DNA of 64,000 nucleotides from Liolophura sinensis. Its lineage: Eukaryota; Mollusca; Polyplacophora; Chitonida; Chitonidae. The notes below the pieces were generated by a model, which did no database searches, was not told the DNA's origin, and saw only the letters and a program-made list of their open reading frames with translations. Where the stretch lies: contig NC_088300.1 in the NCBI RefSeq assembly GCF_032854445.1, positions 54,660,984-54,724,983 on the forward strand. The letters run 5' to 3'. This document shows, piece after piece, positions 1-64,000 of this stretch. The position numbers and the translations under genes are program-made. How positions within the stretch are numbered: position 1 is the first letter of the stretch; each line of letters opens with the position of its first letter.

Positions 1-382
1 AAGCCAGACGATGCCTTAACAAATTTAGAGTAGAGACTGATTACAAACTTCCTAACATTAATAAAGCCAAATACTGTATATCATCATTAAGACTGATGTA
101 TTTGCATAACAGAGGATTTCCTACATAAAGCACAATTTTGTTGCTTACTAATACATAGAAAAAAAAGTCACCATCTGTAATCTGATTAAAAATGCCAGAA
201 CCGTATGTGGGAAGGTCTACCAGTAAGCTGCAGATGGTCGTGGTTTTCCCCCAGGATCTGCCCGCTTACTCCTCCTGCCATACTGCTTGCAGTGGTCGTA
301 CATGTGAAATATTCTTGAGTACAGCATAAAACACCAATCAAATAAATAAGTCTATACAGAAAGGAAACAAGTCTCTTTTTAC
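1..382. other. Intron of the unknown gene with a truncated SINE
   Basis: No exon can be supported to the left of 383. Positions 198-358 hold a head-less, plus-oriented copy of the tRNA-derived SINE, ending in its AAATAAAT tail. Confidence 0.6.
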
Positions 383-603
383 CTCATCAGGACATGCCTT
401 CTCACTCATATTGCATGGATTTGATGATATAATATCTAGGACTGTATGACTGTCTGATATTTCATGTAGATGTGAAATGTCTTCCTCAGTCTCAACTTCC
501 CCAAAGTTGGTTGTAGTGTTAGTATTATCACTCGATGATGGTGACAGCTCGTCTGTGAGGCCATCAGCGGCTTTTGTATTAGTTGTCTCCCCTGATCCGC
601 ATT
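383..603 (-). CDS. Unknown acidic gene, exon 5
   Basis: The acceptor is tttttcag and the donor GAG|gtaaaa. The first two bases complete a codon begun in exon 4. It encodes CGSGETTNTKAADG through MSEKACPDE, acidic and low in complexity. A longer open frame on this strand is an out-of-phase shadow. Confidence 0.65.
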
Positions 604-3600
604 CTGAAAAGCAATCAGATGAATTATCCCCCCTGATTTCGAAATTCTAAAGCATTTGTCAATTATTTGCCACAAACATTTGCCCCAAAGTCGTATTTTT
701 AGGGTGAAATCAGGCTCATAAAAAATCACTTACGGTGACATTTTTTCAATAGGATAACTTACAAACAAATTTAAAAACACTTTCCACATAACAATTCAGC
801 TTTACGTTAATCCATATACAGATATACGAAAGGGCTACTCGTTGTGGTTGCCTCGTTCCACAGTAACAGCTGCAAAACACGATTTTTTCTTCACGTTCTA
901 TACCATCTCTGTTCCTCTTACTGTTAATAGCGTGAATCCTTCCCTTATCAAAGAACATGGAGAACAAAACCTTGACCTCATTAGATATTAAATTAATGTT
1001 GTGCCCTGACATACACAGATGATTCCAATTCCCCTATTTACCCAAAAAGCTGGCTGAGTAACCAGAGGTCGCCAGCAACTCCTCCATGACTCTGTCTTCT
1101 TTTGACCCTGTGTCTAGCTCTTCATCATCAGCCTCCACAAAGTTGTCAAACTGTCAAAAGAGAAACAGTAAGTGACACATACAATTAAATAAATTCACAG
1201 TCAATGTATCATATCCACATGGTAACCAAATAGTCCTAAACCCATTAAATCTTCACCAACACTTTCAGAAAATAAATCACAGCAATGTGTTCTGTCCTTA
1301 TCTGAAAATGTGGCATGGATGAACTAAGCAAAGTTTCAATATATTAAACCTGCATGAAGTAACATCAAATAAGTGGTATGCTTTTTGCCCCTCTTTTGAC
1401 AATCCTTATTTTACAGACTCACATAATTATGAAATGAAAACAAATTATCACTAAAATAGTACAACTTAGTACATGTAGCAAGAGATCATGGGAATGTTAA
1501 ATCATAAAGATGGCTTTGATCGGCTTTTGCAAAGGTAGCCAGTTATCAGTTATAACACTGCCCGACTCACACAGCCTATGGTGTAAAGGGCGTCATACAG
1601 GGTACATGTACAACCATAATGTTTGTTCGTTTGATTTATTTATTTGACTGCTGTTTAAAGACATAAGGGTTTTTCACTGAAACAATGATGATCAGTTTTA
1701 TGGATGGATGTTCCTTTGAAGTAACTTGTGCATATAAAGAGTATTGGCAAAAGATCATTTATATGTTTTGGTAAATGGACAAAGGGAAATAGTTGGCGAG
1801 CCACGGTACTGGACAGGATGACTTACCTTCACCATCTGGTTCCTTTTGGTATCGGTAGACATTGTCCCATGAACTGAGCCTTCAACCAACACCTGAATAC
1901 ACAAAATATTCAGCATGAGTGAGTCTACATGCATTATCATACTGAGCATGAGTGAGTCTAGGTGCATTACCATACTGAACATGAGTGAGTCTACATGCAT
2001 TATCACACTGAGCATGAGCGAGTCTAGGTGCATTACCATACTGAACATGAGTGGGTCTGCATGCATTATCATACTGAGCATGAGTGAGTCTAGGTGCATT
2101 ACCATACTGAACATGAGTGGGTCTACATGCATTATCATACTGAGCATGAGCGAGTCTAGGTGCATTACCATACTGAACATGAGTGGGTCTACATGCATTA
2201 TCATACTGAGCATGAGCGAGTCTAGGTGCATTACCATACTGAACATGAGTGGGTCTACATGCATTATCATACTGAGCATGAGCGAGTCTAGGTGCATTAC
2301 CATACTGAACATGAGTGGGTCTACATGCATTATCATACTGAGCATGAGCGAGTCTAGGTGCATTACCATACTGAACATGAGTGGGTCTACATGCATCATC
2401 ATATTATACATCTTTATTTATCGAAGGTAGCTTGGTCAATTTACAATGAAACTGTTCTTCCCCAAGGCCTTCAAATGGAAAACAATATACAGGAAACATG
2501 TACTTCAGAGTCCAATCAAAAAATACATTAATATGTATATAACAAGATGAAGTTTAAAAAGTGAAGGTACATATATTCATACATACACAAACCAACAACA
2601 CAAACAATAAAGCTGTCCCCTCAACTGTCTCAACCAGCAGGAGAAGTAGGGTAGTGGGAGATGTGAACATGAGAGGGTCTACACATCCAATCATATTAAG
2701 AATGAATATTATTACAATGAGAAAGAGTGGATTCAGGTCCCTGGGTGGAGAAAACCAGGTAACTAGAGCTTTCCCACATGTGATGTAGATTTGCATGACA
2801 TATTAGCGAAAGTAAAGTTATCTTTTATGAATGTTTACCTGTTTAAATGACCATACGTACTTTGTTGACCACTTACTGTCACCAAACCTTCACTAACAAT
2901 AAGAGCAAAGAAACCAGATAGTCACTGGCCAAGGCTGGGATTGAACTTGCATCTTCCATGTCTCATGGTTTGAGTGGCACACATCACTACTGGCCTGCAC
3001 CCTACTGTGTTTGCATTGTATAAATATACATACGCCTACCACTATCAAAAGTTACATGATACACTCATGAGACAAACAATCTTGAAAGAATAAATGATTG
3101 TGGTTAAATGTCACATCAGTAATATTTCAGCCACGTCATGGAAACTAACAAAAGTGAAGTAGAGGTCAGAACACTTTACGATACCAAGCATGACATATTT
3201 CTTTCAAAGCACGACTATTAAACCTGCTAGCATCCAAACAATCCTGTAAATACTATGTACAATGTAGACTGTACTTGCATATCATTACCAAGCAAACAAA
3301 AAAGTACTACCTCTTCCTCTATATCCTCTCCAAGCACAGGCACCGTTTGTCCTACTATCTGTTCATTGTGATAGCCATTTCCTTCACTTATGGGCGTGTC
3401 TGTAGCGTTAGTGAGTTCCTCGGTATTTCTCCTGTACTTTGTTACATCATCTGCATGTCAGAATATCACGGTCAACATTTTATACTTATTTCTCATTACA
3501 TCTTCAGATCTCATAAAAATTAGGTAATGGATATGTATTTATGGAAACAATGAAATGCCTTTTAATACTCTTTTAGAAATGTTGCATTGATTGACATTAT

Positions 3601-4138
3601 TCCCTCAGTTCACTGACAATACTGCATATATTTTAGGCATAACCCACAGAACTTTGTCCACAATGTTACCTGTTTTGTATTGTATTTTTGATTTTTTAAT
3701 TTTAGATTATAAAATATTACTTTGGTGCTGAAACTTTTCTTGAACGACCTAATATTTCACCCCAAATAATTTGCATATTAAACACTGCGTTTACTTTACT
3801 GGTAGGATATCACCCTTCCTTACAAACAAACCTTAAAATACCATTCTAAGACCAACTGAGCTCTCCAAATCAGGCAAAATGTGCATCTCGGTCATGGGCG
3901 AAAAATCAATGAGCGATTTATTATATCTTAGTCACAGAAATTTTTTGTTATGTTATATACCTATAGTAAGACAGGTGAATCCACTGAGAAACTCTTCATA
4001 ACTCTGTTCCTGCGTTCCTATGAACCTGTTGATAGCCAGATACATTTGGTCATCATGACTGTTCTCACAGTTCTCCTGGTCAGGGGACAGACACCCATTG
4101 GCTCCAGGGTCATCAGCATCCATTCCGCTGTGTTCCAT
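383..4138 (-). CDS. Unrecognised acidic Ser/Thr-rich protein, 5' part (five coding exons, partial)
   Basis: Minus-strand exons 4138-3961, 3450-3311, 1892-1827, 1150-1042 and 603-383 join with consistent phases (1, 0, 0, 1, then the edge) into 238 codons without a stop. Every junction is GT-AG. The first ATG gives MEHSGMDADDPG; an in-frame TGA lies upstream of it, and a second ATG at 4123 is possible. The protein is rich in Asp/Glu, Ser, Thr and Asn (stretches such as FDNFVEADDEELDTGS and NTNTTTNFGEVETEED). I see no signal peptide, membrane segment or recognisable domain. It looks like the disordered N-terminus of a larger intracellular, perhaps nuclear, protein whose conserved domain lies beyond the left edge. 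The gene points away from SKP1. The exon chain is well supported by phase; the function is unknown. Confidence 0.7.
1042..1150 (-). CDS. Unknown acidic gene, exon 4
   Basis: The acceptor is cttttgacag and the donor TTGG|gtaaat. It starts in phase 0 and ends in phase 1. It encodes FDNFVEADDEELDTGSKEDR followed by VMEELLATSGYSASFL. Confidence 0.7.
1827..1892 (-). CDS. Unknown acidic gene, exon 3
   Basis: A 66-nt phase-0 exon with acceptor gtgtattcag and donor AAG|gtaagt, encoding VLVEGSVHGTMSTDTKRNQ plus MVK. Its acceptor lies about 20 nt from a 33-bp minisatellite that stays open in the same frame. Confidence 0.7.
1914..2408. repeat. 33-bp minisatellite, 15 units in a 66-bp higher-order pattern
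   Basis: Fifteen 33-bp units beginning catgagtgagtct alternate between two types (…acatgcattatcatactgag and …aggtgcattaccatactgaa). The array therefore has a true 66-bp period. Because 33 is a multiple of three, open frames run through it on both strands. The minus frame is continuous with exon 3 of the unknown gene. A single diverged monomer lies at 2668-2702. Confidence 0.95.
2409..3310. other. Intron 2 of the unknown gene
   Basis: It contains one degenerate monomer of the neighbouring minisatellite (2668-2702). It also has a short stretch near 2920-3000 (gggattgaac) resembling the end of a dispersed repeat. Nothing else is recognisable. Confidence 0.5.
3311..3450 (-). CDS. Unknown acidic gene, exon 2
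   Basis: The acceptor is gacatgcag and the donor GAG|gtagta. The frame runs DVTKYRRNTEELTN to VLGEDIEEE, entered in phase 1 and left in phase 0, which fits both neighbouring exons. Confidence 0.7.
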
Positions 4139-4190
4139 TCCAATGGTCACTCTATCATTTGAACAGCTCAAAGGTCAGGTCTCTTGATAC
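3961..4190 (-). CDS. Unknown acidic gene, first coding exon with 5'UTR
   Basis: The exon opens at a good acceptor (ttatccttgtag, ending at 4191) and closes at ATAG|gtatat. The coding part starts at the ATG at 4138. Codons include MYLAINRFIGTQEQSYEEFL. The acceptor upstream of the ATG implies at least one further 5'UTR exon to the right. One candidate donor, CTGCG|gtgagt, is near 5657. Confidence 0.6.
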
Positions 4191-6260
4191 CTACAAGGAT
4201 AATACAATGGAGGAGACTGTTATGAAGGGAGCTGAGAACTTCTCTGTGCCAGCAACAAGGTAGCACGTTTTGCTTTAAACTGGGAAAGCCAACCAAATGA
4301 TGACTGGAAATGGACCCATGTGTGAACTCCACACCAAGCTTGGGTCTAATCGAAAGGCTCTTACGATTACGAAACACTGGTTTTGCCAGCTTATTTGGAC
4401 CAAACTCGTAACAATAACGGTGAATAACGTTACATGATTGGCTAGGCTAGGCTAGGCTAGGCTAGGTTAGGCAAGGCTAGTCTGGCAACACGGGTGTTTT
4501 CATGTAATCTTAATTGCCCTATATTTTAAATCATATTAGTACTGTGATGGCTTATTAAGAAACTAATTAATGGATATATCCCACTTACAAACCTTGGTAT
4601 AATTCTGAGCACATTGTATCATAATTTAAAAGCATGCTCCTTGCGCTATCAATGTGAATATTTGTATTTTTCATCTTCATAATGTTTTTTCTAACACTAT
4701 TTCAGCAAAAGCTAAGTCAATTTTGTGTACAGTAATCTGTTCTGAAGTGTTTCACTCTACTCATGTGATAGACAGAATAGAAAGCTTGTCTCATTTATAT
4801 ATGATGCAATGATGAATACTCAGGAGAGCTGTCCTGAAAAGCTATAGACCTAATGATGTTTATTAGTTATATACTGGTATTATGGTACTTGTACCACTTG
4901 GTACTATGGGTTTTACTAGTACTGCTAATAGGCCTTTATGTATATATCTGTACAGACCTTAAAAGAAAAGACAACACGATACCAAATGCATATGTACTTT
5001 GATACAGTATCCCACATAAAGTTCAAAAAGCATACTGGTACACTTTCAATTTTGTCATATTGCATATAAATTAACCAAGATATCGCAGTTCAAAGTTGGG
5101 AAAATCATGCACACTGAAAAATTTGAAAGAGCCTCCAATGCTGTCAATTTTAGCTTATCAGGCGCAAGTTATTTCTATAACCTGAGAACATTGCTGTTTC
5201 CACTGACGTCATCTGAACTCTAGCTGCGCTGTTTTGCTTTTCACCCATATGAGCAGGGGATCTACGGTTCGCTTGCAATTTCAGGTTTCTTTAACATGGC
5301 CTCGCAAGAATTTCAGATTAAAAGTTGATGTATAATTATACAGCACTCCAGAACAAAATGCTTGTGGCCACTTAGGTCTGTTTCCATGGTGATTCCATAA
5401 ATATAAATGTTAATTGCAGTGTTAATTGGGTTTTCTTTCAAAAACAAATATCCTGTTATATCACAGTATCCTGTGCCACTTACAAAATTCAGTTTAATTT
5501 GATTAAATCCATGTCATGTGATGAAACCTGATAGTATAAAATATAAAATATTATGTCTTTTTATGTGTGTATATATAGGAATGACTACGACATGACAAGT
5601 AGGCCTAGACGGATTGTCACCGACGGATTGCATGTACAAACTGAAAATAACTCACCGCAGGAGAGAATAACCCGAACATTAAACTTTTATTGAATTCTAT
5701 ATTTGATCGGGGGGTATATGGCAATCAGTCAGATGATTAACAAACATCTGGTCCTAGTAATCTCTGGGAACACATTTTTACCTTACCTATAACCTCATTC
5801 TTCTGCTTCACGACATCCAAACACCGTAACCACATAAAAATGTGCTTTGTGGTGAGCAAGTTATCTCCCCTTACACTCCAAACGCAAACGAATTAGTACA
5901 TATCGTACATACTGTTACCGAGTTATTAAAAAATTAAACCCTCGCAGATTCATGGTTATAGTATCTTCTTAACAATATAAACATGTTCTTCTGAAAATTA
6001 CTAGGCCTACAGAACTTCATTTGCTACCAGCTGTTACTTTGAATACAACAACAGACAGTTGGGTTCAGGTCGGCTTTCAGCTGCTTCATGGGTGCTCTGA
6101 AATCTTTGGCTTTAATTTGTGTACGAAGTCACGCTCAAATCAATAAAACCCATCAGAAGTACCTTACATCATCACCTTAAAACAACGAATGTTGTTGCTG
6201 TATTTTAAAGTCTGTAACGCATGACGCATGTAAAGATCATTCACTACGAGACTATACAGA
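4191..6260. other. 5' non-coding region of the unknown gene
   Basis: No coding exon is seen. A short pentanucleotide array (ggcta)n lies at 4440-4480. Possible minus-strand donors at about 5652-5657 (gtgagt) and 6164-6169 could end non-coding first exons. The transcription start cannot be placed. Confidence 0.45.
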
Positions 6261-6276
6261 GGCTCAAATATTTTCG

Positions 6277-6290
6277 CCAGTAGGTGGCGC
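6277..6290 (+). promoter_or_regulatory. CTCF-type motif near the SKP1 promoter
   Basis: CCAGTAGGTGGCGC fits the degenerate CTCF core CCASYAGRKGGCRS at every position. It lies about 240 nt upstream of the candidate SKP1 first-exon donor, between divergently transcribed genes. Binding is inferred from the motif alone. Confidence 0.5.
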
Positions 6291-6299
6291 TATATTAAG

Positions 6300-6517
6300 C
6301 TGGCACTTCCCACCATGTGCAGTGAATTTGGGCTTTGTATTGTGGCATTTGATTGGTCGAATGGCGCCCTGCCAAGCTTTGTTTGTAAGACACAATCTGA
6401 TTGAGTCCAACAATTTGCGATCATTCCATTCTGGCACTTCGACAAGAGTAAACAAGAACTGTTTTGCTTCGAGACGACGCAATTTTAGCATCAAAATATA
6501 TTTCAGTACCGTGAAAG
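6300..6517 (+). other. Candidate SKP1 non-coding exon 1 and promoter
   Basis: The SKP1 start codon sits directly on a splice acceptor, so a non-coding exon must lie upstream. The best candidate ends in GTGAAAG|gtaagt at 6517/6518. An inverted CCAAT box (attgg) is near 6352 and the local GC content is raised. The 5' end of the exon is unknown. This placement is inference. Confidence 0.45.
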
Positions 6518-6889
6518 GTAAGTCATCGATACTCTTAACACAAAGGTTGATTAAACATTAAAATAAGAGACACAGTGGTGAAAGGAAATAGTTGATATAT
6601 ACAGGTTAGATTTAATCCTTGACGAAACAACAACGGCATTTGCGAAATGGTGTATACAACTCTCTAGGCCATTCCAGGAACGCAGCTACTAGATTTACGA
6701 ACAGAAACTCACACTAATGTGTAGGAATTATGGCAGGGAGCCTTCGGACGCACAGTAGTCTAGCGGGTCTACCATAGTATGAATCTGCTAAAGTCTATCG
6801 TGTGACTTATTCAGTTAAATGTCAGTCATGTTGTGAGGATGGCATCATCTAAAAACATGTCCCAACCTTACTTGAGTCTTTTTTTCTCA

Positions 6890-8480
6890 TACCATAATCA
6901 CACATTGCTCTGCTCACAATCCATGTGTTGTGTTCACACAGAGCAAATACATGGATTCAGATTTCATAAACGTACATATCAAGGGTTATGACTTTGAAAC
7001 TTATTCTTCTTCTCTTACTAAGGACCAAATAAGTGTAAGTGAGAAATCCGTGTGTCATCTCTTAATATACACCCCACACTTTACACATCTGTGTGTCCTT
7101 ACTCCTCTTGTTCCCGCTCATGACACTCAGCGGACGGATTCAGATATAACAGGTGTCAATGAGACATAAGATATGACCATATCACCTACTGAATACAGCG
7201 TTAAAGACCGATCAAGTAAAGAACAAATGTAAAAATTTTGTTTTGTGTATCTCTTATGTATATCTTATATGTCAGACATCGCCATGTCCTTTACCCTATA
7301 GAACCTCTATCGAAGATTCGGATTTCACATCATAATTGATAGTATATCACCATTTATGATTATCATTTCTCTTTATATATCATATATCATCTGCTATGCT
7401 TTGTCCTAAACACTCAAATCCAGATTTCATATAACAGTGTAAACCACAGAAACAGTGTATACCACAGAAACATACTCAAGGTTTTTGCCTTTTACGGTAT
7501 CTGGTGTCTCATCCAAACACGTGGATTTATATTTTTTATAGGACTAGATTGTATATCCCAAATCATGCCTTTAAACCTGATTTCTTTTCATCTTACATTC
7601 ATACATGTATTTGTCAAAAGTCAGAGTTCTCTTAATGCTCACGTTGCGCTCAACGAAATCCCAACACTTTGATTCAGATTTCTTACAACACTGCCTTGTA
7701 CATCCCAGATCATGTTTTTAGACCACATTTTATTTTTCTGTTACCCATTGCGATATACCAGGTTATAACACGTCTGATTAATCAGTGTATACAATTTATG
7801 TGTGAAAAACCTAAGAGTTCTTAATCCACGTGATGTGCACATCCAAATCCCAACACTTTGATTCAGATTTCTTATAACACTGCCTTGTACATCCCAGATC
7901 ATATTTTTAAACCGCATTTTATTTTTCTGTTACCCATTGCGATATACCAGGTGTATACACTTTATGTGTAAAAAACCAAAGAGTGCTTAATGCATGTGTT
8001 GTGCACACCCAAATCCCAACACGTGGATTTAGATTTTATATGGCAATGGCTGGTACATCCCAGATCATGTTTTTAGATCCCATTTCTTTTCTTTTACACA
8101 TTGCGATGTTATAACACACTTCTTATCTCTTGGTTTACTGGTATATTCTTTATTTGTAAAAAAGGTATCCTTAGTCCAGGTGTTGCGCTCACCCAAGCCC
8201 CAACATGTAGCTTCAGATTTTACTTTTAAGTGTACATTCAGACCAATACGGTAAAAACCACTTCTTTCTGTTAACTGCTGGATACCGCAAGCAAGTGAAT
8301 AAATGTAAAACCCATATATTGTCTGTTAATATAAATTATATATATGTTATGTGTCGTACATCATCATGCTTTTAACCCACATGTTCTGCTCCCTTAATGC
8401 ATACTTAGCATGTGGATTTCTTTTTCTTTTTTAAATTTTTTAGCAAAATTACCATACTCAGTATACATGTAAATGACACG
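6890..8480. repeat. Degenerate tandem repeat with 165-190-bp units
   Basis: The landmark cccaacac(t/g)t(t/g)gattcag recurs at about 7660, 7849, 8015 and 8197. Each is followed by 'tgtacatcccagatcat' and a T-rich stretch. Weaker copies can be followed back to about 6940. The 7660 and 7849 units are the most alike; the rest are strongly diverged. Confidence 0.75.
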
Positions 8481-9299
8481 TTAAGACTTTAATCCATTTG
8501 TTCTGCTCCTCTGTCCCTCAGCAGTTGAATTGGAACAACATGCCTACATAATGTGCACGTATCATAGATTGTTGCGTGGTAAAACAAATTTTTTTTTTTC
8601 TTTAATTTGTATCACAAAGTATGACTCCCGTGGCATGTCCTCCTTTACACGCATCTTATACTTATACTCCTTAGTATGTGGAGTCAGATAACAAGTAACA
8701 CATTTATATACTGAACCACATGGGCCTATATAAGGTTTAGAAGCGACAACAGAAAATGTCATATTTTTATGCCATGCCATGTTAGTATGTTTTTTCGTAT
8801 GTTTATGTTATCAATCCAGTTAGACAACTCCACCTTTGTTGGATCTCGAATCAGTAATTGAAAAATAAATTAAAAGTGACACAGCAATAGTTTAATTCTT
8901 GTGTACAGGTATCATGCTAAAGGTAGTTGAAAACACAGCGAAAATGCTTACTTTACACACACACAACAAATGAAATGTATGATGGAGTTGTTCGCTTTCC
9001 CGCACTGTGTGTTTTCATTGGATAATATAAAGAGACATTCCTGAGGGTTGTTTTGACCTGCATATCATTGAAGGCAAATGTGAATCGACGTGTTTCATAA
9101 TGGGCAAAAGCAATAAAATGTAAAAATATAAAATTACAAAATATTTTATCACGCATAAAATGTCGATGTCGTGACTTATGGGTAGGGCACAAAAGTAACG
9201 TGACGGAACTACTACTATTAAACTTCACAGAATGAGATTAAAATTCCACTGAAGACTTTTGCCCATGGCGCGTATTTTCATTCCGCCGACTTGGACTGC

Positions 9300-9600
9300 T
9301 TTGGGGTGTGTTTTGAAATCTGGAGACCTGAGATCAAACGTCAGGTCCTACCAAAGACTTTAAAATTGGTACTTCTTACTGCCTTGTTTGGCACTCAGCA
9401 CTGAGAGGTTAGAGCAAGGAAACACGACTGGTTCGTCCGGTGTCGGTATAGTATGACTGGGTGGGGTGTCATTTCTGGTGTCTTTGGTATGATACTTTAG
9501 TGGAGGCAGCATGGAATCGCCCTGCCACAAGAAGACACTCTATAAACACACCTAATGATGCTTTGTTGTCATAGGACTGAAAACATTGTTAAGTACACTA
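9300..9600 (-). repeat. Dispersed repeat family 2, minus copy
   Basis: Read on the minus strand it matches the copies near 38.8, 48.6 and 57.8 kb. Shared landmarks are 'tcttcttgtggcaggg', 'gacaccagaaatgacacc' and 'taaagtctttggt'. No coding capacity is seen, so it is probably a non-autonomous element. Confidence 0.65.
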
Positions 9601-10787
9601 GACGTCATGCATTCATTCGGCTGACTTGCTTGTCGGAAGGCTCTGTTATCATAGAGGAATTTTACTATGGGCGTCCTCTCTATTGTGAACTAGAAATTAC
9701 TCAATGTTAAAAGTTTACAGCCGATTTCCTGGTTGGCTGCTTGGTTTCACCCCTGTGAGATACTTCATAAAGTTTCGTAAAACAGTCGATTACTAACCTC
9801 CCTGGCTTGTTCAGTTACTTCTATATAATGCTTAGGGTCTTAGAGCTGTCGATAATCCTAAATATCCACCCATATCTCATACTTTGCTGTATTGCCTCAG
9901 TGTATTTAGCAAGGGCAGGTAACCACATCAGGTTTTTAACTGGAGCACACTCTGACCATTTGAACTATCCATGACTGAAAACAGTGTTTTCAGTTCTAAC
10001 TTCAGAGCAATCATGGACTACCAGACGTTAGGCGCTGCAGACAACGGGGTAGGCACCACTTTGTATTGCTATATTTCTGGTGCAAAACTTCCCATGCTGT
10101 CCCAAAAATGAAAAGATTCAATAGGGTATATGTTTAGAGCAAATCATAAGGCGAATGGCTTTGTAATATACTTCAATGTCAGGGAACCAGAGGGGGGTTA
10201 ATGAGTGCATGTTTGTGGAACTTAATTTCCTGAAATTAAAAACAGTTTTATACACATTTCTGCACAGAACATTGCCTTCAGAATATGCTTAAATAAATAC
10301 TTTGAATATATGTGAAAAGGTTGAAGAATTACAGTAGTTGATACTTTAAAAACCTTGTTCTGCTGATTAGTTTAATGTAATACACAAGTTGTGTAACTCA
10401 TTTTGACTCAACATTTCGGAACTTTATTTTGCCATCATCAAGAGAACTAAATTTCATGGGGAACATTACTTTAGACTATTCAATAAATTAAAGATAATTT
10501 TAAATATTGACTTGTATATACAGTACCTACTCGTGTTAAAATACACAGATGCATGTAAGCCACATTTGCATTTCAGAGAGCCGCCATGTATGATCACAGG
10601 GCCACCTTCTCAGACATGGTTAAGATATGTTTTTAAATATTGACCTCACTGCAGCTTCTGTTCTAGTTAATGATTTGTTATGCTTCATTAGCTCAGTTAT
10701 TTGTGACATCAGATCTGGTTCCAGATGGTTTGGTTGTGTCTGGTTCTTTATTTGTTGTTTTTTTTTTTTCTCTTCCCATTAACATGA

Positions 10788-13163
<2,376 letters not shown>

Positions 13164-13239
13164 AGACTAATTGTTGGCTTTGTATAAGTGCATTCGTATA
13201 TTTGATGGTAATCATTCTAAATTATTTTCCAAGACTATG

Positions 13240-13245
13240 AATAAA
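13240..13245 (+). terminator. Candidate SKP1 polyadenylation signal
   Basis: The first AATAAA after the stop codon, about 77 nt downstream, is followed by a T-rich tract. More distal sites are possible. Confidence 0.5.
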
Positions 13246-16200
13246 TTCAAACTTTTTTTGTTACTTTAAGATAGCAGATCAGTAAACATGCACAGTGTAC
13301 AGGTATTTCCAAGTTTTACTAGAAGCCTAAAACCGCACTGTCCAGTGTTCAGTGTGAGCTACAAGATTAAACTAACCACATGATGTAATCCACTGATTTA
13401 TCCCTGACAAGATGGGGGAAGGAAAAATAGGACCATTTGTTGATACTTAAGTCACACAATATCAAGAATACATAGCATCTGTAACTTGAATGTAGTCTGT
13501 CTTGTGTACAATTGCATCACCAACCTGGAGTCTTCCCCAGTCCACTGGGAATGGAATTACATATTTGCGTGCTTCATCTTTACAGGCTGCTTTTATTGTC
13601 TGTTATTCCTTTGTATCAGTAATGTTATTATGGCAAGCAGAAAGGTAATGTTTGGTGTGTATTCATGGCATTTACAGATAGTTAGCACTGAAATGTTGTA
13701 TTTTTAATGGATTTCCTATTTGTAAACTAAGATCCCTACATCATAGATTGCGCAGTATGCTTGGGGTTTCGCAACGTGAGTCGTTCAGACTATGCTAGCC
13801 AGTTATGAGTGGTTGAACCATAGTTATCAGTGGTTTGCCAGTCACGGTTGTCCTGTTTTTATGTACATATAACCAGTATGTATATGTAACAGGATTTCAT
13901 CAAACGACAATTTGCATTTACCATTGCCCTGAAAGTTTTAACTTAGTTGATTACCTAATAAATTACCATATTCCATGAATTGAGTTTCTCATTTGAAAGA
14001 CTTTTTCTGCTTCAGTGTTAAGTGTATTTATGAGATTAGGAAAGAAAGTTGGGATATATGCATGGATTATGGTCATTTTATAATGAAATCTTAAATCTTA
14101 AACACGCAAATTGTTGGTTCAATCTCGGCTTCAGAGAGAGAAATTTTTGAGAGTCCCCAGTATTCATTGTTCTTCAGGAGAGTATACTTTTTCAGGTGGT
14201 CATTAAAAATTCAAAAAGGACCCTTGCAGTTATAAACATATTCAGTGGAAAAATGTAAATACCCTAAATGCTCAATACTGGTAAATTCGACGAGTATGAA
14301 CGGTAAAACTTTAGACCCGATTTTAAAACATAATTCATAACATTTTGAAGACTAAAAGGTATTCTTCAGGTAGGGGAGCAAATGAATTTCACAAAAATTC
14401 TAAAATAACTTGTTCAGTTTAGAGAACATTCATCTAGTATGCCAATACATGCACTATGTCTGTGGTTGAATTTGTTGAGGATTTAGGGTACATGTATTTC
14501 ATCTGTTTTGTCCCTTTTCAAATTCTGGGCTGTCAACAGGACAATTCATTGAAAGATTCAAGGTGAAAACACCAATAAGAAACCTAAAGGTATCTATATA
14601 GGGTATATGTGCCACGCATTGAAGGACAAACAAGCTTCAAATTCAGCTCCTGTTGAGAGAGAACACTGAAGGTTTGAAAAGGACCTGCAGAGTGGAGTGT
14701 TCCTGTCTGCAAACTGGAGAGGTATTATACGAGTGAAATGTTTATACGAGTCACCCTCGATGTTTTGCCCAAAAAATTCTTTGTGGCCTTCAACATTTAT
14801 CAAAAGGCAATGTTATGCGTTGTCACATGATGAGTTGTGAAGTCTGGCATTGCTGTTAGCCAACGAGCTCTATACCATAGCATTGAGACCTATCTTGGAG
14901 CAACATAACTACAATGTTTACAGTAACATTAATCCCCAAATGTACAAGAATCACTGAAAATGTAGAAATTCTTTAAATCACTGAATGAGAATTTCTACAG
15001 AACACTGATTACTAATCTCATCGGTATTTTTATAGGCTACTAATCAGTATACATGAAAAAAAATTTACATTTGTGGGAGTAGGATGTAGCTCTGTGAGTA
15101 AGATGAATGACTTGCATACCAGGTTCAGGATCAATCTTGCCGTTGGACAGTGAATCTGTAGATTCCAACTCTCTGGAGGCACTCATTTGAATGTTTGTAG
15201 AGTATTATGTTCACTGAAGGCTCGTCTTCCACCAGTGGGGTTGTAAGTCTCTGTCATGTACATGGGAAAGTGTGTAACTTGCCAGAGTGGTTTACCCTTT
15301 GCATTTCATAAAATTCACAGCCATTTTGGGAGTGAGCCTTCGCCGAGAGATCAAGGTGTAGAGCCGTTTATTCAGTCTTCCTTTCCGAAAAGACAAGTTG
15401 TCTGCCACCCATGTGGGTGCAGTTCTCTACATCACAATGGGGATTTATTTATTTTATTTATTTGATTGGTGTTTTACGCTGTACTCAAGAATATTTCACT
15501 TATACGACGGCGGCCAGCATTATGGTGGGTGGAAACTGGGCAGAGCCCGGGGGAAACCCACGACCATCCATAGGTTACTGGCAGACCTTCCCGCTTACGG
15601 CCGGAGAGGAAGCCAGCATGAGCTCGACTTGAACTCACAGTGACCGGATTGGTGAGAGACTCCTGGGTCATAACGCTGTGCTAGCACGCTAACCCATCAC
15701 AATGGGGAACTTTGTCAGCAACTTGCCAGATGTTAGTCGTTTACCAACAACACTCTGGTTTCCTACCCTCGTAAAGCAGACCACGATCATATTAATAAAA
15801 ACTGCTCAAAACATGACGAGTGACATAACCAGCGCCTACGGTAAACCGCTCCTGTTTGCAGTTGACATGAGACTATCTGTCTATCTGCTAACAGGCAAAT
15901 CTTGCTCTTAAGTATGATTTTGCCATACGTCCATTTCATGCTTGTTCATGCTAGTCACTGGCATAACTGGTAACAATATGAGAGACAGATATTATAGGTT
16001 GTGCATTCTTATTACAAGAAACTTAGCACATAAAGTAAACATAAAAAAAGGCGTGTATGTGAAATAAAGTATATTCTAGATTATGCTTGTCTGACAGGTG
16101 TCTCGGTTAAGTACTCCTGAATTAAACTAAAGATACATGCAATTTATTAATACTTCACTCAGTGAATCACAATGTTAACTTTGAGATCTAAGGTTTTCAG

Positions 16201-16855
16201 AACTTTCATATTTGTTTTCTGTTAGGCTCATACAAAGAATTCACACCACTTAGGACTCGGTAAGAGCAATCTATGTGCGAAATTATTCAAAAGGTTTTGT
16301 GTATACCTTTACAACAGGCTACTAGTACTCCTTGAACCTGAAACATTAAGAAGACCTTATATCAGATAATCCAAAATATATATGTTCAGTTCTGTAAATG
16401 AAACTTTCAAAACATAGTGTATAATTCACAAACTTACAACAGACATGTTTTGTCTACATTAGCTTTACTATACATGGACATGAAGAATCCACCAAGGTAC
16501 TTGATAGCTCCAAAATGTATAAGCAATGAAAACTTCTATGTAAAGTGGGATTTTAATAGATCTTAAGCTCAGATGTATCAAAATGGAATGTTCTGAAAGT
16601 GATTTATGTTGATCAGAGAAATAAACGTTCACCTCTATTTCTCCACGCATATGAGAAATAACATTGCAATAAGTACTACATGTACAGTGAGTTTCTCCTA
16701 ACAAGATGTATAGGGCTACTGTTGTGTAGATTACATGTACAATGGGGAATGTCTGGTGTAAAATAATCAAACATCAGTCTGCTTAGCACTTCTGGGTAAT
16801 ACATGTATGTATAAATAAATATTTGTCAATAAATGTAGTGTAAACATCAGGGTGT
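13246..16855. other. Spacer between convergent SKP1 and harmonin
   Basis: I see no supported exon, only one nearly full-length minus SINE (15443-15693). The remaining AT-rich DNA has only short chance open frames. Confidence 0.5.
15443..15693 (-). mobile_element. tRNA-derived SINE, nearly full length
   Basis: On the minus strand it reads from a degenerate tRNA-like head ('gttagcgtgctagcacagcg') through the conserved body to an (AAAT)n tail. The body landmarks are 'gaagccagcatgagctcgac', 'ccgggctctgcccag' and 'tacggcgtaaaac'-like. Confidence 0.85.
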
Positions 16856-16861
16856 TTTATT
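16856..16861 (-). terminator. Candidate harmonin polyadenylation signal
   Basis: AATAAA on the minus strand, about 670 nt beyond the long-form stop. It is the first clear hexamer I could find. Placement is uncertain. Confidence 0.35.
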
Positions 16862-17527
16862 CAAACTAGTTAAATCTAAAATATGATCCTACGTGATTCT
16901 TGTATTCAACTTGGGAAAATTTGAGACAGATTAAAATATACCCTGGAGGAGGATACACAAAATGCTGATGTACATCTTAACTGCCACAAAATCAGTAGTG
17001 TCATGATAACCATGTGGACTGAACAGTGATTTGAATTTTGACTCTCATGCAGCCAATCTTTTTCTTTGGTTTTATCTTCACACATGTTATGATGTATATT
17101 TTGACATTCTATACAGTTCACTGTCTACACAGATGTATTATAAAGAACTAAGTTGGGCACCGAAAAGAAAAAATTTCATACAGATACCAAAGTCGTTTCA
17201 AACTAATTATTTCTGTTAAAGTATGTAGAAAATAGGGCATACATGTATTTGTCAGCAGCTGTCAGAGGTCCAACAGATTGTTCATATGACAATGGCTTAT
17301 TATGCCAGGTTGTCATGTTTCCTCTGGTATCTGAGTTGCCCTCGTGTGCTCCACACATGCATCATAAAAGTCAGATTTCTGGTATATCTAGTACTAAATA
17401 ATATCCAATTTTGTTATTGCACAGGTATTATCAAATTATCCACAGCTTCTGGTTAACATAGGTAGATGGGATTTTGATTAGCAGCATTAGGTGGGAGTTT
17501 CTTGAGACATTTGGCAGATGGATAGCT

Positions 17528-17637
17528 TCATATAAGAGTGATAGGAATGGTTTCTTCCAGAGGTTCTCTCATGGACACCTTGCGTCTTGCGGTGGACCCT
17601 TGTCCTGACATGATATCATCCAAATTAGAAATAGGTA
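17528..17637 (-). CDS. USH1C: Harmonin last exon, readable in two frames
   Basis: The acceptor is attttcttttcag. Joined directly to exon 22, it completes V and reads TYF then TAA at 17625, giving NYEDEVTYF, which aligns with vertebrate EYDDELTFF. Joined through the 11-nt microexon it is read in another frame: VPISNLDDIMSG, then STARRKVSMREPLEE, then TIPITLI and TGA at 17528. The second frame is open for 36 codons, contains a basic-Ser motif and ends in a class I PDZ-ligand-like sequence. Confidence 0.8.
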
Positions 17638-20600
17638 CTGAAAAGAAAATCAAATCATATTAGCCACCCATTGCATATCTTCTGAATGTCTTCTTCGTTT
17701 TATACATGACATTATTCAATTATAAAATAAACATAATGCAACCATGACAACATCTACACGTTTACATGAAAAAAAAGTGAGACTTGTGAATTGATAATAT
17801 GTACAGGTGCATGAAAGAGACACTAATGCTTGCAATCTCTAAAGGTTTTTTGGTCAATGAACTGAAATACTGTACATGTATAAATTTAAATAACTGCTTG
17901 TCAAATGGTCTTGTTATACATAAAGCCACTACCTGTGATATTCTATCAAATTAAGATGGAAGTTTGACTATGACAAATAAAAGGACGGATGAGATTTCAT
18001 GGATACAGCTAATATTCATACTAATACATGTTCTATCAGTATATGTAATAAAATGTTGCAGATTTCAAAATACAAAGTAAAATGTAAAGTTATGCTTTCC
18101 GCCATGATAATTTAGTCCAATTCATCTGGCATATAAATCTGAATAAACAACAATAAACTAGAACTGTCTTCTATCTGGCTTGAACTGAGTGTGCAAACAA
18201 CATCGATAGTTCACAAACATACTAAAAATATTCTTAACCCTTATAGTGAAAAACATGCGACTTGGTAAAACTTATAACCCCACAAGGAAATAATGAAACA
18301 TGCTCATTTCACAACTGGGTGTCAAAAAGGTGTAAAAAAAAAAAGTAAAACCTAATCTGGTCAAGCTGTTCCTATTGTACAGAGTAGGGCGGACAATTCC
18401 CATTTACTTATCTTCAGTATTAAAGTGTCGGCATGGATACTGTGCACTGAAAATATCTCACCTGACTGTTACATAGACCAGGCCTATCAAGTATAAATAT
18501 ACTCCAGAGATTAGATAATAAATTTTATTTATTTAATTGGTGTTTGATGCTGTACTCAAGAACATTTCACTTATGCGATGGCGACCAGCATTATGGTGGG
18601 AGGGAACCAAGCAGAGCTCGGGGGGGAAACCCACAACCATCCGCATGTTGTTGGCACACCTTCCTACGTACAGCCGGAGAGTAGATAATAAATAAATCAG
18701 ATTTTAATCATGAAAATTAATCCTCTAGACAGGTACACCACAGCCAAAGAAATAGAAGTTTTTTGGGTTTAAGAAAGCTAAACTAAACAGACAACATTTG
18801 TACGACTACATGTATAAAAGGAGTCATCCCTTCAGCCGGAGTTCTTACCCAAGTTGTGACTGAAAATGTACAACAGCAAGTTAAGTCATTCCTGGCCACA
18901 TAATCATAACAATAATAGATAAAACAAACACCCTAATTGAGTCTATAATTCAGAAGCCCCACCTGCCTACACTGCTTTCAACATGTTGCGTAAATGCTCT
19001 AAGAAATTGATTACTGCAAAAACTTCTTTCAAAATTGACGTAGGTATGAGTACTATCTTAATATAATTAGCCTCACTTCTTTTGTTTTGTGCTCCCTGAA
19101 ATCCTGTGGTGTAACAAAGTGTTTTTGCACATGTAAGTATAATATGAGACATTTAACTTAGAGGTAGTCTGAACAATGGCCATGACATACATGGACACAT
19201 TCGTGTGGTTTTGAATGTTTCATTATGTACGTCACTCAGGGATATCTGGGCTTAGTACAATGTCGGATACATGTACTAAGTGAAAACTGAAACAATGAGA
19301 TTTAAAAATGAAGAAAAAGAAAATGTTTTATTTACTTTTTTCAGAAAATTTGCTACCAGTATTATTTAATAAAAGATGAATACTATCACAACTTACACTT
19401 CATCTTCATAGTTCTTCGGCGGAGCTTTAGCAACCACAATCTTGATATAAGACTGCAACATGAAAAAATAAGTAAATACCGTGCAATGCACTTAAAACCC
19501 CTCACGCTTCAGAACAGGTACAAATGCAGCTCAACAGTGGTTGTAATAAGCCACATTCAGGTGGCACAGCACAACACTCGCCACAACAGTGCAGCCGTGG
19601 TAAATTAGCACCGCATTGCAGACAGTGGCCTTTGAAGTTTGAGGTTGCAACTGTTTTTCACAGCCAATCAAACGGTAACATTTCAAACTACAACAATTTA
19701 CTTAACACTTTCAGTTTCTCCATTGTCTTTACTGCGAGTGAGGACATGATTTCCAATGAAGAATTTCAATGAAACAGATATTTAACGTAGTAAGAATGCT
19801 GCCACTGAGTCAAAGCATAGGTTGTCGAGTGAAAATTAGCACCCAGCTCCCGTGCACTGGGGAGATTTCATGACATTTCTGTTAAAAAAAAATGTCATCT
19901 GAAATGCGAAAGTGTAAACTAAAAATGTGTAGACCTTCCTCGAGTGGCACTCAGAAAGTTGTGAAACATCAAGCAGGAGAATACTTTTTTAGGATAACTT
20001 TCAGACTGTCGATGCAGCGTATTATATAAAACTCAACTTAAATAACCCCTATGACCATGAAGAAAAAGGTCAAGGTCACTGAAAATCAGTAGGGTTCTTC
20101 CTCAAGGTGTAAGTGTTGAGTAAGTTTGGTGAACTTGGGCTAAACGGTTCTAGAGATAGCATGTTTACAACCCTAAGATAAAATTTAACTTAAATGACCT
20201 CCATGACCTTGAAGAAAAAGATCAAGGTCACTGAAGAACAAAAGGGTTATTCCTCAAGACAAAGTGTATGTGTGGTGTAAGTTTGGTGAAATTGGGCTAA
20301 ACTTTCTAGAAACAGAGCGTTTACATTTATTTATTTATTTTTTGGACTGGTGTTTTATGCCAAACTCAAGAGTACTTCACTTATACGACGACGGCCAGCA
20401 TTACGGTGGGAGGAAACTGTGCCAGAGCGTTTACAAGCCTTTTACAACATTTCACTTAAATGAGCCAAATAATCTTGGAGAAAAAGGCCAAGGTCGATAA
20501 AATCTATAGGGTCCTTCCTCATGCCAAGGTGTAAATGTGGTGTAAGTTTGGTGAACTTGGGCTGAACTGTTTTAGAGATAGAGCGTCAACAAGGATATGG

Positions 20601-23600
20601 ACAGACGGACAGCTGCTGCCCGCCATGACAATGCCCCTTGACCAATACTGGCTAAGGGTGAAAATTAAAAAATATAATTGAAAATGTGGGTATGATTTAT
20701 TCGTACCTTTGGAAACACAACCGACTCACACAGTGTCAATACGGTAGTGCTAATGGCCTAACGTGTCAAGGGCTTTATCTTGGAACATACTCTCCTTATG
20801 CAGAGTACCGTAGCCGTAAGTTTACTCATCCTCTGCTGAAAAGCTTGCGCATCTCGCATACAGTGACGTAAACATAGCTATTTAACATAATCCTGGCCAA
20901 CCAATGGAAATGACTCTACTATCTCCTGGCGGGAAGTCGTAACAGTAAATGACAGTTGACAAGTTGTTGTTGTTGGTATAAGGTTACCGTTGTCAGCGCC
21001 AGGAAGCACACAAAAACATCTTTATCCTGTATAATTGCTTGCAGAGACTGTCTCTGATATGTGTGCAGCTCCTTTATCCCAAATTTCTGATAAACACGGG
21101 CCTCGGCTTTTCCGCTAATTTCCTAGAATTCGTGTTCTTCAGTCGACATCTTACTTTTGCCAGTTCTTGCTTAATGATGAATATTAAAGAACACACACCT
21201 TCACTTCAACCAATGAAAATTTGTAGTCTTTGGTGAAGGCTTTTTTCTCGTACGGAGCATTCATTGGCTAACATGTGCTATATAGATATTTCTATTTAAT
21301 TATTTCAGCAAAATCTATATTAAGGTGCACTGTAAAAGTGACATTGTTGAGGAATGAGGGTACAAAGCTAGTAAGAATACTGACCCCAGTCCTGCTGGTC
21401 ACTCGGTCCAGTATACTCTGAGCCTCTGTCAGGGTAACGTCTGTCAGTCTGATTCCATCCACCATCATCAACTGGTCCCCCTTATGGACACCTCCTGTAA
21501 ACAGACCACACAAATCGCTAACATCTCCCGTAAACACACCAAGGATAGCTAACACCATCTGTAAACACACCACAAAATAGCTAACATCTCCTGGAAACAC
21601 ACCACAAGAAAACCTCCTGTAAGCACACCACGTGATAGAAAAACCCTCCTGAAAACACACCACAAGATAGCTAACACCTCCTCGAAACACACGACAAGAA
21701 AGCGAACATCTCCAGTGAGCATACCACAAGATAGCTAACACCTCCTGTAAACACAATACAAGATAGCTAACACCTCCTGTAAACACATCAAAAGATAGCT
21801 AACACCTCCTGTAAATACTCCATCAGTTAGCCAACACTTCCTAAATACAAAAATACAGGTAACACCTTCTGAAATCACACGACAAAAAAAGCAAACATCT
21901 CCTGTGAGCTCTCCACACGATATCGAACATCTCCTGTAAACAAAGCAAAAGAGCGCTGACACTACCTGTAAACACACCACAAGATAGCTAATACTTCCTG
22001 TTAATATACCACAAGGTAGCTAACACTTCCTGTAAACAAACCACAAGATAGCTAACACCTCCGGCAAACACACCACAAGATAGATACACCTCCTGTAAAC
22101 ACACTACAAGAAAGTGAACATCACCTGTGAGCACACCACAAGATAGCTAACACTTCCTGTAAAGACACCACAAGATAGCTAACACCTCCTGTAAATACTC
22201 CACAAAATAGCTACCACTTCCTGTAAATACACAAGGCAGCTAACACCTCCTGTAAACACACCACAAGATAGCTAACACCTCCTGTAAACAAACCACAAGA
22301 TCCTGTAAATATTCCACAAGATAGCTAATACTTCCTGTAAATACACAAGACAGCTAACACCTTCTGGAAACACACAACAAGATAGCTAGCATCTCATGTA
22401 ACAAACCACAAGATAGCTAACACCTCCTGTAAACAAACCACAAGATAGCTAACACCTCCTGTAAACAAACCACAATATAGCTAACACCTCCCGTAAATAC
22501 TCCTCAAGATAGCTAATACTTCCTGTAAATACACAAGACAGCTAACCCCTCCTGTAAACAAATCAAAAGATAGCTAACACCTCCTGGAAATAAACCAAAG
22601 AAAGCAAACATCTCCTGTGAGCACACCACACGATATCGTACAACTCCTGTAAGCACACCACACAATAGATAACACCTCCTGTAAACACACTATAAGATAG
22701 CTAACACTTCCTGTAAACACACCACAAGATAGCTAACACTTTCTACAAACACATTAACATGGTTAATGCATTTTTTATTTAATAAATTGTCATACAGACA
22801 ACCACAAAGATGGTCAATCCCCTGACATTATGCTTCAAACTAAATTTAATTAAATTTGGCTCATAGTTCTGGAGATTTCACATGGGCAAAGTTCTGGTGA
22901 ATTCTGGTGAAATCAGCCCATAAATACATCATTAACTATTTTTGCCCAGTCATACCTTGCTTAAAGACAGAACCACCTGGATACACCTCTGAAATAATAA
23001 TCCTGCCTCCCAAAGGTGTCCCCATCCCTCCCTCTATGTCAATATCCAGGGAGCCTTCCTGTGGAAATACACACATATCTGTGTTCACAAAATGTACAAA
23101 AAATGCACAAAAAAGGCATTATTTACATTTGGTTGACATAACAAAATTAGACTAATACTGAAAGTAAATTATACGTGGTAGCAAGGTTATGAAAGAGCCC
23201 GCCTGTAGGAGCCAAATGAATGCAAAACCTCACTTCAGTGTATAAAATATGAAACATTTATCTTACAGGAGAAGAAAACAAAAAATGATGCCAACATCAC
23301 ATGAAAGAGAGTCACAACTTATTTGCAAATATGGTCTTTAATAAATTTGTTTTAATATAAATTTGTTTTAATGCAAATTTGTTGTTTATATATAAACACA
23401 TACATTTAATCTGGGTTATGATAATATTTATGAATATCTTAAAAACATAAATATGACCAAGTTCCAGATTGAACACATTTGTTAGCTGAAATGATCAAAT
23501 TCTAGTGCAAATTAATTTATTAAACATGTGTTACATCCTCATTTATAACATTACTGCACAAAGATTATACATGTATATACCAAAAGGTCTCCCAAATACC

Positions 23601-26600
23601 CACCATATAAAAATTATTTTCAGGTTTCTTTTTCTCTTTAAAGAAAAAATCGAAACAAAATTATTGAAGATCACATTTATGACTAAATTTTCTCACTCTT
23701 TCATCTAAATTAGTGTAATTTTTATGTTTTCTTCACATTAAACATGGATTCTAAGACAAAAAAGAGAGATTCGAAGGTCATGAATTTTATAATTTTAGGT
23801 AATTAACACATGCAGGGCATGGGCCATCCCATTCATATCACTGTGCTTCAGATGTATGCAAAACCTGAAATAAATGTTTATTTATTTGTTTATTTGATTG
23901 GTGTTTTACGCCGTACTCTTATATTTCACTTATACGATGACGGCCAGCATAATGGTGGGAGGAAGCCAGGCAGAGCCCGGGGGAAACCCACGACCATCTG
24001 CAGGTTGCTGAAGACCTTCCCACGTACGGCCGGAGAGGAAGCCAGCAGGAGCTGGACAAACTCACAGTGACTGCATTGGTGAGAGGCTAGCGCACTAACC
24101 AACTAAGCCACGGAGGCCCCTCTAAAATAAATACATGCAGTATTTTTTGAAACACCACATATAACATTTACCTTTACAGTGATTCTAATACACGAGACTT
24201 AAGCTGTGAATTCTGTAATCTGAGATAATTAATATACAAATAGCACATCAATGATGGAGCATCTCAATTGTGTCACTATGCTTTACACGAAATGCAAAAC
24301 CTTAATACATTTTGCAGTACATCTGACACACTACCCCTAACATTTACCTTAACACTGTCACTATGCTTTACACGAAATGCAAAACCTTAATACATTTTGC
24401 AGTACATCTGACACACTACCTCTAACATTTACCTTAACATTGATTTTAATACACAATGCACTAAGTCATAAAACTTATAATTTACACAAATTAATATGCA
24501 CACAGCACATCAACAGTGGAATAACCCGCTCATACTATTGTGCTCTACAAAACCTAAGCTGAATATATTCATTAGTTTTTAAGATGCCACCCCTAACATT
24601 CACCTCAACATTGCTGTCCTCACTGTTGGATGTTCATGCCACTGCTTGGGTATGACACATGCTAAAAGATCATATTAAATAAGTGCTAATGGAAGGTGAC
24701 ATCTGTCTCACTGTTTTATGTCCTGTGATTGTATACATACCCGCTTGATTTTTACCAAATTTATTTGCCTTCCATCAATTTCCATTGGGTTGAACTGTGG
24801 ACAACAACAGACATATTGCTTTAACATTAATGGTTAATTAAATGAAACCTAACAATTTATCTATTTATTTATTTATTTGATTGGTGTTTTATGCCATACT
24901 CAAGAATATTTCACTTATACGACGACGGCCAGCATTATGGTGGATGGAAACCAGGAAGAGCCCGGGGGAAACCCACTACTGCAGGTTGCTGGCAGACCTT
25001 CCCACATACGGCCGGAGAGGAAGCCAGCATGAACTGGACTTGAGTACGGTGTAAAACGCCAATCAAATAAATAAATCAAATAAATATTGCAGCGTTTAAA
25101 CTGTAAGTCTTCATCAACTGGTTAAAACTCACTGCCTAATCTGTATTTTATCCCAAAAAAAAAGAAGAGACAAAAGTATGTTGACCACTTACAAATTTCT
25201 TGGGATCAAAGTTAAGATCACCCGAGCTGTCATCCTGTGGGCTAGCCTCCTCAATAAACAAAGGCCTGTACAAAAAATTAACATGTCATTGACAAACTGC
25301 TTTACAGCTTAACAGAGCTTCATGCCACAAAATCACACCAGAAATTACTGCAATAATTGTATACCATAGACGGTTCTCAAAATGAGGGATTAATATATCT
25401 CACTGCTAAAATGGGCTAAATCCATACAGAAAGTATTACTACAAAATTTTGTGTTAGTGTATGCATGGTTATACAATGTATGTTACACCACCCGGCTGGA
25501 TGTGTGTACACGCATCTAGATGTGACTATTACACCAAGATGAGCCATATTTATCACAAGCCAAAACGTTCTTACTGTTCATTTTAGATTAAAATGTTGTT
25601 TGAAATACAATAAAAGGTGTTGGAGGGTTTCTCTTGATAGAGCATGGGGCTTAAACAATGTACCTGTGGTCAAAAGCTGGTCCTGACAATGACTTCTCCC
25701 AGTGGTTACTGCTCGAGGACTTCAGATTGGATGGAGTGGTCACTCTGATGTCAGGTACCCAAGGCTACAGCACCACACAGTTAGAAGACATAGGTTATCA
25801 AAGGTATACATAAATGATTATTTATCCATGGCATCTATGATGAATAAAAACTATTGGGAGATATTCCGTTACACTCTCCTTATGCAGAGGAGTGTAGCCG
25901 TAAACCAAAGTCTACTACGTAAAACAGGTAGGTTTTGACAGTCTGGTTTGGTGAGACTATTCCGGTGATAAAAGCTGTAAAACAGGTCATAATGAAATTG
26001 TTCAACTGTTGATCAGCCTTAGATGATCACGGCATAAAGCATATAACAAACGTCCATGTTTAGTGAAATTCTAGAGTTAAACAACTGCATTAGACATGGG
26101 TAAAATAACTTATAAGGATGTGTGCATTGAGCCAAAATTATATGTGAGAAGGTCTTCCAGCAACCTTTGGATGGTCGTGGATTTCCTCTGGGCTCTGACA
26201 GGTTTCCTCCCACCATAATGCGGGCTGCCAACGCATACGTGGAATATTCTTGAGTACGGCATAAAACACCATAAATAAACTGAACCAAACGTTACCTTTT
26301 CATACCTTTTCATTTACATATATGACAAGTTGAGGAGTCAGATACACTGTTTACAGTGTATAAATCAATAAAGTATGCAATACAATGTTATTTTCCACTT
26401 TTCTTCCCTTTTGATTCCCTCACATGTCTTCATATTAGACTGATACAAAACAAGTCCTAAGCATGACAACTGTATGCCACATGATTGTCCATCTGGCATG
26501 TTTGGAATCTAAGCTTTAATGTAAGCTACATGTACATACTAAGTATGTCTACATACATGTGTGCATTGCCATTACCGTGAGAGATACCCTATTCAAACTA

Positions 26601-29600
26601 TTAGTGTGTGCATATGTCAAGATGGCACTGCTTTGCCCATCAGTACTGTCTGAAATATTCATGGTTACAATTCTGCTAATCACAAGCATGGCACATTTCA
26701 TACAATCCAGAACTTAATGAAAAATAAAATCCTTGAATTCAAAATTCATTATTAAACTGGCTAGCATACAGCTGTATCACATTAATGGACAACAGCCAAG
26801 GTTACACAACACATTAGTACAGGGGATTAGGGCAAAGGAAAGTTCCTACTTTATAGGTATATATGGAATGATGCACAGTTATATTAACAAAAAAAGATTG
26901 TCACAAGGGATCAACTGAATGATAACATTGTAAAGAAATTAATACACAGCTGGCTGAAAGTTAAATCAAACTACTGCCTAGTGAAGCAAGTGCAATTTCG
27001 CTGCAGCTGTTACATCGTGCAAAAAAAGTTGATGCCTTATAGTGCTACTAAAGACATGTAATCAGCACACGTTCAACAGCTCTTACGGAAATATCTGTCT
27101 TCAGGGAATGTTATAGAGGTGTTTAACATTTTGCCAAATGTATTTGGCAGTGGTGGTGTGCGTCTTCACTATATGTTGTCACTACATTAGGCCAGGAGTA
27201 ATTTACGACTGTTTCATAAAATACACTCCTGGCCATAAGGGGATCATTAGTACCCTAAACATACAGTCTTGATCTAGTGTGGTATATTAACCATTATGAC
27301 TACTGGCGTTGTAATGGTCATCACTATATGTTAAAGTAGTTCTGGCTGCTGAAGTGACCATCAGGTTGTCTCACTGGTAGAAGAAAGTGACAGAACTTCC
27401 ATAACTCGGAGAAATTCAATCTGCATCAAACAAATAAGGGTTTGTGCAAGAGGGGGTCGTCGCCCCTTTGACAAAGAAATTTTCTGCGCACTCCTTAGGC
27501 AAGTATGAGTGCTGAATCATCAGTTAATTTACTTTGAAAATTGGGAGTATTTACATGGAAAGGTTAATTTTTTTAAGGTAGGTAACTTCATATACATGTC
27601 TAACAATACCTAGATTTTGATTATTATTACTGTTTTTGTAAATATGGTTACCCATGAACCAAGACCATGAAAAGCATCCCTGTGGTGTGATATTCTCTGA
27701 GAACATAATAAAATTAAGTTTTTAAATGTTATCTTGTCAGTCAACTTGTTAGAATGCTGGACCTCTTACATGTACATGGATTCAAACTGGCTCAATGAAT
27801 AAGAGGCCAGCTGAAATGAAAGGAAACAGAAAACCTATCTTTAACACGTCTATGATTATAAAAGATTTTAACTTTCGTATATTCGACCAGTGAGCAGAGG
27901 GGTAACTGAATCTCCTCGGTCTTAGAATTTTCTCAAAAATATTTAATCTTTTTCATCAGAAAAATAGCTGAAAAAGCTAAGGGATGGAAAGCTCTCATGC
28001 ATGATTACACCACTCTCATTGATAGCTGTAAACTGCTATTGATAAACAGTTTCCTCTGTTTGCTTTTTATACATCAAGATGAAAAAGTTTCCCCTGAAAT
28101 GCCCTCAACAAAGCCACTTATTATTATTAAAGCTATTCATACTTCTCTGACATGTCTGCAAACATAATGTTATAAACTTGTCATCAATGACCCTGTAAAT
28201 AGAGCAATTTTAAGACACATCTGATAGTGTAAGTGATGTATGTACATGTATCCGTGACCATATGACTACATATCTCCATGGTAACAGATTCACGTAATAT
28301 GTATAAATAGTTACAAGGGTACATATGGCAAAAATGTGGCATAATGACAAACCTGAACGCATAAAAGGAATGAATGATGAAGCAACAATTGAACAGCACA
28401 GCAACTGTATCAAATGATGACTGAAAAATACTGAAATTAAACATAACATGAAAATAATGAATCCATATCATAAGTACACATAAATGACCTCTAAATCGGA
28501 ACTATGAACTGATAATTCAATAAATGAGGGAGTCTGATTAGGCAATACATCATGGGTCAGAAATCTACCTAAATTAAAACAGCCATAAAAAAGTACATGT
28601 AAATAATGAATGAAATATGGTTCTAGATGAAAAAGAGTGTGTGGGATATTAAACAATGATGCCATTCTGAATTTCTATTGTAAATAACATGAAGCTTGCT
28701 ACTGGTTTGACAACGTTAAACTACCTCTGGAGAGAACTCCTCACACTGATGGAAATAACTCTCTTCAACATCTGAGCCAAGGTCATCACCAATGCCACTG
28801 GGCATGTAGACATCGTCTACAGGACGCCATATGCGCACGGGTGCCTGGGTTCCAGTCTGAGCATGACGAGGAACAAGTGAGAGCAATACTTATCAGAAGA
28901 CTCTTAATTAATGGCAGGGCAAAAATTAAAGGAAAATAGACTGATTTCTATGGAATTAATCAATGGGATGCTGAAGATTCTTGAAAATGTCAAATAATAT
29001 AATAATTTGATCAATTTGACCTATGTCTCTCAAAACATGTGTCAAATGAGGGTGCAGCAGCTAAGTTACTATTGGAGTGATTGTCATGAATTCCAAGTAA
29101 TAAGCTATAATAGTGACATGCACATCCCAGACGAATATGTTGTTTTTTCTACTATATTACTGACTACAAACACCCTTTTAAGCCAACTACATGTACCTTG
29201 TACAATGTTATTTCTAAGCTAGTCTACCTGTGCTTTCATTAGTGTACATTTGATCAAAATACCCTCTTTTCCTCGCGTAATATTTCCTCTTTATCTTGGA
29301 GCTGACGCTCCAAACGCAACTGGCGTTCTTGTTTGACTTTTTCATTGCTTTGTTCTCCAACTTTCTGCAAATGAAGTTTTTCTTTTTCCATTCGTCGTCG
29401 TTTCTTTTCTTGTCGCTCCTAGAAAAAAGGTCTTAATGAGCAATGGGGCTTTCAAAACCGTAACCATGAAACAATTTCCCAGAAAAACTGAACAGAAACT
29501 TGACCCATCATATCACAGAAATGTAGATCTATGTGTATATACCAAGCGATAATGACAATCCATATGGAGCAATGACATTATAACAAGGTGGCAGATCAGA

Positions 29601-32600
29601 ACAACACAATGACGTACTTGCACGGGATACTTTGAACCATCTGACTAAAAAACCATCTGGACAGGAAAATGTATACAGCAATATACAGTAAGTTCACCAC
29701 TGTTCACACAGATCAGATAATGAAGTGATTTAGTAGAAATAAGAACTAAGATGAAGTTAAACATTAGATCCAGGAGAAAGTTGGATGGGGTAAACTGTCA
29801 CATGCTTATAAATAGTCAGATTGGTTGCATCAAGACTGAAACAAGATAGTATGTAAGCGACAATGTGTCAGCTGATAGAGTACTGAATGACAATTCTTGG
29901 CTGCAGTATGATGTGTGAATGACAAATATATACAGAATGGCAGGTCTATCAGGAACAGTTCCAGATGGCACCTTCTCTTCCAACTCTACAAAAAAAGGTC
30001 TGCATGTCTGATATATACTTATTTGCATTAATTTTCCCTCAACTTTTCTCACCTCTTTTTTCTGCAGCTCTATAGCCAGCTTTTCCTGTTCTCGTTGTTC
30101 TTGTATCTCACGTGATTTGCGCTGTGCCTCTTCCCTCAGACGTTCTTGCATCCTTCTTTGCTCCTCTCTCTCCCGTCGACGCCTCTCTTCGTCTCGCCGT
30201 TCCCTCTCCTCAGCTTCTCTCTTTTCATGCTCTTCTTTCTCTGCAAATATGTCATCTCTCAGTTGAAACAGAGCAAATGAGACCCAGTATAAAAGATAAT
30301 ATTCACCAAAATCCTACTCAGACATTTTCACATAAGAGCAAACTTCCTGAAAGCCTTTTATAACAGCATTGAGATCTTAAAAATAACAAAATGCTTAGTA
30401 CAATAGACATCACATATATCCATAACCAATGGACATGATGGAATGATCAAATACCTGCATGTACGTAAGATGTGGAGTGATCAAATACATCCATAAGCCA
30501 TGGAGATCCAAATCATGACTGCCATGAATTAAGCCTTTTCAGCATCACGACTGCCATAAGCCATGGAGTCATGAAACACCTATATCAGCTAAGGAGTAAT
30601 CAAACACCTAATAAACCCATGAAGTCATCAAATACCTCCATAAGCCAGGTGATCAAATCCTGAGCTTTCATAATGTATGGCATTATCAAATATCTACATA
30701 AGCCAGATGATCACACCCTAAACTTTCATTCGCTGTAAGTTCAAGTCCAGCTCATGCTGGCTTCCTCTCCGGCCTTAAGTGGGAAGGTCTGCCAGTAACC
30801 TGCGGATGGTTGTGGGTTTCCCACGGGCTGTGCCCGGTTTCCACCCACCATAATGCTGGCCACCGTCGTATAAGTGAAATATTCTTGAGTACAAAACACC
30901 AATCAAATAAATAAATAAATAAATAAACTTTCATAACGTATGGTGTCATCAAATATCTACATAAGTCAGATGATCACACCCTAAACTTTCATAACGTATG
31001 GCGTCATCAAATATCTACAAAAGTCAGATGATCATACCCTAAACTGTCACAATGTATGGCGTCATCAAATATCTACGAAAGTCAGATGATCATACCCTAA
31101 ACTATCACAATGTATGGCGTCATCAAATATCTACAAAAGTCAGATGATCATACCCTAAACTGTCACAATGTATGGCGTCATCAAATATCTACAAAAGTCA
31201 GATGATCATACCCTGAGCTTTCATAACGTATGGCGTCATCAAATATCTATATAAGTCAAGTGATCATACCCTAACCTTTCACAACATATGGCCTCATCAA
31301 TTATGTACTTAAGCTAGGTGATCATACCCTGAGCTTTCATAATGTGTGGCATCATCAAATACTCCATATGAAGTCATTAAATAGATCCAGAGGACATGGA
31401 GTCACCAAATACCTATATAAGACATCCAGCCACCAACGACCTGCACATAATAAAACCAGTCATTAAATATCACCATAAGCAGCCATGGAGTATAGTGTGT
31501 TGTGTATCTCACCAGCTTGCTGTCGACGCCTCTGCAAGTCTTCAGCCTCTCTTTGTCTCTTCTCTGCTTTACGAGCAGCTTCCTCCTCTAAAATCTTCCT
31601 GTTTTCAGAGAACATTCCACACATGACTTCAACTCTAGTCAATAGCAAAACATACCTCTCAGTTTCAGAAAAAAGTACTATTACATAGACTATCCTCCTC
31701 ATGTCAAAACAACTCCAGACACCACAAGCCTTCTTATCAAAGCCTTTGGAGTAATGTTTATCTGTCACATCAATGCTGCCACTGAATGCACATCTGTTAC
31801 AGTACCAGAGCAGATCTAGTACATGGCATTCCTCATCAAAATCAAAGCTCAGGGGAGATGATTATACAACCCAGTTTCCACTTTTCAGTATCTGCATCAA
31901 ATATTTTATACAGGATAAAACTGCCATGTCAGCTGTTTTCAAGGTATGTATATGCATAACATATGCAAATAATGTGTACATATACAAATGCATGCATAAA
32001 AGTGTATGTTCACATTAATTTATATATGTATAAAAGTGTATAATTACAATAAAAATGTTAACAATAAGGCAACAATAATAAAGATAAAACAGATAAACTT
32101 TTGATTAATTTTATTGACTAATCGATGTCCAAGATATAATTTTATACATGGTGGATTTTACAAAAATCTCATAATTTTGTTGCTGAATGTCAACATGTGT
32201 CATACATTATGCGTGAACGGAAATAGCCACCAGAAACTCATAAAGTAAAGCAACCAGTCATTGCATCAATTTATACAGTTTATGCAGCTGCTCGATCTCA
32301 AATGTTGCTCAATTGAGGATAATGGATGTTCGTGAAAAATGTAGAACGAAATGTAATGTGATGAAACAATGCAGAACAGAATGTTATGTATGTATCATGA
32401 ATGTACAGAGAACATGCACTGGGGATAAAAGGCACCACAACCAACAAAGTACACATTGTTAACAAAAGATGCAAAAACATGTTCCAGATTACAGGAGGGA
32501 AAGGTGATCAGCTATCAGGCTGAGGAGCAACTTTTAACTTTGATCTTTTAATATTTGTGATGGAGAGCATCTGCACAAGATAATCACTATCTTTTTCTTT

Positions 32601-35600
32601 TATGCATATTACAAGAAATCCAATTACTGAAAACACATAACATTTGTTAAAAAAAAACAAATGAAAAAAGAAGAAGAAATCAAAATGTATTCACAAGGAA
32701 AACAAACTGAATGTATAAAAGCAAATTGTACAAGTAGCATGCTCTTCAACACCAACAAGAGTTAATTGTACCTAAGTTATAGTTTAGTGGAAAAACATAT
32801 AAACACAATGAAAATAAAAAAGCAGAAGACAGAGGGATGCAAAAACAGCTGATGGTTAAGTCAATCTTACCGTAAAATATCACCGCTGCCGGAATGCAAA
32901 CACTCAACATTAAAACAATTCATTTCATATACAGGTGCTTTTGATTTGTGTTAACATTGCAACCTTTGTTCAGATATCAAACACAGGCAATTTAATATCA
33001 TGGACGATGCTGTTAATAAACATGCAATGCTCCAGCCAAGTCTTTCACTTCAAATGCATACAGGAAAGGCTTTCAAAATGCAATACACTTTACTGTTGAC
33101 GAATGAAATGATAAGGCCAGTTTAACTCCTCTCTAATATCATACATCCAAGCTATTCAAAGTGGGAATTCCCTCCAAAAGCAAAGATCTTCAAGTGATGA
33201 CTGACCACAAGAATACTGATAGCAATCTGTGTTTTGTAACACTATTTATCAGTTGTTCTCTGACCTGTGTGCTCCTGGAAAAGACTTGGCTGCTGAATGA
33301 AAGTCTATCTAGACAGGTGTTCACTTACAGTACCTTAAAGGTACATTGTATATCAATTAAGTTATCTGCATACTGGTACGCACACAAAACTAGTACACAG
33401 GAATTACAGGGTGTACGCCTAACTTGAGGAGGAGAATAAAGTATGACTTCAAATAATTAAACCTCTCTTCAGACTAGGCAAAACACTTTGTCACAATTAT
33501 AGATTACTGTACACAATTATAGAAAACTGGTATGTTTCATACTGATTTGTTACCAACACTCAGTACAAGAGAGTACACTAACACACCCCACATACATACA
33601 TACATACATACATACATACATACAGTACTTAAAATAAAAATACTCATGATATCTAATATTTAAATGTACCAACTACTATGTAAACATAATCATCTTTCAA
33701 CAAAAAATACATAGGATACACATGATGACAATTTGGGTGGATTTAGTAAGTCTTTGATATTTGCTGTCTTTGAAGAACACATAACATATTTCTCAATGTA
33801 AAGTAAAATTTGCATACATATATCTTATATAAACAAATTTTTTTGCACCATTTTTGACAAAAGCAACATCACGACAGAAGCTTTAAAGACATACCAGTAC
33901 AAGAGGTTACGTGAGTGACATGAAATTATGAATGAATTGCCTGTTTACGTCTGTTGTCAAGCATCATTAACTCTGAATGTATATATAACTGAGTACCCTA
34001 TTTAAGTGTTCATAAAATTCTTAACATAAATTCTTCCTCTGCTAATGTCAAATATATTAGAAACATAGATAAATGTATTTCTGAGAATAAATCTATAACC
34101 TGTCAGATATGAACACAAGAAAACAAAGAAAAAAAAATTCCAATTAATGATAACACTTCACTATGAAGTATCTATTAGTATTTGGTCAAAGTGCAGTGCA
34201 AAGAAAAGGACAGTTCTCTGAAACGGCAAACAGCTCACATGTCCAAAACATTCTGTATTACACAAGCAACAACAAAACAGAAAATTCCATCATGCAACTT
34301 GTGTCACATTTTGACCAGCCTTTCGGATATCTGAGCTGTTTTCTAATCCAGTACTTTAGGGGGTGGCAGTTGAAGAGGGGAGTTGGTAAAAGGGAGGAGG
34401 TCAGAGTGTCATTTCCATGACAACCTGGGTTTCCCCAGAGCACGCGTCCTCATACCTCTCTTTCTCTTCCTTTTCCTGATTCATAAACTGTCGAAGTTTC
34501 TCCTCCTCAGCTGCTTGCTGAGCAGAATGGGGATGTTCATCCATTTTTAAAAGTTCTCTTCCCTACAACAGTTAGCAGGTAAAATGACTGTACTGCATTT
34601 TAATTCTCATGGCATTGTGTATAGCTGAAGCAATACAGGCAGTAAATAAATGAATAGGAAAAATTTGTTCCTTACATAAATGACAGTTATCGCCTTAGGT
34701 ACATGTACCACATCACAGGTACCTGCGTGAATATACTTGCAAAAACACCATTATCAAAGCTAAGTGTGGTAACTGGAGGAGGCAACTTTGTAAATATTAA
34801 ACTTGTTGTGATGAAGATTATGAAAAGTTTACATCATTGGAAAGATGTATATAAAATTTAATGGAAATAACGCCTTGAGTTTCGTGGACAAAATCAAATC
34901 TGTAGGCTTCTAAGTACCTCAAGGGGGGTAAATTTAATGTAAACATTAATGTAAATGCCAGGGAAATTATGCATGTACAGTCGTCTTCTAATGAAGACTT
35001 TACAGTTATCTTGTGGCACAAGATACGTGCACTTACCGCCCCTTTGTGCAAGGTTATATACAGTTCACTGGATGATTTCAGGGCAACCACAGCCTGGGGA
35101 AAAGAGAAGATTGCTTAATGATACAGCTCATACTATACACAATGGAACCAATACTTGTAAATATCTACTCAAACAAACAAGGTTTAACTGAGCAAACATT
35201 GAAAGAAAACACTAGACCAACTGTACATAGGCATCGACAAAGTATCCCACATGAGGTTGCACATGAGCACCCCCCTTTTACTTTCCTGATGTTGCACAAC
35301 TGAGATATCACAGTTCAAAATCAACTAAATCCAGCACATTGAGAATCAAAAGTGTTACGATGTTATCAGTTTTAAAAAATCACTTTGTGAATTATTTCTA
35401 TAACCCAATGATGCAGCTGTTTCAGCTTACTTCACTGGATATGTACGTGTACTTAGGGTGTGAGTAACGTGATATTGTGTTTCTTGTTACACCAAAATAT
35501 GGTGCATCACATGATCTCATAAGAATTGTTGGTTAATAGTTAATTCAAACAGTTACCAAGAACATCCGAAAAAAAATGTCTGTGGCTGTTCAGTTCTCTT

Positions 35601-38600
35601 TCTACCCTTCTTCCTAAAAAAATTTGGTTTTATTGTTTGTTGTCTTTTCTTTTAACTAATCAACAATATTTGCACTTTACTTCTCCAAACAAGATAAACA
35701 AGACAACAACTGCTAGTTTATACATTTTGTATTAATCTAAGAATACAAAAAAATGTTTTGGCTTTCATCCTAAGAGAATGGCAACACAAGGAGACACATC
35801 TCTACCTTGCTTGACATACTGCAGGAGTTTTCTTTGATTGATTAAACAATATACTTAAATATCTTAAAAAATGCAAATACAAGGTAGAAATGCTTCAAAA
35901 TTATCCATAATGTACCAGTATGGATGATTACCTCTGAATGTGTGATATTTAAAAAGCTTGTTCCGTTGACATCTATGAGTTGGTCTCCCACTCCTAGGCC
36001 CGCCTCTTCTGCTAGGCTCCCAGGTTTTACAGACTTGATGAATACCCCTGGGAAGTCCACAGGACCACTACTAATACTGTCAACATCAATGGTACATGTA
36101 CCACAGTGACATACATCAAAACAAAACACAGGCCAAAACTTTATGAATCGATATAAAGCCTAGAAGACATTACAATGACATGACAGAGACAGTGATTGTA
36201 TAATCAGATCATCAGTGCTGTATCTAGAGAAATTTTTGATAGTTACAAAGCTGCCTTTGTTGAGCATGCTGTGATTAAATCAGATGAAGTTACCTGCAGC
36301 CAAGGCCATTCACTCCTCTCAAGTTGACATAAAGTTTGGAGTAACGAACAGGACTCCTCCTATGTCCTGCCTTCTCTGTCACCTGCTGTTCCCCGAAAAC
36401 AATGTAAGAGTAGGTTAAATACTGTAACTGTACCTTTATCACACAGAAGACGTTAAGCAATCAAACTGATACACAGAAGATGTTAAGCAAATCAAACTGA
36501 TACACATACTTAAAATATATTTATTTATTTCTTTGATTCTTGTTAAAAGTCAGGAATTTTTCACTTGGAGATCAGTTTTATGGGTGGAAGAAAATGGAAT
36601 GCCTGGGGATAAAGCACCAACATATGAGAAGTTACTGACAAACTTTCCCATGTGTGAAGCACACCACACTGAAAAAAAGACAAACTCCCAGTTTACAGCC
36701 ACGAATGCACCCATAAGCAGCGATGACCACTACACCATGGCCTGGCCAGCTGATCCCTATATGTAAGTTACACGTAGATGAAAGAGCATGTATACCCTAC
36801 TGGGTAATGTTAGCCACTGAATGTGTTCTGTTTTATAGTAATTTAGTGCAGTTTTTTTTCAAGTTATAATATAGGATCAATGAAAGTACAGATTGTAGGT
36901 TGTTTTTAATTATTTGACTTCATGGTTGGACAAGATTGGTGTTGCTGCAAATATCTGATGTCTTACCCAGGACATTGAGTGGTTGGACTTGTCTGGTTTC
37001 TCCACATACTTCCATGAGACAGTATCAGTAACATATCTGCAGTGAGAGTACACACACTTATTACAGATAAACTAAAAACTCACTTAAACCTTTGTACACC
37101 TTATTTATATATTTGATATATTTTCGACATTCTACATGGTGTTGTATATGTAAATCCATCATATGGTTGAGCTAATTGACTTTTTCTGAAGATTTATATC
37201 TAAAGGATATGATTTCGTTATTTAACAAGGCTGAAGAATTACATGTCTATTATCATAGCATAGGTATGCAAGTCTGAAAACAAGAATGACGTAGACGTAA
37301 CATCCAAAGAGCTCTTCAAACTTTAGGACTAGGTTAAAAGGGGTGTTTACTTAATGATAGACACAGGAAGGACTTACTCTCTGACAGGAAGCATACCAAC
37401 AGCTACAAAAGAAAGGAAACAAATAAGGGCATAGTCTGAAGACTACTGGACTTGTCAAATCTGAACTTAATAGACAACATGGCAAAGGCTTGGGGGATGG
37501 GTACAGCATTTGCCCGGAGAAAATACGTCTACTATAGCTTAGTCAATTATTAATGGTTGTTCTATGGAAATTAAACACTGTGTTGTTGCACTGACTGCTC
37601 AGATTACCAAGGAAACGTCACACTAAAATATTTATTTTTTAACTAGTGTACGCAACCCCGCTCAAGAATATGTCAGCCCCTGAGGATGCCACCTACACAA
37701 ACACATACGCCTAAAGTTAGCTGCCACCCCACGTAGTAATATACTAAATATGCAGACACAAAGGACAAGCCAAATGATGTGGAAAATCTTTCCATTTGTT
37801 GTAAGTTTAAATAGATGTAAAGGAAACACAGCCACAAAAGTCAAAATATTACAATTTCAAACATATCACATTTGCACTAAAATAAGTTACTTGATGAGAT
37901 AAAGTATATTTCTATGGTTAACTCACCATAGCTTCATAAAAAAAATATAACAAGCCACCTCAAAGTATAATCAAAAGAATTTATCAAGATCAATATTTTA
38001 CACGAAAAAAAAAAAGACCATTAATTTTTTTAATGAACTGTATCAATTGCAGCTGATAACATTCTTACTTCTGACTTTAAGGACAATTTCTGGTTTTGCC
38101 TTGATAAGGTTCAGCACTTCTTCATGGATAGCTTGGTCAATTGTGAACCCATTCACTCTGACAACCTCGTCCCCAACCTATTAGAACGAACAGATATAAA
38201 CCGTTATAGCATCAATTTCTATGTAGTATAATTAAAAACAGGCTGTACACAAAACCACAGAAAAACCTGTGCGTAAAGAATGTATATGTGCGTAGGTGAA
38301 CAAAAGCTATAAGACACTGAACCTATTTATCAAACCACAAAAAAATTATTTTCAAAATTGATCGTCTTCAATCATCTTACATTGAAAATGTAATAAACTA
38401 CCTATTATGAACACATTTATCCTCTCCGGTCGTGGCTAAATCCAAAAGTCTGTTACATGTGATGAAGTATCCTTAAAAGTAGATTTTGACTAAAACACAC
38501 GTCAGAGAAACTATTCGCTTCACTATTTCTTATTTCCACTCTGTTCCCCTACTGTACCCTGACTTACCCTCAAACCATAATGATAAGCCTGGGAATCTGG

Positions 38601-41600
38601 ATCTACCTCCGACACGTATATTCCTACACCATGTTCAAAGCCTAAGGGAGACAAGTTCGTATATATTACCATCACATATCAACATTTTTTATCTGTATTT
38701 ACAGGCATGTATGTATGGGTTTTACGTTGTAAACAATTTTTCAGTCATATGAGGAGAAGTTATTAGGTGTGCGTACATATATTGCGTCTTCTTGTAGCAG
38801 GGTGAGTCCATGCCGCCAAATTTCTGCCGCACTGAGGTATCATGCTGATGACACCATACATGACACCTCACTCTGTCACTATATACTGGCAGCGGGCTGA
38901 CCAGTTCTGTTTCCCTGTTCAAACCTTTCACTGCTAAGGCAGCAACAATTACCATTTTTAAAGTCTTTGGTGTGACCGGACCTGGGTTTGACAACCTAAT
39001 CATTAGGCTACCTAAGCAGACCTATTTAATGTATAATACCATTCAGAGAAAAACACATAAGTTCTCACAAGATATAGTAAGTGTATTTAAGTTTTTATGT
39101 ACTGAATTTAACCATGAAGCAATATTTTCTGTTGGACCAACATGATATGAAAAAAAAAAAACAAAAACAAATAAAATGAAGTCATGTAAGAAACGTTTAG
39201 ATCTGTTTGTTAAAATTTTAATGATTAAAATATGTGAGACCTGTAAAGCAAATGCTTCTAAGATATGTCAGAAAAGCCACATGCTTTTCTGATAAGAGTA
39301 GATAAATGCATCAACTTTCCTTTAAAAAGACCCGAACGTCATCCCCAACCTCCAACCAAATACATTTTTCTTAACTAAAATAAATTGTGAATTGTAATAT
39401 TCCTTCTTTGTAAAATAAAATATGCTCCAATAAAGGCTTTTCTCCTGTTATACTATTAAACTGAGACTATGTTTATGCATAATTGACATGTAGCCTGTAC
39501 CATGTACATGAATACATTTGTACTTACCTCCCCTGACAGCGAAGCCCAGACTTTCATTGTTCCACCTCTGCAGCCTTATGATTCTCAGCCTAGATTCAGG
39601 CACATTTGGAGCCAGTCTGTCATAGTCCAACTGGTGCTTCAGTGGGATCAGCGGTCTGAAAACAAAGACCAGAAACAGTTCTAAATGTCAAAGGTGAAGG
39701 ATTAACAGGCTTTGTACTGTTATGAGCATACTGAGCCTCCACATACTACTGACACAGTCTGATGGCACCAAAATGTCTGAGTAACCATAAACAACAGTCA
39801 AGATGTCACAATAATTTGTTCAGGAATTCAGCCTTCAATAAATAGGAAATTGGTCTTGCAATCATTGATCACAAATTTTGGTTTAACGGCTGGCATATGA
39901 ATGTGCGTTTGGATGCCTCGACTTGTGAAACATGTGAAACTGTTGAGGTGTTCCAAGTCGCCTTTTTGAAAAAACCCATTTAACTGGTATAAATGCCAAT
40001 TTTACCTTCAAAATAAAGTACTTGCCCCTGATATTATTTTTGACAATAAACCCACCGATATTAATGATAAAACTGAAATGTTTAAACTGTATGGTGCATA
40101 AGAAATCCATAGAGAATTATATCAACAATGACATAAACCACATGGATGCTTTTGATGCACCTTACAGAATAATGTACAAGATTCCTCTTATGTACTGGTG
40201 GTATATATAAGTGAAATATTCCTGAGTAGAAAATGGAGTAAAACACCAATCAAATAAATAAATATATCGCTACTGCTGTCTGAATAAACTGCTGACAGAA
40301 AGGGCTTCTATACATAGACTGTCCATCCAAAATAAAAACGCAAAACTAGAATGCCCAATTCAAGCAATTATAATCAGTTTCATTGCTGTTTGTCACAATA
40401 TATATGACACACAGGCTAATCAATACTGAAGTACCCTTTACACTGTTATTGTATCAGCAAAGATGTAGCAAAACATGACCTTCTAATGACTGTATATTGT
40501 CTAGATCCTACAGTGGATCAGATCTGAGTTCAAGCGCTTTATACCTTAATTTATTCAAAGAGATTCACAGAGAGACACACAATCTCTAACGTGCGAGGAC
40601 AAAACTATCTACTCAAAGGACTATAAACCAGAAGTTACACGATAAATCATTTTCGGAATCAAGATTAGGAATCAATATATTCTGTGAACAGTGCAGTGTT
40701 TGATGGGTAGAAATTCTAACAATTAGTCTGCTTTCGCCATGCCATTGTATGTGTGGTACAAGGTGCCGATGTGGCTGTAGAGTAAGCTGCATGTCTCAGC
40801 AGCTGCTTACCTGTCCATGTCTCTGCCAACACTCCTGGCTACATAAGACAACCAGTCTGCACTCATGAATAATACAGTTACTGCTGTCTGAATGGGGCAG
40901 GTAACTGAAGGCCCTGGCTAATTACAACACCCACATACAACTTTAATGCTATCATCTTACAGCTACTCAGAAATGATCACATGAGGTCCCCCATAAACGC
41001 ATAACACTGAGGTCATGGTGAGGGGTTCACTGGGTTTAAATATTCATGGCAATTCAATCTTTAACTGATCGCGTTGGTTGTATTCATCAATCAGTTCTCA
41101 AATTCACTAGTTCCTGTCTAAGTGATGTCAGAGATGGACATCTACTTTCTGGCTTTTCAATAACAAAACTATGCCTTACACACATACTGCTAAACACATA
41201 TTGCTAAACACATATTGCTAAACACATGCTGGCATCTAAATCACAAGAACATGTAGCCTTGCTCTAGAAAATGCATTTTCATTGGTTTTTGTACTGTTGA
41301 TTTCTTCACCATACCTCTCAGAAACTGGAAACAAATTTGGCCTTGGCAGCAACTACCATTTTTTTTTGTTCAACAGTCACTTGAACGTTTTGGTATTTCT
41401 TCACATTAAATAATCAGGGGATAGTTGCACTTGTGGTTTTTCCATAATGATGGTTTGATTAAAATTCCAATGGCCACAAGCTGGTGGATCAGTGTTAAGT
41501 TTAAGTTCTCCTTAATAAGAAAAAAATTGCGAAAAAAATCATCAATGACCATCCACAGGTTGCTGACAAACCTTCCCATGTAAGGCCGGAGAGGAAGCCT

Positions 41601-44600
41601 GCCTGTTTAAGATGTATATGTACATCCATTGAATGAGGTCAAAACTTGCCTGGGGTCTGAAACTGGACAAAAGGACATTCTCTCCAAAGGTAACAAAGTT
41701 CAAAGCTTTGCTCCCACAAATAGGAAAATAGTTGTTATTACTTCCTTTTGTGTAACCACTCCCAGACAACATGATGTCTCTCTCTCTGAACGTAAAAACC
41801 AATCAGCATCTGACAATTATATTTACTTTCCCAAGGTCTGTTTTTACATACTATGTTATAACTTTAAAACAGTAACCAGGTAACCAGGATTTACCTGATG
41901 GCATCAAACAGTTCCAATCTGACCGGTTCATTAATGATCTCCTTCAGCTGGTCCAACAAGCGGCCCAAGTCCAGGCTCCTGTCATACACAAATAAACAGA
42001 CCACTCATACAAGTACATCACAGAGAAGCAGTAATAGCTATCATTAAAAAGGTGACCATATTATTCTTCCTCAGGTTAACATATACATGTACACTTACCA
42101 AACATTTTTACATTAAATAAATGTATATGTATGTTTGAGGAGCTTTACATGAAGGCTGGGACAAGAGAAAACAGAATTACTGATCCGATTTGCAATGTGC
42201 GAGCTTACTGATATTTGAATTCAGATTATACTACACTCAAAGTGATTGTGCTGAGGTCTGGTTGATGAGTGGAGGATCCAGGAGAGCCAGCTAGCCATCA
42301 GGAAACATCAGACCTGGCTTAAAACCTGCAGTAGAATTCCAGCCCTACTCAAAACTAGATATTTCATGCAGCTTTAGATGATAATCTCAGCAAAACATCA
42401 TGAATTTCCATTCAATAAGTCCAGACATATGGGGCCGATGACTCAAAGCTATTTCTGATTAAAGTTAAAATCTGAGATGCGATCTTTAAGCTCATTTTTT
42501 GACTTCAGATATTAAAACTTTGACCACCTCATCAATATTATCTTAAGACAAATGCATCCAAATTTCAACTTCCGCTACCAAACTAAGCACTGTGAAGAGG
42601 TTTTAAATTCCGACTTCAAATTAATTAAGATCACATCTGAAAAGGCAAAACGACACATGTAAGAGTCTCAATCATTTAAACAGCTCCTTTAAATTGGTTC
42701 AGAGATATTGCAGCGATAAATAAGTTGAAAGTTATGCAAATTAAGCTGATTAGTATTCCAACTAATGTGGAAACAGGCCTGAAAAGACTAAAACACGACT
42801 GAGAGCATACCGATGATCATTTCTGCAAAAGTTCATCAACTTGCAGTGAATACTTTCGATGCCAGTCAAAAGCAAGCAGGGAGAGAGGAACAGAAGGCCA
42901 ATACTACGCAGGGCTGAGGATTTATTTTATTTATTTCATTGGTGTTTTGTGCCATACTCAAGAATATTTCACTTACACAACGGCGATAAAGTTGCTGAGG
43001 AGTAAAAAGACATATGTAATGTGAAATATGTGATTCAATACCACTTCTACAAACAGTCATATACCCTGGAACAATTCTGAAATTCTAGGCATGTCACTGA
43101 TGAAAATAGGGAAGGTAAGAACCTGAGAGTTAGGTCTTGCTGCTTTACAACAATTAAAACACTCCTATGTACAGTCTGCAAAACGTGATTAGCGGTAAAA
43201 AATAATAAAGAACCATTTTCCAATATTCTGGAATAGACATATTAACCAGCCCTTGAGAACGAAGGAACTTTCTACATTATTGGACTTGAAGAAACTTTAC
43301 TTTTGATAGCTATATGCAAATTTTCTCATCCATTTTGATTAAAGATAATAAATAAAACACAGGAAGAAATTGGAAAGTTTAAAAAAAAAAAAAAAGATTC
43401 AGAATGAAGACAGATTATTATTGGGGGCTCTGTCAGGTAATCTAAACGTGTATGGATGTTCACTTGTATCATGTTTCATAACAAAAGTTAGATAGGCCTA
43501 CTCATCTATCCATGTATACAAAGAAGAAGTCATAACTCAATTCCTCTCTAGAAGACAATCTAATAGTGCAGGTGTGCTCAGACAGGATCTTTGCTACCTA
43601 GAGCTTGTCAAGTCCCCCATGACTACATACAGCTATCACTCATAGGCCACTGTCTAGACTACTCACTGTTGGTAAGCTCTGAGGATATTAAACATCTGCT
43701 CTCTCTCACCATCTTCTGGGATCAACTGCTTGGCCTGAAATGAAGACAACTCAGTGTCAAATGTATGGAGGTTCAGATAGAGGTAGGTGTGTATTATATA
43801 CATTGTAGCAGAGGGTAGAAATTAACTACAGAACATCAGCTTCATTTAAGATCGACTGACTATCCTTGATATTAGCTGCTCCTTCGGGGCCTCTGTAGCT
43901 GAGGGACTCCAAAGACTCTTATCAACTGAGAGTTCAAGTTCAGCTCATGCTGGCTATCTCTTTGGTCCAACATGGGAAGGCAGGCTACAAATGATGGTAG
44001 ATTTCCCCCAGGAAATAAATAAATAAATAAATAAATTACCTAGTCCTTGAATAGTTAAATAAATGAAAACATGATGAAACTGTCCGATTTATTTTCATCT
44101 AAATGTTTAGCATGTAGTAGATTTAGATGATTGATTGTATTTATATGTAGATATGGCCACTACATGGTAACTGTATGGCCACTACATGGTAACTGTATGG
44201 CCACTACATGGTAACTGTATGGCCACTACATGGTAACTGTTGCTAATAAATCCACACATCAGTCATACCAGTGCTTGTTTAATTGAGCTGGCCAGACTAG
44301 AATTCCACTCACTGCAGTGGGCTAGTATTCATTTCAAGTGCTAGTGCTGTAGTTAGCTCATCATAATGTGACAGGTTTACAAACATTAACAGTAAAAGTA
44401 CACCGATAGACACAGTATATGATTATTATTTTGTATCTGGGAAACTGTAAGGAGCTACTACTGTATTTCACCTAAAGTTTGGTATGTAAAAACACACTTT
44501 CAGAAGCAAATAAATACATTAAAATGATACTGTTGATGCCAAGACTTGGGTTTTTCTAATAAGAAATAAATCAAACCTCCCAAAAAAACTCTTTGGTGGT

Positions 44601-47600
44601 CCTATAAGGTGGAGGAATAAATCAGAATCCAGTAAAATGTGTGATTTAAAAAATGCCTCAGCTGAAACTTTGAAGTGAAATACAGTACTTAATTTTTAAG
44701 ATACATAAATTTTTTAACTGTACAAAATGCATATAGCCACTTGATTAAACTGGAGCTAGTGTCAGAGGGTATCAAAATAAATATATACATGTACATAGAT
44801 GCAGAGTCCATTGTTTTACTTGTTTAATACCTAACTCAAGAATTTCTCACCTACACAAAGAATGTCAGTAATAACAATGTATGGATGGAATGCTTATCGC
44901 ACAGAGAATCCACAAAGTCCCTTTTCAAAGCCAGAAATGAACAGTGACCCACACCTTGTGGTGTCATGACGTTTGAACAAGCATATTAATAAGCAGTCTT
45001 TACAAGTAGTGAAACTTTTGACACTAAAGACTTTATCAGCCAAACAAATGTTACATGTATGCTAATGCGCTAATCGTTAGCTTGAGAGAAGTGGTGTTTA
45101 ACAAGTGCAGAGCTGACATTTCCACCACAACACACCACGTGTTTTATTATACTGAAAAAAACAGCGTACCCACTCAGTTAGTACTTTAAACCCACTTAAG
45201 TAGGTAAGTAGGTAAGTACTTTGTATGTCGATAACAGTGCTAGTCATGGTATGGTTGTTTACTTTAAAAAGAATGCAAAATTAATATTGCATTTGGGAAG
45301 GGGGTGGGAAGAGAGTGAGAAAATAGGTTATTATCAGGTTCTTCTTAAAAGAGTGACCTGTGCATTATCAAATGTACAACTGGTCCATGTATTTATGTAC
45401 ATTATCATTACATGTACTGGCTCATATTTACCAGCTATTGTCTGAAAGTCAGGTGTTGGTTTCTTTTCATGTGATAAAAAAGACCCATGTATGTATTTAT
45501 TTAATATTTTTGACTCCGGGAGCCTCTCACCAATGCAGTTGCTGTGAGTTCAAGTCCAGTTCATGTTAGCTTCCTCTCAGGCCATACCTTGAAAAGTCTG
45601 TCAGTAACCTATGGATGGTTGTGGGCTTCCCCCGGGCCCAGTTTCCTCCCACCATAATGCTGGCCGTCGTACAAGTGAAATTTTCTTAACCATGGCGTAA
45701 AACATCAATCAAATACATAAATAAATAAATTTGTTTGATTGGAGTTTTACGCCATAATCAAGATCCATTAATGTATGATATATATGAGAAGAAAATATGC
45801 AGTCATAAGGCTAAGTATAAGCATTAAAGATATCTACCATAGAAGTCCACATGGAGTGACTGACTCTTTGTAAGTAGTAAGCAAGAACCTAATGTTTACA
45901 AATACATGGTCTTATTGGCCTTTTACCTTCAACATGTTTTTATTACCTAGGTTAATCTTTACACTGATACAGATTCATTATGTGGAGGCCATATCATCAG
46001 CTAATGACCACAATTGACCTTGTGCACAGTCATTTTTACTGCAGAAACGGGGATATACTTGCACTGTTTTTCTGTATTGGACAGGTCAGGGCATAGTTAA
46101 AACCTTACCATCTCTTCAAAAACCTCTGTCATGCTGTCATGTTCAAGTGCCATGCTGCTCCCTTGTGTTTTACCTGGCTGTTAGGCCTTACACATCACCT
46201 GGCTTGAGTATGAACAGTCTGCCTGAGCTACCTCAAGGGAGTCTACTACACAGGGCAAATCAACTTTAAGAGTGGCTTTCGAAGTGGACAAGGGTTCCCC
46301 ACCTGGCCTAGTGTACATATATTTTGTCCACTAATGAAGACGTAAGATAAAACCTATGTCATCACATATACCGACAGGTGAAACAGCCACTCTCTAAAGT
46401 TTCACTGGTTGTGCGCTGATAGCATGAGGCTCCAGAGGATGGGCCCAATCAGTGCTGTATAGATACAAAAGCAGACAGGAAATACCAGTTAAAGAATACT
46501 GCACAAGAATACAAAACCAACCACAGCAAATTAACCTTTTACATAAGAATGTCCCATCATTGAAATTATCAATACCAAATAGGGCACAACGAATGCACAA
46601 TGTGTGGGATGTGGTATACCATGGTAACTCTAGCATGACTTTCATGGGCTGTTCGTGTTAGTGCAATACTTGTACATACAGATAATAAGTGCATATCAAT
46701 GAGACTGTGCAAGTCTGGCTTGACTTGCCGTTTTGTAACCACACAAATAACCAGCAGATTGCTGCATGCTTTAACAGGTATTCATCTATGCATAAACTAT
46801 GAATGATAAATGAGGAACAAAATGCCAGAGGAATACATTATGAGAGTCAACAGGCCATAAACAGGTTATGCGCGCTCGCAAGGCCTGTCCTCCAAAGCAG
46901 ATATAAAGTGTTGATAAGCTCTGCTATACCCCAGAGCTTACCTGACCTTATAGGCTATCACATGGCTGAATAAGGATTAATATGTTTAGACAATGAGGGA
47001 AAGTTAGCAGTGAAATACTGTGTTTAATAATTGAAGAGGTCACACCCCTGAGAGCTAACCAAACAGACAGGATCATAGACCTGTAAGACTGTATCAGATA
47101 TAATGGAAACTACCCAATGGGAAAAGGTAAGATCTTTACTCTTCTACACATATGTTCTAAATATACATACCCTATACATAATGAACTACTACTTAACAAA
47201 AGACAGTAGGTGGCTATCAGGAATTAAGCAGGCTGAGGAACAAAATACAAAAAAATCACCTCAACATCATCAACAGTAGGTTATTTATGTTATATTCTCT
47301 GGGCAGAAAATCTTCCTGATGAATTTCACTCCTATGTTTGATGTGTATATATATATTTTATGTTGTTATGTCTTTTCATCCTGTGGTATGAATGATTTAG
47401 GGCTGAACAAAAAGCTGCTTACTGCGACCGTGGTAAGTCATGTAGCTAGACTTACGTGCATACATGGTTTTGGTCAGAAGGGACCGCAAGTCCAGACACA
47501 ATCCACTGCAAATCAGTATCTCACCACACCTGGGAGGCAAGGCCCCAAAACCCCTACAAATTATTGGCTTCACAAAGAAGATTATGTGTTGGGAATCACC

Positions 47601-50079
47601 TGTACAGAACAGGATTTTGACTTTCTGTACATTTTTCATCAAAGAAAACATAATAATATAAACAAGTGAATACACACGCAGCTCATAAAGCATGGAATGA
47701 ACTTCAGTGGAGCCCTCCCATGCCGGGCCTCACCCTGAGTTAACAGGGGATTTATAGCACACAGGTCCCCACAGTTAAAGTAACTCTTGGCCTTACACAG
47801 CTCATCACAGAAAACAAAGAAGAGCTGGAGAACAGGTAACATTGTTTAAATTGTCAGTATGAGGATTAGGCAGAATGTCAAACAGATTAACTGAAGCATA
47901 TTTTCTCCTGTTATTTGAAGATGAATGTTCAATACCCCTATCAGAATGTTTACTTCCGGCTGGCTTCTCCCGAATAAATCCAGGGGTTCAAGCATTCAGG
48001 GTATCGAAGCATCTGCCAAAAGCAGTACCTTGCCAGAATAAATCGGTTGTAATAGACTATATTTTGAGGCATGATTTCGTATAATTTTCTAGTGCAGAGA
48101 ACTTTCTAAACATGTAAAATGGAGATAAAGTACCTTAGAAATAAAACAAATAGAACCACTGTTCTAAATATAATACCTCAGTAAACCTCGGTCGCCCCCA
48201 ATGAAAACTTATCTAACCCACCTAATCTTATCTAACAGGAAGAAAGTCTGTTATATATTTACAGAGCTCACAAAGTGTTATCTTTATTGTGACCTTATAG
48301 AGGGAATAGTAAACTAAAGCATATTGCGTGTAAATGTATGTATGTTGTATTGCTGTCCTCCTGTATGACATTTATGAAAGCTGCAAAAAGAAATAGGTAA
48401 CTACATATTTCTAATTTATGCTAATCTATAAGAGATGAGGTGTCACAAAATTGTGACTGATGTAGATGTATTTCAGTCAATTACAACAACCACACAATGC
48501 AATGTATGCTCAGGGGTTTAACATTGTAAAATTTTTCACTCATATGACGACGAGGGCGTCGCTAAGTGTGTGTGTACTAATACCGTGTCTTCTTGTGGCA
48601 GGGCGAGTCCATGCCACCAAAGTGCTGCCACCACTAAAGTGTCATGACGAAGACACCAGACATGATACCTCACCAAGTCACATCATACTAACACCTGACC
48701 AACACCTGACCAACCAGTCATACTTCTTTGCTCTAACCGCTTAGTGCAAAGTGCCAAGCAAGGCAGCAACAAGTACTATCCTTAAAGTCTCTGGTATGAC
48801 CCCACCCGGACCACACAATTCATGTACATGTCTTGCTGATGAGAAGGAAGCAAGAAATAGGAACTATTTGAATCTGTCAAAGGTTGTTCAGGTTTCAGAT
48901 GTTCAGATCCTGCCAAATGTCAATGTCATAACGCTTGAATGAAAGACAGAATGACAAAAATTTAAAGGAAAAGATCTCTGAAAATGAAAGTAGGCATCAC
49001 TAAACAGACCACTTAAAACTATGCATAAATACACTTTCATTTCTTTTTTGTGATTTTTATTAAAAGAGTTAAAGGCGCTCAAATGTCTGAATTCTAAGAT
49101 GGGCTTTATGGACCTTACTATTAGAGGTTAGGAACTCTGATATCACAGGAAGGTTATCCAACTTTAATCATGACACTGAATGGTGGAATAATTCTTTTTA
49201 CCCATGAGTAAAAGATTATTGAAATGATGTTCCCCAAAATTCCTTCCTTCTAGTGAACATCAGGAAAAAAAGGTGACGTGACGTCAGAGTTCCAAGATAC
49301 CATGAGTATGGCTCATAAAGCCCACCATAGTTTTCAAATATTTTTCAACGTCTTTCAACACTCTTAAAAAATAAATTACAGCATTTTTGCGCGTAGTTTT
49401 CAGTTATCTATATGATGAACCTTACCTTTACCTCCTTTTACTTCAATTTACTAGCATTAAAGAAAGAATGTCATAAATCTGATCTTCCAACAGGCCAACT
49501 GACCGAGACAGAGGTACTTATACAGTCTTTTTAGGATTACATATTGGTTCTTAATAATGCTTCTTGTGTGGTGTTTGGCATTATTAGTTACACAAACATG
49601 TGATCTGAAATTCATCACATACTGACTTTGGAAATAACAAAGCTCTTCTTTAAGATTAACCACGTAATTAAGCAACCAAAAGATTTTGTTTCCACAGATA
49701 CTTTTTGTCAGTTGACATAAATTCCAATCCACAGGTCTTTCTCACACAAAGATGATAAAGGCTATTTTTTCTTTTCTCTAGTGAGTGATAGCATGAAATG
49801 CCAGACTTGAATTCACACAACTGCCATAACAGCAAGCCTCAAGTCACTCGAATTCTTCAGCTTTATAGGCTGGGCTAATGGCAAGCAGCCAAACCAAATG
49901 CTTTAATGAGCTGATATTGTAGTAAAAACAGTTTGTAGTAAAATTCTTAAAAACAAAAAATTTGAGGCTTCTGTGGAACACCCCAAAAGTTTTGGCCTGG
50001 AAATTGATGCAGCCATATAGTGTATCAGAAAGTTTAATCTTACCTTATTATAGAAATTCCTTGCAATTCTTCTTTCCAT
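17528..50079 (-). CDS. USH1C: Harmonin (USH1C-like) triple-PDZ scaffold protein, complete
   Basis: Twenty-two constitutive coding exons plus a dual-frame last exon join on the minus strand with unbroken phase. The product is 688 aa without the 11-nt microexon and 724 aa with it. Order: N-terminal harmonin domain, residues 1 to about 80 (INEPVRLELFDAIRPLIPLK); PDZ1 about 83-167 (binding loop SLGFAV, then GDEVVRVNG); PDZ2 about 212-294 (GLGCSI, then GDQLIDVNG); a highly charged Arg/Glu/Gln coiled coil about 302-480; an acidic linker; PDZ3 about 588-677 (SLDIDI, then GDQLMMVDG). The order matches vertebrate harmonin, whose shorter isoforms are about 550 aa; the coiled coil and linker are longer here. 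In vertebrates harmonin links cadherin-23, protocadherins and Sans to actin in stereocilia and microvilli. The same role is inferred. The coding start follows MDRKVAREF-like homology (MERRIARNFYNK). Introns carry SINEs and minisatellites. Confidence 0.95.
18520..18678 (-). mobile_element. SINE, head-truncated
   Basis: Minus-oriented body and tail of the tRNA-derived SINE (gccagcattatggtggga, cgggggggaaacccac), located in the last harmonin introns. Confidence 0.75.
18849..18859 (-). CDS. USH1C: Harmonin candidate 11-nt microexon
   Basis: TCACAACTTGG is flanked on the minus strand by gttgtacattttcag and by gtaaga. Eleven is 2 mod 3. Inclusion therefore takes the phase-2 end of exon 22 to phase 1 and opens the second frame of the last exon (…DEVHNLVPISN…). 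A TTGCTG sequence lies just upstream of the acceptor. The call rests on splice sites and frame logic, with no transcript evidence. Confidence 0.6.
19397..19452 (-). CDS. USH1C: Harmonin exon 22 (end of PDZ3)
   Basis: The acceptor is gttgcag and the donor GAAGT|gtaagt in phase 2. It encodes SYIKIVVAKAPPKNYEDE, matching vertebrate DLVVAVCPPKEYDDE. If unspliced it would read into TAA directly. Confidence 0.93.
20030..20680 (+). repeat. Dispersed repeat in three tandem units of about 150 bp
   Basis: Three diverged units each contain 'gaagaaaaaggtcaaggtca', 'ttcctca', 'gtaagtttggtgaac' and 'gggctaaac…tagagatag'. The array ends in 'ggacagacggacagctgctgcccgccatgacaatgcc'-type sequence, split here by landmark only. 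It resembles a dispersed element common in molluscs and is interrupted by a SINE. Confidence 0.7.
20324..20421 (-). mobile_element. SINE fragment with a 12-bp target-site duplication
   Basis: A minus-oriented tail and partial body are flanked on both sides by agagcgtttaca. This marks a retrotransposition event into the host repeat unit. Confidence 0.8.
21385..21494 (-). CDS. USH1C: Harmonin exon 21 (PDZ3)
   Basis: The acceptor is tctgtttacag and the donor ACTGGG|gtcagt. It encodes GVHKGDQLMMVDGIRLTD and the PDZ3 helix TEAQSILDRV. The acceptor and the first seven exon bases (GAGGTGT) are themselves a unit of the adjoining 32-bp minisatellite. Confidence 0.93.
21487..22757. repeat. 32-bp minisatellite seeded at the harmonin exon 21 acceptor
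   Basis: Roughly 39 units with consensus 'taacacctcctgtaaacaca' plus 'ccacaagatagc' (32 bp). Units vary in length and sequence. On the minus strand each unit reads tgtttacag|gaggtgttagc and so carries a copy of the exon 21 splice acceptor. The array starts seven bases inside exon 21. Confidence 0.93.
22956..23058 (-). CDS. USH1C: Harmonin exon 20 (PDZ3)
   Basis: The acceptor is tttccacag and the donor CAAG|gtatga in phase 1. It encodes EGSLDIDIEGGMGTPLGG and IIISEVYPGGSVFKQ, the binding groove and second strand of PDZ3. Confidence 0.95.
23700..24640. repeat. Degenerate repeat of about 200 bp with a perfect-like 85-bp tandem pair
   Basis: The 85-bp unit at 24272-24356 is repeated at 24357-24441 with very few changes (gtcactatgctttacacgaa start). 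More diverged copies around 'ctaacatttacctta' extend from about 23750 to 24620. The array lies in the intron between exons 20 and 19 and hosts one SINE. Confidence 0.75.
23876..24121 (-). mobile_element. tRNA-derived SINE, nearly full length
   Basis: Minus orientation. The tRNA-like head 'ggggcctccgtggcttagtt' is at the right end, followed by the body and a TTTATTTATT-complement tail at the left. The body has small deletions. Confidence 0.85.
24741..24794 (-). CDS. USH1C: Harmonin exon 19
   Basis: An 18-codon phase-0 exon (FNPMEIDGRQINLVKIKR) with acceptor ttgtccacag and donor CGG|gtatgt. It starts PDZ3 and aligns with vertebrate FTPEQIMGKDVRLLRIKK. Confidence 0.94.
24858..25085. mobile_element. 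Composite SINE: minus copy joined to an inverted plus tail
   Basis: A minus-oriented SINE runs 24858-25043 up to 'gaactggacttga'. It continues directly into gagtacggtgtaaaacgcca with an (AAAT)n tail, which is the 3' end of the same family in plus orientation. Confidence 0.75.
25193..25265 (-). CDS. USH1C: Harmonin exon 18
   Basis: The acceptor is tttttgtacag and the donor TTT|gtaagt. It encodes PLFIEEASPQDDSSGDLNF plus DPKKF, part of the acidic linker before PDZ3. Confidence 0.9.
25664..25764 (-). CDS. USH1C: Harmonin exon 17
   Basis: The acceptor is gtgtggtgctgtag and the donor CACAG|gtacat. It encodes PWVPDIRVTTPSNLKSSSSN through SGPAFDH, a linker that is weakly conserved in the family. 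Phase fits both neighbours exactly. Confidence 0.85.
26140..26280 (+). mobile_element. SINE, head-truncated
   Basis: Plus-oriented body (tgtgagaaggtcttccagca, caccataatgcgggctgcc) and a short tail, in harmonin intron 16. Confidence 0.75.
26281..28724. other. Harmonin intron 16, remainder
   Basis: No exon or repeat array could be supported. It is AT-rich sequence with chance open frames only. Confidence 0.45.
28725..28856 (-). CDS. USH1C: Harmonin exon 16
   Basis: The acceptor is cgtcatgctcag and the donor GAG|gtagtt. Its 44 codons (TGTQAPVRIWRPVDDVYMPS, then an acidic stretch EESYFHQCEEFSPE) begin the linker after the coiled coil. Confidence 0.9.
29263..29418 (-). CDS. USH1C: Harmonin exon 15 (coiled coil)
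   Basis: The acceptor is cttttttctag and the donor AGG|gtattt. Its 52 codons are rich in Arg, Lys, Glu and Gln (ERQEKKRRRMEKEKLHLQK) and continue the coiled coil. Confidence 0.92.
30053..30240 (-). CDS. USH1C: Harmonin exon 14 (coiled coil)
   Basis: The acceptor is catatttgcag and the donor GAG|gtgaga. It encodes about 62 almost uninterrupted charged residues (KEEHEKREAEERERRDEE and similar), the core of the coiled coil. Confidence 0.93.
30430..31370. repeat. 58-bp minisatellite, degenerate at its edges
   Basis: Units begin catcaaatatctac and contain 'aagtcagatgatcataccct' and 'cacaatgtatggcgt'. Central units at about 30940-31260 are nearly identical and outer ones decay. It lies within harmonin intron 13 and does not touch an acceptor. 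Confidence 0.9.
30730..30927 (+). mobile_element. SINE inserted in the 58-bp array
   Basis: A plus-oriented copy truncated at the B-box (gtaagttcaagtcc) with a long AAAT tail. The flanks repeat aaactttcat on both sides, a target-site duplication within one array unit. Confidence 0.85.
31513..31598 (-). CDS. USH1C: Harmonin exon 13 (coiled coil)
   Basis: The acceptor is tgaaaacag and the donor GCTG|gtgaga. It encodes KILEEEAARKAEKRQREAED followed by LQRRRQQA. Confidence 0.92.
31599..34455. other. Harmonin intron 12
   Basis: I see no exon. It holds a (catacata)n microsatellite at about 33593-33625 and otherwise AT-rich sequence. Confidence 0.5.
34456..34562 (-). CDS. USH1C: Harmonin exon 12 (coiled-coil start)
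   Basis: The acceptor is tgttgtag and the donor GAGAG|gtatga. It encodes GRELLKMDEHPHSAQQAAEE and EKLRQFMNQEKEEKE, the junction from PDZ2 to the coiled coil (vertebrate GRELFMTDRE). Confidence 0.93.
35037..35093 (-). CDS. USH1C: Harmonin exon 11 (end of PDZ2)
   Basis: The acceptor is tttccccag and the donor GCG|gtaagt. It encodes AVVALKSSSELYITLHKGA, matching vertebrate AVNVLKSSRSLTISIVAAA. Confidence 0.95.
35932..36076 (-). CDS. USH1C: Harmonin exon 10 (PDZ2)
   Basis: The acceptor is tgatgttgacag and the donor GAG|gtaatc. It encodes ISSGPVDFPGVFIKSVKPGS and GVGDQLIDVNGTSF, the central strands of PDZ2. Confidence 0.96.
36294..36385 (-). CDS. USH1C: Harmonin exon 9 (PDZ2 start)
   Basis: It encodes QVTEKAGHRRSPVRYSKLYV and NLRGVNGLGC. 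The acceptor is a NAGNAG (ggaacagcag), so the first Gln may be optional. The donor is TGCAG|gtaact. It carries the PDZ2 carboxylate-binding loop. Confidence 0.93.
36515..36690 (-). mobile_element. Strongly diverged SINE
   Basis: The minus-oriented tail, tttcacttggagatcagttt and 'gttactgacaaactttccca' preserve the order of SINE landmarks at low identity. Confidence 0.5.
36967..37036 (-). CDS. USH1C: Harmonin exon 8
   Basis: The acceptor is ctctcactgcag and the donor TGG|gtaaga. It encodes YVTDTVSWKYVEKPDKSNHS, the linker between PDZ1 and PDZ2 (vertebrate EPLTWQYVDQF). Confidence 0.92.
37378..37402 (-). CDS. USH1C: Harmonin exon 7, 25 nt
   Basis: The acceptor is tttcttttgtag and the donor AGAGA|gtaagt. 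It encodes VGMLPVR (vertebrate IGLIPVK). It enters in phase 1 and leaves in phase 2, so it is required for frame despite its microexon size. Confidence 0.9.
38069..38177 (-). CDS. USH1C: Harmonin exon 6 (PDZ1)
   Basis: The acceptor is gttctaatag and the donor AGAA|gtaaga. It encodes VGDEVVRVNGFTIDQAIHEE and VLNLIKAKPEIVLKVR, matching vertebrate VGDEIVRINGYSI. Confidence 0.96.
38568..38641 (-). CDS. USH1C: Harmonin exon 5 (PDZ1)
   Basis: The acceptor is tctcccttag and the donor AGG|gtaagt. It encodes FEHGVGIYVSEVDPDSQAYH and YGLR (vertebrate FGCGLFISHL). Confidence 0.95.
38717..39000 (+). repeat. Dispersed repeat family 2, plus copy
   Basis: It contains aacaatttttcagtcatatg, 'tcttcttgtagcagggtgag', 'gacaccatacatgacacctc' and 'taaagtctttggtgtgaccg'. 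It shares this order with the copies near 9.4, 48.6 and 57.8 kb. Confidence 0.7.
39528..39655 (-). CDS. USH1C: Harmonin exon 4 (end of N-domain, start of PDZ1)
   Basis: The acceptor is ttgttttcag and the donor GGAG|gtaagt. It encodes PLIPLKHQLDYDRLAPNVPE, then RLRIIRLQRWNNESLGFAVR, including the PDZ1 binding loop. It is close to vertebrate PLIPLKHQVEYDQL. Confidence 0.96.
39656..41894. other. Harmonin intron 3
   Basis: A plus SINE tail fragment (40203-40266) and a minus SINE fragment (41546-41602) are present. There are also three 17-bp tandem copies of 'taaacacatattgc' type at about 41183-41226. No exon is visible. Confidence 0.5.
41895..41978 (-). CDS. USH1C: Harmonin exon 3 (N-terminal domain)
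   Basis: The acceptor is gtgtatgacag and the donor ATCAG|gtaaat. It encodes SLDLGRLLDQLKEIINEPVR then LELFDAI, matching vertebrate LKLVINEPSRLPLFDAI. Confidence 0.96.
42917..42990 (-). mobile_element. SINE tail fragment
   Basis: Minus-oriented tail plus 'ttgagtatggcacaaaacac'-type sequence, breaking off after the body start. Harmonin intron 2. Confidence 0.65.
43667..43734 (-). CDS. USH1C: Harmonin exon 2 (N-terminal domain)
   Basis: The acceptor is cttcatttcag and the donor CAACA|gtgagt. It encodes AKQLIPEDGEREQMFNILRA plus YQ (vertebrate [20 protein letters not shown]). It starts in phase 0, compatible with either first exon. Confidence 0.95.
43882..44036 (+). mobile_element. Diverged SINE with internal deletion
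   Basis: A degenerate tRNA-like head (ggggcctctgtagctgag) is followed by gagttcaagttcagctcatg and a long AAAT tail. Much of the central body is missing. Confidence 0.7.
44152..44239. repeat. 22-bp tandem repeat, four copies
   Basis: Four essentially identical units tatggccactacatggtaac plus tg, in the harmonin intron upstream of exon 2. Confidence 0.95.
45516..45765. mobile_element. SINE pair in tail-to-tail inversion
   Basis: A plus copy (45516-45728, B-box gagttcaagtccagttcatg, long tail) runs into tttgattggagttttacgcc, the tail end of a minus copy at 45730-45765. Confidence 0.75.
46109..46153 (-). CDS. USH1C: Harmonin candidate alternative first exon
   Basis: An ATG opens MALEHDSMTEVFEEM and ends at GAGATG|gtaagg in phase 0, exactly as needed to join exon 2 (AKQLIPED). 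It would replace MERRIARNFYNK from the upstream first exon. The hydrophobic spacing (V, F, M) could still continue the first helix. There is no transcript evidence. Confidence 0.45.
47734..47824 (-). other. Orphan exon-like segment in harmonin intron 1
   Basis: On the minus strand, ttctccag is followed by an open frame (LFFVFCDELCKAKSYFNCGD, LCAINPLLTQ) and donor CAGG|gtgagg. Its 91 nt would break the harmonin frame if included before exon 2. It could belong to a 5'UTR variant or be chance. I do not recognise the peptide. Confidence 0.25.
48520..48830 (+). repeat. Dispersed repeat family 2, plus copy
   Basis: The most complete copy: 'tcactcatatgacgacgagg', 'tcttcttgtggcagggcgag', 'ccaccaaagtgctgcc', 'gacaccagacatgatacc' and 'taaagtctctggtatgaccc'. 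Confidence 0.75.
50044..50079 (-). CDS. USH1C: Harmonin first coding exon
   Basis: ATG opens MERRIARNFYNK and the donor is AAG|gtaaga in phase 0. It matches the start of vertebrate harmonin (MDRKVAREFRHK). The exon extends as 5'UTR to an acceptor at about 50126, where a minisatellite begins. Confidence 0.92.
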
Positions 50080-50125
50080 TGTTAGGTCAAGCATTAGAGA
50101 TGTGGCTTCGCTGGTGATCAATCTG

Positions 50126-51095
50126 CTGAAACAGTCATGAGTAATACTTCATCAAACAACCAGGTTTGTGCTGAAATCACATTGAGTAATCCTACATCAG
50201 ACAAGCAGGTTTGTGCTGAAAATAATGAGTAATACTTCACCTAACAACCAGGTATGTGCTGAAACAGTCATGAGTAATACTTCAGACAAGCAGGTTTGTG
50301 CTGAATATCAAATATTCTACATTAGACAAATAGCTTTGTGCTGAGACAGTCATGTGTAATCCTACATAAAACAACCAGGTATGTGCTAAATGTCATAAAT
50401 ATTCTACATTAGACAAGCAGCTTTGTGCTGAGACAGTCATGTGAAATCCTACATAAAACAACCAGGTATGTGCTGAAACAGTCATGAGTAATACTTCAGA
50501 CAAGCAGTTTTGTGCTGAATGTCATAAATATTCTACATTAGACAAGCAGCTTTGTGCTGAGACAGTTATGTGTAATCCTACATAAAACAACCAGGTATGT
50601 GCTGAAACATTCATGAGTAATACTTCAGACAAGCAGTTTTGTGCTGAATGTCATAAATATTCTACATTAGACAAGCAGCTTTGTGCTGAGACAGTCATGT
50701 GTAATCCTACATAAAACAACCAGGTATGTGCTGAAACATTCATGAGTAATACTTCAGACAAGCAGTTTTGTGCTGAATGTCATAAATATTCTACATTAGA
50801 CAAGCAGCTTTGTGCTGAGACAGTCATGTGTAATCCTACATAAAACAACCAGGTATGTGCTGAAACATTCATGAGTAATACTTCAGACAAGCAGTTTTGT
50901 GCTGAATGTCATAAATATTCTACATTAGACAAGCAGCTTTGTGCTGAGACAGTCATGTGTAATCCTACATTAAACAACCAGGTATGTGCTGAAACAATTA
51001 TAGGTAGTACATGTACTTCATCAAACAACCAGCTTAGAGCTAAAACAATCATGGGTACATGTAATCTTACATAAAAAAAACAGCTAGGTTTGCAG
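50126..51095. repeat. Minisatellite with 129-bp higher-order units of three ~43-bp subunits
   Basis: Subunits begin caggtatgtgctgaaacatt, cagttttgtgctgaatgtca and cagctttgtgctgagacagt; the trimer repeats about four times near 50466-51000. On the minus strand every subunit ends in a tcagcac or tttcagcac box. The array begins at the acceptor (gtttcag|cag) of the first harmonin coding exon. Confidence 0.92.
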
Positions 51096-54000
51096 TGAAG
51101 CAACCATCAGTCCTGAAATGCACTTGGGTAAACCAGCAATCAGAATCATTTGTCATAGCCGCAAGGGGAATGTGCTAAAATGCGATTATTTACACATCGC
51201 AGTATTTACTTACCTGTAAAGATTAAGTTCAAAAAGGGGAAATAAGCTCTGACAGTAGTGACAAAGTTACTAATATATGAACAGATTTTCCAATTGATCA
51301 GATCCTACATTGCTTGTAATTACAGGAATATAATGTGCATAGTTAAATGTATATCCGTTACGTAGATGTATCCAGCCTGTAGGCAGTGTTTCGGAATTAT
51401 TTTTGGGTTAGATAAACCAGTGCAAATTCCTATTCAGGGGTAGAAACAAAATAGAGTGGGGACAGGTCTGTGTCAATAAGACAGGACAATGCAAATTCAG
51501 TGGTAACAGCAAAAAAGTGGCACCTTGAATTTGCAAACCAGATCCTCATCCATTTCTCAAAACAGGATGTAATTTCCCAATAACCTTATAAAAATTTGAC
51601 TTTCAAAGTAATGTGAACATGGCGCCAAACATTCAGCTGCAAATACTAATGGGTAACTATAAAGTAAAAAATGGAGGACAAATGTGATGTCAACCAGAAT
51701 TTTCTCAAGTTTAGTCTTCTTTCGTAATAAAGCCTAGTTTTATAAGCTTCACCATGAAGATTTACATGCGTAATAAAAATATTAATGTATTATTTAATTA
51801 AAAAATAAAATCCCCAAGTAAGATTTCCAGTTTTTCTTTCTTATGACTGCACAATACATCCTGACTTACCTGTAAATTTACCTGCCATGCTAACCTACAT
51901 ACAACTTTCTGCACATAACACAGACTTACATATACCAACACTCTCCTTTCAGAAGCTATGGGCTTATCAGGTATTGTCAAAAGTTTAAACACCGTGCCTG
52001 TATCACTACATAAAAGCTTAACTTAGCACAACAAAGCCTGCCAACAATATCAACCATGTACAGTCAAGATTGCATACCTCAATATGTGTATACAACATGT
52101 ATGTAAATCTTACATATGTAGATGTGGAAGTTTTTGTAAAATAAAAGCTTCTTTCACTACCTTTATACCAGTGTCAATCTTCCTCCCACACCCTTGTCAG
52201 AAAAGTTAATTACTTTGTACTATAATAACTATAACATACATGTATATATTAGGTACATGTATACAGCTTGTCATCTGTAATATAGGAAGAAGTACATGTA
52301 CTTAACCTCAGTGGCCAGTGCAACATAAAAAATTATTCATTTTACAGCTTACACATGTGCAAGAATTACTGACTGCATTGCCAGTAAAGTCAAGTAAACA
52401 GTACAGTACATAATTACTTGCTAATTAACTTCATTTTTACTTCAGTGACTTACTAAACTTCTCATCGAAGTGGGGAGATACATAATAAGTTTATATGTAG
52501 AGGCAACATAAAAACATCAAACTACACACCCTGAAAGTTGGTCAACCTATTCACCAGTCAAAAATGTCTATCACTCAAAATGTCTCACAAGAAGTTGTGA
52601 TCAACATTTTGCGGCATTTTTGGTTCAAACTCCATATGTAAAAGTGATCTGCAATTCTTCTTAATTGTGATAGCTCCACCTGAAGTCCATATCATCTCTT
52701 TATCTCAAAATAACATAGGGGCCTCCATGGCCAAGAGGGTTAGCACAACAACATGTCGCAATGACCCAGGAGCTGCTCACCAATGAAGTCACTGTGAGTT
52801 CAAGCCAAGCTCATGCTGGCTTCCTCTTCTACCATACGTGGGAAGGTCTGCCGTTAACCTACGGATGGTTGTGGGTTTCCCCAAAGCCTCTGCCGATTTC
52901 CTACCACCATAATGCTGGCCGCTGTCATATAAGTGAAATATTCATCCGTATGCTGTAAAACATCAATCAAGTAAATAAATATATAAACAAAACAACATAC
53001 AATGCACATGTATGTAATCATACTGACATCCAGTTGAGTTGATTTGATTAGTGTTTTACTCCATACTCATTAATATTTCATTGATACAACGACAGCAAGC
53101 ATTACGGTGGCAGGAAACCGAGCAGGTCGCTAACAGGTGTTTCAATATATTACCAGAGAAACAGCTACCATGAACTTTACCTGCGAAATGTGATGGACAC
53201 ATTTACTTGTGATACACATACCACTATAGATACAACAGTAATGTTTATCATGATATGTGTTGTTTTTCCTTTCTTCAGCAGAAGACTTTTATAGTACGTT
53301 GTTGCCAAGTCCAATTCGTGCCTGTGCAAACTGAATGTCATGCAGTTAATAAAAGGTAAACTAAAAAGACCTAGGGATGTTAAAGGATATTTAACACAAC
53401 AATCAAACAGGTAGATAGTTGCGTGCTTCACTTAAATAAATTGTAAGACAACATCTACATTATGTATGTAACCCTAAGAACATGTGAAACAATCAAGGAA
53501 TAAAGAAAAGTAAGTCAGTGTTGTGGTGTGGTGGCTTGTATACCATGAACTGGATGTGAAAATGATTATCGAATGCAACTAAAGCTACTAAATACGTAGC
53601 TGAATTAAATTAAATGCTGAGATCTATTTTCAACAATTTCTAATATTTATCTACCTTAACGTTTAATCGTTGAATTAAAAAATCTGGTAGGTCCTGACTC
53701 CATTCTACAAGGTACTTTGTTGAATGAAGTTGGCCGTTTAATCCGCTCCAAAACGGCGAGACACACCAATATCAGAAATGATTGAAAATAGACCTCAACG
53801 TTTAATTTAATTGAACTACTAAACATATTAATAAATATTGACATGGAAGACATATTTCTTCCATCAAGATGAAAACCCCATAAAGCAAAAACTACCTCCT
53901 CAAAAACAACAGCATATGTCCAGGATATCACCCAAACCATGGTACATTTGGTGTAGGAGTAAATCCAAATGACATGGGCATCAATCCCCATCAGTGATTA

Positions 54001-54602
54001 CCCTTTTCAGGCTGAAGTGACAGTGTTTCAAGACAATGTTCTAAAACAGCCAAATCTGCGACTTGACCATTTCATCAAATTAACGCTCATGGTGATGCAG
54101 TGATTAGGTAGACATGCATGTTGAGAATATAAATCCCTTCAGGATGTCAAGTCTGAAATCTCAAATAGGAAAACATGTATGGCATATTGTTTTATTGTAC
54201 TGTACTATTGCCATTGAGTGGGTTTGCATCTGACCTTATGGCTTTCGACAATCAGTCAAATTTATATTGTATGTTCTAACATAAAAGACACTCCACATCA
54301 CACAATTATATACCTTATTAATTATCAAAAGACGAATGTGAAAGTCAGTATTTAAATTCTCGTAACTTGAACTGTATACATGTAACTATGTATGCAAGAT
54401 GCAATTACTTGCGTACAGCGGTGGCGCCGGAAAGCAAAATCCATATACGTTGTTGTTGTTGCAAACGAACTGATAGCCTGAAATATGATAAATTGTGACA
54501 TGATCGGTAGGTAATAGCCAACGTGAGACACTGGAATGGATGCAGTGTATAGTCAGGCTATATTAACATTGTAAAGCGTGTACAAAATAGCTTTTAACTT
54601 AC
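51096..54602. other. Harmonin 5' intron
   Basis: It holds a full-length plus SINE (52719-52985) and a minus SINE fragment (53036-53126). No exon is supported. The open frame around 53.7-54.0 kb lacks recognisable protein features. Confidence 0.45.
52719..52985 (+). mobile_element. tRNA-derived SINE, full length but diverged
   Basis: The head is ggggcctccatggccaagag with a degenerate A box and a B box at 'gagttcaagcc'. It then runs through the body to an AAAT-rich tail. Confidence 0.8.
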
Positions 54603-54720
54603 GATACAAATTTATGACTGCATCTGTGTAGTCGGCGTACCCCTTTATCACCAGCTAACGTTTGACATCTGGGAGCAGCGCCCCCTACAGTGGCACGTGC
54701 ACTGCCACCAGCATCGAACC
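54603..54720 (-). other. Candidate harmonin 5'UTR exon and promoter
   Basis: A consensus donor TTTGTATC|gtaagt on the minus strand would end a non-coding exon here, upstream of the exon 1 acceptor at 50126. The region contains a CTCF-like motif and a GCACGTGC box. Inference only. Confidence 0.35.
54678..54690 (-). promoter_or_regulatory. CTCF-like motif at the harmonin 5' end
   Basis: On the minus strand, CTGTAGGGGGCGC matches the 3' two-thirds of the CTCF core (AGRKGGCRS); the first bases deviate. Its orientation is opposite to the motif at 6277. Confidence 0.4.
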
Positions 54721-55689
54721 TGTAAACAAACTGTGTTGACAGCTGTTCAGAAAACAATCAGACTACATCTAGCTTCTCTTGTCTATTATTGACATGTGAA
54801 ACCATCTCCCAACCTCTTCCGGTATTTGAACGACTCGAATGTCAAACACTGTCGATATAAAAACCCTAGTGAAGATTCGTTTAGTGTATTTTCCGATTGC
54901 GATATAAAACCATGTCAAGGCGTATTTACATGTACATGTACGCAGTTTTGAATAAAGTTTGTAAAATGCACTTCCCAGTTCTATGTACTGTCTTTACTCA
55001 ACAAACTAATAGGCCTGGTAGATGCCAGGGGTGAGATGACGACAAGGAATACATGTATCATGCAGCGTATGACACACTGGACGTACACCTATGTATGTCG
55101 GTAATCAAAACATAACGTTGCCTTTTTGGTTTAAATGTCGGACACAAAGGGAAAATATGGACATTAGTCTATATTAAATGTCACAGTTTTTGTATGAGTT
55201 ATTCAAGTTATTCCTTCTGTTAACTGTGTTTTCAAACTAACAGTAGAAATCTTTACAGTAGGCCAATTGTGGCTGGTGTTCACCTCGTCTCACCCTTGAG
55301 TCTGGTGCGATATATACAGTGTGTATACATGATGGCTGTGTCTAATTATACAATGCATATAGACCTATACATAAACCTCTATTCTTGTAATTTACGGGAA
55401 TTTTTTGAGTCATTGTCATGATTGAACATTACATGACATCATGTTGAGCCCTCCGGAGCGGATTCTTATCTCGCTGTTGGGAGTTTGTCTGTCAGTCACA
55501 AGGGCACGATGTTTGTGTTCAAAACCAACTTGGACATGGATTTTTTTGGTTACCTCACTTTAACTTGTCCGGCCTTGGTGGCAATAAGCGGTCTACAATG
55601 TTCCTCCACCAGTGCGGTGGTCATTTGTGTATATCATACCAGGCAAGAACATTAGATATGTTTCCCAAGTAATCAACAGTAGGCCTAAG

Positions 55690-55840
55690 TAACACCTCAT
55701 ATGTACGAAATTTCGTCAGTGACTTGCCAAATGTCGGTGGTTTACGCCGGGCACTCCGATTTCGTCCACTCACGAAAGTAACCGCTATGGTACAAGTGAA
55801 AATTCCCGTGAACGGCGTTAAACAACAATGAAATAAATAA
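55690..55840 (+). repeat. Related short interspersed element
   Basis: The sequence 'tgtcggtggtttacgccggg', then 'ggtacaagtgaaaattcccg' and 'aacggcgttaaac' with an AAATAAAT end resembles the 3' half of the SINE family, but with a different body. Confidence 0.6.
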
Positions 55841-56246
55841 CACTGGGTGATAACGGTATAAGTGTTGCAGGCATCTTCAAGAACCGTAAATCTATTTCAT
55901 TTGTACAGGAATGGTATTAAGTTTATTGCATGAGAAACCTACCTATAATCATGCTCTGGGAGTGATCAGACTGCCTGCCAAGGTTCAGCCCCAATCAGGT
56001 TATGCGACTTTATGGCGGGCAGTCTTCGTATTTCCCTACTTGGTGCTTCTTGATAGGCTTCGTACCAATCTGCCTGTTGTCGGTATATACACTGAATAGG
56101 TGTTACGTCATGTCCAACGTGAATTGACCTTGAGGTTCTCGGAATGGCGTTCCACCGAGGCAGCACTATAGGCCTGAATACGTACCTGCCAGATGAAGAT
56201 ACCGTAATCAAGAAAAAAACCAGTGCACATGCTCAAATGATAACTG

Positions 56247-56511
56247 GGGCCTCCGTGGCTCAGTTGGTTAGCGCGCTAGCGCAGCGTAATGACCCAGGAG
56301 ACTCTCACCAATGCGGTCGCTATGAGTTCAAGTCCAGCTCATGCTGGCTTCCTCTCCGGCCGTACGTGGGAAGGTCTTCAGTAACCTGCGGATGGTCGTG
56401 TGTTTCCCCCGGGCTCTGCCCGGTTTCCACCCACCATAATGCTGGCCGCCGTCGTATAAGTGAAATATTCTTGAGTACGGTGTAAAAGACCAATCAAAAA
56501 AAAAAAAAAAA
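56247..56511 (+). mobile_element. Full-length, apparently young tRNA-derived SINE
   Basis: The tRNA-like head has an A box (tggctcagttgg) and a B box (gagttcaagtcc). The conserved body (cataatgctggccgccgtcg) and a poly(A) tail follow. Perfect 14-bp direct repeats tcaaatgataactg flank it at 56233-56246 and 56512-56525. It is the best reference copy in the window. Confidence 0.95.
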
Positions 56512-57489
56512 TCAAATGATAACTGAGAAATCGGATTGATTTGAGCAACGGTGATATGCACCATGCACAGAGATGAGACGCCGTAAAACATATTTCTATG
56601 CCAGTCATGCACCAGAATGAATGCTTCATGCAGGTCAGTAATGACAAGATCATTCTGCAAACAATGTTCAATATAAGCCACAACAGTAGGACATTAGCGC
56701 GAGGTAATGTGAAGAGAGACAGTGAGCAGTTTTAAATGATGCTAGGAAGTCACAAGGAATCTTCCAAGAGCGTAAGTTTACACACTATCCAAGTCGTGAA
56801 CCATGGTGGTAGATAAGTTGCCATTTATCAAAATCATGTATCACGTGCTCCTCAAACATTGCATTCGAAGGTCTGTACACCGTGTACAGGCTCTTAAAAT
56901 GTTACATAAACTGAATAACTTATCAGCCATGGGGCCGAGTATATGCGATTACGTGAAAACACTGGTACTATACCATCCTCTTATAGGATCTACGAGTGAA
57001 GTTTCATCGTAATTGTCCTGTCATTGGTCACTGTCAGAACGGAGAAGACGGCTGTTTCTGGATATTCGCAAGTGTCCTTGGTGGCTTGCGGCATGAAAGG
57101 TATATCCATATCAGTTTGTATCGTGTTGTTTTAACGTTATGCTGAAGATCACTGAATAATTATAGTCATTTATTCTACATAATGGTACTATATTAAAAAC
57201 CTGGGACAAATTCGAAGTACAAATTAGAGATCCGAACTGTTTAACGTTTTGCTTCATTCCAAGAAAGAACTGTCGAAGTTTAGTATAAAGGAACTATATA
57301 GAGAACTGCATCGTATATTCAAACAACGATAAAGCATGGTAACCCAAGTATTTTACACTGCAAGCTGCCAATATATTACAAGCAATATATAAGTAATTAT
57401 TCAACAAAATTTTCAGTCATAGCCGTAATCCAATCTATAGACGTTATACACACCTCGATCTGCCTTGACCCATGCTTCATTAGAATGAA

Positions 57490-57764
57490 TGTTATTTATT
57501 TATTTATTTATTCATTTATTTGATTGGTGTTTTACGCCGTACTCAAGAATATTTCACTTATACGACGGCGGCCAGCATTATGGTGGGTGGAAACCGGGCA
57601 GAGCCCAGGGGAAATCCACCACCATCCGCAGGTTGCTGGCGGACCTTCCACTTACGACCGGAGAGGAAACCAGCATGAGCTGGACTTGAACTCAAAGCGA
57701 CCGCATTGGTGAAAGACTCCTGGGTCATTACGCTGCGCTAGCGCGCTAACCAAATGAGCCACCA
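57490..57764 (-). mobile_element. tRNA-derived SINE, full length
   Basis: Minus-oriented, from a head 'tggctcatttggttagcgcg' at the right to the TTTATTTATT-complement tail at the left. A (gaat)n microsatellite adjoins the head side, apparently grown from the gaatgaatg target-site repeat. Confidence 0.88.
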
Positions 57765-57784
57765 TTGGAATGAATGAATGAATG

Positions 57785-57960
57785 AATGAATGGATGGGTT
57801 TAATGCTGTAATTAACAATTTTTCAGTCGTGAGACGACGAGGGGTCATCATGTGTGTGTGCATATACTGTGCCTTCTTGTGGCAAGGCGAGTGCATGCCA
57901 CTAACGTGCTGCCGGCCCTAACCATCATGTACTCTAAAACATTACCTCGAAAAGAATTGT
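57785..57960 (+). repeat. Dispersed repeat family 2, truncated plus copy
   Basis: It contains aacaatttttcagtcgtgag, 'gcatatactgtgccttcttg' and 'ggcaaggcgagtgcatgcca', then breaks off after 'gtgctgccggcc'. Confidence 0.65.
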
Positions 57961-59455
57961 ACAAACTTCAATGGAAAGATACACGAGTTAAGCATTTTTC
58001 ACCAGCATGTATATTATTATAAACGAAAAAGGCGGTATTCTATGCATATATGTGGCCCGTCACTTTTAATATTCAGTACATTCAGTACCTTTGATTAGAT
58101 AAACATTTTATTAATAGCACTGAGACACCGGGGAAAGGAAACGATATATGGGCAAGTTTTAGGCGTGATTTAAGCCGACCGAGAAATTCGAATGCAAATT
58201 TCGAAATGCACTTAGTAGATCCACGAGAATATCTAGCTTTGCAGATGGGCTATTCTTTTTTCATAGTAATCTATGACTTAGTTCAGTATAAAAGCAGCCA
58301 GCAAGAGGTACCGCAATGCACGTAGCGAATAAATCAGCTGTGTATTCCTTATTAATTCATTCTCATTTATAGAATTGTATTTTCGAGAAATGTCAAGACA
58401 AATACTATCTTTCTCTGTTCCCATATAAATATATTCGAAGGGGTGATGTGTATCAGTGAATGCTGATTTGTATGATGTGATTCTGTAGCCGTCTCGTGTG
58501 TTTTCAAATGGCATTGGAATTTAGTGTGTCAGAATGTATATAGCCTTCAAATAATTCTGCATAATTTACCAACAAATTACTTGTGAATTTACCAGTATGA
58601 TTTAACAGCGTATACAGAGTTGATGACATGTCTATATTTATGAAATAGCAATATCATTCAAAGAAGAAAAAACTAATTTAACTGTTGATCAATAATTGAT
58701 AACTTCACACTGTGTCATAACTCAGCAATGGATCAGTCCCTTCGGCCTTTCACAGGATTCGATTTAACGATATGCCGTGCCATGACTTCAAGTACCTGCA
58801 GTACAATAAAAATGAAGAATATGTGACATCTGTATGAAGTTAAGTTGCACTGGCCAATCAAAGTTATCTCCTTGTGCATCGCGATGTTGAAACTTCGACT
58901 ATCTGATACTAGTATGTTGTCATGCAGGCAACAACCGTCCGTCGATTTACGCCTAATACATACATTTTTTTAGAACAACGTCTACCATAATCCCCAAAAC
59001 ATGACATAGAAAACATTCTTTTTAGTTCACCTCAGAGGCTATATGCAGCGACTGTACGTCTTACCAGGCTCTCTATTTAAAGAGAAATGACCTGTTGCTG
59101 TACGTCATGGTATGAGGCGTTAATGGAGAGGATGCCATTTCGTTACTCTTGATCTAGATCCCATAGCACAGAGTAATCAAACAACTGTTTCAGAAAACAA
59201 AAATAAAAACATAAAAGAAAAACACACACACGCACACACACACGGCTAGTGTAAAAGCCTTTTACGGAAATGAAGTTCTATCTTTTAAACAGACAAATAA
59301 AACGAGACTCGGAGATTTTTTTTCTTCAATCTCCAAAGTAATGGCAGGCAACTGGCAATTACCTCAAAGCCTTTCACGTAATGGGAGTTACAATATGAAT
59401 AAAAACAATGGAGTCAAATGAGAATCTATGCGATTTAAAAAAAAAAAAAAAATAG

Positions 59456-59656
59456 ATTTTGGAACAAACAGTTATTTTGATTTTTCTGTATTCTCTCGCT
59501 GCATGGCTGGTCTCCACAAGTGGAAAGCAATTATACCGAGACCCAAGTCCTATTCCCAGCGGAGCGACCGGTCTTGTCATCGGCTTATCTGCTCACATCA
59601 TCTTCATCGCCATAGTTACTCAGTGTACCCGCCTTTACGCATGCGTACAGGCGTAA
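59456..59656 (+). other. Candidate small membrane-protein exon
   Basis: After a tag acceptor-like triplet the frame reads QTVILIFLYSLAAWLVSTSG, KQLYRDPSPIPSGATG and LVIGLSAHIIFIAIVTQC, then TAA. It looks like two hydrophobic segments around a polar loop. An ATTAAA follows at about 59665. There is no ATG and the upstream poly(A) run is a poor splice context, so this may be chance. Confidence 0.25.
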
Positions 59657-60545
59657 TTCCAACATTAAAGATGAACAAAACTACAGAGAACAGAAGCGAT
59701 GGTAATGTAACAATACACCGCAATGCGAAATAGAAATCAATTAACATCTGTAGATATACCCTCCATTGGCATGTTATACCAAACTCTTTTCTAATAATTT
59801 GTTTACTGTTTTAAATTAAGGTATCATACACTTATGATATACATTATATACCGTCTTGTGGTTATGCATCTATTTTCTCTTGTATCGAAATTGTTAAGAC
59901 TGATCACGCTTGACGTTTTTAACTTTAAGAAAATCGCCTTTTTTGGACGTGACAAAAGTGATAAAAGTCATGTATTATTCTAAACACAGAGGTTTTCGTG
60001 TACTTACACGGTCATCTGAATGAATCGGCGATGAAGGTTTCACATCTATGTACGAATCCATCAGTTACGAAAGCAAGGTTGATTTCCTACACATACATGC
60101 ATCATACATATTTTTATGATACCTATATATAAGCTACCTCTAGAATGTTATTGGACATAAGGGATTTTATTTTCCTTATAACATTAAATCTCTGAAAGAT
60201 TGGTACAAAGCTTATATGGTATACAGTATTCTTTGTCCACCAGCTATAAAATAACGACTGACATAAAGTCTTCACTTGTGTCTTGAATGTATGAATTCAG
60301 TTATGAATGAACGGCTGTGACGCCAAATCAACAATATTTCAACCATATCGTGGCGAACTTGATATGACTTGTCATTATACATGTATATCAATTCAGGCCA
60401 TTGCACTTCTCATATTTTTTAAATTTTCCTACATACGTGCATTGCAACCGAAAAAATGTATAAACAGTAATTGCATTGCAAACAGATATCCAACCGTATC
60501 TTGCGGACGACTATGAGTCTTGAAGTTTAACGATAACTTTACTGA

Positions 60546-60688
60546 TCTATTTATTTGATTCTTGTTCTACTCCGTACTCAAAAATATTTCACTTATACGA
60601 CGGCGGCCAGCGTTATGGTGGAAGGAAACCCGGCAGACCCCGGGGGAAACCCACGACGATCCGCAGGTTGCTCTCAGACCTTCCCACA
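60546..60688 (-). mobile_element. SINE, head-truncated
   Basis: Minus-oriented tail and body (cgacggcggccagcgttatg, ccccgggggaaacccacgac), stopping before the tRNA-like head. Confidence 0.8.
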
Positions 60689-61199
60689 ACGATAACTTTA
60701 AATGCACGTTTTGGAATATATGAATGAATAATTATGTCGTTACTCCACATTTGCAGTATTGTACCGAGAATGTACATATGATTTAAAAGATTTATTGTTA
60801 TCATGCAGCCGTGAATAAAGTGATGCTGAGCGGCCGCGGTTTGACTCGAGAAACTTGACCCGTATGTCACGTAGAGCGTGTAAAGCAAGTATAGGTTAGG
60901 ATCCAGGGAGGGCTTATAACATGTCACAGACCTTGCCGCGTGCTCTCTCATGGGCCGGCCAAGCCCCTACAAACACTAACAATTTATCAACATCAGATAG
61001 AGCAGGCAATAATGAAAGAGTAGGATGATGAGGTATGTCTGCAGAATTCACAGAGCGGACTTTTTGTGTATGTCCAATGAATAATTGATAGCAGGCAATT
61101 TCTAACATTGGATCGCTAGGACCCGGTCAAGTAATTAAAAATGAACATGAGGGAAGGATTTGAATAATTAACGAGGAAAATTCATGCATGATTTATGTT

Positions 61200-61396
61200 G
61201 GGGAATAATATAATGGCGCGTCTGGATTGACAAGAAACTTTTCATTGATTTGCACGGGGTCTGTGTACATATCGTGCCTTTAGGCAGGCAGTGGGAGTAT
61301 AGAGACCGAAGTCAGACTGGGACTGTCAGATGTCGACCAGGCGCCTTACGCACAGACCGGACTCGTGACAGAGGGCGAGCACACATCGCTGTACAG
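61200..61396 (+). other. Candidate 5'UTR exon of the zinc-finger gene
   Basis: GC content rises here, and CTGTACAG|gtgagt at 61396/61397 is a strong donor. A matching acceptor, gtatctgttctacag, ends at 61873. The transcription start is not located. Confidence 0.4.
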
Positions 61397-62105
61397 GTGA
61401 GTCTTCAATACACCGACTTACATACTTACACCCGCTCACTATACATTTAGATAAATAGCTTTCATCTTTGTACATCTTCGTACATCGTTCTACCTATATC
61501 CTGCATTTACCATTTTTATTAGAATATAAAAAAATAAGGGAACAAGATTTCTGTCAATATTTTTGCAATTAGTCCATTAGTATTGCTTACATTTGAATAA
61601 CTGTGACGTTAACTAAATGTGATGATACAGTTGTAACTGAAGACAAATCCCGCCCATTTAGCTGAATGACGGTGGTCTCGTAACCTACAGAATGTGACTG
61701 GCAAGCGATTAATGGATAACAAAGCCTATCTGCAGCATTCAAAGGTTTGGCCAGGTTAATGCACTAGAGACTCATATACACATCTCGCACAGATTCCGCC
61801 AATGAAAATTTAATCACCTCCGTTGCGGCGTGGTCCATCTAGTTACTGGTGTTGTTATGTATCTGTTCTACAGGCGTCCTGATATGCAGTCATCCAGGAT
61901 CGGGGTATAGACTTCAGTCACACACGCCAGACCCACGGCTATACACAATATATACCCCAGCTCTGCGGAATACATGGATTAAACCATCCCAGGCATTGCT
62001 AGGGGATTTGATGCAGTTTCTTTCTAAGAATTCTTAAGAAACTTGGTAAAGTTTGAATCGGAGTTTGGATCACCTGTGTTGTTTGATTGCGGTTTGGTCA
62101 GTGAC

Positions 62106-64000
62106 ATGATCAGTAAGGACCGGGAGGACGATGGCGTTGACCAGTCTACGGACTCTCACCTGCCGCCTGCCAAATTAGGGCAGGTACAGTCTCAAACCGA
62201 GCCCGATGTGGCCAGCATGTCCCGACCTTCTCCCGTCGCTAATTCTGTCCCTGGGGACAAGACAAGTCTGGAAACAAGAGAAGAAGCCAAAGACAACTGT
62301 GATAGTGTCCACAGTTTATTGGGCCGACCTTTCAACGGTGACTTAATCGCATCTCAAGTTTATTTGTGTATTACCTGTGGTCTAGAATTGGAAGACGCGG
62401 ACAGTCTGCGACGTCACGAGCTTCACTGCTGTGCGCTCGACACCTCAACAAGCCTGCCTGGAGCGGCCATGAGTTTAGAAGAGGCCGAAGGTTTTCGGAA
62501 GCTCGTGTGTGAGATCTGCCGAGCGTACTTCAGCGAGACAGATCATTTGCAAGAACACAAACTCTTACACTTGAATACCAGTAATGTTTGCTATCTTTGT
62601 GACACCTTCTTTGCCAATCGCTACCTGTTGGCGCGTCACGTGGTCTGTCAACACAGCGAAAGGTTCGGGGTAAAGCAGAACGAGGAGGGTGTGCACGAGC
62701 CTTACACGTGTGCCATCTGCATCCTGCGCTTCTCCACCCTCATCGCCTTGCAGGCTCATGAGGATTCCCACGGAGTTACCGAGAAGACACCTACCTGCCG
62801 AATCTGTTCGGTAAGCAACTCCAGCCACCAGGCTCTCCAGTCGCACCTCAAATCCAACTTACACGCAGAGATGAAGCTCCAACTACAGAATTTGTTCACC
62901 TGCATTGACTGTAGCACGGTTTTTCACTGCCGAGACGCGTACGCCATGCACATGATGATGCGGGCAAAGGACGAATCTTGCAAAAAGGCCCACAAAGTGA
63001 GGGTACAAACAGATGAGGAGGTGAAAAGCACACCTAGTATCGTTATAGTGAAGGAGGAACCCCCAGATACCGTTCCCTCATCGGAGTGCGCACACGGGAC
63101 CTCCTCCACTTCACTTCCTTCCCGGGCTGACACCTCCAGCCCTCTTGTCGGTCACCAGACCAAACTGGACTCCCCGACTGCCGGTAACACACAGGTGTGT
63201 CCTGGCTGTGGCATGCTGTGCTATGATTCCAACCATCTGTTGAGCCACCTTCGCTTATGTGGAAGTGTTTTGAATCCACAGGCTAATAATGACTGGGCAC
63301 AATCGCAGAATGGACTGGTGTTCAAATGGGCAGTGAATAAAACCTATTCCTTGCACTTACCAACTGCAATGAGTCGTAAAGAGAAAAGGTGTTTCCACTG
63401 CCACAAATCTTTCTTGGACCAGGACGATTTGGCCATGCACGTGATGTCGGACCACTCTCGCGAGATCACGGACTCCGATCGGACCAGCAGCCCACCAACC
63501 AATCCCCGGGGATGGCAAAGTTCGGACAGAAATGGAGAGTGTCCTTTGATTGTTTATTCGCCCCACAGCGTGGCTGTTCTTGGGTCGAGCGATCATCAAG
63601 TGAGCCCGTCAGTGGGTTTGAGCCACCATTTAGTCTCTCAGGAGAAAGGCACCACTCCACAGCCAACAGATTCGGCTGGGAAGGAGAAAGTTCGGGGAGG
63701 AGACTTGTCTCCATCACAAAAAAGTCCAACTTTCTCGCAGACTTCTCCATCGGAATGCACAGGATCTCAAGAAAAGTTTACAGACGAGAATTGTGGCGGT
63801 AAAAAAAGGCGTAGGGGCCTGTCGCCTACAGCACCGTTCTCCCCAAATCAAAATTCGCACGATAATCGCTCGCGATCTGCTGAACTCAGCTACACAAGTG
63901 CCGAGGAGCCAGGGGTCAAACGACCACACATGTCCACTCCCCCAGGTGTGCGTTCCGGCATAACTATCAGTCCGTTAGACTTGAGCCAAGGTTTCCGGGA
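62106..64000 (+). CDS. C2H2 zinc-finger transcription factor with PLDLS motif (5' part)
   Basis: One uninterrupted frame of 631 codons starts MISKDREDDGVDQSTD and runs off the right edge. Finger-like modules start near residues 88 (CITC, ending HELHC), 135 (CEIC, H-x3-H), 162 (CYLC, H-x4-H), 202 (CAIC, H-x3-H), 231 (CRIC, H-x5-H), 266 (CIDC, incomplete), 365 (CPGC, C2HC) and 429 (CFHC, H-x4-H). All keep twelve residues between the second Cys and first His. A SUMO-type VKEEP lies near 314, a basic KKRRR nuclear signal near 566, and PLDLS at about 623-627 fits the CtBP corepressor-binding consensus PxDLS. The protein is probably a nuclear DNA-binding repressor. I do not recognise its orthology group. 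The fingers are not linked by TGEKP, unlike KRAB-type arrays. A gtaagc at about 62811 is inside finger 5 and is coding, judged by finger spacing. Confidence 0.85.
   Translation, partial: MISKDREDDGVDQSTDSHLPPAKLGQVQSQTEPDVASMSRPSPVANSVPGDKTSLETREEAKDNCDSVHSLLGRPFNGDLIASQVYLCITCGLELEDADSLRRHELHCCALDTSTSLPGAAMSLEEAEGFRKLVCEICRAYFSETDHLQEHKLLHLNTSNVCYLCDTFFANRYLLARHVVCQHSERFGVKQNEEGVHEPYTCAICILRFSTLIALQAHEDSHGVTEKTPTCRICSVSNSSHQALQSHLKSNLHAEMKLQLQNLFTCIDCSTVFHCRDAYAMHMMMRAKDESCKKAHKVRVQTDEEVKSTPSIVIVKEEPPDTVPSSECAHGTSSTSLPSRADTSSPLVGHQTKLDSPTAGNTQVCPGCGMLCYDSNHLLSHLRLCGSVLNPQANNDWAQSQNGLVFKWAVNKTYSLHLPTAMSRKEKRCFHCHKSFLDQDDLAMHVMSDHSREITDSDRTSSPPTNPRGWQSSDRNGECPLIVYSPHSVAVLGSSDHQVSPSVGLSHHLVSQEKGTTPQPTDSAGKEKVRGGDLSPSQKSPTFSQTSPSECTGSQEKFTDENCGGKKRRRGLSPTAPFSPNQNSHDNRSRSAELSYTSAEEPGVKRPHMSTPPGVRSGITISPLDLSQGFR

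Follow-up and report, generated by a model that had tools for sequence, protein, structure and literature searches.

The harmonin gene

The window, by which we mean the whole 64,000-nt stretch of Liolophura sinensis DNA analysed here, carries a harmonin (USH1C) gene on its minus strand (Table 1). Harmonin is a protein that anchors the bristles of sensory cells. To locate exons, we used a human harmonin query in tblastn searches; the anchors run collinearly from 50079 to 19396 and preserve the domain order of an N-terminal harmonin domain (E 6e-5 and 2e-9), PDZ1 (E 4e-8), PDZ2 (E 3e-14), and PDZ3 (E 4e-4 and 5e-4). Each of the other anchors is weak on its own (E 0.2 to 12). The anchor for the start codon, at 50079, has an E-value of 1.5, and the coiled coil between PDZ2 and PDZ3 may be encoded by a pair of exons, one at 34523 and the other near 31600, whose matches are weak (E 9 to 12). 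In total, 13 exons and the last exon are anchored, some of them weakly; we use "exon 22", the number given in an earlier note on this DNA, for the exon preceding the last intron.

Independent evidence for the identity of the gene comes from its 3' end. The PDZ3 region with its short tail matches harmonin chains in the PDB (1v6b, 5xbf, 5mv8) with E-values of 4.1e-24 to 1.5e-22, while the best non-harmonin chain for the same region reaches 1.5e-11. As the earlier note had proposed, then, PDZ3 and its C-terminal extension place this gene with harmonin above other PDZ proteins; judged by these alignments, it is the USH1C/harmonin orthologue.

Table 1 Features of the harmonin gene discussed in the text, in coordinates of the window.
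Feature	Position	Strand	Evidence
Harmonin (USH1C) gene, putative start codon to long-frame stop	17528-50079	minus	tblastn anchors; PDB match for PDZ3
Exon, PDZ3 first half	22956-23058	minus	
Exon, PDZ3 second half	21385-21494	minus	
Exon 22, preceding the last intron; SYIKIVVAKAPPKNYEDE + 2 nt, phase 2	19397-19452	minus	
TTAAC, possible branch point, -25 of the microexon acceptor	18880-18884	minus	
TTGCTG (UGC motif), -20 to -15 of the microexon acceptor	18874-18879	minus	
Candidate 11-nt microexon TCACAACTTGG; acceptor ...cattttcag, donor gtaaga	18849-18859	minus	splice-site scoring
Last exon, short frame: T-ACC-TAT-TTC-TAA (tail ...VTYF-stop)	17625-17637	minus	
Last exon, long frame following the microexon: VPISNLDDIMSGQGSTARRKVSMREPLEETIPITLI-stop	17528-17637	minus	

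Two tandem arrays lie close to these exons. A 32-bp minisatellite of 39.6 copies occupies 21488-22753 of the minus strand, immediately upstream of the second PDZ3 exon. Its units resemble the acceptor of that exon (tttacag/GAGGTGT), with the true site at the end of the array, and they therefore present many decoy 3' splice sites ahead of the real one. At about 50285-50908, roughly 200 nt upstream of the putative start codon, there are 129-bp tandem units with an open 42-aa frame (HSAQNCLSEVLLM...).

Direct splicing yields the conserved harmonin-a tail

Exon 22 ends in phase 2 with ...GAAGATGAAGT/gtaagt, and the last exon begins at 17637 following the acceptor ttttcttttcag/TACC. Joined directly, the two encode PPKNYEDEVTYF, with the short-frame stop at 17625-17627. 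This sequence aligns end to end, last residue included, with PPKEYDDELTFF of vertebrate harmonin-a (PDB 1v6b, E 4.1e-24); among PDB sequences, the short tail matches the harmonin-a C-terminus of both mouse and human. The sequence reading and the PDB alignment together bear out the earlier proposal that exon 22 ends in phase 2 and that the direct join gives DEVTYF-stop, like the vertebrate harmonin-a end. Since PDZ3 and the short tail match harmonin to the last residue, the direct splice represents the conserved form. Compared with phi-D-D-x-Psi-x-FF-COOH, the end YEDEVTYF-COOH differs conservatively, with E for the first D and Y for the first F, and the remainder fits. When we searched the animal's own 609-Mb assembly with the short tail and with the long tail described below, only the harmonin gene itself matched, with no paralogue or second haplotype.

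A candidate 11-nt microexon in the last intron

Between exon 22 and the last exon, the earlier note had pointed to an 11-nt segment with its own acceptor and gtaaga donor. This segment is present in the sequence, flanked by ...ttgctgttgtacattttcag on its 5' side and gtaagaac on its 3' side. We scored its splice sites with weight matrices built from 13 donors and 11 acceptors of the harmonin gene plus generic consensus strings. The acceptor reaches 9.2 bits and the donor 8.7 bits, for a pair score of 17.9, and both fall in the range of the real sites of the gene. With leave-one-out scoring, the acceptor exceeds 9 of the 11 real acceptors and the donor 8 of the 13 real donors; once the real sites are left in the set that trains the matrices, the candidate exceeds only 3 and 4 of them, respectively.

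In a scan for site pairs enclosing 3 to 27 nt, the segment at 18849-18859 is the top pair within the 1,759-nt last intron, and an equally good pair appears in 19 of 500 dinucleotide-shuffled introns (3.8%). Control sequence contains one pair as good in 30 kb of antisense and two in 62 kb beyond the gene. At this rate (3 in 92 kb), about 0.06 chance pairs are expected in the last intron and about one over the 30 kb of introns in the gene, so that the splice sites alone are no proof of an exon. A raw count of 8 equal pairs in the masked sense introns had implied a higher chance rate; we rejected that estimate because, on the unmasked sense strand of the gene (cut-off 17.85), the 13 pairs comprise 3 true exon edges, 9 pairs in the 32-bp minisatellite, and the microexon.

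The expectation of about one equal pair over the gene's introns argues for an alternative that we regard as unlikely though a real possibility: that the segment is a chance decoy, a cryptic pair of sites 11 nt apart that is never spliced or spliced only as noise, in which case the short tail would be the only one made and the long frame would be an ordinary open 3' UTR. Against this, the pair sits in the sole intron where a shift of this size (11 mod 3 = 2) opens a coding-like frame, and it is in that intron that the chance expectation is so low.

Among the best 12 short pairs in the last intron, the next best enclose 22 nt and 4 nt (both mod 3 = 1; scores 16.4 and 15.2) and lead into the third frame, where a stop is reached after 22 codons (...RCP); the other pairs with mod 3 = 2 score at most 7.8, compared with 17.9 for the microexon.

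We also considered a repeat origin for the microexon or the long tail, which is unsupported, with no second copy of either in the animal's own genome. The 261 nt around the microexon (18700-18960) gave one genome match in a search that skips very common words. The 26-nt microexon junction, allowing up to 3 mismatches, had no match anywhere in this genome, a result that is uninformative about splicing because retrocopies are rare.

Inclusion would open a longer frame in the last exon

The frame arithmetic follows directly from the sequence. With the 11 nt included, the tail reads DEVHNLV, followed by 35 codons (PISNLDDIMSGQGSTARRKVSMREPLEETIPITLI-stop) that end in TIPITLI, giving 39 new residues. 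Translation thus agrees with the earlier claim that, upon inclusion, the last exon is read for 36 codons in another frame that ends TIPITLI-stop, and the stop is now placed more precisely, at 17528-17530. The accompanying claim that the last exon is read in two frames holds in that both frames can be read, but the overlap was overstated: the short form terminates after just 10 coding nt of the last exon, leaving a tiny doubly coded stretch. The candidate has the sequence features of a frameshifting penultimate exon, with a non-triplet length of 11 nt, both stops in the last exon, and at least 20 new residues. Because both stops lie in the last exon, nonsense-mediated decay is not expected, following the reasoning of PMC7392665.

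To ask how coding-like the long frame is, we used codon log-odds trained on 63 of 74 loci from the animal's own genome. Three loci were excluded beforehand (L001, L002, and harmonin's own L022), and eight were dropped for in-frame stops (L017, L033, L043, L047, L050, L069, L070, and L074). The noncoding comparison set may contain unanchored harmonin exons and repeats, either of which makes the test harder. Within the exon, the long frame reaches +0.09 per codon; its flanks score -0.30 upstream of the acceptor and -0.10 past the stop, and the other two frames of the last exon score -0.09 and -0.12. A score this high is found in 9.2% of 6527 noncoding stop-free windows and at 94 of 821 noncoding ORF ends (11.5%), and the fraction of windows reaching it is 3.8% with training on PDZ loci and 9.9% with kinase-only training. 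The long frame is low relative to harmonin exons, with 2 of 12 exon stretches scoring below it. It is moderately coding-like, above about 91% of noncoding windows.

Both C-termini fit the pattern of class-I PDZ ligands, [ST]x[VILF], as had been suggested. Such ends occur in 67 of the 1195 ORFs in the window that span 30 aa or more (5.6%) and at 49 of the 821 noncoding ORF ends. The long tail had no match in the PDB up to an E-value of 10 and none in Pfam. These statistics are consistent with one another but post hoc, and taken singly they are modest: the site pair stands at about 4-6% for its intron, the coding score at 9-11%, and the PDZ end at 6%.

For the decoy explanation, these numbers cut both ways. 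Stop-free frames of this length are common, as the count of ORFs in the window attests, and the coding score is reached by an appreciable share of noncoding windows and ORF ends; the score and a class-I end, however, occur together at only 1 of the 821 noncoding ORF ends (2 when the training set is PDZ loci alone, 3 when it is kinases alone). A different explanation, very improbable in our view, is that the long tail is real yet reached by an alternative donor of exon 22, an alternative acceptor of the last exon, or some other cassette, with the 11-mer playing no part as the switch. The long frame is moderately coding-like irrespective of the microexon, and the scan covered site pairs enclosing 3 to 27 nt. 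What weighs against such a route is that, within the scan, the next-best pairs enter the third frame and the other pairs of the right phase are far weaker than the microexon.

A harmonin tail switch via the 11-nt candidate exon is therefore plausible on the sequence evidence, and we consider it probable that the last harmonin intron contains, at 18849-18859, an alternative microexon of non-triplet length whose inclusion would replace the Myosin VII-binding tail with a longer C-terminus.

The two tails are predicted to differ in coupling to Myosin VII

In vertebrates, as described in PMC5493754, the harmonin-a C-terminus (phi-D-D-x-Psi-x-FF-COOH) inserts into a groove of MF2, the second MyTH4-FERM unit, in both Myo7a and Myo7b, and deletion of the tail abolishes this binding. 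The carboxylate touches K1918, Q1914, and W1895 (Myo7b numbering), and D546 and D547 of harmonin-a contact R1921 and S2082. The same tail contains a putative class-I ligand that mediates both the binding of PDZ3c to the PDZ1 region and the self-association of harmonin (PMC5493754).

We found a myosin VII MF2 piece in the animal's own genome that matches Myo7a MF2 (5mv9) with an E-value of 2.8e-82. Residues were mapped through the printed alignment, with the numbering of PMC5493754 anchored on the Tyr2026/Phe1923 difference reported there. In Myo7b numbering, W1895, Q1914, K1918, and R1921 are retained, and position 1923 carries the Tyr found in Myo7a. At the socket positions checked, this alignment indicates that the animal's Myo7 retains the tail-contacting socket.

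Given the tail-groove contacts in vertebrates and the conserved socket here, we infer that the short tail acts as a plug for the Myosin VII FERM domain, a point absent from the earlier note, and that inclusion would unplug it. When the microexon is skipped, YEDEVTYF-COOH would occupy the FERM groove, and it could also serve as a class-I ligand for harmonin's own PDZ1. Inclusion would instead lead into the 36-codon frame, so that YEDEV would be buried in the chain and the free end displaced by 36 residues, removing the free aromatic carboxyl terminus held by Myosin VII. The long form would end in another class-I PDZ ligand (ITLI). It would thus no longer bind Myo7 MF2 directly, yet would retain a PDZ ligand with which to self-associate or to engage other partners.

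Regulation of the microexon

The UGC motif TTGCTG had been read as a cue for SRRM proteins. The motif does stand beside the acceptor, with TGC at -19 and the previous AG at -34, in a context that lacks a long pyrimidine tract (no long UCUC). It is a weak cue, however: TGC occurs in the 25 nt ending at 24.8% of the 1975 AGs in the gene (TGCTG at 1.6%), and the sites of the microexon are not weak, unlike those in fly. Among the real acceptors of the gene, 1 of 11 has TGC within 25 nt. A genome-wide count of the motif TTTGCTG...AG proved too loose for use. The weakness of the UGC motif as evidence is a further point in favor of the decoy explanation.

The animal's own genome encodes an eMIC domain (PF15230), scoring 29.4 bits against a cut-off of 27 in a 99-residue stretch that covers profile positions 4-55 of 67. 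The eMIC exon alone gives 20 bits, and 27.5 bits with its in-frame neighbours; one of 14 control genomes also scored, below the cut-off. This margin is thin because the sequence is SR-rich.

According to PMC8797185, eMIC exons combine a UGC close to the 3' splice site with long AG exclusion zones, strong branch points, and long UCUC tracts; in fly, their 3' splice sites are very weak and their 5' splice sites weak. The candidate resembles eMIC/SRRM neural microexons in its very short length, in the UGC near its acceptor, and in the presence of an eMIC domain in the genome; it differs in having no long UCUC tract and in having sites that are not weak, whereas the fly ones are. The same paper describes microexon conservation as falling off rapidly outside vertebrates (PMC8797185), and therefore conservation of 18849-18859 cannot be assumed. 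SRRM-type control of the microexon is weakly hinted at by these features, and the suggestion of sensory-neuron-type regulation finds no support in anything in our analysis.

Comparison with known systems

In vertebrates, splicing already produces a comparable exchange of harmonin tails (PMC5493754, PMC3520954), which the earlier note had missed. Of the 28 exons of human USH1C, exon 27 is used alternatively (PMC3520954), and residue 871 falls within it (PMC3885616). The harmonin b3 form has 899 residues, and harmonin-b carries a divergent 47-aa extension and binds neither Myo7 MF2 nor NPDZ1.PDZ2 (PMC5493754). Exon 27 was undetected in pig b transcripts (PMC8988205), a point against the proposed reading. 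From these residue numbers, vertebrate exon 27 appears to write the 47-aa extension of harmonin-b. The likeness to our candidate is that, in the same gene, an alternative exon before the last goes with the replacement of the EYDDELTFF tail by a longer one; here, in contrast, the candidate exon is 11 nt long, the new tail would come from another frame of the last exon, and a class-I PDZ end would be kept. Exon 27 presumably lies in the same phase and at the same codon as the candidate microexon.

Frameshifting penultimate exons and non-triplet microexons are already known kinds. Like the exons described by Preussner et al (2020; PMC7392665), which turn 3' UTR into coding sequence, the harmonin candidate is non-triplet, would move the stop within the last exon, and would escape nonsense-mediated decay. 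In those exons it is skipping that extends the frame, and the extensions are rich in proline and PxxP; here inclusion would extend the frame into a tail that ends as a PDZ ligand, and the exon is of microexon size. In C. elegans, inclusion of a 28-nt non-triplet microexon of tnt-3 requires PRP-40, and forcing either form alters muscle activity (PMC13247117). This microexon likewise chooses between two downstream frames. By the dual-coding threshold of 60 nt given in the same paper, tnt-3 passes, and harmonin, with its 10 doubly read coding nt, would fall in the class of alternative C-terminal length. Among open-licence papers, a literature search on harmonin with microexon or mollusc turned up no such isoform in titles and abstract openings.

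A more far-reaching reading, which we put forward tentatively and hold to be doubtful, is that the 11 nt form a conserved, cell-type-regulated, one-step clutch between harmonin and Myosin VII that arose independently of vertebrate exon 27 at an equivalent gene position. Unlike harmonin-b, the long form would keep a PDZ end and so release the motor while preserving self-assembly. If the tail switch is true, the group to which this animal belongs and vertebrates would both choose by tail splicing on the same PDZ3, so that in two animal groups some harmonin molecules would bind Myosin VII directly and others would not. The 11 nt would then be a minimal natural tool for probing direct Myo7-harmonin coupling in microvilli and sensory bristles, with a clear binding prediction, and would add a further clean case of a functional frame shift by a non-triplet microexon.

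Tandem repeats with open frames

Several further repeats are present in the window and elsewhere in the genome. In the myosin VII locus (L075; C12:637200-644700), long tandem arrays lie between the exons, with translations beginning LLFFPPTRHIESTGSLLGQSQ... and VGLLNSCITMPYLNSSHQ.... A locus with a MyTH4 match (L042, on C6 near 9.19 Mb of the same genome) contains, at about 2422-3168, tandemly repeated units that are each roughly 118 bp long and carry an open frame (VSIIRTDADGFALCEVMGSIGTMRSDAEGFALYEIMGSIGEYHKD). Within the window, a tandem repeat at 1758-2417 is open in two minus-strand frames, of 173 and 220 codons (YDNACRPTHVQYGNAPRLAHAQ...).
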